Shown: piece after piece, positions 1-40,338 of the stretch
Layout: every line of letters begins with the position of its first letter
Numbering within the stretch: position 1 is the stretch's first letter
Source of the DNA: an uncultured Bacilli bacterium
Lineage (GTDB): Bacteria; Bacillota_I; Bacilli_A; RF39; UBA660
Assembly: GCA_947625635.1 (NCBI GenBank)
Contig: CANQPA010000008.1
Span: 1-40,338, forward strand
DNA: 40,338 nt
Direction: 5' to 3'
Made by a program: the position numbers and the translations under genes
The notes under the pieces: generated by a model
The model's database searches: none
What the model saw: the letters and a program-made list of their open reading frames with translations, nothing else
Told to the model about the DNA's origin: nothing

Positions 1-2
1 TT

Positions 3-797
3 AGTTATAAGAATCATAAAGTTATACATAACGACCAAGAAGATTGGATTAGAGTAGAAAATACACATGAGAAAATAATTGATCCAGCTGATTGGTACGA
101 AGTACAGGATAGAATGAAACTAAAATCTCGTAGTACAAAAAAAGGTGTTATTCACCCATTTGCTAATAAAGTATTCTGTATGAAATGTAATCAAGTCTTT
201 TGCAAATGTGGAAAAAACAATCAAGACGGTCTAGGATATTTAGGGTGCAAAGACAGACGTAATAAATGGGTAAATTGCGACAATAGAAAATATTTAAAAG
301 AAAATGACTTTTATGAGTTTGTTATTGAAAAGATTAATATACTTCTTGATAAATTCTATAATGAAAAAGAGTTAAAAGAATTAGAAAAAAAAGATCCAGA
401 GAACAATTTATATGAAAGTAAAATTAATGGACTAGAAAAAGAGTTAAGTACTTTAACAAAGGAATTAGAAAATAAAAGTTCCTATTTATCTAAATTATAT
501 GAAGATCATTTTAAAGGAATACTTACAGAAAAAGAATTTATTACTTTAAAACTAAAATACAATGATGACGTTTCAAAAATTGAAAGTCGAATATCTAATA
601 TAAAACAAGATATTAATATTACTATTAAGAAAAAAGAATCTATAAAAGATAAGACAGAAATTATAAAGAAATATAAACATATTGATAAATTAGATATTGA
701 AATTGTAAATGATTTTATTGATAAAATATATATAGGCAATTATGATGAAGAACATAATACAAGAGAAATAAAGATAATATGGAACTTTACTATTTAA
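3..797 (+). CDS. Large serine recombinase of a neighbouring element, C-terminal part only (gene begins before the window)
   Basis: Frame is open from base 3 ([39 protein letters not shown]...) with Cys-rich zinc-ribbon [11 protein letters not shown]...GCKDRR followed by a long coiled coil, as in large serine recombinases. Confidence 0.8.
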
Positions 798-819
798 TAA
801 TAATAGAAGACTCAAACAA

Positions 820-1140
820 TCGACAAACTGGACCTACAGGTGCAACTGGAGCTACTGGGCCAACAGGTGTTACTGGTGCTACTCCTACTATTTCTATAGG
901 TACTGTAACAACAGGAACTCCTGGAAGTGATGCTAGTGCAACTATTACTGGTGTAGCACCTAATTTTACTTTAAACTTAACTATTCCTGCTGGTAGTACA
1001 GGACCAACGGGTCCAACTGGTGCAACAGGTGAAGTTGGAGTTATAGGACCTACTGGAGACACTGGACCTATCGGACCTACCGGAGACACTGGACCTATTG
1101 GACCTACCGGAGATACTGGGCCTACTGGTCCTACTGGGGC
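820..1140 (+). pseudogene. Internal fragment of a host collagen-like (G-X-Y) repeat protein gene, truncated on both sides by mobile elements
   Basis: Translation [69 protein letters not shown]...; the ATG at 779 lies inside the recombinase gene; ends abruptly GPTGPTGA*. Confidence 0.75.
1046..1140 (+). repeat. 27-bp tandem repeats encoding GPTGDTGPI-type units
   Basis: GGACCTACTGGAGACACTGGACCTATC / GGACCTACCGGAGACACTGGACCTATT / GGACCTACCGGAGATACTGGGCCTACT. Confidence 0.85.
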
Positions 1141-1158
1141 ATAATAATTAGTACATCA
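1130..1158. other. Putative attL of the prophage
   Basis: Collagen repeat ends at CCTACTGG; followed by ATAATTAGTACATC (1144-1157), which is the near-perfect reverse complement of the sequence at the right end (40308-40321). Confidence 0.6.
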
Positions 1159-1177
1159 ACAGAAAGTTGGTGTTTTT
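1154..1177 (+). terminator. Hairpin plus T-run just inside the left end
   Basis: CATCAAC-AGAAA-GTTGGTG followed by TTTTT. Confidence 0.5.
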
Positions 1178-1179
1178 AC

Positions 1180-1512
1180 ATGAAATCAAAAAGAAGTAAA
1201 GCAACTGATATTCCTATGTCAGTAAAAAAGAAAGTATGGGAAAGAGATAATCATTGTTGTGTAATATGTGGGAACAATTATAATGTGATGCCAAACGCAC
1301 ATATTTTATCGCGTGCTAAAGGCGGTTGTGGAATAGAGACTAATGTTGTAACTATGTGTACTAATCTTACACCTAACAAGTGCCATCATAAGTATGATAA
1401 TGGTACTAAAAAAGAACGTGAAAAAATATTTAAAAAAATAGAATCTTACATGAAATCTATCTATGGTGATGATTGGTGTATTGAAGACCAGAGATATAAA
1501 AAATGGCAATAA
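1180..1512 (+). CDS. HNH endonuclease
   Basis: VWERDNHCCVICGNNYNVMPNAHILSRAKGGCGIETNVVTMCTNLTPNKCHHKYDNG: CxxC, H...N...H arrangement. Confidence 0.8.
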   Translation: MKSKRSKATDIPMSVKKKVWERDNHCCVICGNNYNVMPNAHILSRAKGGCGIETNVVTMCTNLTPNKCHHKYDNGTKKEREKIFKKIESYMKSIYGDDWCIEDQRYKKWQ

Positions 1513-1518
1513 AAAAGA

Positions 1519-1545
1519 CCTAGGAGTTGAAACCTAGGATTTTCT
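1519..1545. terminator. Hairpin between convergent HNH and endolysin genes
   Basis: CCTAGG-AGTTGAAA-CCTAGG flanked by A-run on left and TTTTC on right. Confidence 0.5.
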
Positions 1546-1575
1546 GTAAGCATAACATATACATTATAACAACTT

Positions 1576-2370
1576 TTATTCTACAAGTCCATATTTATAA
1601 CTACCTACAGTTACTTCTGCTAATTCATGCTTAATATAAATTTTTACTTTACCAAAATCACGTGTTTGTATCACTGCTGTAGTATTGTTATCACAGTATT
1701 GATAAATATAATAACTTAATCCGCCAAATTTTGAAGGTTTTAAATTACCTATTGCGTTTTTCTTAACTGGAGCATCACCCACTCTATAAAATGCCCACGT
1801 ATCTGCTTTAGGGGATAGATTAATATAGTTCCTTGTATCTCCAGTAGTTTGTGATATTTCTTTAGTATTTTTGAAATTATATCCTTTAGTATCCATAACA
1901 TGGTATGAATCATCTATAAATAAGCATTCAGAGACTTTCTTACTATTATTGATACTCCAATAACCAGCACTATTTTTGTGCCAACCAGTACCACTAAACT
2001 TACCTCTAGCACATTCAAAATGACAATGGTTACCTTGTGCGTTACCTTTTGTACCTTCTTCATAAAATCTCTGTCCTTGTTTTATCACTTGTCCTACTTT
2101 TAAGTTAGAAACGTCATTGTCATGGCAAAACAATATTGTCATATAATCAACTGTACCATCAGCAAATTGAACTTGGTTTGTACTTTCTAGCCAGACTTCA
2201 TTTCCATCAGATGTATAAATCTTCTTAATAACACCAGTAAAAGGTGCTACTAAATAATCTATACCTCCATCGCTTCCCGCCTCGTCAACCGCATAAGAAT
2301 CTCTATGACTTCCTACGTGGTCTGCTTGTGTTATCCTTATATAAGGACTAGGATACATCGCTTTTTCCAT
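1576..2370 (-). CDS. Endolysin, M23/LytM-type metallopeptidase with C-terminal wall-binding region
   Basis: SHRDSYAVD (HxxxxxxD), GNHCHFE (HxH); start MEKAMYPS with upstream GGAGG. Confidence 0.75.
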   Translation of the reverse strand: MEKAMYPSPYIRITQADHVGSHRDSYAVDEAGSDGGIDYLVAPFTGVIKKIYTSDGNEVWLESTNQVQFADGTVDYMTILFCHDNDVSNLKVGQVIKQGQRFYEEGTKGNAQGNHCHFECARGKFSGTGWHKNSAGYWSINNSKKVSECLFIDDSYHVMDTKGYNFKNTKEISQTTGDTRNYINLSPKADTWAFYRVGDAPVKKNAIGNLKPSKFGGLSYYIYQYCDNNTTAVIQTRDFGKVKIYIKHELAEVTVGSYKYGLVE

Positions 2371-2570
2371 TATTTGTCCTCCTCTCTTGTAATTCCTTTT
2401 ATTGCCCAAAATTGTGCCTCTTCTAATTTAGTAAAAACTAAAGATGTTTCCCTACTTGATTTAGTCAACTTTTCAATTGCATCATATAAATTAGAAAAAT
2501 ATAATCTTACCTTTTCTATCCTTTCTTTTTGTTCCTCATTTGTTTCTAAAAATTCTGCTCTTTTATTCAT
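2370..2570 (-). CDS. Acb2/Tad1-hairpin-like small protein (candidate cyclic-nucleotide sponge)
   Basis: KVRLYFSNLYDAIEKLTKSSRETSLVFTKLEEAQFWAIKGI; matches the remembered S-R-E-x-S-L-x-x-T-K-L-E-E-A-x-x-W-A signature of the family. Confidence 0.6.
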   Translation of the reverse strand: MNKRAEFLETNEEQKERIEKVRLYFSNLYDAIEKLTKSSRETSLVFTKLEEAQFWAIKGITREEDK

Positions 2571-2745
2571 TACTACCACCTTTCTTTTGAAAATAGAACA
2601 TGAACACCATTGTTGCTAGTGTCACAAATTGTTCTTCTTTAATTTTTCCCACAATAAAACCATAGACAAGTGCTATGGTTATCATTAATGTTACTATACT
2701 TTTTAAATCAATTAGTTTGGATATTTTCTGTAGTATTTCTTTCAT
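2563..2745 (-). CDS. Phage holin
   Basis: 60 aa with hydrophobic segments VTLMITIALVYGFIVG and FVTLATMVFMFYFQKK, next to endolysin. Confidence 0.65.
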   Translation of the reverse strand: MKEILQKISKLIDLKSIVTLMITIALVYGFIVGKIKEEQFVTLATMVFMFYFQKKGGSNE

Positions 2746-3031
2746 TACTATCTACCTCACTTAGAATATAATTCTCACATAACTTTCTGGTATAACTATC
2801 ATACCCTTTGGATAAATATGCATCACATACTTCCGCTCTTTCTACTTTAGGTATGTCTCTATTCCAAATAATACTCTTTTGAGCAAGTTTAGTAGTTGAT
2901 TCTAATAATTTATTCTGATCGTTAAACCAAGTTCCCACTTTCCAAAATCCACCTAATAAAGTTACTAGGACTGATGCAAGTAAGGTTAGGTACTTCCAGT
3001 TCTTTTCTAGGTCTTTCATGAATTTATCCAT
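2708..3031 (-). CDS. Membrane-anchored lysis-cassette protein
   Basis: N-terminal TM YLTLLASVLVTLLGGFWKVGTWF; adjacent to holin. Confidence 0.45.
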   Translation of the reverse strand: MDKFMKDLEKNWKYLTLLASVLVTLLGGFWKVGTWFNDQNKLLESTTKLAQKSIIWNRDIPKVERAEVCDAYLSKGYDSYTRKLCENYILSEVDSNERNTTENIQTN

Positions 3032-3720
3032 TATTCTTCTCCTAATTCTGTAACTGTTACTATGTTAGTTAAGTTTGGAAACATTTTTTGTACTCTTTCT
3101 TTTTGTGTTTCGTCTTTAACTATAAATTTACAATTTTCTGGCACGTTAGACATCATACCACTAAACAGGATAACCTTAGTAAAATCTATATTTCTCATAT
3201 CCAATTCTTGTAAGCTTTTACAACTATAAAAACAAGAACTAAAATTAACACCAGTGTTACCATTTTTCCAACTACTCAAATCAATTTTTGTTAATTTACT
3301 ACACATATAAAACATTTGGTTTACATCTTCAACTTTTTCCATAGTCCAACTACTCAAATCAAGTTGTTGTAATGAATTACAACTCATAAACATACCATTC
3401 ATGTTAGTAACTAAATCTGTTTTCCAATTTTTTAAATCTAATTGTTGTAATTTACTACAGCTATAGAACATATTTTGCATATTGGTTAAATTAGAAGTAT
3501 CTAAATTTGTTACTTCTTCGTCTAATTCTGTACCAGTATAATTTTGAAAACTAATATATCTAGGTGCATATTTACTACCACCACTTATATCTTTTACTTT
3601 AGGTACTAAAGAAGTAAAGGTTTCTTCATCAGTTGCCTCTACTCCTTTTTCTTTTAGATTATTAACTAAATCTTGTTTATCTGTTTTTAATTGATTTAAT
3701 TGTTGCTCAATTGTTGCCAT
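3031..3720 (-). CDS. BspA-like leucine-rich repeat (DUF285-type) tail/receptor-binding protein
   Basis: Repeats LQQLDLKNWKTDLVTNMNGMFMSCNSLQQLDLSSWTMEKVEDVNQMFYMCSKLTKIDLSSW. Confidence 0.75.
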   Translation of the reverse strand: MATIEQQLNQLKTDKQDLVNNLKEKGVEATDEETFTSLVPKVKDISGGSKYAPRYISFQNYTGTELDEEVTNLDTSNLTNMQNMFYSCSKLQQLDLKNWKTDLVTNMNGMFMSCNSLQQLDLSSWTMEKVEDVNQMFYMCSKLTKIDLSSWKNGNTGVNFSSCFYSCKSLQELDMRNIDFTKVILFSGMMSNVPENCKFIVKDETQKERVQKMFPNLTNIVTVTELGEE

Positions 3721-5606
3721 TATTCACTCACCTCCACTAAAACTGACAGTTCTGTGTTGATGTTACCTATTGTTGTTTTAGTAGTTTTTATATCATCGTT
3801 CAATTTAGTTATAGCATCTAATATATTATAATTTGCTTCTTCTGGTCCAAAGATTTCTTCTATTTTTTCTCTTAAAACTGATGAGAACCATTGACTTCCA
3901 ACGTCTATTCCTAAACAAGTACATAATTCTTGATACAAACTATATACTCCTGAAGCTAACATAAGACCATTTGTTTGTGAATCCCAATATTTAGATGATT
4001 GTGACATGATTAAAGATGTATTTGTTTTAAACTTACTTTCAAAAGAAGGAGATAGTTGTCTATAAGTTTGATACTTGGCTCCGACTACATTTTGCTCATC
4101 AAAATCTATTGTTGTTTGTGTTTCAAAAATTTGATATGTTCCACTTCTAAATTGCCTAGTGTCTTCTATGACACTTAAAATAGCCATTTGAAAATTAGAA
4201 ACTGTTTCATTAGATGAAAAACTAATTTGCTTTATTTTATTACCGATTATAATATATTGACCTAATTCTTGGTAGTTATCTAAATCAACTTCTTCTTTGG
4301 TTGCATCTATTATTTTAATTGATTGGTGTTTGTCTTTTATATTTAATATGCCTTCTGGTGTCATTTCTAAAGTCTCTCCTACTTTAATTCCACCTAAAAC
4401 ATCTTGAGTTGCTGTTGGTAGATTATAAGGCTCTGGTATGTCTTCTTGTTTAGCATACTCTTTTTCGGCATCTGCACTTTTCAAATATCCTTCTAAAGAT
4501 TGGTGTTCTTTTAAAAATGTACTATCTGCTTCATCTCTTGTATATACTTCTGTTTTTTCTACATAATCCCCTGCATCTTGTTTTCCATTCCATTTTAATT
4601 TATCTTCTGCTGTTACGTGTTTACTATCATCTGTTGTATGTTCTTCTAATTCGTGATTTGTAACATAATCACTTGGTATTTCACCTTTAGTTGCATATTT
4701 TTCATCTGCTGCATTTTCTGTTATAAAGTTTTTTATTTCTGTTTTATCTACTTTATCATCTAATTTAGTATCTATAGTGTCTTTATCATAAACATTCTCG
4801 CTTTTAACGTAATCCTCTAGGCTTTGGTGTTCAGTAAGAAAGTTAGAATCATTATCTAGTTCACTTGTTTTTGTTGGTATTTCCTCTTTAGTTGCATAAT
4901 CACCTTTTGGTTGATACATATTATCATTTTCTTTTTTTGTAGAGTAATTTTCTAATGTATCGCTTGTTACATAATTACCTTTAGTTTGATATTTAGTACT
5001 TGCTTCTTCGCTGGTAATATAATCTGCATCATTTGTAAATTCACTAATACCTGTAGGTTTATTATTTAAATCTTCATAATTTCCACTAAATTCACTTTTA
5101 TTGTTCCAATTACTTATATTTTCTTCGGTGATACTTTTGACATATTCCGGTACAGTTGGGTCTGTTTCTTCTCCTACTCCTCCACTATTTTGGTTCCATT
5201 TTTCTATATCCTCTTCGGTAATGTTTTTTACATGTTCTGGAACGGTAGGGTCTTCTTCATTTTCAATGTAATTACCTTTAGGTTGAATACCTAAATCTTC
5301 AAGAGATTTACTACCTATCAATTTTTCTCCATTAATTTCTGGTAAGTCTGTTAAATCTGAATAATAGACTTCTTTTCTACCAGGTATTTTAAAATTAATT
5401 ACTGGATTTTCTTTATCTCCAGTTATTGTTATCTCTGGATCTTCTGTTATTGGTATAGATTCTACTTTACCTACTTGTAAATTAGGTATTGCTCCTGTTT
5501 CACCTTGTAATCCTTGTTCTCCTTTTTCTCCCTTCTCTCCTTTTTCTCCTTGTAGTCCTTGTACTCCTCCTGTTAATTCAAGTTCAAACATTGGATCCTT
5601 ATTCAT
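3720..5606 (-). CDS. Tail fibre with N-terminal collagen-like GEKGEKGEQG segment
   Basis: GGVQGLQGEKGEKGEKGEQGLQGETG and repeated tail-fibre units (VKNITEEDIEKWN, VKSITEENISNWN, VTAEDKLKWN). Confidence 0.75.
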   Translation of the reverse strand: MNKDPMFELELTGGVQGLQGEKGEKGEKGEQGLQGETGAIPNLQVGKVESIPITEDPEITITGDKENPVINFKIPGRKEVYYSDLTDLPEINGEKLIGSKSLEDLGIQPKGNYIENEEDPTVPEHVKNITEEDIEKWNQNSGGVGEETDPTVPEYVKSITEENISNWNNKSEFSGNYEDLNNKPTGISEFTNDADYITSEEASTKYQTKGNYVTSDTLENYSTKKENDNMYQPKGDYATKEEIPTKTSELDNDSNFLTEHQSLEDYVKSENVYDKDTIDTKLDDKVDKTEIKNFITENAADEKYATKGEIPSDYVTNHELEEHTTDDSKHVTAEDKLKWNGKQDAGDYVEKTEVYTRDEADSTFLKEHQSLEGYLKSADAEKEYAKQEDIPEPYNLPTATQDVLGGIKVGETLEMTPEGILNIKDKHQSIKIIDATKEEVDLDNYQELGQYIIIGNKIKQISFSSNETVSNFQMAILSVIEDTRQFRSGTYQIFETQTTIDFDEQNVVGAKYQTYRQLSPSFESKFKTNTSLIMSQSSKYWDSQTNGLMLASGVYSLYQELCTCLGIDVGSQWFSSVLREKIEEIFGPEEANYNILDAITKLNDDIKTTKTTIGNINTELSVLVEVSE

Positions 5607-5949
5607 TATTTAACACCTCCTTAACACAGAAATAGGAATATGAATTTCTAGGTGTTAACGTATCCACATTCCCATCTGCTCTTATCATTTTTAAGTCATA
5701 TGCATAATTACCTTTACTTAATGTTTTAGTATCTTCTGGTGGTAATGGAACTGTTGCAATACCATCACTAAATTTTGTTACTTCTTTTTGAAGGACTATT
5801 TCTTCGGTTGGAAGTTTTTTTATTGTAAAAAGTATTTTATCTCCCTCTTTTAAAATAGGCTCTCCATTCAATTTTGGAAGCAAAGAAAAAGTACCGGTAT
5901 CACCCTGTACTATTTCCATATCCAAAGTAAGTTTATTAATTTTTATCAT
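5599..5949 (-). CDS. BppU-like baseplate/fibre-attachment protein
   Basis: LDMEIVQGDTGTFSLLPKLNGEPILKEGDKILFTIKK pattern; precedes the fibre gene in transcription order. Confidence 0.5.
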   Translation of the reverse strand: MIKINKLTLDMEIVQGDTGTFSLLPKLNGEPILKEGDKILFTIKKLPTEEIVLQKEVTKFSDGIATVPLPPEDTKTLSKGNYAYDLKMIRADGNVDTLTPRNSYSYFCVKEVLNNE

Positions 5950-5951
5950 TT

Positions 5952-8900
5952 CTACCTCCTATTGTACACTCTATCAGCATATACATCATATAAAGCATAT
6001 CCGCTCTTTACTTGTGAATCTATCTTTTTATAATTCCTAGATATAGGCTTTTTTAATGCTTTTGATTTTGCAACATTGTAAGCATAGTCAACTATTCCAT
6101 TTATTACTTCTGCTTTTTCGTCTTCTTGTAATTCATTTTTATACAGATAATTACTATTTAGTTTTTTAACATTCTTTTCAACTATATCTCCTGATATCTT
6201 TTGAAATTGGGAACGCTCTTTAGCGTTCAATGTCTTACTATAAGTTTTTCCATCTATTGTCATTTGTACATCATATGGTGCTACTTTAGGCATAATCTTT
6301 TTATCCCCAGTTTTTTGATAAACTCTATATATTTCTTTAGCACTTTTACTCTCTTTACCTTTATTCATGTTAGCCGGATTTAGGAACACATTAAAAGGAT
6401 TAACATCCCCACCATACTTTTTAATCTCTCGACCTAAAGTATCACGTGTAGGTGCTAAATCCTTACTTAATGTTGGTATTTTTGCTTTAATTGAATTTAT
6501 TGCACTTTGTACTGGTTCTCCCTTTTCAAATGTTGTTCTCTGCGTTGTATCTACCATATCAGTTATTTGTTTAAATAGAGTTGGTGTTGCTCTTGCTGGT
6601 AAGTCCATTATTTGTTCTAATAGTCCTGCTGGTATTCCTTCATAATTACTTAATACGTCTTGTAATCCACTCATAAAAGATTGTTCTAATATCAAGTTGA
6701 ATGGTACATCTAAAGTAGAAGTAATTTGTTCTAATAAATTTGCCTTCTCATTTTTATTATTTACTAAATCTGATGTTATAGAAAAAGGTGCTGCTATTGG
6801 TTGAGCCCAGTCATAAGTAAAACTCTTATCTCCTATTTTTATAGAATATGATGTAATTCCTAAAGTGTTTTTCATAAAGTTTGCTAAATCTTTATCATCA
6901 TCACTTTTGCCACCTGTTAGTTTTGTCTTTGCTAGTGCATAGCCTAATACGTATAACAAACTACCTGCTGTTGCTTTACCAAAGTTTTGTACAAATTGAT
7001 GTTGCTTTTGTGCTGTATATTGTCCATTACTTAATGATTTTTTAAACTTACTTGCATCTACTGTTAAAGTTTTTACTAAACCTACTGGAGAATAATCTAC
7101 AATTGCTTTTGTTAAGTTAGCTGGTGTTTTTGCAAATGGTATTATGATATCTCCTAAACCATAACCTTTTATATTGATGTTATTTAGCCCACGTCTTATG
7201 TTTAAAACAAATTGAGTATATTTATTATTATCTTGCCAAGTTCTTTGAAGTGCTTCGTTAGTTGCTATATCTATCATATCTTGAGTAACTTCTGTTGTGT
7301 TATTTAAAACCAATTGGTTATTAATTGAATTAACAAATGCTGATTCATAAAATGGTCTATCACCTGCATCTAAACAAAAAGATAAGACTTTGTCTATGTT
7401 ATTAAGCTTATTAGATAAATAATTTCTTGCTTTTGCACCTTTACCTGTATGGTTTTCGTTAAAACTTTTACCTTGTCCTATTTCAAATCTGTTTCCTTGT
7501 ATGTTTCTTGTATCTATTCCTAGTTTAAAGTCATTATAACTTTCATATAAACCTTTACCTGCTCCCTTAACTAATTTAGATATTTTTGGTGTTCCAGTTG
7601 TTCTTACTCCAGTCTTTTTAGATATTAATTTATCCATTCCAGCCGCAAAAGTATCTCCTACCATATTAACTGGTGCTATTAGGGCATTACCCACAACATT
7701 TCTTATTTGAGTTTTAGGATTAAATAACATTGATATACGCATCCATGCTTTTATTCCTGCTCCTCTTGAAGGTGGTAATTTATTTTGCATCATTGCTTGA
7801 ATTTGAGCAAGTTTTACTTTTTTGTCATATCCATCTTCCATGTTTTGTACTTCATTCATAGTGTCTACAATGAATTTAGTTTCGCTTGGAGTTAAATCGA
7901 ATTTATCTCTATTTGCATCTATCCATTCTTTACTTTGGTCTTTTATATAAACTTCATAAGCATCTGATAATTCTTGTTGTGCATATTTAACCATTCCCTC
8001 TGGTGTTAGTCTAGAAAGTAAGTTATACATTTGAACTGTTTGTCCACTTTTAGTACCTATCTCACGCATTTTTTTAGCAACCTGTACCATTGAGTTATAA
8101 TCTCCAGCATCTTGATATCTTTTAAGTAAAATCCATCCTTCTGCTACATCTGATGAATCAGCATTTGTACTATCTTTTGCATACCAGTTTGTTATCTCAT
8201 CCACCATATTTCCATTATCAAGTCTTTCTAGTGCTTTATTCATACTTTCTTTATTAGATACTGTTTCATAGAATCTTATATCTTCTTGAGATAAATTAGA
8301 TCTATTTTCTTCTGTAATGAACTGACTTTTTTCAGTTATATTTTTATAAAATTTACTTTCTTTTATATCATCTGGTAAATTAATACTATTTATTATATCG
8401 GTACTTGTTGTTTGTGGTGTTAACTCTTTATAATTGTTGTTTTCTGATAAAGATAATTTTGGTAAATTACTTATTTTTCTTTTATTAAAATCTTCTATGT
8501 TTGTCATGTTATCATTATCATTTATTTTCATAGTATATTCATAACCATTCTCTTGATATGTTATTTGTGCTTCATGATTTGATAACTTTTTAATTGTTCC
8601 ATCTTCTAATATCTTTTCTGTCTTCCTTACTAAGTCTGTAACTACATCTGCTCCTCTTTTAACAATTTTATCTGATACATTGGTATCAATGTTAACGTCA
8701 TCATATATTATATTTAGTCCTGAGTTATTAATTTTTTTCATGCTGTCTTTACTTACCATAGTATATATATTGTCTTTACTATTTGCTATTTTTTCATGTA
8801 ATTGTTCTTCTGGAGTTACTATTACATTACTATTCCAATCTGTTTTTTCATCTGCTTGATAAAAAGTTTCTACACCATTAGCCTGTCTATAAATAGGTGC

Positions 8901-11900
8901 TCCATCTTTAGTATATCCTGTTATTGGTGCATCTTTTAATCTAACATTAGTGTTTTTACCTGCTTCTGACAATGCTACTATACTATCATTTTGTTTTTGT
9001 TCATTATCTGAAAGGACATTGTATTGATTAGAATTATTTGCTATAGAATATTTTGTATCATTTTTTGGAAAATAACCAAACTCATTTAAATCATCTCCAG
9101 CAAATTGTATATCTTTTGCCTTAACTTTTAATTGTATTACTTTACCTTTTCCATCTAATTGACTTTCATTATGATGCTCAGCATAACTCTTAGATAAGGT
9201 TACCCAATCGCCTTTATTTATTTTATCTCCTGTTGTTGCACGGTATATAATTATATCTGCGTTTGGTTTATTTCTTATTTTATTTAAAACATCCATAGTT
9301 TCTGTTAAATATTTTCCCTCACTTGGTGAATAATATTCTGGATGTTCATACATATCTTCTGGCATTGGAGTTTCTACGTTTTGATTAGTTAAATTATCTG
9401 CTGTTATACCAGTTTCAGTAGGTCTATGATACATCATATAATCTGTATCTGACTTTTTATTGTTTTCTTCTAAATAAATAGTATTAGTGATATCTTTTGC
9501 ATTATCAAAGATATATTTACCTATATTATCTCCTAGTTGTCTTGTAGAATTAACTTCACTATACACATCAAATTGATTTACAACATCATTATTTTTATCT
9601 AACATATTTATACGTATATCACCATTATCTTTTTTAAAGAACTCTATTTTTGTACTATCTTGTAAATCGTCATATCTTTTTGCATTTTCATCATAAGAAA
9701 AAGAGGTGTTACCCTCTGTTAGTGAATATTTTGTGTTTTCTTGCATATCACTATTATTAGATGATGTATCCAATTTGACATTTTTGTTGTTTTGTGGTAT
9801 GTTATTTGCAAGAAATGACTGAATCAATGCGGTTTCATTTTTATTTAATGTACCGTTTTCAGTCATTTTTTTGTATTCTGATAAAGTTTTTATATCTGTA
9901 ATATTATAGAAAGTTGGTTTTCCATTTGAAATTCCCTCGTTAATTTTTCCAATTAAATCAATGTTGCCATATTTGAATCTGGTATAGTAATAATTCCAAC
10001 CATCTTTTGCAAAGTTATGATATTTATGTGAATTATCATTAGGTACTATATTTTTATTTATTTTTTTACCTATTTTTATAGCATTTTCTAATTCTGCTGA
10101 TAATCTGTATTTAACTCTCTTTTTAGTATTAGATATAATTTCTTGAGGATTAGTATATTCCTTTATACTTCTTTTTGGCAATTCTATATTTTTGTTATTA
10201 ATTATAATTCCATCTTTAAATTTGTCTGATAATACTTTTTTTGCTAATCGTCTTTGTTGTTCTAAAGTTAAATTATTAAATTGTTTTTGTTCTATATCAA
10301 TATTAACAAATTTATTACCGTTATTATCACTTTTTATACTATATGATACACCTTTAACACTTTCATTCTGTTTGTTCTTTATTTGACTTTCGTTTGCTTT
10401 ATCAAACAAGTATAAAGCCTGTTCTGTTAGTTTTCTTTCTTTACTACCTGCTGTTGTAATATTATATAAATGTTTTATAAAGTCATGTATCTTTGTGAAA
10501 AGATTATAATTTTTGGCATGAAGTTTATTTACAAACTCTGGTTTAGTAAATCCATAATCTCCCATTAAATCTGATGTTAATTCATTCATTATATTAGCAT
10601 TTGTTCCTTCATATGTTTTTTGGACTTCTGCTAATTTTCGATTGTATTCTCCTCTTTCTTTTGCTAATTCAAACAATGTTTCTTGTAGTTGTTTATATTG
10701 TTTTGTATTTTCAACTAAATGTGTTGTTTCGTGTCCTAGAAGTTTATTAAATGCTTTCTCTGAATCTAGATTAATAGTTACTGTTCCATTTTCTTCAAAA
10801 CCATTTATAGTTCCACTTTTACCCCTTTCTCTTAATTGTTGATATCTATCTTGTAACTCGTTATTAGTAACTAAGTTATAATCACGTCTAGTATATTCTG
10901 ATAAATTAGCAATAAGGTCTACTAGATCATGTGTTTCTTTGGAATTGTTTAGTATATTCTTATTATTGGCTTGTTGATATACTCTTTGTTTTTGAATACT
11001 ATCTGTATTCTTTATTTCTTGATAGAATTTTTGTTGAGAATTATTATCATTAAGTTGTTGATAACGATTATCATTTGTTAAAGAGTTTTCCACAATACCT
11101 GTGGAATTAGGACTTACTACTGGACTTTGTACTCTTTCTTTTGGTGTCAAATTAAATGCATCTACTTGATTTGCTATTTGGTTATTAGTTGTATTGTTGT
11201 TATTAAAAACACCTAATACACTTGAACCTACTGGTCTTGTAAATACACCACCAACTGCTCCTCCAAAAGCACCACCTATTCCTGATTGTAGTATTCTTTC
11301 TTGATCTTGTGAATTATCTCTTTTGATTCCTGATTGTTGTGCTGCTCTTTTCTCTCCCTCTATACTTCTCCATTCTTGTGCTGATTCTTCTAAACCTTCA
11401 CTTACTATATTTGTTAAATATGAACCACCTGTACTTTTTGCCCAGTTTTTTAGTGTTTCTAAACCATATTTTTTAACTAACTTATCTCCTAAAAGTTGAC
11501 GTACTTTTGATGCTTGACCTAAAGTAATTAAATCTACAATACTTTCTCCTGCTTCTATTAAAGCATTCTCTGTACCTACTTGTTTTGCTTCTTTTCTCGC
11601 AATAGATTCTGGTACTCCCATTTCAAGTAATGCCTGATACTCATATCCTGATTCTAATTGATAAGTAAATTCTGTTTGTCCTTTAGTATAACCAGCACCT
11701 CCTAAGACTTTAGCACCTGTTTTCATTCCGGGTACTATACCGCCAGTACCTGCTGTTGCAAACCCTACTATTCCACCACCTATTGCACCTAAAGTTCCAC
11801 CTACACCAGCATTCTTGAGTCCGCTCATTGTACCTAATACTTGATTAGGTGTATTCTGTGTATTTTGATTAATAAGATTATTACTTGTGGCTATGTCTTG

Positions 11901-12833
11901 ATTAAACTTACTATATTTATCAACTTGCTCTTTTATTTTGTCATAGTTGTTTTTTTGACCATTCATTTTTTTAAAACTTTCTAGTCCTAATTGAGTATTA
12001 AGGTATCCTAGTTTTAAATCTTCTGGAATGTCTGTTATTGGATCAATTAAATTTTCATTTATTCCTTTTAAATTTTCTCTAACTTCTCCTAAACTTCCTT
12101 TTAGTCCTGCACCACCATATCTTACTTCACTTATTTTTTTATTATATTCATCTTGTTGTCTTTGTAAGTCTTCTTGATACTCTTTTCTTTCTTTTTTAGT
12201 AAGATTAGTTGTATCTAAGTCTAATTGTTTTTCTATCTTTAATTTAGAATCATTACCTTTAAATCCTAGTTTTTTTGCCTCTTCGTATTCTTTTTTTGCT
12301 TGTTCTGGAGTAGTTATTCTGTTTTCGTTATCTAGTTCAGTATATTTTCCTTTTTGTTCATCATAATAAAAATATTTTCCATTTTTAGAATATATTTTAT
12401 AATTACTTTTGTTTTTATAATCCCAATATCTATAATCACCATACTTTTTACCAGTATCTGTATATCCCTCATTGTTTGTTACATTAGTTGTATTTTTATT
12501 TAAATCATCTATCATTTGTTGTGTAGTCATTTGTTTTGAAACATTCTTTTTTTCGTTACTTTTAAATTGCATATCTGGTAAAGAAGTAACTATACCTGCT
12601 GTTACATTAGATTGTGGTTGTGCAATTATTTGGGGTTTGATTTTTCCTTTTTTAACATCTTGCAAACTATATGTTTGGTTTCCTATTGCTTCCATAGGTT
12701 TAACTGATACATTGGCTTTTTGTGTAATTATTTGAGGCTTTACTATTCCTTTTTTAACATCTTGTAAGCTATGGATTTGTCCTTGTTGTTCTACATTAAC
12801 TAATTGTTTTTTATCCTTTTTCTTTTTAGCCAT
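5952..12833 (-). CDS. Giant 2293-aa polyvalent virion protein (glycine-zipper, zincin HETTH, ART-like domain, membrane-active C-terminus)
   Basis: NKLLGHETTHLVEN; IIIYRATTGDKINKGDWVTLSKSYAEHH...DDLNEFGYFP; NPKTQIRNVVGNALIAPVNMVGD...DRPFYESAFVNSI; recurring YSI/YSL linkers. Confidence 0.7.
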   Translation of the reverse strand: MAKKKKDKKQLVNVEQQGQIHSLQDVKKGIVKPQIITQKANVSVKPMEAIGNQTYSLQDVKKGKIKPQIIAQPQSNVTAGIVTSLPDMQFKSNEKKNVSKQMTTQQMIDDLNKNTTNVTNNEGYTDTGKKYGDYRYWDYKNKSNYKIYSKNGKYFYYDEQKGKYTELDNENRITTPEQAKKEYEEAKKLGFKGNDSKLKIEKQLDLDTTNLTKKERKEYQEDLQRQQDEYNKKISEVRYGGAGLKGSLGEVRENLKGINENLIDPITDIPEDLKLGYLNTQLGLESFKKMNGQKNNYDKIKEQVDKYSKFNQDIATSNNLINQNTQNTPNQVLGTMSGLKNAGVGGTLGAIGGGIVGFATAGTGGIVPGMKTGAKVLGGAGYTKGQTEFTYQLESGYEYQALLEMGVPESIARKEAKQVGTENALIEAGESIVDLITLGQASKVRQLLGDKLVKKYGLETLKNWAKSTGGSYLTNIVSEGLEESAQEWRSIEGEKRAAQQSGIKRDNSQDQERILQSGIGGAFGGAVGGVFTRPVGSSVLGVFNNNNTTNNQIANQVDAFNLTPKERVQSPVVSPNSTGIVENSLTNDNRYQQLNDNNSQQKFYQEIKNTDSIQKQRVYQQANNKNILNNSKETHDLVDLIANLSEYTRRDYNLVTNNELQDRYQQLRERGKSGTINGFEENGTVTINLDSEKAFNKLLGHETTHLVENTKQYKQLQETLFELAKERGEYNRKLAEVQKTYEGTNANIMNELTSDLMGDYGFTKPEFVNKLHAKNYNLFTKIHDFIKHLYNITTAGSKERKLTEQALYLFDKANESQIKNKQNESVKGVSYSIKSDNNGNKFVNIDIEQKQFNNLTLEQQRRLAKKVLSDKFKDGIIINNKNIELPKRSIKEYTNPQEIISNTKKRVKYRLSAELENAIKIGKKINKNIVPNDNSHKYHNFAKDGWNYYYTRFKYGNIDLIGKINEGISNGKPTFYNITDIKTLSEYKKMTENGTLNKNETALIQSFLANNIPQNNKNVKLDTSSNNSDMQENTKYSLTEGNTSFSYDENAKRYDDLQDSTKIEFFKKDNGDIRINMLDKNNDVVNQFDVYSEVNSTRQLGDNIGKYIFDNAKDITNTIYLEENNKKSDTDYMMYHRPTETGITADNLTNQNVETPMPEDMYEHPEYYSPSEGKYLTETMDVLNKIRNKPNADIIIYRATTGDKINKGDWVTLSKSYAEHHNESQLDGKGKVIQLKVKAKDIQFAGDDLNEFGYFPKNDTKYSIANNSNQYNVLSDNEQKQNDSIVALSEAGKNTNVRLKDAPITGYTKDGAPIYRQANGVETFYQADEKTDWNSNVIVTPEEQLHEKIANSKDNIYTMVSKDSMKKINNSGLNIIYDDVNIDTNVSDKIVKRGADVVTDLVRKTEKILEDGTIKKLSNHEAQITYQENGYEYTMKINDNDNMTNIEDFNKRKISNLPKLSLSENNNYKELTPQTTSTDIINSINLPDDIKESKFYKNITEKSQFITEENRSNLSQEDIRFYETVSNKESMNKALERLDNGNMVDEITNWYAKDSTNADSSDVAEGWILLKRYQDAGDYNSMVQVAKKMREIGTKSGQTVQMYNLLSRLTPEGMVKYAQQELSDAYEVYIKDQSKEWIDANRDKFDLTPSETKFIVDTMNEVQNMEDGYDKKVKLAQIQAMMQNKLPPSRGAGIKAWMRISMLFNPKTQIRNVVGNALIAPVNMVGDTFAAGMDKLISKKTGVRTTGTPKISKLVKGAGKGLYESYNDFKLGIDTRNIQGNRFEIGQGKSFNENHTGKGAKARNYLSNKLNNIDKVLSFCLDAGDRPFYESAFVNSINNQLVLNNTTEVTQDMIDIATNEALQRTWQDNNKYTQFVLNIRRGLNNINIKGYGLGDIIIPFAKTPANLTKAIVDYSPVGLVKTLTVDASKFKKSLSNGQYTAQKQHQFVQNFGKATAGSLLYVLGYALAKTKLTGGKSDDDKDLANFMKNTLGITSYSIKIGDKSFTYDWAQPIAAPFSITSDLVNNKNEKANLLEQITSTLDVPFNLILEQSFMSGLQDVLSNYEGIPAGLLEQIMDLPARATPTLFKQITDMVDTTQRTTFEKGEPVQSAINSIKAKIPTLSKDLAPTRDTLGREIKKYGGDVNPFNVFLNPANMNKGKESKSAKEIYRVYQKTGDKKIMPKVAPYDVQMTIDGKTYSKTLNAKERSQFQKISGDIVEKNVKKLNSNYLYKNELQEDEKAEVINGIVDYAYNVAKSKALKKPISRNYKKIDSQVKSGYALYDVYADRVYNRR

Positions 12834-12846
12834 AAGTATTACCTCC

Positions 12847-13794
12847 TTATTTCTTTTTACCCATATCTATATATTCGTTTGCTGCTCCATCCCATACGTA
12901 ATAATGTCCTCCATATTCCCATACGGTTTGATTTGCTACATTAACTCCGGCTGCATTATTATAATTTCCATATAAATCTCCTACTGTCTTTCCACTTGAT
13001 TTTAATCTTTTAACGTTTCCTGCACTATCTTTTCCTAAGTTATTTGGTTGATAACCATTACTAAATGTTCCATATTCTGCATTTTTTGCTTGCCTTCCTG
13101 TATAAGGATTATAACCTACTTTCATCTTATAAGTTTGTCCATCTGATGTTTGGTAAATTATATTACCGTTACCATCACCTTCTTGTGCTACTATTGTTCC
13201 ATATGCTATAGCCCCTGTTGCGTAACCACTCCCGGAAGACCTCCCAGAACTTCCACTACTTGCATAACTTCTTGCTGCGTTTTGTCTTTCAAGTGCCATT
13301 TGTTCATTAAATTGTCTTACGCTCTCTTCATATTGTTTTTGTTGCATTTCTCTTTCCCATGCTGCTTGACGTTGTGCTAATAAGTTTGTAATATAATCTG
13401 CCTCTATTTGTGCATTTGCACTTGTTAAGCCACTATTATATGCGTTATTAACGTCTGTTCTTCTACGTGCTACATCACTTAATGCATTTGCTTCTGCTGT
13501 GTTAAGGTCATTTAAACTACGTTGTAGACTGTTCTGTCTTAACATCTCATATTGTGCACCTATTCCACTATTAGAACGTCCTGAGTTTACTAAATACTCA
13601 TGAAAGTTCTTAGCTGCTACTTGATTTTGCACATTAGCACTATCCTTTTTCTTATAATATGTAGGTTTTATTGTTTTTTCTTCTGCATCTAAATCTGATA
13701 ATGATTGGTTTCTTTGTTTCTCTAAGTCAGCCATTGCTGATTGTTTCTGTGCTTCTTTTAATCTATTTAAATCTGCTTCATAATCAAAATTCAT
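12847..13794 (-). CDS. Internal virion / coiled-coil structural protein
   Basis: Long Q/A/E-rich helical region then Ser/Gly linker SSGSSGRSSGSGYA; lies between the giant protein and the tail gene. Confidence 0.4.
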   Translation of the reverse strand: MNFDYEADLNRLKEAQKQSAMADLEKQRNQSLSDLDAEEKTIKPTYYKKKDSANVQNQVAAKNFHEYLVNSGRSNSGIGAQYEMLRQNSLQRSLNDLNTAEANALSDVARRRTDVNNAYNSGLTSANAQIEADYITNLLAQRQAAWEREMQQKQYEESVRQFNEQMALERQNAARSYASSGSSGRSSGSGYATGAIAYGTIVAQEGDGNGNIIYQTSDGQTYKMKVGYNPYTGRQAKNAEYGTFSNGYQPNNLGKDSAGNVKRLKSSGKTVGDLYGNYNNAAGVNVANQTVWEYGGHYYVWDGAANEYIDMGKKK

Positions 13795-14570
13795 TAATTA
13801 CACCTCCTCCAACTTCCATTTACTCTTATATAAGGTTCTGCTTGCTTCCAACTACCTCCTATTCTTACATATGGTGTTGCATCTTTCCAACTACCTCCTA
13901 CTCTTATTCTTGTAGGAATAGATGGTGTTGTAAAATATAATGTACTACTTGTAGTCCATAAATTAGTTCCTAATCTTTTTACTCTTATTTTTAAATTGTA
14001 ACTTGTACCTGATTTCAAAGGCAATGTTACAAAAGCCCATGTTCCTGCACCACCTGTATTTTTCCAACTCTCTCCATTTAAACTGTATTGTACTTGTTCT
14101 ATTAATTCATCTGTTTTCCAAATTGTTTCTACCATATCAGTTTTTAAATTAGATATATAAAAACTTGTTATTTTAGCTGGTTGCACTTGTGGTTTTGATA
14201 TTTGTGGTAAAGTTATAGTTCCACTACAACTACCATTCATTAAATAAGATGTATTAATAGTACCTCCAACAACTACACTTGCATTACCGTTTGAATCATG
14301 GTTTATTATTACATTATATTCATAAACTACTGTGTTCCCGTATGAATACCTATTAGGTGTCGTTCTTAAATTAAATCCTACTGCATTTAAAGTTGCATTA
14401 CCTCTATCAAACATTATGTAGTTGTTTGAGACTCCATTTACTTGTATTATTGCTTGTAATTTTACTTCTGAATAATTACCAGCTGTATCTTGTCTTATTA
14501 ATTCCCAACATAAAATATAATGGTACGTTCCGTTCCTATCACTAAAACTTACTCTTGCAAATTCTCTCAC
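13794..14570 (-). CDS. Tail/appendage protein with C-terminal GSWK repeats (DUF859-like N-terminus)
   Basis: RIRVGGSWKDATPYVRIGGSWKQAEPYIRVNGSWRRCN tandem repeats. Confidence 0.5.
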   Translation of the reverse strand: MREFARVSFSDRNGTYHYILCWELIRQDTAGNYSEVKLQAIIQVNGVSNNYIMFDRGNATLNAVGFNLRTTPNRYSYGNTVVYEYNVIINHDSNGNASVVVGGTINTSYLMNGSCSGTITLPQISKPQVQPAKITSFYISNLKTDMVETIWKTDELIEQVQYSLNGESWKNTGGAGTWAFVTLPLKSGTSYNLKIRVKRLGTNLWTTSSTLYFTTPSIPTRIRVGGSWKDATPYVRIGGSWKQAEPYIRVNGSWRRCN

Positions 14571-14581
14571 ATTACCACCTC

Positions 14582-14920
14582 TTAATACTTGAAGAATATA
14601 TCTCCATCATCTCCACTAGATGGTAAAGATGAACCGCTTGTTATTCCTAAATTCGTTTTTGAAGTGTTTTTGTTATCAAACTCATTATTACATTTTCTTG
14701 AGTCAGTTAATCTTGTATCTGTATCTTCTATTGCTTTTGTTAGGTAATTCTTTAACTCTGGTATCAATGTTTCATTAATAAACTTTTTTATATCTACTCC
14801 TGCTTTATCAAAAAGTTGTTGTAAGTCATCTGCATGCATTGTTCCTGGTGTTGGATGACTATCTAATTTCTGTATGTTTCTTACATCTTCACTCATTTCT
14901 GTTAAATTTACTTTTTCCAT
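14582..14920 (-). CDS. Small structural protein, function unknown
   Basis: In operon; ATG overlaps preceding stop region; no family recognised. Confidence 0.4.
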   Translation of the reverse strand: MEKVNLTEMSEDVRNIQKLDSHPTPGTMHADDLQQLFDKAGVDIKKFINETLIPELKNYLTKAIEDTDTRLTDSRKCNNEFDNKNTSKTNLGITSGSSLPSSGDDGDIFFKY

Positions 14921-16770
14921 TACTTACTTTCACCTCCATATTCTGTTTTAAGTGCTAACTCCAATACTGTTGCATCACTTTCTTCATTATTATCCAAAAG
15001 TATTTTTAAATTGGTAAACTTCTTAGCTTTTATCTTTAATCTAAATGGTTGTGGATTCTGTTTTATATTAAAACTAAAGTCATCAAAGTTTAAATCATCA
15101 AAATACGTCATTTTATATTCTATTCGCTTTGTTATAGGTGTTGTGTTGCGATTGGATTCATATCCTATCTCTAAACTAGATTTCATTTGAGGTTGAAGTA
15201 ATACCCATAAACGATACATTGTTTTACGTAAATATGGTGCCTCAAAATCATAAAAGTTCATATCCCAATGTGCTTTAATTGTTTCATTATAGAAAGTTCT
15301 ACAGTCTTTATCAAACCTAAATATATCTCCGTCTGGTGTTGATATTATTACATTATTATTTAATTTAACTATGTTATCAATTTCTACTGGTAAAACTACT
15401 TTAGAATAAGTATCATTCATGTAATTATAAATGTATATTTTTTCCCCTATTGCTATCCAAAGTTGATTATCACATTGTAAATCTAATGTTTTTGCCTTTG
15501 TTAAGTCTAAATCTACTAAATCTAGTTTTATTTTTTGTGAAATATCTTTCATATTACGCTCATCACGTACGTTAGTAGATTTCCACCTTATAATAGAATC
15601 TTTATCAATTGTTACCGGATCATTATCTATTACTTGTCCTTGATTAAATGCTATATTCCCATGTACTTCATTTAAAGGAAATGTCGCTGGACTTGTTACT
15701 GTTGTCGAATATTCTTCTCCAGTGTTTAAATCCATTGTATCTAGAGTCATATAATATGCTTCTGGCTTGTTTGTAGTAATTAATAATCTATCATAATGCC
15801 TACGTAAATCAGTTACACTAAAGTTACTAGCACCTATATCTATTTGGTTTACTGCTGGAAAATATTCAACTGATGGTACATTATTTGCTACTGCTGAGTA
15901 TCTTATTCTATTTGGTTCTTCTTCGTTTCCATATAAAAATACTCTTGTATCTACTCCTCCACCAAAAATTATTCCTGCTTTCATTTTTTCTATAAAACTT
16001 CTATCTCCATTACCTTTAGTCCAGTAAACGTCTATTGTATCCATCCCTTCACTCTTTGGCTTTCCATCATTACCAACAAAAGTTATTTTTCCTTCGGTTT
16101 TATCTACTGTATATTGGTCTGGTGTTAATTCTCTGCCTTCTACTATAACTTTATCAACAGAATCTATATTTTTTTCTGCTAATTGTAAATCTAAAGAGAC
16201 ACCTACATAATTACCATCACTATTAAAAGTTTGATGCTTTTTACCGGTAAGTAAGTTAATATCTTCAAATGGTGTACCACTACCATCAAAGGAAGTTGAT
16301 ATCATTACCTTGGGTATGTATCCTGCTACGTCTTGAAAAGTTTCTCCATCCCATGATTTATATTCATTTCCATTTAAAATATATACTTTTTTATCAAATA
16401 CAAAAAAAGAGGTAGGAGCATCACTTATACTTCCTACATTAATTACATTTTTTCCAAAATCTTTATATATTTCATTCTCTGCTATAGCATATAAATAACC
16501 AGCAGCTGCAACTAATAAATAATTAGTTCCTTTTAATTTTGCTTCAAACATTCCTTGTATTTTTGCTGAGCTATCTCGTTTTGTAAATTTTAAAATGTGA
16601 CGATATCCATACATTTTTTTTAGTTTATAATCGTCTGTTATATAAAAATTAGTCATATTTCCACTTTCACCTAATTTAATTTGTGTATCTCCTGTGTTAG
16701 ATAAATTAAGTCCTAAAAACTTATCTATACATAAAGGCGTTACTGGAGTTGTTTTTCTTATACTAGCCAT
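14920..16770 (-). CDS. Beta-propeller-like tail nozzle/stabilisation protein
   Basis: 616 aa with repeated beta-blade-like motifs (YLLVAAAGYLYAIAEN, KVYILNGNEYKSWDG, NQLWIAIGEKIYIYNYMNDTY); position next to adaptor. Confidence 0.5.
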   Translation of the reverse strand: MASIRKTTPVTPLCIDKFLGLNLSNTGDTQIKLGESGNMTNFYITDDYKLKKMYGYRHILKFTKRDSSAKIQGMFEAKLKGTNYLLVAAAGYLYAIAENEIYKDFGKNVINVGSISDAPTSFFVFDKKVYILNGNEYKSWDGETFQDVAGYIPKVMISTSFDGSGTPFEDINLLTGKKHQTFNSDGNYVGVSLDLQLAEKNIDSVDKVIVEGRELTPDQYTVDKTEGKITFVGNDGKPKSEGMDTIDVYWTKGNGDRSFIEKMKAGIIFGGGVDTRVFLYGNEEEPNRIRYSAVANNVPSVEYFPAVNQIDIGASNFSVTDLRRHYDRLLITTNKPEAYYMTLDTMDLNTGEEYSTTVTSPATFPLNEVHGNIAFNQGQVIDNDPVTIDKDSIIRWKSTNVRDERNMKDISQKIKLDLVDLDLTKAKTLDLQCDNQLWIAIGEKIYIYNYMNDTYSKVVLPVEIDNIVKLNNNVIISTPDGDIFRFDKDCRTFYNETIKAHWDMNFYDFEAPYLRKTMYRLWVLLQPQMKSSLEIGYESNRNTTPITKRIEYKMTYFDDLNFDDFSFNIKQNPQPFRLKIKAKKFTNLKILLDNNEESDATVLELALKTEYGGESK

Positions 16771-16781
16771 AATTTCCCTCC

Positions 16782-17189
16782 TTAATAATTTAATTTAGAA
16801 TCATATACATCTTCTCTCTTTTGAATTTCTGCTGGTGTTGGTTTTAAGAATGTACCTTTTAATTCTTCATATCTTTGTTGAAAGAAACCTGCTAAAGTTG
16901 TATTTTCGTGAATAAGTAAATGTGCTGCTAATCCGTTCGTTAAAAGAGTGTTTGCTTTTATATCATCTATTTGTACTATTTGATTTAAATCTTCTATTGG
17001 CACAGGAAAAATGTACTCTTCAAAGGCTCTATATCTGTTTTCAATACCTATTATTTCATTTTGCAACATTGTTAAAATATGAGGTGCTTTCGAGCGATAT
17101 TCAAGAGTGGTATTTGCATCTAATGTACCATTGTCGTTCATCTCGTCTATCATAGCCATTGTCATTATAAAGATATCTTCTGCTTTCAT
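16782..17189 (-). CDS. Head-tail adaptor
   Basis: Small helical protein directly downstream of MCP. Confidence 0.4.
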   Translation of the reverse strand: MKAEDIFIMTMAMIDEMNDNGTLDANTTLEYRSKAPHILTMLQNEIIGIENRYRAFEEYIFPVPIEDLNQIVQIDDIKANTLLTNGLAAHLLIHENTTLAGFFQQRYEELKGTFLKPTPAEIQKREDVYDSKLNY

Positions 17190-17211
17190 TTAATCATCTC
17201 CTCATATAAAA

Positions 17212-17229
17212 AGAACTCAAAAGAGTTCT
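17212..17229 (-). terminator. Intrinsic terminator after the major capsid gene
   Basis: Minus strand AGAACTC-TTTT-GAGTTCT followed by TTTTAT. Confidence 0.75.
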
Positions 17230-17271
17230 ACTTATATCAAAAGACTTAAAGCCCTTTGATAGATTTATAAA

Positions 17272-18117
17272 TTAGTCAACTGTTACTTCTTGATTAATAT
17301 GTGCATATATTCCTTCTTTTTTAGCATCAAGAATATGTGCATCATAAATTACACGACCTTCAACAAGGTTACCATTGATTCCAGGTGGATCTTGATGGAT
17401 TTTATAATCTTTTAACTTATCAACTGCTACTGCAACAGATGGGTGAGTTACAATGAAGTCTACTCCTTCTAAGAAATAGTCATCTGGCATTACTACAAGT
17501 GGTACTCCATCAATTGTTCCCATTTGTCCATTAATAAGCATTTTTTGTGATAAGTCTCCATTTCTTACAAATGCTTCATCTTGTTTTATTTTCTTGTAAT
17601 AACTTACAGAACATGCTGATATTCTTCCTCTTTGTGGTACTCTTTTATTAGTTAAGTAAGCTTGTGCATCTAAGAATGCTGAATAAGCATTTGTCTTAGT
17701 GATAGCCTCTTGCTCACTCTTTCCACCATTTTTAACTGCACCTTTACATAATACTTCCATACGATATTTATCCTCTTCTGGAGTGATAACTTCGTCGATT
17801 TGTCTACGTAAAGTTTTACCTGCACCTTTAATATTAAGTTGGTCTTTTTGATTACCTTTATCAATTGTATAAGTAAATGCACGGTCTTTTGTAACAGGCA
17901 TTGTTTGGATTGTATCTCCTAACTCGCTTGGTGTACCGTATCTACTTGTACCCTCTCTTTGATAATCTGTCATAGCAACAGTATCAACTGAATATACTGT
18001 GATAGATTTTACTCCATCCCATTTATATTCTCTGTTGAAGAATTTTTCAGTTAATGAACCAATTTTAAATCTTTCAGCAACCTTACTCTCATAACGAGAA
18101 GCTAAATTTACTGCCAT
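17272..18117 (-). CDS. Major capsid protein
   Basis: SLTEKFFNREYKWDGVKSITVYSVDTVAMTDYQ...YTIDKGNQKDQ; position after scaffold and portal. Confidence 0.75.
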   Translation of the reverse strand: MAVNLASRYESKVAERFKIGSLTEKFFNREYKWDGVKSITVYSVDTVAMTDYQREGTSRYGTPSELGDTIQTMPVTKDRAFTYTIDKGNQKDQLNIKGAGKTLRRQIDEVITPEEDKYRMEVLCKGAVKNGGKSEQEAITKTNAYSAFLDAQAYLTNKRVPQRGRISACSVSYYKKIKQDEAFVRNGDLSQKMLINGQMGTIDGVPLVVMPDDYFLEGVDFIVTHPSVAVAVDKLKDYKIHQDPPGINGNLVEGRVIYDAHILDAKKEGIYAHINQEVTVD

Positions 18118-18133
18118 AAATAATCATCCTTTC

Positions 18134-19012
18134 TTACCAATAATCTTCTTCAAGACCTTCTAAGAATGGATCAGTTTTGTGGTTATCTTCTTTTGTTCCA
18201 TAACCTGTTGTCGAACCTACAGAACTTTCTTTATTCTTAGAGTTCGTCTTGTTGATTTCGATTTGTTTTTTTAATTCGGCATTTTGCCATTTTAAATAAG
18301 CCTCTTTCAAACTAGAATTTTGTGCATTTAAAAAGACATCCTTAGGAATGTCTTTAGGTTCTACATCTGGGAACTCTTTTATGAACTCAGCATACTCTTT
18401 ATCTTTTGCTTGTTCTTTTTCCCTATCAATTTTTTCTTGCTCTAGTCTGTTTTTCTCTTCTTGCACTTCTTTTCGTAACTCTCTTGTTGCAATTACTTCT
18501 CTTGCAATAGCCTCTGGTACTCCATTTTCGACCATTTCATCAAGTTCAGATTGTCTTTTTGCTTGTTCTTGTTGTTTCTCATAACTTTCTACTTGATCCA
18601 TGTATTCGTCTGCTGTCATACCCATTTCTTTGGCTTTACGAGATACATACTGATTAATCCTACTGTTTTCTAAATCAGTTACTTTTTGATTTACTTTGTC
18701 GTAGTTTAATCCTTTTTGATATGTTTTTATAACGTCATCTATATTGTCGACTTTTACAGATTCTCCGTTATATTTTGCTTTCTTAGAAATTGCATCTAAA
18801 AAAGGTTGATAGTCTATGCTATCTTCTTCCTCTGATTCAGTGTCTGTTGGTGTACTTTCACTTTCCTCTTTGGTTTCGACCTCTTTACTTTCATCATCAG
18901 TATTTTGGTCGTCTTCTTGAGATACTTCATTGATTACTTCATTGTCAATATCTCCAAAAAAATCATCATCTGTCATATCAGACTGTGGTTGGTCTAATAC
19001 TTCATCTTCCAT
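18134..19012 (-). CDS. Scaffolding protein
   Basis: Acidic N-terminus, long E/K/Q-rich coiled coil, immediately upstream of MCP. Confidence 0.7.
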   Translation of the reverse strand: MEDEVLDQPQSDMTDDDFFGDIDNEVINEVSQEDDQNTDDESKEVETKEESESTPTDTESEEEDSIDYQPFLDAISKKAKYNGESVKVDNIDDVIKTYQKGLNYDKVNQKVTDLENSRINQYVSRKAKEMGMTADEYMDQVESYEKQQEQAKRQSELDEMVENGVPEAIAREVIATRELRKEVQEEKNRLEQEKIDREKEQAKDKEYAEFIKEFPDVEPKDIPKDVFLNAQNSSLKEAYLKWQNAELKKQIEINKTNSKNKESSVGSTTGYGTKEDNHKTDPFLEGLEEDYW

Positions 19013-19065
19013 TTGTTTACCTCCTCCGACTATGGTTGGTCGTATGTACTCTTATAAGTACTGTA

Positions 19066-19173
19066 CTAGCCATATATAAAGACATCTTTACTCGTTGCCT
19101 CTTTATAGCTCTTAAACACCACTGGACAACAATACGGTAAAACGGTGGCTTTCGTTCCTGATGCTCTTACCAT
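19066..19173 (-). CDS. Candidate 35-aa small ORF
   Basis: MVRASGTKATVLPYCCPVVFKSYKEATSKDVFIYG in the only ~320-bp gap of the structural operon. Confidence 0.3.
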   Translation of the reverse strand: MVRASGTKATVLPYCCPVVFKSYKEATSKDVFIYG

Positions 19174-19175
19174 TG

Positions 19176-19235
19176 TCAATATACGATTAGTACACTACTT
19201 ATAAAAAGTAGTGCGAGATAAAGAAAAATGAACAT
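19176..19235 (-). CDS. Candidate 19-aa hydrophobic peptide
   Basis: MFIFLYLALLFISSVLIVY; stop 2 nt before the start of the 35-aa sORF. Confidence 0.2.
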   Translation of the reverse strand: MFIFLYLALLFISSVLIVY

Positions 19236-19332
19236 TATCCTAGCACCTAATGAAGTAAAGATTGGTGAGGTTTCTACCTCCTTCCTTGATTAAGTACTAG
19301 GAGAATGTCAAAAGACACTTATGTGCCTTTAT

Positions 19333-19590
19333 CTATTTTTTCTTCGTTTGATAATTTAAATTACCCATACTATAAACTGGATCATTATAGTTTAATTTGA
19401 TTCCTTTTTTCTTAAGGTCTTTTGAATATTTAACTTGTCTTTCCACTTCTTTTTTTGAAAATTTTTGTTCTGGTTGATGAGACTCTATAATATCAAGTTC
19501 TGTTTTAGGTATGTATTTTACTGCTTTTTGTTCTGCATCCTTTAACTCTTGTATTTTTTTCTTGTTTTTTAATTCTTTTTTACTTGCCAT
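19333..19590 (-). CDS. Small basic protein of structural operon, unknown
   Basis: 85 aa, Lys-rich, between portal and scaffold. Confidence 0.5.
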   Translation of the reverse strand: MASKKELKNKKKIQELKDAEQKAVKYIPKTELDIIESHQPEQKFSKKEVERQVKYSKDLKKKGIKLNYNDPVYSMGNLNYQTKKK

Positions 19591-19599
19591 TATTCCCTC

Positions 19600-21429
19600 C
19601 TATAAATCCATAGTTTGTGCTACTTGTGGTTGAGGCTCTTCTATGATATTACCTTGTTCCGGTTGAACATTAGGCATTGATTGTGGTATCTGTTTTTGTT
19701 GCTCTGTACCTTCATCAAGTGCACCCATCATTCTTAATATTTCCATTTCCATATCTTCTGGTTTCATAGACTCTAATTGTTGTTGTATCTCTGGTGGTAA
19801 ACCTTCTTTAAATTTAGCCATTAGATTCCATAATGCTTGATGGTACATATCTTGACCTTCTAATTCTTTTATAAGTTCTTTCTTTTGTGGTATTACCTCA
19901 TCTGGTATACGTTTCAAGTAATCAATAAACTCTATTCTTCCTGCTGCTAGTAAGTTATCTAGTGTTTGTAGACTTGCTATTTCACTAAAGTATGATGCAT
20001 TTCCTACATCTGCTTTAATATGTAACCACATACCTTTTAACTCACTAAAATCAAAAGTTTCTACTGTCCTATTCTCATTTTCCTCTAAGACAACTGGTCT
20101 TACTCCATAATTAGTTGCTATCATATCTAGAATAATTCGTCCACAGTCCTCTACAAACTCGTAAAAGTTTGCTCTTATATTTTCTAGTGGTACTGCGTTA
20201 GACTTTTGCACTGCTATTATTGCTGAGGCATTCTCCATTGTAATATTTCCTAATGAGGCATCTCCTACACCTAGAGTCTCTTTGGTATATTGCATTGCTA
20301 ACTCTATAGCATTCATTATCTGTGCACTCATTGTTGATGGTTCTAAGTATCCTGCTACGTTTTTAATGCTTTCTCCTGGTTGTAAGGCTGTAATTGGTAT
20401 TGCTGCTCCTATCTCATTAGTCCATCCAGCAACCTTGTCTGCGTTATATACTGCTGTAGGAAAAGCTGTTAACATTAAATGATATATTACCATTGCAAAC
20501 ATCTTATTTATTGCTATTTGGTTAGGTATAATGCCTGTAGTCTCTGCTCTACCATGATAACTTCCTTTAATTGTTTCCCAGTTATTAAATGCTACCGGAT
20601 AATAATCATATCCTGTTGCTTTGTGCTTATATATAAAAACATTCCTTACTGATTTATTAGCATATACTTTTCCATTTTCTTTGTAATATTTAATTATGTA
20701 TAATGCTTTACCATATTCATCCGCTTCTATTTCTACTTTTCCACTATCTCCTGCTTGATAATTAGTATCACTATCTTCTTGAATCTCATCTGTTTTCTTT
20801 TTGTTATTCCTTTTGTATTCTTCTTGTAAGTTTTTTACTAAATCACGACCGACTATTATTATGTAAGGTTGTTTTTCTACTATTCTTACATTTGGATTAC
20901 CAAACATGACATTTGTTGAATCTATTATTTCAGCATTTATTGTACCTTCTACGTTTTCAAAACCTTTGTAAGTTTTAAACGGTTTCTTGTCTCCATCAAA
21001 ATACCAGTGTAAACAATAATCTCCAGTATCAAAGCCATCTCCTAATAATTCTCTAGAACGATTATCAAAGTTGATACTCTCTAATACGTTTTTAATCTCT
21101 GCATTTGCTAAATCTGATTTATGGATAGAGTCTTGCATTTGTTCTGACTCATCATCTGCTCTATATTCCATTGGCTGTACATTAATTGCTATATTACTTG
21201 ATTTTAAAGATGCTATCTTAAATTGTTTTACTCTTTTGATAATATTGAATACCGGTTTTGGTAATCCTTCTCCACCTACGTTTCTCCATTGGTCTCCACT
21301 AGAAAATGCTATGTTAGTATCTATTACGTCATAATAGTTCTTACCAGTGCCGTCTTTATCATATAACTTCTCATTGTATGTTTTACCTGCTTCATATAGT
21401 TGCCAGTCTTTTGTGATTTCACTATTCAT
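19600..21429 (-). CDS. Portal protein
   Basis: 609 aa downstream of TerL; NIAFSSGDQWRNVGGEGLPKPVFNIIKRVKQFKIASL...YEFVEDCGRIILDMI. Confidence 0.75.
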   Translation of the reverse strand: MNSEITKDWQLYEAGKTYNEKLYDKDGTGKNYYDVIDTNIAFSSGDQWRNVGGEGLPKPVFNIIKRVKQFKIASLKSSNIAINVQPMEYRADDESEQMQDSIHKSDLANAEIKNVLESINFDNRSRELLGDGFDTGDYCLHWYFDGDKKPFKTYKGFENVEGTINAEIIDSTNVMFGNPNVRIVEKQPYIIIVGRDLVKNLQEEYKRNNKKKTDEIQEDSDTNYQAGDSGKVEIEADEYGKALYIIKYYKENGKVYANKSVRNVFIYKHKATGYDYYPVAFNNWETIKGSYHGRAETTGIIPNQIAINKMFAMVIYHLMLTAFPTAVYNADKVAGWTNEIGAAIPITALQPGESIKNVAGYLEPSTMSAQIMNAIELAMQYTKETLGVGDASLGNITMENASAIIAVQKSNAVPLENIRANFYEFVEDCGRIILDMIATNYGVRPVVLEENENRTVETFDFSELKGMWLHIKADVGNASYFSEIASLQTLDNLLAAGRIEFIDYLKRIPDEVIPQKKELIKELEGQDMYHQALWNLMAKFKEGLPPEIQQQLESMKPEDMEMEILRMMGALDEGTEQQKQIPQSMPNVQPEQGNIIEEPQPQVAQTMDL

Positions 21430-21631
21430 TTATATCACTTCCTTTGACTGCGACGTCATAGTCATATTCCATTAATTCATTGAATTGTTTTTGTATCTTT
21501 TTTGCTTTCTTTTTTTGTTTTTCTTTCTCTTCTATTTCTTCTTCTGTTGGTCTATCTTTAAATTCAATAACGTATTTTCTTGAAAAATAACCACTAAAAA
21601 AAGCAATTGCTATTACTAATACTATTATCAT
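21422..21631 (-). CDS. Small membrane protein
   Basis: MIIVLVIAIAFFSGYFSRKYV TM then charged tail; between TerL and portal. Confidence 0.5.
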   Translation of the reverse strand: MIIVLVIAIAFFSGYFSRKYVIEFKDRPTEEEIEEKEKQKKKAKKIQKQFNELMEYDYDVAVKGSDINE

Positions 21632-21632
21632 G

Positions 21633-23105
21633 CTAACCTCCGTACAAAATAAAAGAACGTGTTGCACTTTTACCCGCTATGGTTTCCACGTTCTCTCTAT
21701 ATTTCTTTTTATTAAATTCTTCTAATTCTTTTTGTTCTTCTGTCATTTCAATTGCTGTTATACTTCTTAATCTATTTAAGGCTTGTGTAGTACTGTCTAC
21801 TTCATCATCATGTTCTGCGTTTGGAAATGATATTAATTCTATAATATAATCATTTACCCATGGTGCATTTTCTGGTAAGTATACGTTTCCACTTTCTACA
21901 GATGGTGCTACTGCATTTGCTCTTGATACTTTACCACCCTCAGGCTTTACTGGTATTACACCTGGAAACTCTTTATAAAGTACTTGTATTATTGCACTAC
22001 CATTTGCTTTATCTTCTACTAATATTGCACTTGCATTAATATATTTATTTTTTAATTGTCTGATGACTTGTAGTGTCGTTGGAAAGTCTAAATGTTCTTT
22101 AATTCTGTCTATTAGATAAAAATCTGCATTTCTTTTTCCCCAGACTTGTATTGCTACAAAATCACTATCTTCTTCATCTTTAAATGTTGCATCAACACTT
22201 ATTAACATGTAAGGCATATTAGGTAACTCTTTATAGAACTTAAACCATTTACGTTTAAATATATTACCTTCGTCTGGAGTAGGTTCTCCTTGAAATAATG
22301 CATACCATGTTCTTTTACCTTCTTTTGTGGTATAACTTTCTTTAAAGTCTTTTAACCAGTTGTTATCTTTTCCTATTTCCGGACATAACGCATCTCCTGG
22401 CTTTCTTCCAAGTATGTCATTTTCTCCTGCTTCACATTTTAAATTAATTACTTTTACATGTTTTTCATTTTGTATTATTCTTCCTGCAAAGTCGTCTTCA
22501 TGCCATCTTGTTTGTATTATTATTACTTTAGATCCAAAGGCAAGTCTTGTTTTAAAACTATCATTCCACTCAGCCCATGTTCTATCTCTATATACTTTAC
22601 TATCGGCTTCTTGTCTGTTCTTTACTGGGTCATCTATTATCATTAAATTGGCTGGTCTTCCTGTTACACCCGATAAAATACCACGTGATATCATTCCGCC
22701 TACACCGTTATTCAACTCAAATTCTGTATTGTTTGCTGTATTTCCTAATTCTATCCCAAATAGACTTTTCCCGAATTGTTGTATCTTTCTTAAGTTACGT
22801 CTACCAAATAATTGTGCAAAATCTTCACTATATGATGCTTCTATTACTCTGTTATATGGATATTTACCTAAATACCAACTCGGTAATGTTTCTGTTATAG
22901 TCATTGATTTACCATGTTGTGGTGGCATTGATATTACAAGTATGTCAAAAGCATGTCCTGTATCAGATTCTATAAAATTTTGTACTTCTTTACATATAAA
23001 ACTTACTGTCTTACCTTTTAGCCATCTACCTTCATGTACATACTCTACATAATCAGCAAAATCTCGCCTTGCTAATTCTTTATGTAATTCATTCCTTATT
23101 TTCAT
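21633..23105 (-). CDS. terL: Terminase large subunit
   Basis: Walker A-like ISMPPQHGKSMTITETLPSWYLG, LMIIDDPVKNRQEA, C-terminal nuclease motifs ISVDATFKDEEDSDFVAIQVWG. Confidence 0.9.
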   Translation of the reverse strand: MKIRNELHKELARRDFADYVEYVHEGRWLKGKTVSFICKEVQNFIESDTGHAFDILVISMPPQHGKSMTITETLPSWYLGKYPYNRVIEASYSEDFAQLFGRRNLRKIQQFGKSLFGIELGNTANNTEFELNNGVGGMISRGILSGVTGRPANLMIIDDPVKNRQEADSKVYRDRTWAEWNDSFKTRLAFGSKVIIIQTRWHEDDFAGRIIQNEKHVKVINLKCEAGENDILGRKPGDALCPEIGKDNNWLKDFKESYTTKEGKRTWYALFQGEPTPDEGNIFKRKWFKFYKELPNMPYMLISVDATFKDEEDSDFVAIQVWGKRNADFYLIDRIKEHLDFPTTLQVIRQLKNKYINASAILVEDKANGSAIIQVLYKEFPGVIPVKPEGGKVSRANAVAPSVESGNVYLPENAPWVNDYIIELISFPNAEHDDEVDSTTQALNRLRSITAIEMTEEQKELEEFNKKKYRENVETIAGKSATRSFILYGG

Positions 23106-23547
23106 CTTCTAACAACTTCCTTATCTCTTCTGTTGTTAAGTGACTTAAATCTATCTTTAATGGATTATTTTCATCTCCACTTACTTTGTGGTTGTTAATA
23201 TATATTCCATCCATCTTATTAAGTAAATCTACTGCTTTCATTTTGTCTGCAACATATGGTTCATATTCAGAATCACCAATATTGTTTGTTATTTCTCCAT
23301 TGATAACCTTTGTTAGCCATTTCATTCTTTCTTTAATATCCATTATTGCTTTATCTTCTGTTTTTTGTTGTAATTTTTCAATATATGTCTTAACCTTAGC
23401 GTTTCTTAGTAATTTACTAGCATTAACCATAGCTGTTTCTTCTTTTTTACATGTCTTATATGCTTTCATATATGCACGTGTACCATTCATACCGAGTTTT
23501 ACATATTCTTGGCAAAATCTCTTTTGATTATTTGTTAATCCCTTCAT
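23089..23547 (-). CDS. terS: Terminase small subunit
   Basis: LTNNQKRFCQEYVKLGMNGTRAYMKAYKT...NASKLLRNAKVKTYI. Confidence 0.85.
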   Translation of the reverse strand: MKGLTNNQKRFCQEYVKLGMNGTRAYMKAYKTCKKEETAMVNASKLLRNAKVKTYIEKLQQKTEDKAIMDIKERMKWLTKVINGEITNNIGDSEYEPYVADKMKAVDLLNKMDGIYINNHKVSGDENNPLKIDLSHLTTEEIRKLLEDENKE

Positions 23548-23603
23548 GATACACCTCACTTTTTTTGCACTTTTATTGACATTTTGGTATCTTTACAAAT
23601 TAA

Positions 23604-23636
23604 AAATGCACTGTTTTTTTATTTTTTAGTGCATTT
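23604..23636 (-). terminator. Hairpin with T-rich tail upstream of terS
   Basis: 9-bp perfect stem AAATGCACT...AGTGCATTT, T-rich on minus strand; the preceding gene's stop codon lies in the loop. Confidence 0.5.
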
Positions 23637-23900
23637 CCATTCTATATATCTGTTCCAACATTTTTTAAATGCTTCTTTATCATTACTACACCACTCTATA
23701 TCTGTTGTATTAAAATTATCTTTTTCACATGGCATATCTATTTCTGTAAGTATATCTAATGCTTTATTCCATTTTTCTCTTAATGCATCTCTTTCATCTA
23801 TTAATTTCATTATTTCATTAAATAATTTTAAAGCATTTTTATCTAATACTTCTGGTCTTACTTTAGTCATAGCATCTAACATTGATTCTTCTTTATTCAT
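23619..23900 (-). CDS. Hypothetical phage protein
   Basis: 93-aa ORF in operon. Confidence 0.55.
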   Translation of the reverse strand: MNKEESMLDAMTKVRPEVLDKNALKLFNEIMKLIDERDALREKWNKALDILTEIDMPCEKDNFNTTDIEWCSNDKEAFKKCWNRYIEWKCTKK

Positions 23901-24120
23901 ACTCTACCTCTCTTGGTGTATAAAGTTTCTTACCATCAAATATAATATATTTACCTATGCTATCTTCTTGTTCTTCTAAATTTTCTGTTTGTTTTAATCC
24001 ATTATATAGTTGTTTAGGTATCATATATACAGGTTCTTCTGGTACAGTCAATTTATTATTAAATGTTTCTAATGCATCTAGTAAATCTTGTGCTGTAATT
24101 TTTGATTCTTTCTTATTCAT
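23893..24120 (-). CDS. Hypothetical phage protein
   Basis: 75-aa ORF with overlapping stop/start. Confidence 0.55.
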   Translation of the reverse strand: MNKKESKITAQDLLDALETFNNKLTVPEEPVYMIPKQLYNGLKQTENLEEQEDSIGKYIIFDGKKLYTPREVEYE

Positions 24121-24463
24121 TTTCTATCACTTCTATCTCTAAGTATTCTTCATTGTCCTTTACCGCTTTATGATTTATTTCGTTTATATGATTTATATTA
24201 TCATTTTCTAATATTCCTGATAATTGCATCTGATCTAATACTGATTTTAGGCTTTTATTATCTAAATCACTTCTTGTATTTTTAACGTGCCATGTACAAT
24301 TTAATTTAATTGGATATTTTTTTATCTTAGGTACGTTTAATAAAAAGTATCTTATTATATCCATTTCTTTTCTTTTTCTTTTAGCACCTAAATATTTATT
24401 TGTTCTGTTATGTTTTATTGTATCGTTCCAATTATCTAATTTATAATCTATTTTTATTTTCAT
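24113..24463 (-). CDS. rusA: RusA-like Holliday junction resolvase
   Basis: WHVKNTRSDLDNKSLKSVLDQMQLSGILENDNINHINEI; start chosen at MKIKIDY because the longer ORF overlaps a tRNA. Confidence 0.75.
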   Translation of the reverse strand: MKIKIDYKLDNWNDTIKHNRTNKYLGAKRKRKEMDIIRYFLLNVPKIKKYPIKLNCTWHVKNTRSDLDNKSLKSVLDQMQLSGILENDNINHINEINHKAVKDNEEYLEIEVIENE

Positions 24464-24474
24464 GTTATCTCCAA

Positions 24475-24549
24475 TGGTACAGGATGAAAGAGTCGAACTT
24501 TCACTTGCTCGCGTATCAGACGAGTGTGTTACCATTACACCAATCCTGT
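24475..24549 (-). tRNA. tRNA-Ile (anticodon GAT), CCA encoded
   Basis: ACAGGAT-TG-GTGT-AATGGTA-ACAC-A-CTCGT-CTGATAC-GCGAG-CAAGT-GAAAG-TTCGACT-CTTTC-ATCCTGT-A-CCA: full cloverleaf. Confidence 0.85.
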
Positions 24550-24552
24550 ATG

Positions 24553-24574
24553 AAAAAAGACACATAAAGTGTCT
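24553..24574 (-). terminator. Intrinsic terminator directly 5' of the tRNA
   Basis: Minus strand AGACAC-TTTAT-GTGTCT-TTTTT. Confidence 0.75.
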
Positions 24575-24770
24575 AGGCAATTAAAGGGGGTATTCCCTGT
24601 GCGGATAGTTGATGAAAACAACCGAGGCTTCTAGCCTCTTCAAAAATAAACTAATTTTTCTTAATTCACTTTTGAAGAAGCAAGAAAATGCTTATTCAAT
24701 AACCAAAACCAAAAATAATCAAAATCTGTGATAACTCTATATCACAATATCATAGTAACATATAAAATGA
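24553..24770 (-). ncRNA. Candidate structured leader RNA / ncRNA ahead of the late operon
   Basis: Serial hairpins: GTGATA..TATCAC, GAATAAGCA..TGCTTCTTC, GAGGCT-AGA-AGCCTC, GGTTG..CAACT, AGGG..CCCT, then terminator. Confidence 0.45.
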
Positions 24771-24775
24771 GACTT

Positions 24776-25213
24776 TTAAGTGACATCTTTTCTACTACGT
24801 CTTTTTGTAGTTCGTTGATAATATTTATCATATATTCTTTGACATTGTCTTTTACAATAACCAACTATTATTGCTATTTCATCCCACTTCATGTGTTTTT
24901 CATTTCTAAGTAGAATTATCTTACGCTCTAATGGTTCGTACTCTCCTATGATTCTTAATTCTCTATCTATATACTCCATTAAGTTTTTACGCCTTTTAAA
25001 GATATAATCTAAAGTTGCGTTTATTTGCTTTATATCCTCTGTCTCTACGTATTTTAGCATTCTATCTACTCTTCTACCACCTTCTACTTTTTCTTTTGTT
25101 GTATCAACTGCTTGGGGTATTACAAGTGATTCTAGAAGTTCTTTTTCGTTTAACCAATAAGTATATTCATTATCTAATTGTTTTAATTCTTTGTTTGCTT
25201 CTTTTAGTGTCAT
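24776..25213 (-). CDS. ArpU-like / sigma-region-4 late transcription regulator
   Basis: EYEPLERKIILLRNEKHMKWDEIAIIVGYCKRQCQRIYDKYYQRTTKRR C-terminal HTH; sits between early and late genes. Confidence 0.7.
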   Translation of the reverse strand: MTLKEANKELKQLDNEYTYWLNEKELLESLVIPQAVDTTKEKVEGGRRVDRMLKYVETEDIKQINATLDYIFKRRKNLMEYIDRELRIIGEYEPLERKIILLRNEKHMKWDEIAIIVGYCKRQCQRIYDKYYQRTTKRRSRKDVT

Positions 25214-25215
25214 AA

Positions 25216-25383
25216 CTACACCTCACTTATAACTTTCTTTAGTCTATCTCTTACTTTTAATAATTTGATGTACTTAATGTATTTTTCAAATGGTTCTAAA
25301 TCAGATTCTTCTAAATTTTTTATATTTTTGTTTATATTATCTATCTTATGTTTTAATTCTGCTAGTTTTGTTTCTTTATTCAT
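25216..25383 (-). CDS. Small coiled-coil phage protein
   Basis: MNKETKLAELKHKIDNINKNIKNLEESDLEPFEKYIKYIKLLKVRDRLKKVISEV. Confidence 0.5.
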   Translation of the reverse strand: MNKETKLAELKHKIDNINKNIKNLEESDLEPFEKYIKYIKLLKVRDRLKKVISEV

Positions 25384-25415
25384 ATTAATATAATCTCCAA
25401 TTTTAGTTAGTTTCC

Positions 25416-25436
25416 CCTCAGACATTAAGCCTGAGG
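25416..25436 (-). other. Hairpin downstream of the putative variable region
   Basis: Minus strand CCTCAGGC-TTAAT-GTCTGAGG, no following T-run. Confidence 0.5.
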
Positions 25437-25459
25437 TGAGAAGCATTACACTCTTTTAC

Positions 25460-26305
25460 TTATACACTCTCGATTGCAGATTTTAGAACTCGTATAACAG
25501 GGCGGACCCCATACTCGTTGTACGCGTGGTTGCTGCCGACATCGCCGCTCGAGTGGACACTGTACACACCGTACGTGTTGCTGGAATACGGAGTGAGTGT
25601 CCAATATCCCCAATTACCATTACATTTACGAATTTCTGCTGGTAACTCTTGCACTTCTTCTAAACTAATTAATCTTACGTAATCTACTGTCTCGATACCA
25701 TCAGCATCTATTGTCATAGGTTTTAAGCCACTTCTATCTAACTGTGCTAAGAATTCAGTATTTAAAACTGCTCTTATAATACTATCTCTCCATTTATTAT
25801 CATGAAAACTAAATCTTACATCTTTATAGTCGTCTAAATATTCTTTATTAAATATACCTTTTATATCATTTTCTGATAATTTATCTTTCATAAATAAAGT
25901 TTTTGTATCGTTATCTTCAGCAATAACATACCATTCATATCCTCCAAAACTTACAATCGAATGTTCACTTTCTTTATATTTTTTTAATTCCTTTCTTGCT
26001 TCTTTCAACTCTTCCTCTGCTTTTTTTATTCTTTCTTTTATTTTTTCTTCCATTTTTAAATTCCTCCTATTTTTACTTTCTTCTAAAGAAATATATTTTA
26101 ATCTTTCTTCATTTAATTGCTTTTTTAATATGCTATCATAGTCATAATCAGCAACTACTTTATTAGCAACTAATCTTGTTAATTCTTTATTTTCTTGTTG
26201 TAATTGCTCATATTCAAAATTAAGTCCATTTACTATATCAGACATTATTGTTATTTCGTGTTTACTTCCTAATAGTTCCATTAATTGTTTAGCCGTATTA
26301 TTCAT
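25460..26305 (-). CDS. C-type-lectin/DUF6273-like protein with coiled-coil N-terminus; candidate DGR target
   Basis: GGYEWYVIAEDNDTKTLFMKDKL...NGNWGYWTLTPYSSNTYGVYSVHSSGDVGSNHAYNEYGVRPVIRVLKS. Confidence 0.7.
   Translation of the reverse strand: MNNTAKQLMELLGSKHEITIMSDIVNGLNFEYEQLQQENKELTRLVANKVVADYDYDSILKKQLNEERLKYISLEESKNRRNLKMEEKIKERIKKAEEELKEARKELKKYKESEHSIVSFGGYEWYVIAEDNDTKTLFMKDKLSENDIKGIFNKEYLDDYKDVRFSFHDNKWRDSIIRAVLNTEFLAQLDRSGLKPMTIDADGIETVDYVRLISLEEVQELPAEIRKCNGNWGYWTLTPYSSNTYGVYSVHSSGDVGSNHAYNEYGVRPVIRVLKSAIESV
25497..25606 (-). other. Putative DGR variable region (VR)
   Basis: About 59% GC by hand count over 25501-25600 in an otherwise very AT-rich phage; coding strand dominated by NNC codons (AGC, AAC, TAC, CAC, GGC). 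Confidence 0.6.
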
Positions 26306-26335
26306 TTTACCACCTCTTTTATCACATCTTTGTTT

Positions 26336-26770
26336 TTAATCGTCCGTTTGCTTTGTAAAATCAATATTAATTTCTGTGTGCCATTGATTTTCTACTGTTT
26401 TGGCTGTGTTATTAATAAAACTATCAACAAATTTTTCTAAATTATTTTTTTCTTGTAATTCTTTTCTTATTAATTTTCTAATAACATCTCTTTTATTAGA
26501 AATAGCAAGTTTTAATTCTTTTTTGACTACTTCTAATATTTCTTCTTTTAAATAATGGTCTATAATTGGCTCTGTATTCCAGTCAGAATCTCTTATCTTA
26601 CCATTGTCTTTGTCAACTTTCGCTTTTAATATTTCATTAACCACTTCACTTGTTATTCTTTCTGTTGTTCCTAATGCTTCACTCATACTTGCTTTGACTA
26701 CATCTTTAACACAATTTGCTATGTATTCTTGGTCTATATTTAAATCTACTCCTAAAATTTTTTTGTCCAT
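26336..26770 (-). CDS. Hypothetical phage protein
   Basis: 144-aa ORF in operon. Confidence 0.55.
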   Translation of the reverse strand: MDKKILGVDLNIDQEYIANCVKDVVKASMSEALGTTERITSEVVNEILKAKVDKDNGKIRDSDWNTEPIIDHYLKEEILEVVKKELKLAISNKRDVIRKLIRKELQEKNNLEKFVDSFINNTAKTVENQWHTEINIDFTKQTDD

Positions 26771-26773
26771 TTA

Positions 26774-27325
26774 CTATTCATCTCCTTTATTAACAAAATC
26801 TAGGACTTCTTTTAATGTCTCAGTTCTTATTAAGTCACTATATTCCACCTCATCATAATCTAACTTTTTTATATAGTCTTCATTTTCTTTTATTTTATCT
26901 TTTAAAAAATCAATTAATTCATCATTTATAGGCTTGTTTTTTAAAACCATTTTTATATTTTTTATATTACTTTTCGGAGTTTTATTTTTATTATATTTAA
27001 GCCCTCTATCGTCTATATATAAAATGCCTATTGCTTTTTCATTAGTAACACCTATTACATCATCTTTTTCCCAGTATAAGTTTTTCTCATTTTTATTAAA
27101 TATTTCAAATTCTAAATCAGTATTAATATTCATATATTCCACGATTTGTTTTGCTGGTCTATTACTTGAAATAACTATATAGTATTCTTTTAATAATTCT
27201 TTCATATAATCTAGTAATTCATAATTTATAGTTCCATATATTGAGCCGTCTTTATATCCCTTATATCCTTGATGTATAACTCCATCAAAATCAAAAACTA
27301 TTGTTTTTTTCATTTTATTTTTCAT
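26774..27325 (-). CDS. HAD-like phosphatase
   Basis: KTIVFDFDGVIHQGY (DxD motif), VISSNRPAKQ, LYIDDRG. Confidence 0.75.
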   Translation of the reverse strand: MKNKMKKTIVFDFDGVIHQGYKGYKDGSIYGTINYELLDYMKELLKEYYIVISSNRPAKQIVEYMNINTDLEFEIFNKNEKNLYWEKDDVIGVTNEKAIGILYIDDRGLKYNKNKTPKSNIKNIKMVLKNKPINDELIDFLKDKIKENEDYIKKLDYDEVEYSDLIRTETLKEVLDFVNKGDE

Positions 27326-27640
27326 TTATTCATCATCTACTTTCTCAACTAAATCTGCTTTTATTAAATCATATAATAAATCCATATCTAAAAACGTTTC
27401 ATCTTCTATAATTAAATTTGTTGTTTTCAAAAAATTATTAAATTTTCTATTGGATACATAAAAACATAAAAATTTCTTTTTAGATTTTAATCTTAAAAAG
27501 CCATGTTGACATTCATACTTAGAAGAAGAATAATAATCAATACAAGTCTTTCCAGTATCATGATTTACCATTATATAATGAGGTTTCAAACCGTATTTCT
27601 CTAATTCTTTTAAATCAACGTTATCTTTTATTTTTAACAT
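27326..27640 (-). CDS. Hypothetical phage protein
   Basis: 104-aa ORF in operon. Confidence 0.5.
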   Translation of the reverse strand: MLKIKDNVDLKELEKYGLKPHYIMVNHDTGKTCIDYYSSSKYECQHGFLRLKSKKKFLCFYVSNRKFNNFLKTTNLIIEDETFLDMDLLYDLIKADLVEKVDDE

Positions 27641-27642
27641 TG

Positions 27643-27975
27643 TTAATCACCTACTTTATAACATTCATTCTCAAATTGTTCTTTAGTTAAAATTGTTTTA
27701 ATATTATTTGATAACCAAGACTTATTATGTGATATATTGCCAATTCTAATATATTCACCTGTTATGTCTTGTACTAATTCACCATTAACATAATCTCCAA
27801 CTTCAATTAAATCTATAATGTTATAACTTGTTTTTTTTATGTTTTCTTCACATATAGGTAACACTAAATCACTATAATGCTTATTTAAATTTACTATAAC
27901 ATCATACTGACTAACATAAGTTATTTGTCCTACTCCTAATCTAGTTCTAACATATATACCCTTTTCTAATTTCAT
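27643..27975 (-). CDS. Hypothetical phage protein
   Basis: 110-aa ORF, beta-rich. Confidence 0.5.
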   Translation of the reverse strand: MKLEKGIYVRTRLGVGQITYVSQYDVIVNLNKHYSDLVLPICEENIKKTSYNIIDLIEVGDYVNGELVQDITGEYIRIGNISHNKSWLSNNIKTILTKEQFENECYKVGD

Positions 27976-27989
27976 TTTATTTCACTTCC

Positions 27990-28238
27990 TTATCTATAAT
28001 TTATAATTTCATTATGTTTACTTGATACAACATAGCATTCTAAAGTATCATCATTACAAAAATGTCTATCATATATTTCAGCCGTATCTTCTTCACTTGT
28101 CATATTAAATATATCTTCACATATTGTTGTTATTATTCCAAAATATATTTTATTATCATATTCCCCTAAAACATATAATCGACCGTATTCATCTTCTTTA
28201 GCATTATTTAACATTTCTAAAAATTTATCTTTGTTCAT
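27990..28238 (-). CDS. Hypothetical phage protein
   Basis: 82-aa ORF in operon. Confidence 0.5.
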   Translation of the reverse strand: MNKDKFLEMLNNAKEDEYGRLYVLGEYDNKIYFGIITTICEDIFNMTSEEDTAEIYDRHFCNDDTLECYVVSSKHNEIINYR

Positions 28239-28623
28239 TTTTACCTCTTTCTAATATTTCTAATGGCTTTATTATAAATTCTTTGACTTCAACACCTAAT
28301 CCTTGTTCTTCCAACCTTTGGGTGTCAAAATTATCTAAATATTTGTAAAGTTCATCAATAACCTTGTCTTTTGCTTTTAATTTCATTTCTAAAATATTAA
28401 TTTGTGTATAGTCCTGTTTTTGCATTTTTAATTCATCAAATGCTTCACTCATAATATTTATATATTCTTCTTTTTCTTCTAATTGGTGTAGTAAACTATT
28501 AATATCACATAATAACGCCATATAACTATCATTATCAAATTCATATGTTCTATAAATTACTTTTTCTTTTCTATGCTCTTCTATAAGTCCTTTTAAATTT
28601 TTAATTCTTACCTTTTTATTCAT
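28225..28623 (-). CDS. Hypothetical coiled-coil phage protein
   Basis: 132-aa ORF in operon. Confidence 0.5.
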   Translation of the reverse strand: MNKKVRIKNLKGLIEEHRKEKVIYRTYEFDNDSYMALLCDINSLLHQLEEKEEYINIMSEAFDELKMQKQDYTQINILEMKLKAKDKVIDELYKYLDNFDTQRLEEQGLGVEVKEFIIKPLEILERGKNEQR

Positions 28624-28849
28624 CTAACCACCCTAATTCTTTGCATTTGTTATATATTGCTTGTAATTCTTCTAATGTAAAAGGACTACTACCGCCATTC
28701 ATACTACTATATTTTTCTATTGTTTTATTTCCTATTGATAACTTTATTGTTGAACCATTTTTATAGTAATATATTGTTTTACCTATTCCAACATAATTTC
28801 CTATCCTTGCTGTATATCCTAAATCTTCCAATGTAATATCTCTATTCAT
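28616..28849 (-). CDS. Hypothetical phage protein
   Basis: 77-aa ORF; LEDLGYTARIGNYVGIGKTIYYYKNGSTIKLSIGNKTIEKYS. Confidence 0.5.
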   Translation of the reverse strand: MNRDITLEDLGYTARIGNYVGIGKTIYYYKNGSTIKLSIGNKTIEKYSSMNGGSSPFTLEELQAIYNKCKELGWLDE

Positions 28850-28855
28850 TGTTTA

Positions 28856-29257
28856 TCACTCCTCTATTTTGTTTTCAAAATACTTTAACCAGCACTTTTT
28901 ATAATCGTCTTTACAATTATCACAATCACATATTTTTTTCACTTTATTACACTCTTTTTCTTCTTCATCGTAAAAAATTTCATAAGGACAACAGGTGTAA
29001 AATGTAGAATCTATTATTTCATCAAAAATCTTGTCTTTTTCTTCTAATTGGTGTTTTTGCCATTTGATAGTTTTCAATAAAGATTGAATTAATCTTATAT
29101 TATCTTTTTCAATATTATTTTCTTTAATCATTTCTTCTATTTCATTATTTGAATATTTTAATAAATTTAAATTACCTGATACGTTACCATAACCACCGAT
29201 AATCATAATATCTGTTCCATCAATAATTGCCATTTTATCTTCTGTGCATAACTTCAT
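28856..29257 (-). CDS. Hypothetical Cys-rich phage protein
   Basis: MKLCTEDKMAIIDG start with GGAGG upstream; CNKVKKICDCDNCKDDYKKCW tail. Confidence 0.55.
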   Translation of the reverse strand: MKLCTEDKMAIIDGTDIMIIGGYGNVSGNLNLLKYSNNEIEEMIKENNIEKDNIRLIQSLLKTIKWQKHQLEEKDKIFDEIIDSTFYTCCPYEIFYDEEEKECNKVKKICDCDNCKDDYKKCWLKYFENKIEE

Positions 29258-29272
29258 ATATCCTCCGAATAA

Positions 29273-29316
29273 AATAATCAACCAAACTCACAACTATAAC
29301 AAACTCGTTGATTATT
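29273..29316 (-). other. 10-bp perfect inverted repeat in the 5' UTR of the 28856-29257 gene
   Basis: AATAATCAAC (29273-29282) ... GTTGATTATT (29307-29316). Confidence 0.5.
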
Positions 29317-29385
29317 AATTTAGGCATTGCAATATGACAAACAAGGTATATATGATAAAAATAATACTTAGTTGTTTTTAATATT

Positions 29386-29718
29386 CTATTTTGTACTATT
29401 CCATTCTCTTTCTAATTGATTTTCTATTACACGTATCTGTAATTTGGTTGTTTGTATTGCTTCTTGATTTGCCTTATAAATTGTCTCAGCCACATCTCTT
29501 TTGAATCTCTTTTCTGCTACTTTAGGGATTCCATAAATTATTTGATTTATTAATGTTACTGGCATATTTTTTTCTGTTCTTAGTTTTAGCGCTTCTTCTC
29601 TTAGAATTATTTTATAGTCTTTCTCCGCCTCAGCATAATTTTTTCCTGTCTCTCTGAGTTTTTTTAAAGATACTTCTAATTCTTTTATTTTTTGTTGTAA
29701 TTCATTAAATAAATCCAT
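29386..29718 (-). CDS. Hypothetical coiled-coil phage protein, early operon
   Basis: 110-aa ORF adjacent to SSB. Confidence 0.55.
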   Translation of the reverse strand: MDLFNELQQKIKELEVSLKKLRETGKNYAEAEKDYKIILREEALKLRTEKNMPVTLINQIIYGIPKVAEKRFKRDVAETIYKANQEAIQTTKLQIRVIENQLEREWNSTK

Positions 29719-30116
29719 TAGTCAAAAGGTAACTCCTCTCCCTCTTCATCTGTATAAATAAAAGTCTTTTGTTCATTAACATTATCTGGTGTATTTTTAT
29801 TTGGCTTTTTTGTTAAAAACTCAAACTCTTCTATCGTTACCTCTGTTGTATATATTGTTCTTTCATCTTTTTCATAACTTCCAGTTACAATACGACCAAC
29901 AACTCCGATTCTATTTCCTTTTTTACAATATTTTTGGATTACCGCCGCCGGCTTTCCAAAAACTGTACAATTTATAAAATCACTACTATATGTTCCATCT
30001 GGGTTTTTGTAATTACGTCTTACTGCAAGTCTAAAATTTGTTACTGCTTTATTGTTGACTGTATATCTTAATTCTGGATCATTTACTATATTTCCTATTA
30101 ACATTACTTTATTCAT
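29718..30116 (-). CDS. ssb: Single-stranded DNA-binding protein
   Basis: MNKVMLIGNIVNDPELRYTVNNKAVTNFRLAVRRNY...DFINCTVFGKPA, acidic tail EGEELPFD. Confidence 0.95.
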   Translation of the reverse strand: MNKVMLIGNIVNDPELRYTVNNKAVTNFRLAVRRNYKNPDGTYSSDFINCTVFGKPAAVIQKYCKKGNRIGVVGRIVTGSYEKDERTIYTTEVTIEEFEFLTKKPNKNTPDNVNEQKTFIYTDEEGEELPFD

Positions 30117-30118
30117 TT

Positions 30119-30271
30119 TTATATTTCCTCCTCGTACTGTCTTACTATTTTCATCATTTTTATACAGAATCTAATTAACTCTTCTTTTGTTAAAATAAAA
30201 CTACCTTTAGTACCTTTAAAATGTTCTTTTATTTGTAATTTTGTTAATTCTTCTATGACATCATCAGACAT
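30119..30271 (-). CDS. 50-aa protein (below ORF-track cutoff)
   Basis: MSDDVIEELTKLQIKEHFKGTKGSFILTKEELIRFCIKMMKIVRQYEEEI*, fills the gap between ssb and the next gene. Confidence 0.5.
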   Translation of the reverse strand: MSDDVIEELTKLQIKEHFKGTKGSFILTKEELIRFCIKMMKIVRQYEEEI

Positions 30272-30539
30272 TTTTTCCACCTTCTAGTTCTTTTGGCAAT
30301 TTATACATTGTATATAATTGTTTACTATGTTTGCTATAAATAAAAACATATCCTAAATATAATTTTACTTTGCAATTCCTTTTTTCTATTTTTTCAACAA
30401 ATTGTTTAATTTTGTCATCTTCAATATCTTGTAAACTCTTACCTTTATCTAAAGCATTTCTAAAAAGTCTTTTTCTTTCTTGATGATTAAATTCAGTTCT
30501 TTCTCTCATTCTCATCTTTGCATGATTAGAGATTTTCAT
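30264..30539 (-). CDS. Hypothetical phage protein
   Basis: MKISNHAKMRMRERTEF...KLYLGYVFIYSKHSKQLYTMYKLP. Confidence 0.55.
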   Translation of the reverse strand: MKISNHAKMRMRERTEFNHQERKRLFRNALDKGKSLQDIEDDKIKQFVEKIEKRNCKVKLYLGYVFIYSKHSKQLYTMYKLPKELEGGKNV

Positions 30540-30966
30540 CTTTCCAACTCCATTTTGGATAATCCTCACCAAAATAATTATGACTATCTTTTGTATATCT
30601 TAATAATTTAAAATTTTTATTGTTATATTTTTCTGTACAATATTCTCTTGCGTCAAAACTTTTTGTAAAACTCGCGTATTGTTCTATAATACTCATTTTT
30701 CTCCAGTCTGATTGCAATATGACTTGAGCATATTTTCCTTTGCTTTTGTTCAATTTCTTTTTATCTACTTCAAATATTGCACATACTTCTGTATTAACAA
30801 GTCCATTTAAAAAATGTATTGCATATTCTGGTTTAAAATCATCAAGCGAGAGAAAACAAAAACCTATTGACGTTGTATTGCAATTATGTTTTTTGTAATT
30901 TATAAGTGTTTTATCTTCTTTAAACTTTTTAAACTCTTCATCAGACATAAACCTAAATACTTTCAT
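30526..30966 (-). CDS. Hypothetical protein, possible ART-like fold
   Basis: MKVFRFMSDEEFKKFKEDKTL...TTSIGFCFLSLDDFKPEYAIHFLNGLV...EYCTEKY. Confidence 0.4.
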   Translation of the reverse strand: MKVFRFMSDEEFKKFKEDKTLINYKKHNCNTTSIGFCFLSLDDFKPEYAIHFLNGLVNTEVCAIFEVDKKKLNKSKGKYAQVILQSDWRKMSIIEQYASFTKSFDAREYCTEKYNNKNFKLLRYTKDSHNYFGEDYPKWSWKDENL

Positions 30967-31285
30967 TTATACCACCATCTGCTCCGTCTCTATATCTGTA
31001 CACTTTTCCACTTTGATAAAGTTTATATAAATCTTTTTCATTGCTTTCTTTATATTTCATAACTCTAGGTAATAAATCTCCAAAATAACATTCCACTTCT
31101 TTACCATCTACTATAATTTTGTTATCACAACCTACAAAACCACTACACATTCTTGTCTTTCCATATTCAGTAGGTTTTCCACAATTATTGCAACGTAGTA
31201 GTTTTTTCATTAAATCATCATTATCTTCCAAAATTTCCATTTGGTTACCTTCATCTAAAATATTTGGGTTAAACATTATTGCCAT
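30953..31285 (-). CDS. Zinc-ribbon-containing phage protein
   Basis: LRCNNCGKPTEYGKTRMCSGFVGCDNK. Confidence 0.5.
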   Translation of the reverse strand: MAIMFNPNILDEGNQMEILEDNDDLMKKLLRCNNCGKPTEYGKTRMCSGFVGCDNKIIVDGKEVECYFGDLLPRVMKYKESNEKDLYKLYQSGKVYRYRDGADGGINESI

Positions 31286-31692
31286 CTTGGTATTTCACCT
31301 ACTATCTTTTTTAGTTCTTCTACTTCTTCTTCTGTGTAATTATCCTTGAAGCCAACCATGATTGATGGTGGACAAGGTATTTCTTTATCAATGGGTCTCC
31401 AGATGTGTAAACAATATTTCATATGATTTATATAATCTTTTTTCTTAGGATGTGATTGCATGCATATTTCATCATCTTTCCAAAATAATTCTTTAATAGC
31501 ACACATTTGTTCCCATGAAGGGCAACGATTTGGAAGTGATACAGAACAGTGTTCAAAACCAAGCCCCCAACTCATAATAAAGTTTAATCTACATCTACTT
31601 TTTTTGTCGTAAAAACTTCCACCAAAACCATCTTTTCCTTCTCGTTTTATATTTAAATATCTATTTTCTTTTATCTCATCTAGTGTTCTCAT
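31276..31692 (-). CDS. DUF7694-like phage protein
   Basis: PSWEQMCAIKELFWKDDEICMQSHPKKKDYINHMKYCLHIWRP. Confidence 0.6.
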   Translation of the reverse strand: MRTLDEIKENRYLNIKREGKDGFGGSFYDKKSRCRLNFIMSWGLGFEHCSVSLPNRCPSWEQMCAIKELFWKDDEICMQSHPKKKDYINHMKYCLHIWRPIDKEIPCPPSIMVGFKDNYTEEEVEELKKIVGEIPRWQ

Positions 31693-32258
31693 ATTACCGC
31701 CTCCAACAATTCATTATCTATTCTTTCTACTTTTTCTAGTTTCCCTAAATGCCCTTTAGGAAGCCACAACACATACAATTCTTCTACTGATTTATATGCT
31801 TTCTCATATAGTGAAGTTTGCCAACTTACGTATTCTTTATCTAATATTGAAGTTGTCTTTATATCAACAATTGTAAGTTTGTCATTTACTTTTGCTACCA
31901 TATCTAACGTACCTGCATATAAGTCTTTATATACGACTTTTTTCTCACTTTCTAATACACTAATACCTTTTTGTTTTTTTATCTCTAAATACTGCTTTAT
32001 ACTCTCTATTTGGTATATATCTGGTTTATAATATCTCTTGATGTATGCTAGTGGTCTTTTAGGTTTTTTAGTTTCTATTATTTCAATAAATTTATGTACT
32101 TGAGTTCCGTATTCCGCCTTTTTTTGTAACACATCTTTAGGTACTCCCTTGTATTTATCAGGGAATACCTCTTGTAATATTTGTGTTACACTTGGAATAA
32201 CTTTATCTCCTAGATAATAAGTATGAGTAAATTCGTCAAATCTAACTGAATCTGACAT
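31689..32258 (-). CDS. PD-(D/E)XK exonuclease
   Basis: GTQVHKFIE...YAGTLDMVAKVNDKLTIVDIKTTSILDKEYVSWQTSLYEKAY. Confidence 0.75.
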   Translation of the reverse strand: MSDSVRFDEFTHTYYLGDKVIPSVTQILQEVFPDKYKGVPKDVLQKKAEYGTQVHKFIEIIETKKPKRPLAYIKRYYKPDIYQIESIKQYLEIKKQKGISVLESEKKVVYKDLYAGTLDMVAKVNDKLTIVDIKTTSILDKEYVSWQTSLYEKAYKSVEELYVLWLPKGHLGKLEKVERIDNELLEAVI

Positions 32259-32559
32259 ATGCTTTTCTTTCTGATTCTGTTTGATATTCTTCATACATAT
32301 CAGGATGTTCTGTTTTAAATTTTTTACTATCAAATCTTTTTGACTTTGTTGCTTTATAATAAGTTGCTTTAAAACTACCATCTGGTGTTATTAACTTATC
32401 TTGTCCAGTCTCTTCCATCTTTTTTAAACACGTATCTTTTAGTTGTTCTTCTAGTATGTTTAAATCTAGTTTCATTTTTTGTATTTTTTTTATGAATTTA
32501 ACTCCCTCTTTTGAAAATGCTAAGTTATTATCTTCTACTGTTATTAGTTCATTATTCAT
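32242..32559 (-). CDS. Recombination-operon accessory protein
   Basis: 105 aa between nuclease and ERF. Confidence 0.5.
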   Translation of the reverse strand: MNNELITVEDNNLAFSKEGVKFIKKIQKMKLDLNILEEQLKDTCLKKMEETGQDKLITPDGSFKATYYKATKSKRFDSKKFKTEHPDMYEEYQTESERKAYVRFS

Positions 32560-32791
32560 TTTTCTCTTCTCCTATCTTCTTTAGTTCTTTCTCTTTTGCT
32601 TCTATTAATTTTTTTGTCGTTTCCATTTCTTTCAAAGTTACTTTTATTGACTCTTCAAGAAGTTGGTAATATTCCTCTTCTGCTTCTTCTATTTTCTTCT
32701 TCATTTTTCTTCCTGCAAAATTCAATGTTAAAATAAAAATTACCGCTAACACATAAAATGTTATGATTAAAATATTTTTAGTTAGTTCCAT
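32552..32791 (-). CDS. TM/coiled-coil protein
   Basis: ILIITFYVLAVIFILTLNFAG TM. Confidence 0.45.
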   Translation of the reverse strand: MELTKNILIITFYVLAVIFILTLNFAGRKMKKKIEEAEEEYYQLLEESIKVTLKEMETTKKLIEAKEKELKKIGEEKNE

Positions 32792-33362
32792 TTTTACCTC
32801 CTATATCACTTAATTTTTTTATTATTTTACCTGCTTTTGACATTGGTAAATCTTCTATTTTATCTATTTTGTTTACCTCTAATAATTTTTTCATTGTAGC
32901 ACCTTTATAACGTGCTTTAATAATTGCTAATTGTTTTTCTGTTGCTTTTTTCTCAGTATCTTTTCCTACAGTAGAATCAAACATATCATTTTCAACAATA
33001 TCAAATGCTGCCATATATAAATATCTTCTTGAATATGTCTCTACTCCTCCTAATGCTTGAATCTCATTACATCCCTTTAGATTTATCTCTTTTAGTGGAC
33101 TTGAATACTCAATTGTTGAATTAATATTATTTGTATCTGTTATCGTAAGTATTGCAAAATCATTTGTAAAAGTTATTCTAGTAAATAAACCCACTTCGTT
33201 ACATAAGTTAATCAATGTTGGTAGGAAATCTGATAACTCATAATATTTAAAGTTTGAAAATTTATTTTCGCCACTTTTTTTTAAATTTGCTTGTAAAAGT
33301 TTTTGTTTTACTACTTGTATTTTTTCATAAATGTTTGCTTCGTAAATATTTGTTGTTGTCAT
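32778..33362 (-). CDS. erf: ERF-family single-strand annealing protein
   Basis: SNFKYYELSDFLPTLINLCNEVGLFTRITF...CNEIQALGGVETYSRRYLYMAAFDI. Confidence 0.85.
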   Translation of the reverse strand: MTTTNIYEANIYEKIQVVKQKLLQANLKKSGENKFSNFKYYELSDFLPTLINLCNEVGLFTRITFTNDFAILTITDTNNINSTIEYSSPLKEINLKGCNEIQALGGVETYSRRYLYMAAFDIVENDMFDSTVGKDTEKKATEKQLAIIKARYKGATMKKLLEVNKIDKIEDLPMSKAGKIIKKLSDIGGKNGTN

Positions 33363-34171
33363 TATTCAGAACCCCCTAGTAGTCCTGTTATGTCAAATAT
33401 TGAATTACTACCACTTGCTTTAGGTAATTCTCCATTCCATTTTTCTATAAATTTTTCTTTTATGATATTATCTGTTAAAGTTTGTTGTTTTAATTCATTT
33501 GCTTGTTTTTCTGCCTCGGCTTTAACTATTTTCTTTTCTGCTTCTATTTTTTCTTTCTCAAGTTCTTGTTTGGCTGTTAATACTTTTTGTTCTGCTACTT
33601 GTTTCTCTTCTATTGCTTTATCAAAGTCCTTGCTAAATGTAAAATTAGTAATATTAAAGTTATCTACTGTCAAACCATATCTTTTGATTTTACTTTGTAG
33701 ATTTTCCATACACTCGTTACTTACTTGCCCTCTATTAGTAATTAATTCTTCTGCGGTATATTTACTTGTTACCGCTTTAATACTTTCTTGAATGGCTGGT
33801 TGTAATATTATTTCTTCGTATTTTGTTCCAACATTTTTATAAAGATCTGCTGCTTTTTTTGAATTTATTTTATAATTAACTGCAAGTTTCATATTTACAT
33901 CTTGTAAGTCTTTACTAGCACTTGTTGTATCTAATTCTATCTTTTGAACTTGTATATTCATTTTCACTATTTTTTCTATTAAAGGAATTTTTATGTTAAC
34001 TCCTTCATCTTTTTGTACTTGAATTACCTTTCCTAATCTGACTTTAATTCCTACTTCACCACTTTTTATAATTCTGAATGTTCCACTAAATAAAAGTAAA
34101 ACTAAAATCACTGCAATTATAATAAAAACTTTTTTTTGCAAATTTTCTGTGTTTTTAATCTCTTCTATCAT
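33362..34171 (-). CDS. SPFH/prohibitin-family membrane protein
   Basis: TM then GTFRIIKSGEVGIKVRLGKVIQVQKDEGVNIKIPLIEKIVKMNIQVQKIELDTTSASKDLQDVNMKLAVNYKI, long coiled coil. Confidence 0.85.
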   Translation of the reverse strand: MIEEIKNTENLQKKVFIIIAVILVLLLFSGTFRIIKSGEVGIKVRLGKVIQVQKDEGVNIKIPLIEKIVKMNIQVQKIELDTTSASKDLQDVNMKLAVNYKINSKKAADLYKNVGTKYEEIILQPAIQESIKAVTSKYTAEELITNRGQVSNECMENLQSKIKRYGLTVDNFNITNFTFSKDFDKAIEEKQVAEQKVLTAKQELEKEKIEAEKKIVKAEAEKQANELKQQTLTDNIIKEKFIEKWNGELPKASGSNSIFDITGLLGGSE

Positions 34172-34482
34172 TTTTTTGTCTCCTTTTCTAAATCTTTAAA
34201 AAATTCTTTTTTTACTTTCTCTGCTTCTTCTTTTCCTATCTCAGTTACTTTTTTTGCAATTTCGTCAGCCTCTAATTCATAATTTTCTAATGCCATTTTT
34301 ACACACTGATCAAATAAATTATGTAATTCATGTGGCACTCTTTTTTTTGCCTCTGCAATCACCATTGCTGAATACATTGATGGTGTTCCTATACTTCCTT
34401 TTACACAAAAACCAGCATCACCAATTATCATATAACTATCACTATTTTTTACTAACTTTATTGCTTCTCTTTTTTTGTCCAT
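34168..34482 (-). CDS. Hypothetical phage protein
   Basis: MDKKREAIKLVKNSDSYMIIGDAGFCVKGSIGT. Confidence 0.5.
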   Translation of the reverse strand: MDKKREAIKLVKNSDSYMIIGDAGFCVKGSIGTPSMYSAMVIAEAKKRVPHELHNLFDQCVKMALENYELEADEIAKKVTEIGKEEAEKVKKEFFKDLEKETKK

Positions 34483-34705
34483 TTTTTTCTCCTCTTTCTA
34501 AAATTAGATTAATTTTTCTTTCTATCACACTTAGTTTTACCCTTGTTGCATTATCTTTTTTTAATAATTTTATTTCTTCTCTATATGCTTCTAATAACTC
34601 TTCTTGTTGAGATTTATACTTTAGTTTCCATTTACGTTTTTCTTGATTTGCTTTTTGTACATCATAAATGTTTTTTATGTGTTGTCTTACTTTTTTAAAT
34701 ATCAA
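34442..34705 (-). CDS. Hypothetical basic coiled-coil protein
   Basis: 87-aa ORF in operon. Confidence 0.45.
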   Translation of the reverse strand: MIFKKVRQHIKNIYDVQKANQEKRKWKLKYKSQQEELLEAYREEIKLLKKDNATRVKLSVIERKINLILERGEKNGQKKRSNKVSKK

Positions 34706-35177
34706 TTATGCTCACCTTGTACCCTAATGCTTCTTCTACTTCTTCTAAAGTCATTTCTCTAACATTTGTATATATAATTTCACCATCACGTTTTATTTGT
34801 TCGATTTCTGGCATACAATCTCTGATATCATCTTCTTTAGTGTTAGACTCAAAAAACGAAAACTCTCCAAATTTATCAACTGCACCATCAATTCCAAAAA
34901 ATATCATTTCTTCGTCACTTCCAGTAGTAGCAATATCTCCAAATTTAATTTCTCCTATTTTTTCTATAACTGGTGTTAGAAAAATCCCATCTATCTCTTC
35001 ACCTTCTAAATCATAACTTTCAACTGAGTATCTATCATCTTCATAACAAACATCTATCGTGAATATGTTACCAGCATATTTTTTTAGTAATGGTGAATAC
35101 TTTACTAATTTATCTCCATAATATTGTCCTGCAACTAAATTTTTAATTTTTACTTTATCTCCATTTTTAAACTTCAT
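34695..35177 (-). CDS. Hypothetical phage protein
   Basis: MKFKNGDKVKIKNLVAGQYYGDKLVKYSPLLKKYAGN. Confidence 0.55.
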   Translation of the reverse strand: MKFKNGDKVKIKNLVAGQYYGDKLVKYSPLLKKYAGNIFTIDVCYEDDRYSVESYDLEGEEIDGIFLTPVIEKIGEIKFGDIATTGSDEEMIFFGIDGAVDKFGEFSFFESNTKEDDIRDCMPEIEQIKRDGEIIYTNVREMTLEEVEEALGYKVSIIDI

Positions 35178-35463
35178 ACTCTTCCTCCAACATCTCTTCT
35201 ACCTCTAAAACTGTTTCTTTTATTTTGTTAATTAAAATTTTTAAGTCTTTTGGTCTTGCTCTTAAAAAATTGTCATTTAAAAAATCCGAATAATCAACTA
35301 ATTTGATTAACAACTTATCTCTCTTGTTTATACCTAGCAAACTTGCTGAAAGAAGTCGTTCATATCCTTTTAAAAAATCTTCAAAACTTTTTTCTCCTGT
35401 ATGGTATTTTGTTAATACACCATCTCTTAATTCTTTTTTATTTTTCTTTTTTGGTTTAAACAT
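35167..35463 (-). CDS. Hypothetical phage protein
   Basis: 98-aa ORF in operon. Confidence 0.5.
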   Translation of the reverse strand: MFKPKKKNKKELRDGVLTKYHTGEKSFEDFLKGYERLLSASLLGINKRDKLLIKLVDYSDFLNDNFLRARPKDLKILINKIKETVLEVEEMLEEEYEV

Positions 35464-35465
35464 TG

Positions 35466-35987
35466 TTATCCTCCTATCTCTTTAAAAATTTTTTTCAGTT
35501 CTTTTTGTTCTTCTTTTGGAATTTTATTTTCTAGTTGTTTTTTAAATGCTAAATATTTTCTATCAAACTCATCATCTGGTAAATCAAATAATTTTTGTCT
35601 GTTTAATTTTTGATGGAAATATTTTTTAGACATCATACATAAATAACTAACACTAGAACATCTGCTATTATGTTTATCAATTTCTTCTAAAGGCAATTCA
35701 ACACCACAACGTGGACAATTAACTATTATTCCACCTGTTGTTTTCTTTTGCTCTGTTGTTTGTAGATATTTTACTAAGTAATGAATGTCTGGAATCTTTC
35801 CATAGTTATTACCATTGTTAAAGTATTCATCTAGTTTATGATCTACATCTTCGTAGTCATATACTTTCAAAACTTTATGCCATTCTCCGATAAACTCTTT
35901 TTCTTCTTGCTTACCATTTCCTGATTGAAAGAAAGGTCTAAAGATTTTTATTTTCTTAACTATCTTTTTTGTTTCTGCTGCTGTCAT
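35466..35987 (-). CDS. Replication-associated protein with zinc finger (helicase loader/inhibitor-like)
   Basis: MTAAETKKIVKKIKIFRPFFQ... CPRCGVELPLEEIDKHNSRC. Confidence 0.5.
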   Translation of the reverse strand: MTAAETKKIVKKIKIFRPFFQSGNGKQEEKEFIGEWHKVLKVYDYEDVDHKLDEYFNNGNNYGKIPDIHYLVKYLQTTEQKKTTGGIIVNCPRCGVELPLEEIDKHNSRCSSVSYLCMMSKKYFHQKLNRQKLFDLPDDEFDRKYLAFKKQLENKIPKEEQKELKKIFKEIGG

Positions 35988-36721
35988 TAAATTTTCCCTC
36001 TTTCTATCATTTCTTCTATCTCTTTATTAAACTTATCTTCCTCCGCTTTTTGTTCTTCTTCTGTAAGTTCTAATTCTCCACTTGTAAATTCATCTTCCCA
36101 TAGTTGTTTGTTCAACCATGTACTTGGTAAAGGAATATATTGTCCATTGTCTTTTTGCCATTGCTTACTACGTTTAAATTTTTCTAAACTAGATAAAATT
36201 TTATCCATAAGTTGTTCATTTGGTTTATTTTTTAAAAACCATTTCTCTGTATCTTTCTTATGCTGTTTTTTAGGATATGCTTTCCAAAAAGTTTCAAAAT
36301 GAACATATATATTATTTTTTTTATTTAATTCTTCTTTTTTCTTCTTTTTTATTATTTCTATTGTTGTTACTCGTTTGTTACTCGTTTGTTGTTCGTTTGT
36401 TGCATTTTTATCTTGGTATTTAGAATAGTTAGTAATAGTAATGGTTGTATGTGTGTTACTCGTTTGTTTAAAAATCTCTCCTGTTCTCTCAAGTTTTTTA
36501 AGTGCTGTTCGTACTTGTTGAATTGTTAATCCAGTATCTTTTGATAAGTGTTTTATACTTGTAATAAAACTACCTCTTTTAACTATTTCGTCTCCAAACT
36601 CTCCATCTTCCCAATTTGCTTTTAATAAACAATATATAAAAAGTTTAAATACCGAAGAATCCTTATACCATCTCCATTTTAAAATGTTTCTATCTAATGT
36701 TATAAATCCATTATTGTTCAT
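35987..36721 (-). CDS. Phage replication initiator (winged-helix/DnaD-like)
   Basis: ITLDRNILKWRWYKDSSVFKLFIYCLLKANWEDGEFGDEIVKRGSFITSIKHLSKDTGLTIQQVRTALKKLERTGEI. Confidence 0.75.
   Translation of the reverse strand: MNNNGFITLDRNILKWRWYKDSSVFKLFIYCLLKANWEDGEFGDEIVKRGSFITSIKHLSKDTGLTIQQVRTALKKLERTGEIFKQTSNTHTTITITNYSKYQDKNATNEQQTSNKRVTTIEIIKKKKKEELNKKNNIYVHFETFWKAYPKKQHKKDTEKWFLKNKPNEQLMDKILSSLEKFKRSKQWQKDNGQYIPLPSTWLNKQLWEDEFTSGELELTEEEQKAEEDKFNKEIEEMIERGKI
36366..36467. repeat. Iteron-like repeats (putative origin) inside the initiator gene
   Basis: GTTACTCGTTTGT at 36366 and 36377, GTTGTTCGTTTGT at 36388 (11-bp period), GTTACTCGTTTGT again at 36455. Confidence 0.65.
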
Positions 36722-36730
36722 TTACTCCTC

Positions 36731-36883
36731 CTACTTTGGCTTTTTTGGTGTTCTCCATTTTGTACTGTTTTCTAGTTTATATTTCACATTTACGTTGTTT
36801 TGATGAGCATAAAGATAAAGTAAATAATCTAACATTTCTTCTTCTTTTTCAGCAAATGCTTTTTTTACTTCTTCTTTGTTCAC
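36731..36883 (-). CDS. 50-aa protein (GTG start, below ORF-track cutoff)
   Basis: VNKEEVKKAFAEKEEEMLDYLLYLYAHQNNVNVKYKLENSTKWRTPKKPK*; GAGGTG upstream. Confidence 0.5.
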   Translation of the reverse strand: MNKEEVKKAFAEKEEEMLDYLLYLYAHQNNVNVKYKLENSTKWRTPKKPK

Positions 36884-36915
36884 TTAATCACCTCTGTTAA
36901 ATCCTATGTAGAATC

Positions 36916-36944
36916 TTGTTTTAGTTGACCGCTTATGTTATAAT
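36916..36944 (+). promoter_or_regulatory. Promoter of candidate small RNA
   Basis: TTGTTT-N17-TATAAT. Confidence 0.55.
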
Positions 36945-36948
36945 AAAA

Positions 36949-37015
36949 GTGCCTTTTTAAATAAGGTACTGTATTGAAGTTAAGTGTTATGTCTCGGTGC
37001 TTAACTTCTTTTTTT
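36949..37015 (+). ncRNA. Candidate ~67-nt small RNA, two hairpins ending in intrinsic terminator
   Basis: GTGCCTT-TTTAAAT-AAGGTAC, then GAAGTTAAG-N15-CTTAACTTC-TTTTTTT. Confidence 0.55.
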
Positions 37016-37036
37016 GTGTTTTCATATCTACTCTCC

Positions 37037-37065
37037 TTGACTTTTTATACCTCCATTATTAGACT
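37037..37065 (+). promoter_or_regulatory. Promoter of the Sm-like gene
   Basis: TTGACT-N17-TAGACT. Confidence 0.45.
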
Positions 37066-37088
37066 ATCTTCTAAAGGAGGTACATATA

Positions 37089-37280
37089 TTGAATTCAAAA
37101 TTAAAAGATTATATCAATACTGATGTAGACGTTATAACTACTTCTCAAAATGTTTCCGGCACTTTAGTAGAAGTAAATAACGATTGTATAGTATTAGATA
37201 TCAAATCAAATATTCTTGTAATAAACACTGATAAAATTGTTTATTTTAATACAAGAAAAACTATTAAGACTGGATGCTAG
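37089..37280 (+). CDS. Small Sm/LSm-like (DUF2642/YuzF-like) protein
   Basis: DYINTDVDVITTSQNVSGTLVEVNNDCIVLDIKSNILVINTDKIVYFNTR; TTG start, AAAGGAGG SD. Confidence 0.5.
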   Translation: MNSKLKDYINTDVDVITTSQNVSGTLVEVNNDCIVLDIKSNILVINTDKIVYFNTRKTIKTGC

Positions 37281-37298
37281 AATTATCTAGTCTTTTTT
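37266..37298 (+). terminator. Intrinsic terminator after the Sm-like gene
   Basis: AAGACTGGAT-GCTAGAATT-ATCTAGTCTT-TTTT, 10-bp stem with one wobble. Confidence 0.75.
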
Positions 37299-37414
37299 AA
37301 TATTGCTATTAATAGTTCTGTATCCATTTGATTTTGTGATATGCCATTTTTTTCTATACGTTCATATAGTCTCTTTATTACTAAATTTTTCAATTTTCTT
37401 TTTGTTATCCTCAT
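37283..37414 (-). CDS. 43-aa basic protein (below ORF-track cutoff)
   Basis: MRITKRKLKNLVIKRLYERIEKNGISQNQMDTELLIAILKKTR*; GAGGAG upstream. Confidence 0.45.
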   Translation of the reverse strand: MRITKRKLKNLVIKRLYERIEKNGISQNQMDTELLIAILKKTR

Positions 37415-37416
37415 AT

Positions 37417-37659
37417 CTACTCCTCTATTTCTTTGTGATTATACTCACGTATAACTTTAAAAAAAATAAGTTCATCTATTCCATAATATTTAAGCAACTT
37501 TCCAAATAAACTCAACTTCATATCTGTTGCGTCTTTTTCATATTTTGATAAAGTGTTAAAATGTACTCCTAAATCTTCACTGACTTTTTCTATGCTTACA
37601 CCTTTTTTTGTTCTTAATGACTTTAACTCTTTTGCTATTAATTTTGGATCTAAATACAT
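37417..37659 (-). CDS. Cro-like HTH regulator (XRE family)
   Basis: IAKELKSLRTKKGVSIEKVSEDLGVHFNTLSKYEKDATDM; start MYLDPK with AGGAGG upstream. Confidence 0.75.
   Translation of the reverse strand: MYLDPKLIAKELKSLRTKKGVSIEKVSEDLGVHFNTLSKYEKDATDMKLSLFGKLLKYYGIDELIFFKVIREYNHKEIEE
37435..37448. promoter_or_regulatory. Operator O1
   Basis: GTGATTATACTCAC. Confidence 0.6.
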
Positions 37660-37681
37660 TTTTTCCTCCTTTCTAACAATT

Positions 37682-37710
37682 ATTTTAACGTGATTATACT
37701 CACGTGTCAA
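37682..37710 (-). promoter_or_regulatory. Early (lytic) promoter with operator O2 in its spacer
   Basis: Minus strand TTGACA-N17-TAAAAT; GTGATTATACTCAC at 37690-37703 lies between the boxes. Confidence 0.75.
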
Positions 37711-37719
37711 CTGTAAAAT

Positions 37720-37733
37720 GTGATTTTTCTCAC
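37720..37733. promoter_or_regulatory. Operator O3
   Basis: GTGATTTTTCTCAC, 30 bp from O2. Confidence 0.6.
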
Positions 37734-37789
37734 TTTTTTTATTGAATTAACATAAATATATGATAAAATATATTTACGGAGGGAGAAAC

Positions 37790-38032
37790 ATGACTACTAA
37801 TTTCAGTAAAAATTTAAATTTTTTAAGAAAACAACAAGGTATTTCACAATTGCAACTTGCTAATATATTAGATGTGGATCGCTCCACTGTTTCAAGATGG
37901 GAAAATGGAAATATGGATGCTACCATTGGGTATGCTATAAAAATATCTAAAGTATTTAAAGTGCCAATTGATGACTTATTAACTAAAAATTTAGAAATAC
38001 AAAACAAAAATAGTAAAGATGTAAAAAAATAA
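37790..38032 (+). CDS. CI-like HTH repressor (XRE family)
   Basis: NLNFLRKQQGISQLQLANILDVDRSTVSRWENGNMDATIGYAIKISKVFKVPIDDLL; GGAGGGAG SD. Confidence 0.8.
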   Translation: MTTNFSKNLNFLRKQQGISQLQLANILDVDRSTVSRWENGNMDATIGYAIKISKVFKVPIDDLLTKNLEIQNKNSKDVKK

Positions 38033-38063
38033 GTAAAAATATAAAGAATAAAAAGGAGTAAAA

Positions 38064-38753
38064 ATGGACATTGAAAAAAAATGGGAATTATTTGTAAAAA
38101 ATTCTGCTTACGTATGTGCTAATGGTTGGTTAAGCAATATTTTGTGTGTTATTGGTATTATTACATTTTACTTTGGTAATTATGTTTTTACTTACATTGG
38201 TGCTTTTATTTCTACAATAGAATGTGTTATTCGAGTATTTACTGGAAGATTAAAAACTCTTTTTACTATTTATTTAGGAGCATTTATTGGTATTTTAATA
38301 GTAAAAAAGTTTTATCTCGGAGCATCTATTGGTATTTGTTATGAAGTTGTAATTTCTATGATATTAGGAAATATATCGTATTTGCTTTTAACTCATCAAA
38401 CACTAAAAAATAATAAAGATACAGAAATGAAACAAGCCAATTATGAAATACAACAAATGCAAGAACAGGCAAAACAAGATTTAAAAAGTGGCATTAGCAG
38501 AACTAAAGCCAAAGATATGTTGATAAATGGTATTATTACTCAAGAACAATATGATGATATTATTAAAAATATAGAAAATTTAGAAATGTTAGCATATTTT
38601 GATTGGGAAAATTTTCAAAAAGAAGAACCCAAAAATACAAATACTAACTTACCTAATCTTCCGTCATTGGAAGAATTAAAACAAGCACAACAAAATCCTA
38701 ATATAGAAGTAACAGAAATATCTATAAACAAAGAAATTCCCCCTAAAAAATAG
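38064..38753 (+). CDS. Multi-TM membrane protein with SHOCT-like C-terminus, lysogeny module
   Basis: Hydrophobic segments 20-130; KDMLINGIITQEQYDDIIKN; cotranscribed with repressor. Confidence 0.6.
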   Translation: MDIEKKWELFVKNSAYVCANGWLSNILCVIGIITFYFGNYVFTYIGAFISTIECVIRVFTGRLKTLFTIYLGAFIGILIVKKFYLGASIGICYEVVISMILGNISYLLLTHQTLKNNKDTEMKQANYEIQQMQEQAKQDLKSGISRTKAKDMLINGIITQEQYDDIIKNIENLEMLAYFDWENFQKEEPKNTNTNLPNLPSLEELKQAQQNPNIEVTEISINKEIPPKK

Positions 38754-38788
38754 GGAAAGCACATTTTACCACTTTTAGTTAAAAAAGT

Positions 38789-38822
38789 CAAAAAAAGAGA
38801 CCCTGTGCTGGAACACAGAGTC
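38789..38822 (-). terminator. Minus-strand intrinsic terminator
   Basis: Minus strand GACTCTGTG-TTCCAG-CACAGGGTC then TCTTTTTTTG. Confidence 0.6.
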
Positions 38823-38840
38823 AAAGTGGAAACACTACTT

Positions 38841-38856
38841 AGCGGTCAACTAAAAC
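38841..38856 (-). repeat. 16-bp box, inverted copy of 36918-36933
   Basis: AGCGGTCAACTAAAAC is the exact reverse complement of GTTTTAGTTGACCGCT. Confidence 0.8.
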
Positions 38857-38949
38857 TATAACAAAGATATAGGGTTTTCCTAACCAATGATATAGGAGTA
38901 TTTCCTTTATCATTATATCATAATTTTAATTAGAAAGAAAGTGATATAC

Positions 38950-40308
38950 ATGATGAAAAGTGTAAAGAAAATTATTAGAGTTGTTTTATATATACGTGTG
39001 TCTACCGAAGAACAAGTAAGGCATGGTTACTCAATAGAATCACAACTAAAACGACTGAAAGAATATTGTAAACTTCACGGTTATAAAATAGTGGCAATTT
39101 ATATAGATGCTGGTAAGTCGGCTCGTACTAAATTAAGTCAAAGAAAAGAACTTTTAAGATTACTTAATGATGCTCAAGAAGGAAAATTTGATCGTGTTGT
39201 ATTCTGGAAATTAGACAGATGGTTTAGAAATGTTTCTGATTATTATGCAATAAATAGTATCTTAGAAAAATGCAACGTAGATTGGGAATGTAGTGATGAA
39301 AAATTCAATACAACTACTTCTAATGGTAGATTATATTTAAATATCAAATTGTCAATCGGTCAAAATGAATCAGATGTTGATAGCGATAGAATTAAATTTA
39401 TCTTTAGTCAAATGATAAAAGATAAAAAAGCAATTTGGGGTACAAATAATTGCCCTCTGGGGTATAAAGTAGTAGGCTCTAAAAAGAATAAAAGAGTAAT
39501 AAAAGATAAACGTACTTCTGATATAGTAGAGTTTATATTTAAAACTTATGTAATTAATAATTCATATCGTAAAACCGCCTTTTTAGTACAAAATAAATTC
39601 GATTATATAATAACTTCTGATACTATTAAAAAAATGTTGAAAAACACTTTATATTATGGTGTTTATAGAGGTGTAGAAGGATATTGTGAGCCTTATATAA
39701 CTAAAGAGAAATTCGATTATATACAAAACTTATTACCTAAAAATAATAAACAAAATAAAAATCGCGATTATATATTTTCTGGTCTAATTGTATGTAAGCA
39801 TTGTGGTTGTAAAATGTCTGGTACTTTTACAAAAAATAAAAAGTGTTATAGATGTGGTAAATATAAAAATTATAGAACTTGTACTAACTCCAAAATAATT
39901 CCAGAAAGTAGATTGGAAGAATACTTATTAACAGAGTTTCCACACTTAAAAAGAGTGTCTATGCAAGAATCCGAGATAGAAGAAGGCATAGATTTTGATA
40001 AAAAACTAAAACAGTTAAATGTAAAACTAGATCGTTTGAATGAAATGTACTTAAATGATAGAATAAACAGAGAATCATACTATAAAAAGTATGATGAAAC
40101 TAAAGTTCAAATAAATGATTTAGAAAAACAAAAAAAGAAATCAAAAAAACCTAAAGAGATAATAAAATTAAATGTTAATTTTTATAAACTCTATAATAAA
40201 CTTGATGATGAGCACAAAAGAAGTTTTATTAATAAATATATTGATTATATTGAATATGATAGTGAAAAAGATTTATTCGACGAAAGAATAAATATTATTT
40301 TGAAATAG
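38950..40308 (+). CDS. Large serine integrase of the prophage
   Basis: RVVLYIRVSTEEQVRHGYSIESQLKRLKEYCKLHGY...FDRVVFWKLDRWFRN; zinc ribbon CKHCGCKMSG...CYRCGKYKNYRTCTNS; coiled coil. Confidence 0.95.
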   Translation: MMKSVKKIIRVVLYIRVSTEEQVRHGYSIESQLKRLKEYCKLHGYKIVAIYIDAGKSARTKLSQRKELLRLLNDAQEGKFDRVVFWKLDRWFRNVSDYYAINSILEKCNVDWECSDEKFNTTTSNGRLYLNIKLSIGQNESDVDSDRIKFIFSQMIKDKKAIWGTNNCPLGYKVVGSKKNKRVIKDKRTSDIVEFIFKTYVINNSYRKTAFLVQNKFDYIITSDTIKKMLKNTLYYGVYRGVEGYCEPYITKEKFDYIQNLLPKNNKQNKNRDYIFSGLIVCKHCGCKMSGTFTKNKKCYRCGKYKNYRTCTNSKIIPESRLEEYLLTEFPHLKRVSMQESEIEEGIDFDKKLKQLNVKLDRLNEMYLNDRINRESYYKKYDETKVQINDLEKQKKKSKKPKEIIKLNVNFYKLYNKLDDEHKRSFINKYIDYIEYDSEKDLFDERINIILK

Positions 40309-40338
40309 GTGTACTAACTATACAGTGCCAACTGGAGA
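40308..40338. other. Putative attR
   Basis: GGTGTACTAACTAT is the inverted partner of the left arm, followed by CCAACTGGAGA, which reads PTG(D/E) like the collagen repeats at the left. Confidence 0.55.

Follow-up and report, generated by a model that had tools for sequence, protein, structure and literature searches.

The window analysed here, a stretch of 40,338 nucleotides, is a prophage carrying genes for a terminase, a P22-like portal protein, ERF, SSB and a serine recombinase, and it sits in a 1.3-Mb draft genome that is about 90% complete. The genes of its lysis region, together with other features observed along the window, are listed in Table 1.

Table 1. Lysis-region features and further observations in the window
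Feature	Position	Strand	Basis or remark
Serine-recombinase gene, C-terminal part	3-797	+	Such genes lie at both window ends
Terminator-like hairpin after the endolysin gene, possibly bidirectional	1519-1538	-	Consensus scan
Endolysin, M23-peptidase-like, 264 aa	1576-2370	-	PF01551, phrog_9066, phrog_5182; start within the hairpin-gene stop codon
66-aa protein of the Acb2/Tad1-hairpin family; putative sponge for cyclic nucleotides	2370-2570	-	PF24729, phrog_1454, AF2 model, BFVD
Holin-like membrane protein, 60 aa	2563-2745	-	phrog_13256 (E=3.8e-9), hydrophobic segment, place before endolysin
Lysis-region protein, 107 aa	2708-3031	-	One hydrophobic N-terminal segment
DUF285/BspA-type leucine-rich repeat protein	3031-3720	-	PF03382; gene immediately precedes the lysis genes
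Unusually long protein, 2293 aa	5952-12833	-	Structural region; possibly internal or ejected protein
tRNA-Ile (GAT)	24475-24549	-	Within the prophage
SPFH/Band 7 protein	33362-34171	-	PF01145 (E=4.5e-36); early region, adjoining the ERF recombinase; unusual cargo for a phage
Serine-recombinase gene, full-length	38941-40308	+

The open reading frame of the hairpin protein runs from an ATG at 2570 to a TAA ending at 2370 and is translated as MNKRAEFLETNEEQKERIEKVRLYFSNLYDAIEKLTKSSRETSLVFTKLEEAQFWAIKGITREEDK. Its stop codon shares 1 nt with the endolysin start (TAATG; TAATGG in the sequence), its own start lies inside the 3' end of the upstream 60-aa ORF with an overlap of 8 nt, and good Shine-Dalgarno sequences precede both the hairpin gene (AAAGGTGG) and the endolysin gene (GAGGAGG). 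The overlap with the endolysin start, described in an earlier note on this DNA, was confirmed from the ORF coordinates and the sequence. The same note had placed the ORF after a holin. An ORF with one hydrophobic segment does lie there, and its homologues occupy the same place in L009/L045; its identity as a holin is putative, phrog_13256 being of unknown function. The endolysin was recognised through weak matches to PF01551 (E=1.4e-4, below the cut-off) and to the endolysin families phrog_9066 and phrog_5182. For the 107-aa protein, no Pfam match and only a weak phrog match were obtained.

A simple scan for minus-strand promoter-like sites between the holin-like and endolysin genes found none, and the terminator-like hairpin would mark the end of the late/lysis unit. 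Given the tight packing of the genes, the terminator after the endolysin and the lack of an internal promoter-like site, the hairpin gene is most likely transcribed as part of the late unit. Gene order, overlaps and terminator support the earlier proposal that it is expressed late, along with the lysis genes. Nei-Gojobori comparison with relatives gave pN of 0.11-0.23 against pS of 0.53-0.83, from which we conclude that the ORF is a gene under strong purifying selection.

The 66-aa protein matched the Pfam family PF24729 (Acb2/Tad1 hairpin) with E=1.7e-11 and 44.6 bits, the curated gathering cut-off being 27 bits, and phrog_1454 with E=9e-13. The SRE..L..TKLEEA..WA signature reported for it is present, and these two matches place the resemblance far beyond chance. 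All 38 members of alignment A1 (the 66-aa protein and 37 homologues) also matched PF24729, and a search of the PDB with the A1 profile retrieved 'Acb2 homolog 43' (9ptq) with E=5e-6 and Tad1 chains with E=0.01, the latter over the SRE..EEA..W stretch. The SRE, TKLEEA and W positions were nearly invariant in the family alignment, and R22, E41, E50, E51 and W55 were invariant in the aligned members, whether linked to lysis genes or not. Position 7 was aromatic (F/Y) in 44 of 48 members, the N-termini not being alignable residue by residue to T4 Acb2. No model matching the protein was found in NCBIfam or PADLOC.

The AF2 model of the protein (pLDDT 89) contained a short helix at residues 3-5 and long helices at 12-35 and 40-61. 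This topology, a short N-terminal helix followed by two long antiparallel helices, is that described for Acb2, which combines a short N-terminal helix with a helical hairpin (PMC12043709). Among the viral models of BFVD, the top 17 matches were nearly all Acb2/Tad1 hairpins, with TM up to 0.94. In the fold comparison against the PDB, T4 Vs.4 ranked first with a weak match of a generic hairpin kind (E=0.76, TM 0.53-0.55), as is expected for a bare hairpin. The AlphaFold comparison proposed in the earlier note bore out the hairpin topology and the likeness to viral models, whereas the match to a solved Acb2 was not significant. Taken with the PF24729 profile and the profile matches to solved Acb2 and Tad1 chains, the model comparison supports the identity put forward in that note.

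The best relative found was the PF24729 member with UniProt accession A0A8S5NKU4 (Siphoviridae sp. ctiJI15), about 60% identical, which has length, fold and the SRE..TKLEEA..W motif in common with the 66-aa protein, differs from it in nothing essential and is already annotated as an Acb2/Tad1 hairpin. The Acb2 proteins (T4 Vs.4, Pseudomonas phage Acb2 7uq2, and 9ptq) share the N-terminal helix and helical hairpin, an aromatic residue in the N-terminal region and the TKL.EA motif, but they are 76-94 aa long against 66 aa here, their identity to it is low, and Phe82 of T4 is replaced by Thr. Tad1 (7uav, 8kbb) has the SRE..EEA.MW motif of its C-terminal helix in common with the protein but possesses an N-terminal beta-sheet domain; membership of Tad1 was ruled out, the 66-aa protein being a hairpin only, without that domain. 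The resemblance to the Acb2/Tad1 hairpin is genuine, and public annotation already shows it; the protein is a new member of this known family, not a new family.

Acb2 proteins form hexamers that soak up cyclic di- and trinucleotides (PMC12043709; PMC12657218), and a sponge role for the 66-aa protein is probable by family membership. The conserved N-terminal aromatic and motif positions, the purifying selection and the Tad2-like neighbours of relatives speak for such a role. T4 Acb2 binds its ligand through Tyr8, and its Phe82 stacks the ligand (PMC12657218). In a phmmer alignment Phe82 fell on Thr61, with the chain numbering apparently offset by one; the ligand of the 66-aa protein may therefore differ from that of T4 Acb2.

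The genomic setting of the family was examined in 57 dereplicated contexts, with endolysins labelled manually on the basis of Pfam matches and inspection of the sequences. In 18 of them the first or second gene downstream of the hairpin gene encodes an endolysin. Random placement in a phage of 40-55 genes would give 2-3 endolysin-adjacent cases, with a binomial p of about 1e-10 to 1e-12, a rough value in view of the incomplete independence of the contexts and the manual labelling. The partner endolysins belonged to at least seven catalytic types (GH25, M23, Amidase_2, Amidase_3, CHAP, glucosaminidase, C39-like, M15). Lysis-linked copies were scattered over the tree, with the conserved residues as in copies elsewhere. 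On this poorly resolved tree the lysis label changed 12 times, against a mean of 13.6 after shuffling, and a single origin of the lysis placement is thus unsupported.

Relatives of the endolysin were fetched from the host order (19 loci, 55-71% identical). A small membrane-type gene abutted or lay near the endolysin in 18 of these loci, and the hairpin gene was absent from the junction in all 19. The nearest relative, L095, carries between the membrane-type gene and the endolysin a DUF4406 gene, at positions 1200-1499 in reverse-complement coordinates. Since the related endolysin loci do without the hairpin gene, the slot is optional cargo space, and the hairpin gene is most readily understood as an optional anti-defence cargo gene of the late operon rather than as one for a lysis protein. 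The earlier suggestion that the protein is carried forward as a lysis-coupled protein found no backing: its sequence bears no sign of secretion or packaging, the site is optional, and in most relatives the gene lies elsewhere. A search of viral contigs with the window's own endolysin returned nothing. No paper treating Acb2 together with holin and endolysin turned up in the literature searched, and the repeated use of Acb2/Tad1-hairpin genes as optional lysis-cassette cargo seems to have been little noticed.

We consider it likely that the 66-aa protein is a minimal Acb2-type signal sponge, carried as accessory cargo of the late operon and taking no part in lysis. In keeping with this, 5 of the 146 genomes of the host order contain CD-NTase genes and 14 contain genes for ThsB-type TIR proteins. 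We infer the following oligomer, ligand, timing and benefit. The protein would assemble into a small oligomer that would bind and sequester immune signals, either the cyclic di- or trinucleotides that CBASS or type III CRISPR uses or the ADP-ribose-type signals of Thoeris, and abortive-infection effectors would then not be triggered before burst. Through its position at the holin/endolysin junction it would be expressed at the time of the structural and lysis genes, which is when defences that sense virion proteins would fire. That several defences sense such proteins would be a plausible reason for the late placement; for Thoeris ThsB1, recognition of a major head protein has been reported (PMC12043709).

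The translational coupling of the gene between holin and endolysin, and the adjacency to an endolysin in 18 of 57 contexts, would also fit a lysis-timing factor, either a soluble antiholin or an endolysin partner, in which the fold has been reused for another job. However, about two thirds of the contexts lie elsewhere (portal/capsid, near the terminase, or among early genes), at least seven unrelated endolysin types make a specific partner unlikely, the lysis copies form no clade and keep the same residues, and 18 of the 19 related endolysin loci do without a hairpin gene, one carrying DUF4406. The optional site and the varied endolysin partners rule out lysis as the main reading, and we regard such a role as highly improbable.

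Somewhat less improbable, though still unlikely, is that this member of the hairpin family has lost signal binding, or that its target in the host has nothing to do with nucleotide signals. The Thr in place of Phe82 of T4 Acb2 would be in keeping with this, as would the failure to find matching defence genes in the host: the draft genome, which is about 90% complete, yielded no SMODS CD-NTase and no ThsB TIR. Against it stand the strong purifying selection on the gene, the invariant motif and the Tad2-like genes (PF11195) beside relatives, the last seen near hairpin homologues in six distinct contexts.

A further family, DUF6275 (PF19791), was a neighbour of the hairpin gene in 12 distinct contexts, of which two belong to lysis cassettes. 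It was observed next to the hairpin gene in L014, L022, L024, L025, L027, L042, L045, L066, L068 and L069. In an independent search of the host order, DUF6275 and PF24729 occurred together in three genomes against 0.24 expected (p=0.001), directly adjacent in two of the three. In Microbacterium phages, one collinear slot with flanking proteins 30-68% identical was occupied either by the hairpin gene (Alex44, ArMaWen) or by DUF6275 (Phedro, Morrill); the corresponding pair in L086 and L090 is Alex44 gp51 (hairpin) and Phedro gp50 (DUF6275). In Lactococcus and Enterococcus phages DUF6275 lies between the minor capsid and scaffold genes, a place also taken by the hairpin gene in L006/L017-type phages, where these identities are judged from gene order and sequence. 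The AF2 model of DUF6275 (pLDDT 91) consists of a helix and a four-strand sheet; the PDB contained no sequence match and no convincing fold match, the best Foldseek hit being a designed protein with E=0.06, and the family was not mentioned in the literature searched. We regard DUF6275 as a promising candidate for an anti-defence family not described so far; it might be a nucleotide-signal sponge or enzyme.

DUF4406 is nucleoside 2-deoxyribosyltransferase-like, and was also observed at the holin/endolysin junction or beside the hairpin gene in L014, L016, L025, L067, L069 and L070. Homologues of Tad2, DUF6275 and DUF4406 were not found in the window. As a tentative and somewhat doubtful proposal, the holin/endolysin junction of Firmicutes phages may be a recurrent exchange slot for a small set of anti-signal cargo genes (Acb2-hairpin, Tad2-like, DUF6275 and DUF4406), with DUF6275 acting in anti-defence interchangeably with the Acb2 hairpin.

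With this protein, PF24729 gains a member from a little-studied gut lineage with small genomes, although the arrangement of the neighbourhood may be more interesting than the family membership. That the hairpin gene appears repeatedly as optional cargo in late lysis operons suggests selection for expression timed with the virion and lysis proteins. Lysis junctions could be searched for anti-defence genes not yet recognised, with DUF6275 and DUF4406 as the first candidates.

Follow-up and report, generated by a model that had tools for sequence, protein, structure and literature searches.

The locus and its genes

The window (the whole stretch of 40,338 nucleotides that was analysed, taken from a metagenome bin with 7.8% contamination) belongs to an apparent prophage of an uncultured gut Bacillota bacterium. 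The ORF check of the window revealed a single uninterrupted ORF of 2293 aa on the minus strand (12833..5952), the plus strand across 5952-12833 being riddled with stops. The earlier note, made from the DNA letters, had reported this ORF without a strand, which can now be given. The genes that matter for the interpretation are listed below.

5952..12833 (-): whole gene of the predicted polyvalent / internal-virion-type protein, 2293 aa, single ORF
12847..13794 (-): 315-aa protein of the next gene upstream, placed where a smaller internal virion protein would lie; its homologues also precede the giant gene in relatives
14920..16770 (-): 616-aa tail/head structural protein; a similar protein was found in 84 loci of giant relatives
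19600..21429 (-): P22-type portal protein, Pfam PF16510, E=5e-12

The prophage carries the P22-type portal along with a terminase, and its gene order matches that of T7-type phages. The giant gene is flanked by podoviral head/tail genes on one side and a tail-fibre gene on the other, and its neighbouring genes are conserved among relatives. The order of tail tubular B, internal virion proteins and tail fibre is the same as in S-RIP1 and ProddE, with whose gene orders the position of the 315-aa protein was compared. This is in accordance with the podoviral context and the ejection-protein position that had been proposed earlier. Pfam and NCBIfam searched with the full-length protein and its segments as queries gave no significant match, and a scan of viral and genome contigs with the full protein as query found no close relatives.

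Domains of the N-terminal and middle parts

The features ahead of the C-terminal part were located as follows, in the direction of translation.

11634..11846 (-): glycine-zipper hydrophobic stretch 1 (aa 330-400), 7 overlapping GxxxG motifs
11199..11336 (-): glycine-zipper stretch 2 (aa 500-545), 4 overlapping GxxxG motifs
10452..10949 (-): predicted zincin-like metallopeptidase domain (aa 629-794), from a window-built HMM and invariant metal-ligand residues
10719..10733 (-): HETTH motif (aa 701-705), from motif and conservation
10581..10583 (-): predicted third zinc ligand E751 (ELTSD motif 751-755; E751-x3-D755), from conservation
9879..10217 (-): LPD3-like domain (aa ~873-985), same family as the LPD3-matching segments of relatives
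9720..9731 (-): linker motif KYSL (aa 1035-1038), between the LPD3-like and ART-like cassettes
9492..9695 (-): small beta-beta-beta-alpha-alpha module (aa 1047-1114) preceding the ART-like domain, AlphaFold pLDDT about 85-96
9057..9446 (-): ART-like domain (aa 1130-1259), PHROG 2579 C-terminal family, phrog_2579 E=1.1e-26
9240..9242 (-): R1198, invariant in 43/43
9192..9194 (-): S1214, invariant in 43/43
9081..9083 (-): E1251, invariant in 43/43
9042..9053 (-): linker motif KYSI (aa 1261-1264), immediately following the ART-like domain

The strongest hydropathy peak of the giant protein was located at aa 342-367, within the first glycine-zipper stretch, and the N-terminal glycine-zipper region described earlier was thereby borne out. 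The C-terminal membrane-like region described along with it received little support, as hydropathy showed one marginal peak there (1713-1731) and no strong one, the C-terminus being a confident, mostly helical module.

In the zincin-like domain, H701, E702, H705 and E751 were invariant in an alignment of 32 sequences. The HExxH motif with its downstream conserved acidic third ligand makes the prediction of a zincin solid at the level of the metal-binding pattern and upholds the HETTH motif that had been noticed earlier. The HMM built from the window detected this domain in 56 of the 125 giant relatives. The profile search against PDB returned mostly real zincins with weak E-values, and the HExxH domain present in N4 virion RNA polymerase was matched weakly but at the correct position (P=0.0013). 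The AlphaFold pLDDT of the domain was about 80, and Foldseek of the zincin-ART model against PDB gave no significant match.

The block which the earlier note had read as a BECR-fold nuclease (aa 946-982) lies inside the LPD3-like domain. Neither PBECR nor MuF_C models matched the window protein, and its own LPD3-like copy matched no Pfam family. Members of its family matched Pfam LPD3 (PF18798) at 2e-4 to 0.1 with 13-22 bits, the cut-off being 27; the matches of segments from close relatives (2e-4 and 7e-3) were both under the Pfam cut-off. The same slot in relatives is occupied by MuF_C, PBECR3 or LPD3. The nuclease reading found no named PBECR family, and the block, partly supported as a piece of a larger domain, is better called LPD3-like.

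The conserved block of the ART-like domain covers aa 1194-1256 (nt 9066-9254), where G1208-D1209-W1210 is also invariant in all 43 aligned relatives. The domain was modelled by AlphaFold with a pLDDT of mostly 90-98. A scan built on a diverse alignment of the domain found at least 538 IMG/VR viral contigs, which places it in a widespread, unnamed phage family. It resembles PHROG 2579, the 'ParB C-terminal domain' of cluster-E mycobacteriophages (Bask21 gp133), with 33% identity and the same invariant residues; unlike the giant protein, Bask21 gp133 stands alone as a protein of 129 aa, encoded away from the structural genes. R1198, S1214 and E1251 follow the order of R-S-E ARTs, namely R in strand 1, S/T-x-S in strand 2 and E in strand 5. 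Polyvalent ARTs have been described as H-Y-D (Iyer et al. 2017, PMC5512222), in contrast to the R-S-E-like pattern here, and the H-Y-D family ART-PolyVal (PF18760) gave no match to the window protein and was matched by 7 of 49 relatives.

It is quite conceivable that the domain is a different enzyme with R/S/E (and H1136) as active-site residues and not an ADP-ribosyltransferase. No ART fold or homology was detected for it in Pfam, PDB sequence profiles or Foldseek (run with the three-domain model, so that the fold result is provisional), its comparison with known ART sequences reached P=0.011-0.36, and its R and S are spaced only 16 residues apart. Against this, the domain resembles R-S-E ARTs in its order YR-x-S-x-E and in the pattern around it (YRA, GDWVTLS, YA, then E), and in weak profile alignments R1198 fell opposite the YRG/WRG motif of T4 ModB/ModA. 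Since neither profile comparison nor Foldseek confirmed the ART fold, ART is a reading at the level of the motif. The ART-like block of the earlier note thus gained an invariant R-S-E-like pattern, and known ARTs were matched neither by homology nor by fold.

The C-terminal carrier module and the exchange of cassettes

The remaining part of the protein was analysed using hhalign, tblastn, AlphaFold and Foldseek.

5955..8366 (-): C-terminal carrier module (aa 1490-2293, ~800 aa), homologue of autographivirus internal virion proteins

The profile of 85 C-modules was compared with that of 24 cyanophage internal virion proteins, giving an hhalign probability of 98.3 (E=1.3e-14) over 630 columns in order. 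Against the Desulfovibrio phage ProddE protein annotated 'internal virion protein D', hhalign gave E=2.8e-16, the controls for these comparisons giving 0.14-0.62, and tblastn of the carrier reached 'internal virion protein D' at 8e-5. The AlphaFold model was mostly helical (pLDDT 87, pTM 0.79), and the 'Internal virion protein' of Eyrgjafa, S-RIP1, S-CBP3 and S-CBP2 was among its Foldseek matches in BFVD (E 5e-12 to 2e-10). Foldseek against PDB revealed no significant match to solved structures. These comparisons, with their controls, assign the C-terminal ~800 aa as homologous to the internal virion (ejection) proteins of Autographiviridae, an assignment that is new here. As direct homologues of the carrier, T7 gp16 (P=0.54) and the C-terminal domain of N4 vRNAP showed no detectable sequence similarity, and LPD38 was not supported.

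The carrier module is kept in about 125 relatives while the middle of the protein varies, and culturable carriers of the same module are prophages of Christensenella hongkongensis, Paenibacillus and Cohnella. The N-terminal parts of 49 relatives matched LPD3 (8), ART-PolyVal (7), MuF_C (5) and PBECR3 (3), with further matches to PBECR5, ADPrib_exo_Tox and others. Two phages, G022 and L110, share 95-100% identity from aa ~1368 through the C-terminus and mostly 63-90% from aa ~280 to ~818, and are unrelated across 819-1208 (16-32%), which is the effector cassette.

The cassette breaks between near-identical phages fall near [KR]YS-type linkers. [KR]YS was the commonest of 24 permutations in zincin-positive proteins (54 hits, 18 homology clusters); its enrichment shrank after homology clustering, and it was then no commoner in zincin-positive than in zincin-negative proteins. 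As the motif is not cluster-specific to zincin-positive proteins, it is not claimed as a proven protease site. That it forms part of the ART domain was ruled out, because only 2 of 75 ART proteins from other phages carry it <=28 aa after the domain.

The exchange also bears on a structural explanation, in which the middle domains serve maturation or structure (e.g. as a head-maturation protease or accessory folds) and are not host-directed effectors, the protein simply forming a DNA conduit. T7-type internal virion proteins do build a trans-envelope conduit, and the middle domains have no known target, an unproven ART activity and an LPD3 part of unknown function. This explanation is nevertheless rather unlikely, as the middle cassettes are exchanged between phages whose carriers are 95-100% identical, the cassettes differ in known toxin-type families (ART-PolyVal, PBECR, MuF_C, ADPrib_exo_Tox), and zincin is missing from many relatives and so is not needed for assembly.

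Proposed ejection of the giant protein and its meaning

Zincin, LPD3-like and ART-like domains and the carrier are combined in one polypeptide whose gene is placed among virion structural genes. The product of this giant gene is probably a polyvalent protein of the podoviral internal virion (ejection) type, packaged in the virion and ejected; homology and synteny suggest its presence in the virion. The homology of the C-terminal module to internal virion proteins of autographiviruses now lends stronger support to the polyvalent class and ejection position proposed by the earlier note. The domain-wise profile and Foldseek check that it had asked for gave a carrier matching internal virion proteins and left the ART fold unconfirmed. 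That the protein acts in the lysogen, as a moron-like toxin or phage-exclusion factor, and not at entry is very unlikely: the gene does sit in an apparent prophage and the ART-like domain does occur solo in Bask21, but the gene lies within a co-oriented late structural block and shares its carrier module with internal virion proteins.

The protein appears to be a fairly ordinary member of the polyvalent class with its delivery part now recognised. Like the phage-type polyvalent proteins (Iyer et al. 2017, PMC5512222), it joins several unrelated enzymatic domains among virion genes, has a zincin plus ART/PBECR/LPD architecture and has relatives matching the same Pfam families; unlike them, it has a named carrier module homologous to autographivirus internal virion proteins, and cassette exchange between near-identical phages was found. 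With T7-type internal virion protein D (T7 gp16, ProddE, S-RIP1) it shares the gene position before the tail fibre, and with ProddE and cyanophage internal virion proteins the homologous C-terminal module; it differs from the T7 type in its extra effector cassettes and Bacillota host, and from T7 gp16 in having no detectable similarity. N4 virion RNA polymerase (gp50) is likewise a giant ejected protein with an N-terminal domain, payload, zincin and large helical C-terminal part (PMC12633501); unlike gp50, the giant protein has no RNA polymerase, its zincin precedes the payload, and the C-terminal parts are not detectably homologous.

In the proposed mechanism, the helical ~800-aa C-module and the glycine-zipper N-terminus would act as the carrier, responsible for placement in the virion core and passage through the tail at infection, a role suggested by homology and gene position. 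Exchangeable effector cassettes (zincin, LPD3-like and ART-like with invariant R, S and E) would lie between them. The protein would be ejected with or ahead of the DNA, the zincin would cut flexible linkers (possibly where [KR]YS[ILM] recurs, and perhaps by self-cleavage), and the freed effectors would act on the new host, where they may neutralise defence or remodel the cell.

It is put forward tentatively, and with some doubt, that this podoviral ejection-protein family of gut Bacillota phages is a delivery cassette system with a conserved carrier and an interchangeable effector block, in which [KR]YS-type borders double as processing sites of the resident zincin and one effector is an unrecognised, widespread ART-like R/S/E enzyme family of hundreds of phage contigs. 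The injection of polyvalent proteins at infection is a proposal made from domain architecture. An internal-virion carrier recognisable across a whole family of such proteins offers this proposal a delivery mechanism that is concrete and can be tested, and near-identical phages whose cassettes were swapped in nature provide a clean comparison for the effector role.

Giant reading frame and its apparent prophage

The minus strand of the window was found to encode, from 12833 to 5952, a single unbroken open reading frame of 2293 aa; the plus strand of 5952-12833 carries many stops. The span claimed by the earlier note, which gave no strand, is thus a real gene read on the minus strand. All the motifs quoted in that note were located, with HETTH exactly at 10719-10733. 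The protein is divided as follows:
aa 629-794, zincin-like domain, with HETTH at aa 701-705
aa 873-985, LPD3-like domain, with the 'BECR' block at aa 946-982
aa 1130-1259, ART-like domain, with the noted block at aa 1194-1256
aa 1490-2293, carrier module

The window is a complete contig from a 1.3-Mb metagenome bin and looks like a prophage, judging from a terminase, a P22-type portal, co-directional late genes and serine-recombinase-like genes by both ends, the latter assigned by reading the sequence. Other features of the contig were:
779-1144, short collagen-like protein with Gly-X-Y repeats, adjoining a recombinase fragment
3031-3720, tail-fibre region, protein with BspA-like leucine-rich repeats, a possible receptor-binding part
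24475-24549, minus strand, tRNA-Ile(gat) gene lying upstream of the terminase genes in the prophage
33362-34171, early region, gene for what reads like a membrane protein of the SPFH/prohibitin type (band-7, HflC-like), an uncommon find in a prophage

Conserved carrier module

Direct Pfam and NCBIfam searches with the giant protein gave no significant match, and domain families were therefore built from its relatives. Matches were obtained in 7 of the 145 genomes searched, the window's own included, and the C-terminal region is encoded in 74 viral contigs and 56 genome loci. The resulting set held 125 distinct proteins, mostly giants of ~1-4.1 kaa, some truncated at contig ends. A further contig of the window's genome, which probably holds a second prophage related to this one, carries another, partial carrier module (G000:C45:7472-8536; loci L002, L011) that is 57% identical to aa 1901-2261.

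The conserved part of the protein is its C-terminal ~800 aa. The AlphaFold model of this carrier, built with 85 sequences, was mostly helical (pLDDT 87.4, pTM 0.79). It matched no solved structure and gave 48 matches at E<=1e-3 in a viral structure library, including the 'Internal virion protein' of Pelagibacter phage Eyrgjafa and of Synechococcus phages S-RIP1, S-CBP3 and S-CBP2. An independent tblastn match was to 'internal virion protein D' of autographivirus ProddE (8e-5). Profile comparison returned E=2.8e-16 for that protein and E=1.3e-14 over 630 columns for 24 cyanophage homologues, against 0.14-0.62 for the controls; T7 gp16 itself showed no detectable similarity to the carrier. Carrier aa ~1535-1625 resembled designed pentatricopeptide (PPR) repeats weakly (E=7e-7), possibly a generic helical-repeat similarity only.

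In S-RIP1 and ProddE, tail tubular B, or whichever gene occupies that position, is followed by smaller internal virion proteins, the internal virion protein and the tail fibre. The order in the window agrees with this: the giant gene comes after genes for a 616-aa structural protein and a 315-aa protein, and both have counterparts at that place in the relatives.

Zincin and exchangeable cassettes

The zincin was present in 56 of the 125 relatives, and H701, E702, H705 and E751 were invariant in an alignment of 32 sequences. Its profile returned mainly true metallopeptidases from the PDB, each match being weak; the HExxH domain of N4 virion RNA polymerase aligned weakly with the right residues paired (P=0.0013). 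Several relatives (loci L022, L105, L110, L112, L116, L121) have a second HExQH-type domain downstream of the first zincin.

The middle region varies among relatives whose carrier is conserved. A domain scan of the N-terminal parts of 49 relatives revealed LPD3 in 8, ART-PolyVal in 7, MuF_C in 5 and PBECR3 in 3, with single matches to PBECR5, LPD1, LPD23, ADPrib_exo_Tox, DUF3990 and a nucleotidyltransferase. The clearest exchange was between two phages, G022 and L110: identity is mostly 63-90% from about aa 280 to ~818, aa 819-1208 are unrelated, similarity resumes directly past the break, L110 having an additional insert, and identity reaches 95-100% from ~1368 to the end. Linkers close to these breaks read ..DIRYSQ.. 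/ ..VKNSIS.. and ..NTSYSI..; those of the window are KYSL between the LPD3-like and ART-like domains and KYSI directly after the latter. In proteins that carry a zincin, the motif [KR][YF]S[ILMV] was the most frequent of 24 orderings (54 matches, 18 homology clusters). A tie between these linkers and the zincin can be offered only as a hypothesis, because the rate after clustering is about equal in proteins without zincin.

The slot of the 'BECR' block holds LPD3, MuF_C or PBECR3 in the relatives, and better members of its own family match Pfam LPD3 below the cut-off. The nuclease proposed in the earlier note would thus be a plausible assignment by slot, though an unproven one.

The ART-like domain matched PHROG 2579 and is widespread, its relatives being encoded in at least 538 viral contig stretches. 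R1198, G1208-D1209-W1210, S1214, A1218, E1251 and G1253 were invariant in 43 sequences, H1136 was conserved in 42 of 42, and AlphaFold pLDDT was mostly 90-98. Mycobacteriophage Bask21 encodes the domain on its own, in a 129-aa gene annotated as 'ParB C-terminal domain'; at L147 2498-3147 this gene shares 4 bases with a small HTH gene, a layout like that of a toxin-antitoxin pair. The block is present as noted, with its invariant residues, but a PDB profile search found nothing, comparison with T4 ModA, ModB and a set of ADPrib_exo_Tox domains was not significant, and Foldseek with the three-domain model included no ART among the 50 matches listed. 'ART-like' is therefore kept as a motif-level description.

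Fit to the polyvalent protein scheme

According to the proposal of Iyer et al. 2017 (PMC5512222), proteins of this type travel in the virion, are injected, and are cut by their zincin into working units. The present data fit this proposal, and homology of the carrier to internal virion proteins would supply its delivery part. The giant protein would be packaged in the virion, ejected into the host and cleaved by its own zincin into units that may be enzymatically active. Overall, the protein illustrates a known class well and is not a new kind of system; what it brings to that class is a carrier now identified and an effector family that is widespread yet unannotated.

Follow-up and report, generated by a model that had tools for sequence, protein, structure and literature searches.

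A DUF6273 gene of a temperate phage in uncultured Bacilli, likely diversified in trans by a chromosomal retroelement of its host

The window, by which we mean the whole stretch of DNA analysed, is an entire 40,338-bp contig (C8) of a 1.3-Mb metagenome-assembled genome, G000, the assembly of which is 89.7% complete with 7.8% (7.84%) contamination. It holds a prophage with genes for terminase, portal, capsid, tail, SSB, exonuclease, ERF, a DnaD-like protein and integrase. The target gene (25460-26305, minus strand) encodes 281 aa, in which a predicted long N-terminal helix, coiled-coil-like and covering residues 4-110 (25976-26296, minus strand), precedes a C-terminal DUF6273 domain at residues 163-272 (25490-25819, minus strand). 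The domain matches the PF19789 profile with an E-value of 2.7e-7, scoring 31.0 bits against a gathering cut-off of 23.5. Downstream of the target gene, and ahead of the terminase genes, lies a transcriptional-regulator-like gene (phrog_36; 24776-25213, minus strand), while the phage SSB gene (29718-30116, minus strand) is found 3.4 kb away.

The 3' part of the target gene is set apart by its composition. The GC content of positions 25497-25606 is 57.3%, compared with a window mean of 28.8% (SD 5.4%, 110-bp windows), a value reached at just 17 of ~40,200 window positions. Codons ending in C make up 50% of this segment and 4% of the gene's first 230 codons; AGC, AAC and TAC each occur three times, CAC and GGC twice. 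An earlier, sequence-only reading of the window had proposed an orphan variable region of a diversity-generating retroelement (DGR) here. Its claim of a GC-rich segment in an AT-rich phage held (about 59% by its hand count), as did its codon counts and GVRP motif, as stated. We also confirm its observation that neither a reverse transcriptase (RT) nor a template repeat (TR) lies in the window. Its description of the segment as the last ~37 codons held only in part, as 12-13 ordinary AT-rich codons (VIRVLKSAIESV) follow GVRP before the end of the protein. The extent, which it had given as 25497-25606, is adjusted: the block homologous to template repeats of genus g139 comprises 95 nt, 25500-25594 (minus strand). 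At its GC-rich 3' end, GGGGTCCGCCC (GVRP; 25500-25510, minus strand) is common to variable repeat (VR) and TR, is IMH-like and marks where their homology ends. That 25500-25594 is a DGR variable repeat, lying within a DUF6273 gene whose prophage is AT-rich, is very likely, on the strength of a comparison of the window copy with a homologous TR array; no exact TR is available for it.

The same reading had called the protein DUF6273-type and lectin-like. The DUF6273 assignment held, with PF19789 above its cut-off; the lectin fold finds no match among solved structures. A structure model of the protein (pLDDT 71.8) is moderately confident in the C-terminal domain and of low confidence in the VR. 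The modelled fold matches viral DUF6273 proteins in BFVD (E about 3e-4), and a structure search returned no significant PDB match and no solved lectin. DUF6273 has been reported as a C-type-lectin-like domain in which the VR forms a surface hairpin (PMC10743442), and it is from that report, by analogy, that a lectin-like fold is taken for the target protein.

DGR RTs are frequent in the family of the window, occurring in 167 of 291 genomes. The G000 assembly has a single clear RT (one RVT_1 match), on contig C36. This locus (L006 125-3991) is a complete DGR: besides the RT it comprises Avd, a MutS_I-like ORF, a TR and a VR-bearing target of pilin-like, lectin type. The avd frame of this DGR is split around 2740-2760, by either a frameshift or an assembly error. 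As a source of the window VR the C36 element was ruled out: its TR is unrelated to the phage segment and fits its own neighbouring pilin-like lectin target, with 19 of 26 mismatches at A. Blastn of the G000 assembly found no TR for the window VR, nor did an A-aware scan that took in the window together with C36 and C40, and a degenerate A-aware pattern allowing up to 3 further mismatches matched, across the whole assembly, the VR itself alone. The absence of a TR is weak evidence because repetitive arrays can break short-read contigs, as the position of the G091 array at a contig end illustrates. Two large chromosomal proteins of G000 (L007 2475-6026 and 6073-9651) carry four DUF6273-like ends reading GVRPVVYLK; these are likely further DGR targets, again with no TR in the assembly.

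Beyond the host assembly, VR-like DNA was absent from 16 other genomes of the window's genus, and GenBank phages gave no match. IMG/VR, searched by protein, by 3'-flank pattern and by TR pattern, yielded nothing close. An alignment-based IMG/VR search recovered four distant relatives, and tblastn detected no RT in the stretches of them that were examined.

A DNA search with the VR across 386 genomes of the family gave strong matches in genus g139 only (G153, G256 and G332). This genus consists of rabbit-gut Bacilli MAGs; three members were sampled and 3/3 were positive. When GTDB genomes were scanned with a pattern, the TR type turned up in these three and nowhere else. Most matches in G153 and G256 are tandem TR arrays, of 13 and 5 units respectively, at a spacing of 267-306 bp, located downstream of chromosomal targets of 1,060-1,089 aa that carry such a VR too. 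Every array TR ends in GGGGTCCGCCC and then continues ACTCGATA, whereas the VRs continue with coding sequence, and a conserved ACTCGATARTGTTT element follows each array TR. When the window VR was compared with four ungapped TRs of one G256 array, counting only columns where the four agree, 7/19 invariant A columns were changed and 0/53 invariant non-A columns (Fisher test, 3.4e-5), in support of the proposed DGR interpretation. The closest single TR differs from the window VR by 18 mismatches, 12 of them at A; at each remaining mismatch column some array unit has either A or the VR base. It is therefore possible to explain the window VR by a mosaic of TRs or by an unsampled sibling unit, albeit under a permissive criterion.

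Tandem TR arrays were seen in four genomes of three genera, at L099 6829-10308 (minus strand; 13 units), L092 8021-9239 (minus strand; 5 units), L091 2257-3974 (plus strand; 8 units) and L136 ~16700-17387 (plus strand; at least 3 units). Pairwise differences among array units fall at columns involving A in 203/287 cases, and the array templates may, conceivably, themselves be products of A-directed mutation. An element (such as TTTAAGGAT or ATTAAGGTTATAATA) that is possibly common after TRs was noted in L092, L099, L134, L006, L091 and L096 and could be a structural part of the template RNA. ORFs resembling PD-(D/E)XK nuclease family transposases, inferred from sequence alone, lie near TRs or the RT locus in g139 (L099 10552-11490, L131 4473-5399 and L148 7487-7999).

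Template-directed change is also seen in an orthologue of the target gene. Contig C1 of G332 carries an orthologous VR gene with 72% aa identity and the same ending, GVRPVIRVLKSAIESV, lacking the first 84 residues of the window protein. The surrounding prophage is a different one from that of the window, and its genes include those for tape measure, head, portal, terminase, NinB, a RecE-like protein and integrase. It can be placed on the chromosome because the contig runs on into era (a GTPase with KH domain) and yqfD, and tblastn found no RT in C1. Contig C62 of the same genome bears a MutS_I-like ORF, Avd and RT with a TR directly downstream. Over 99 nt, the prophage VR and the C62 TR differ by 13 mismatches, of which 13/13 fall at template A (Fisher test, 1.1e-8): 7 to G, 4 to T and 2 to C. 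The pair scores 74, compared with 17 for the best of the other loci examined and 12.8 for the best of 20 shuffles. RT cassettes of the C62 type in G153 and G256 (78-79% aa) adjoin a uvrD-type helicase and ligA, which is a core chromosomal locus; judging from these orthologues, C62 is a contig of chromosomal type.

An ordinary fast-evolving or laterally acquired GC-rich domain, with no DGR involved, would have the absence of a TR from the assembly as its sole support. This explanation is very unlikely, since all 13 mismatches of the orthologue lie at A and no invariant non-A column is changed in the window copy, and it is contradicted by the exact TR/VR pairs.

A second genus, g77, provides a comparable case. 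In G091, a prophage on contig C3 has three DUF6273 genes near its SSB gene, and contig C12 carries Avd, RT and a MutS_I-like ORF together with truA, uvrB, serS and cysK-like genes (named from sequence), with at least 3 TR-like units near the contig end. Against one C12 unit, two of the prophage VRs differ at A in 8/8 and 14/16 of their mismatches (Fisher tests, 1.4e-5 and 1.1e-7); the two non-A exceptions lie in codons that read AAT AAT in a neighbouring C12 unit. The three paralogous VR-bearing genes of this prophage lie at L054 12579-13184, 14826-15524 and 19328-19753, and two of them have a nearly identical 3' flank downstream of the VR. Contig C3 carries a DGR-type RT of its own, near which no TR was found for the early-gene, SSB-region VRs. 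In G223, a prophage VR shows homology to a TR whose contig also carries tuf and ackA; with just 15/27 mismatches at A the two were rejected as an exact pair. No TR was present in the stretch of G218 examined.

We have shown, in two related genera, exact A-only pairs between TRs on chromosomal-type contigs and VRs in prophage genes, one of them being the orthologue of the window gene (the second G091 pair stands at 14/16). The sequence-only reading had suggested that RT and TR act in trans, and had proposed searching the host genome for a TR, next to an RT, that differs only at adenines, together with a comparison of related prophages. No such TR exists in G000, at 89.7% completeness; the search succeeded in G332 and G091, and the related prophage in G332 gave the fully A-confined result described above. 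Action in trans is thus borne out in sister genomes and inferred for the window copy. We judge it likely that a chromosomal DGR of the host acts in trans to diversify the DUF6273 prophage gene, which lies between the replication genes and terminase of a temperate phage. The trans source of the window copy itself is an inference from the orthologue, the TR array either being missing from the host's assembly or having belonged to an earlier host. Against the trans reading stand the lack of a TR for the window VR in its own assembly, the unrelated template of the host's only clear RT, and a closest TR that requires a mosaic or a missing sibling. Furthermore, there are no read-level variation data, and the orthologue comparison rests on two copies only.

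One alternative is a phage-encoded DGR: this phage, or another resident in the same cell, would have supplied the RT and TR, since lost or left unassembled, with no part played by a host DGR. Faecalibacterium phages are known to carry DGRs of their own that have DUF6273 targets, and the DGR-type RT on C3 of G091 is consistent with such an origin. Conversely, the matching g139 and g77 TRs occur on contigs with core genes or with a core-locus RT cassette, the TR motif was absent from the IMG/VR search, the C3 RT has no nearby TR for the early-gene VRs, and no RT was found in G332 C1 or in the examined stretches of the IMG/VR relatives. We consider this alternative unlikely; given that phage contigs in collections are incomplete, a TR carried by a phage is not ruled out altogether.

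Another alternative is that the window VR is a relic, which gained its diversity in an earlier host or phage of g139-like type and is now frozen in a host lacking the template. The absence of a matching TR from its own assembly and genus would fit, as would the subfamily-specific bases (e.g. ACACG, AACGAG) that the g139 TRs have in common. Against it, the absence carries little weight where arrays break contigs (the G091 array sits at a contig end, and a G332 target on C28 ends 450 bp short of its contig end), and the reading frame and fold constraints are intact. On balance we lean against a relic, without being able to dismiss it. Misbinning, which we consider rather unlikely, also remains possible, in that C8 may really derive from a g139-like genome possessing the TR; the contamination of the MAG, and the confinement of TR matches to g139, would allow it. 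Set against this, C40, a chromosomal contig of G000, likewise encodes DUF6273 targets, whose ends read GVRPVVYLKSNI and whose VR motifs are similar, and head and packaging genes differ between the window phage and the G332 phage.

Under our preferred reading of diversification in trans, a host chromosomal DGR comprising the MutS_I-like protein, Avd and RT would transcribe template repeats that adjoin the RT or form tandem arrays elsewhere on the host chromosome. The transcripts would be reverse-transcribed with errors at adenines, and the resulting cDNA would replace the prophage VR by way of the homology that ends at the GC-rich GGGGTCCGCCC. A further element that may take part is an 8-bp inverted repeat, CCTCAGGC-TTAAT-GTCTGAGG (25416-25436, minus strand), ~63 nt beyond the VR. 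It is kept in the G332 orthologue with one compensatory change of an A:T to a G:C pair, and is possibly, though without proof, a target-recognition hairpin. In the Bordetella phage BPP-1 DGR (PMC3240598), likewise A-specific in its mutagenic homing, a GC-rich 3' block and a downstream hairpin serve as target elements. The BPP-1 hairpin lies 4-34 bp away with a GRNA loop, whereas the window hairpin has no GRNA loop and departs from that rule in distance as well as loop; only one orthologue was compared. BPP-1 moreover differs in that the phage itself carries all of RT, TR and VR, arranged in cis, and in its tail-fibre target. Inverted repeats are also present downstream of several SSB-adjacent DUF6273 genes of a set from four phages (L054, L056, L057 and L141), in each of which a VR-bearing DUF6273 gene lies immediately beside the SSB gene.

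The phage DGRs known to date carry all of their own components and act for the most part on tail proteins. The prophage DGRs of Faecalibacterium (Roos, Pioen, Lelie and CP11; PMC11792537) resemble the present system in having gut-phage targets with C-terminal DUF6273 VRs, among them a second target of small size; there, RT and TR are encoded by the phages themselves, whereas the phage genes described here come without either and their relatives' TRs lie on host chromosomes. The tentaclins and the nd4/nd12 phage DGR targets (PMC10743442) share DUF6273; the tentaclin genes analysed in that work sit in phage DGR cassettes and their products are proposed to bind receptors, whereas the window gene lies between replication genes and terminase. 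DGR action in trans on cellular targets has been reported for Thiohalocapsa PB-PSB1 (PMC10907252); the targets there are cellular defence-type genes and the remote targets here are prophage genes. In Treponema denticola (PMC4891356), too, target genes lie at a long distance from the core cassette, and there are isolates that have targets without an RT or TR; in that study no phage genes were associated with the DGR locus, and the sections bearing on it contain no tandem TR array. A large survey of genomes (Wu et al. 2018) reportedly noted multi-TR DGRs, and Roux et al. have stated that remote targets would be missed by metagenome surveys. In the limited collection of literature searched, we found no report describing a chromosomal DGR of the host that serves genes of a prophage, and none describing template repeats in tandem arrays.

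If correct, the diversification of prophage genes by a host DGR would mean that phage and host divide labour in a new way, and would imply that orphan phage VRs should be searched against host chromosomes. Tandem TR arrays with differing units would make a DGR with a template library directly testable. Diversification by a host DGR would also raise the question of why a gene outside the tail module needs to be hypervariable. In the window and in G332 the VR gene lies between replication genes (SSB in the window) and terminase, and in G091, G223, G218 and IMG/VR L141 it directly adjoins the SSB gene; the tail-module location expected of a phage receptor-binding or tail protein was met in none of these six. 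Because the gene is outside that module, a virion role for the protein is not favoured, although it is not excluded. The protein may instead be a non-virion binder of changing ligand specificity, with both binding and function inferred. It is tempting to speculate that, for temperate phages of this family, the host chromosomal DGR with its arrays of several TR units is a mutation service that they share, and that they themselves carry only a VR gene beside or near SSB. The product would be a lectin-like protein, probably intracellular, whose binding specificity shifts in the lysogen; host defence or rival phages are conceivable targets. We regard this bolder reading as about as likely as not.

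Some further features of the window are recorded here. The C-terminal part of a serine recombinase lies at the contig start (3-797) and a complete, unrelated one at the end (38941-40308); the left fragment may be what remains in view of the gene or element that received the prophage insertion. The window's other GC-rich stretch (980-1080) falls in an ORF of collagen repeats (779-1144), which is not part of the structural module of the phage, and a tRNA-Ile (GAT) gene is located within the phage at 24475-24549.
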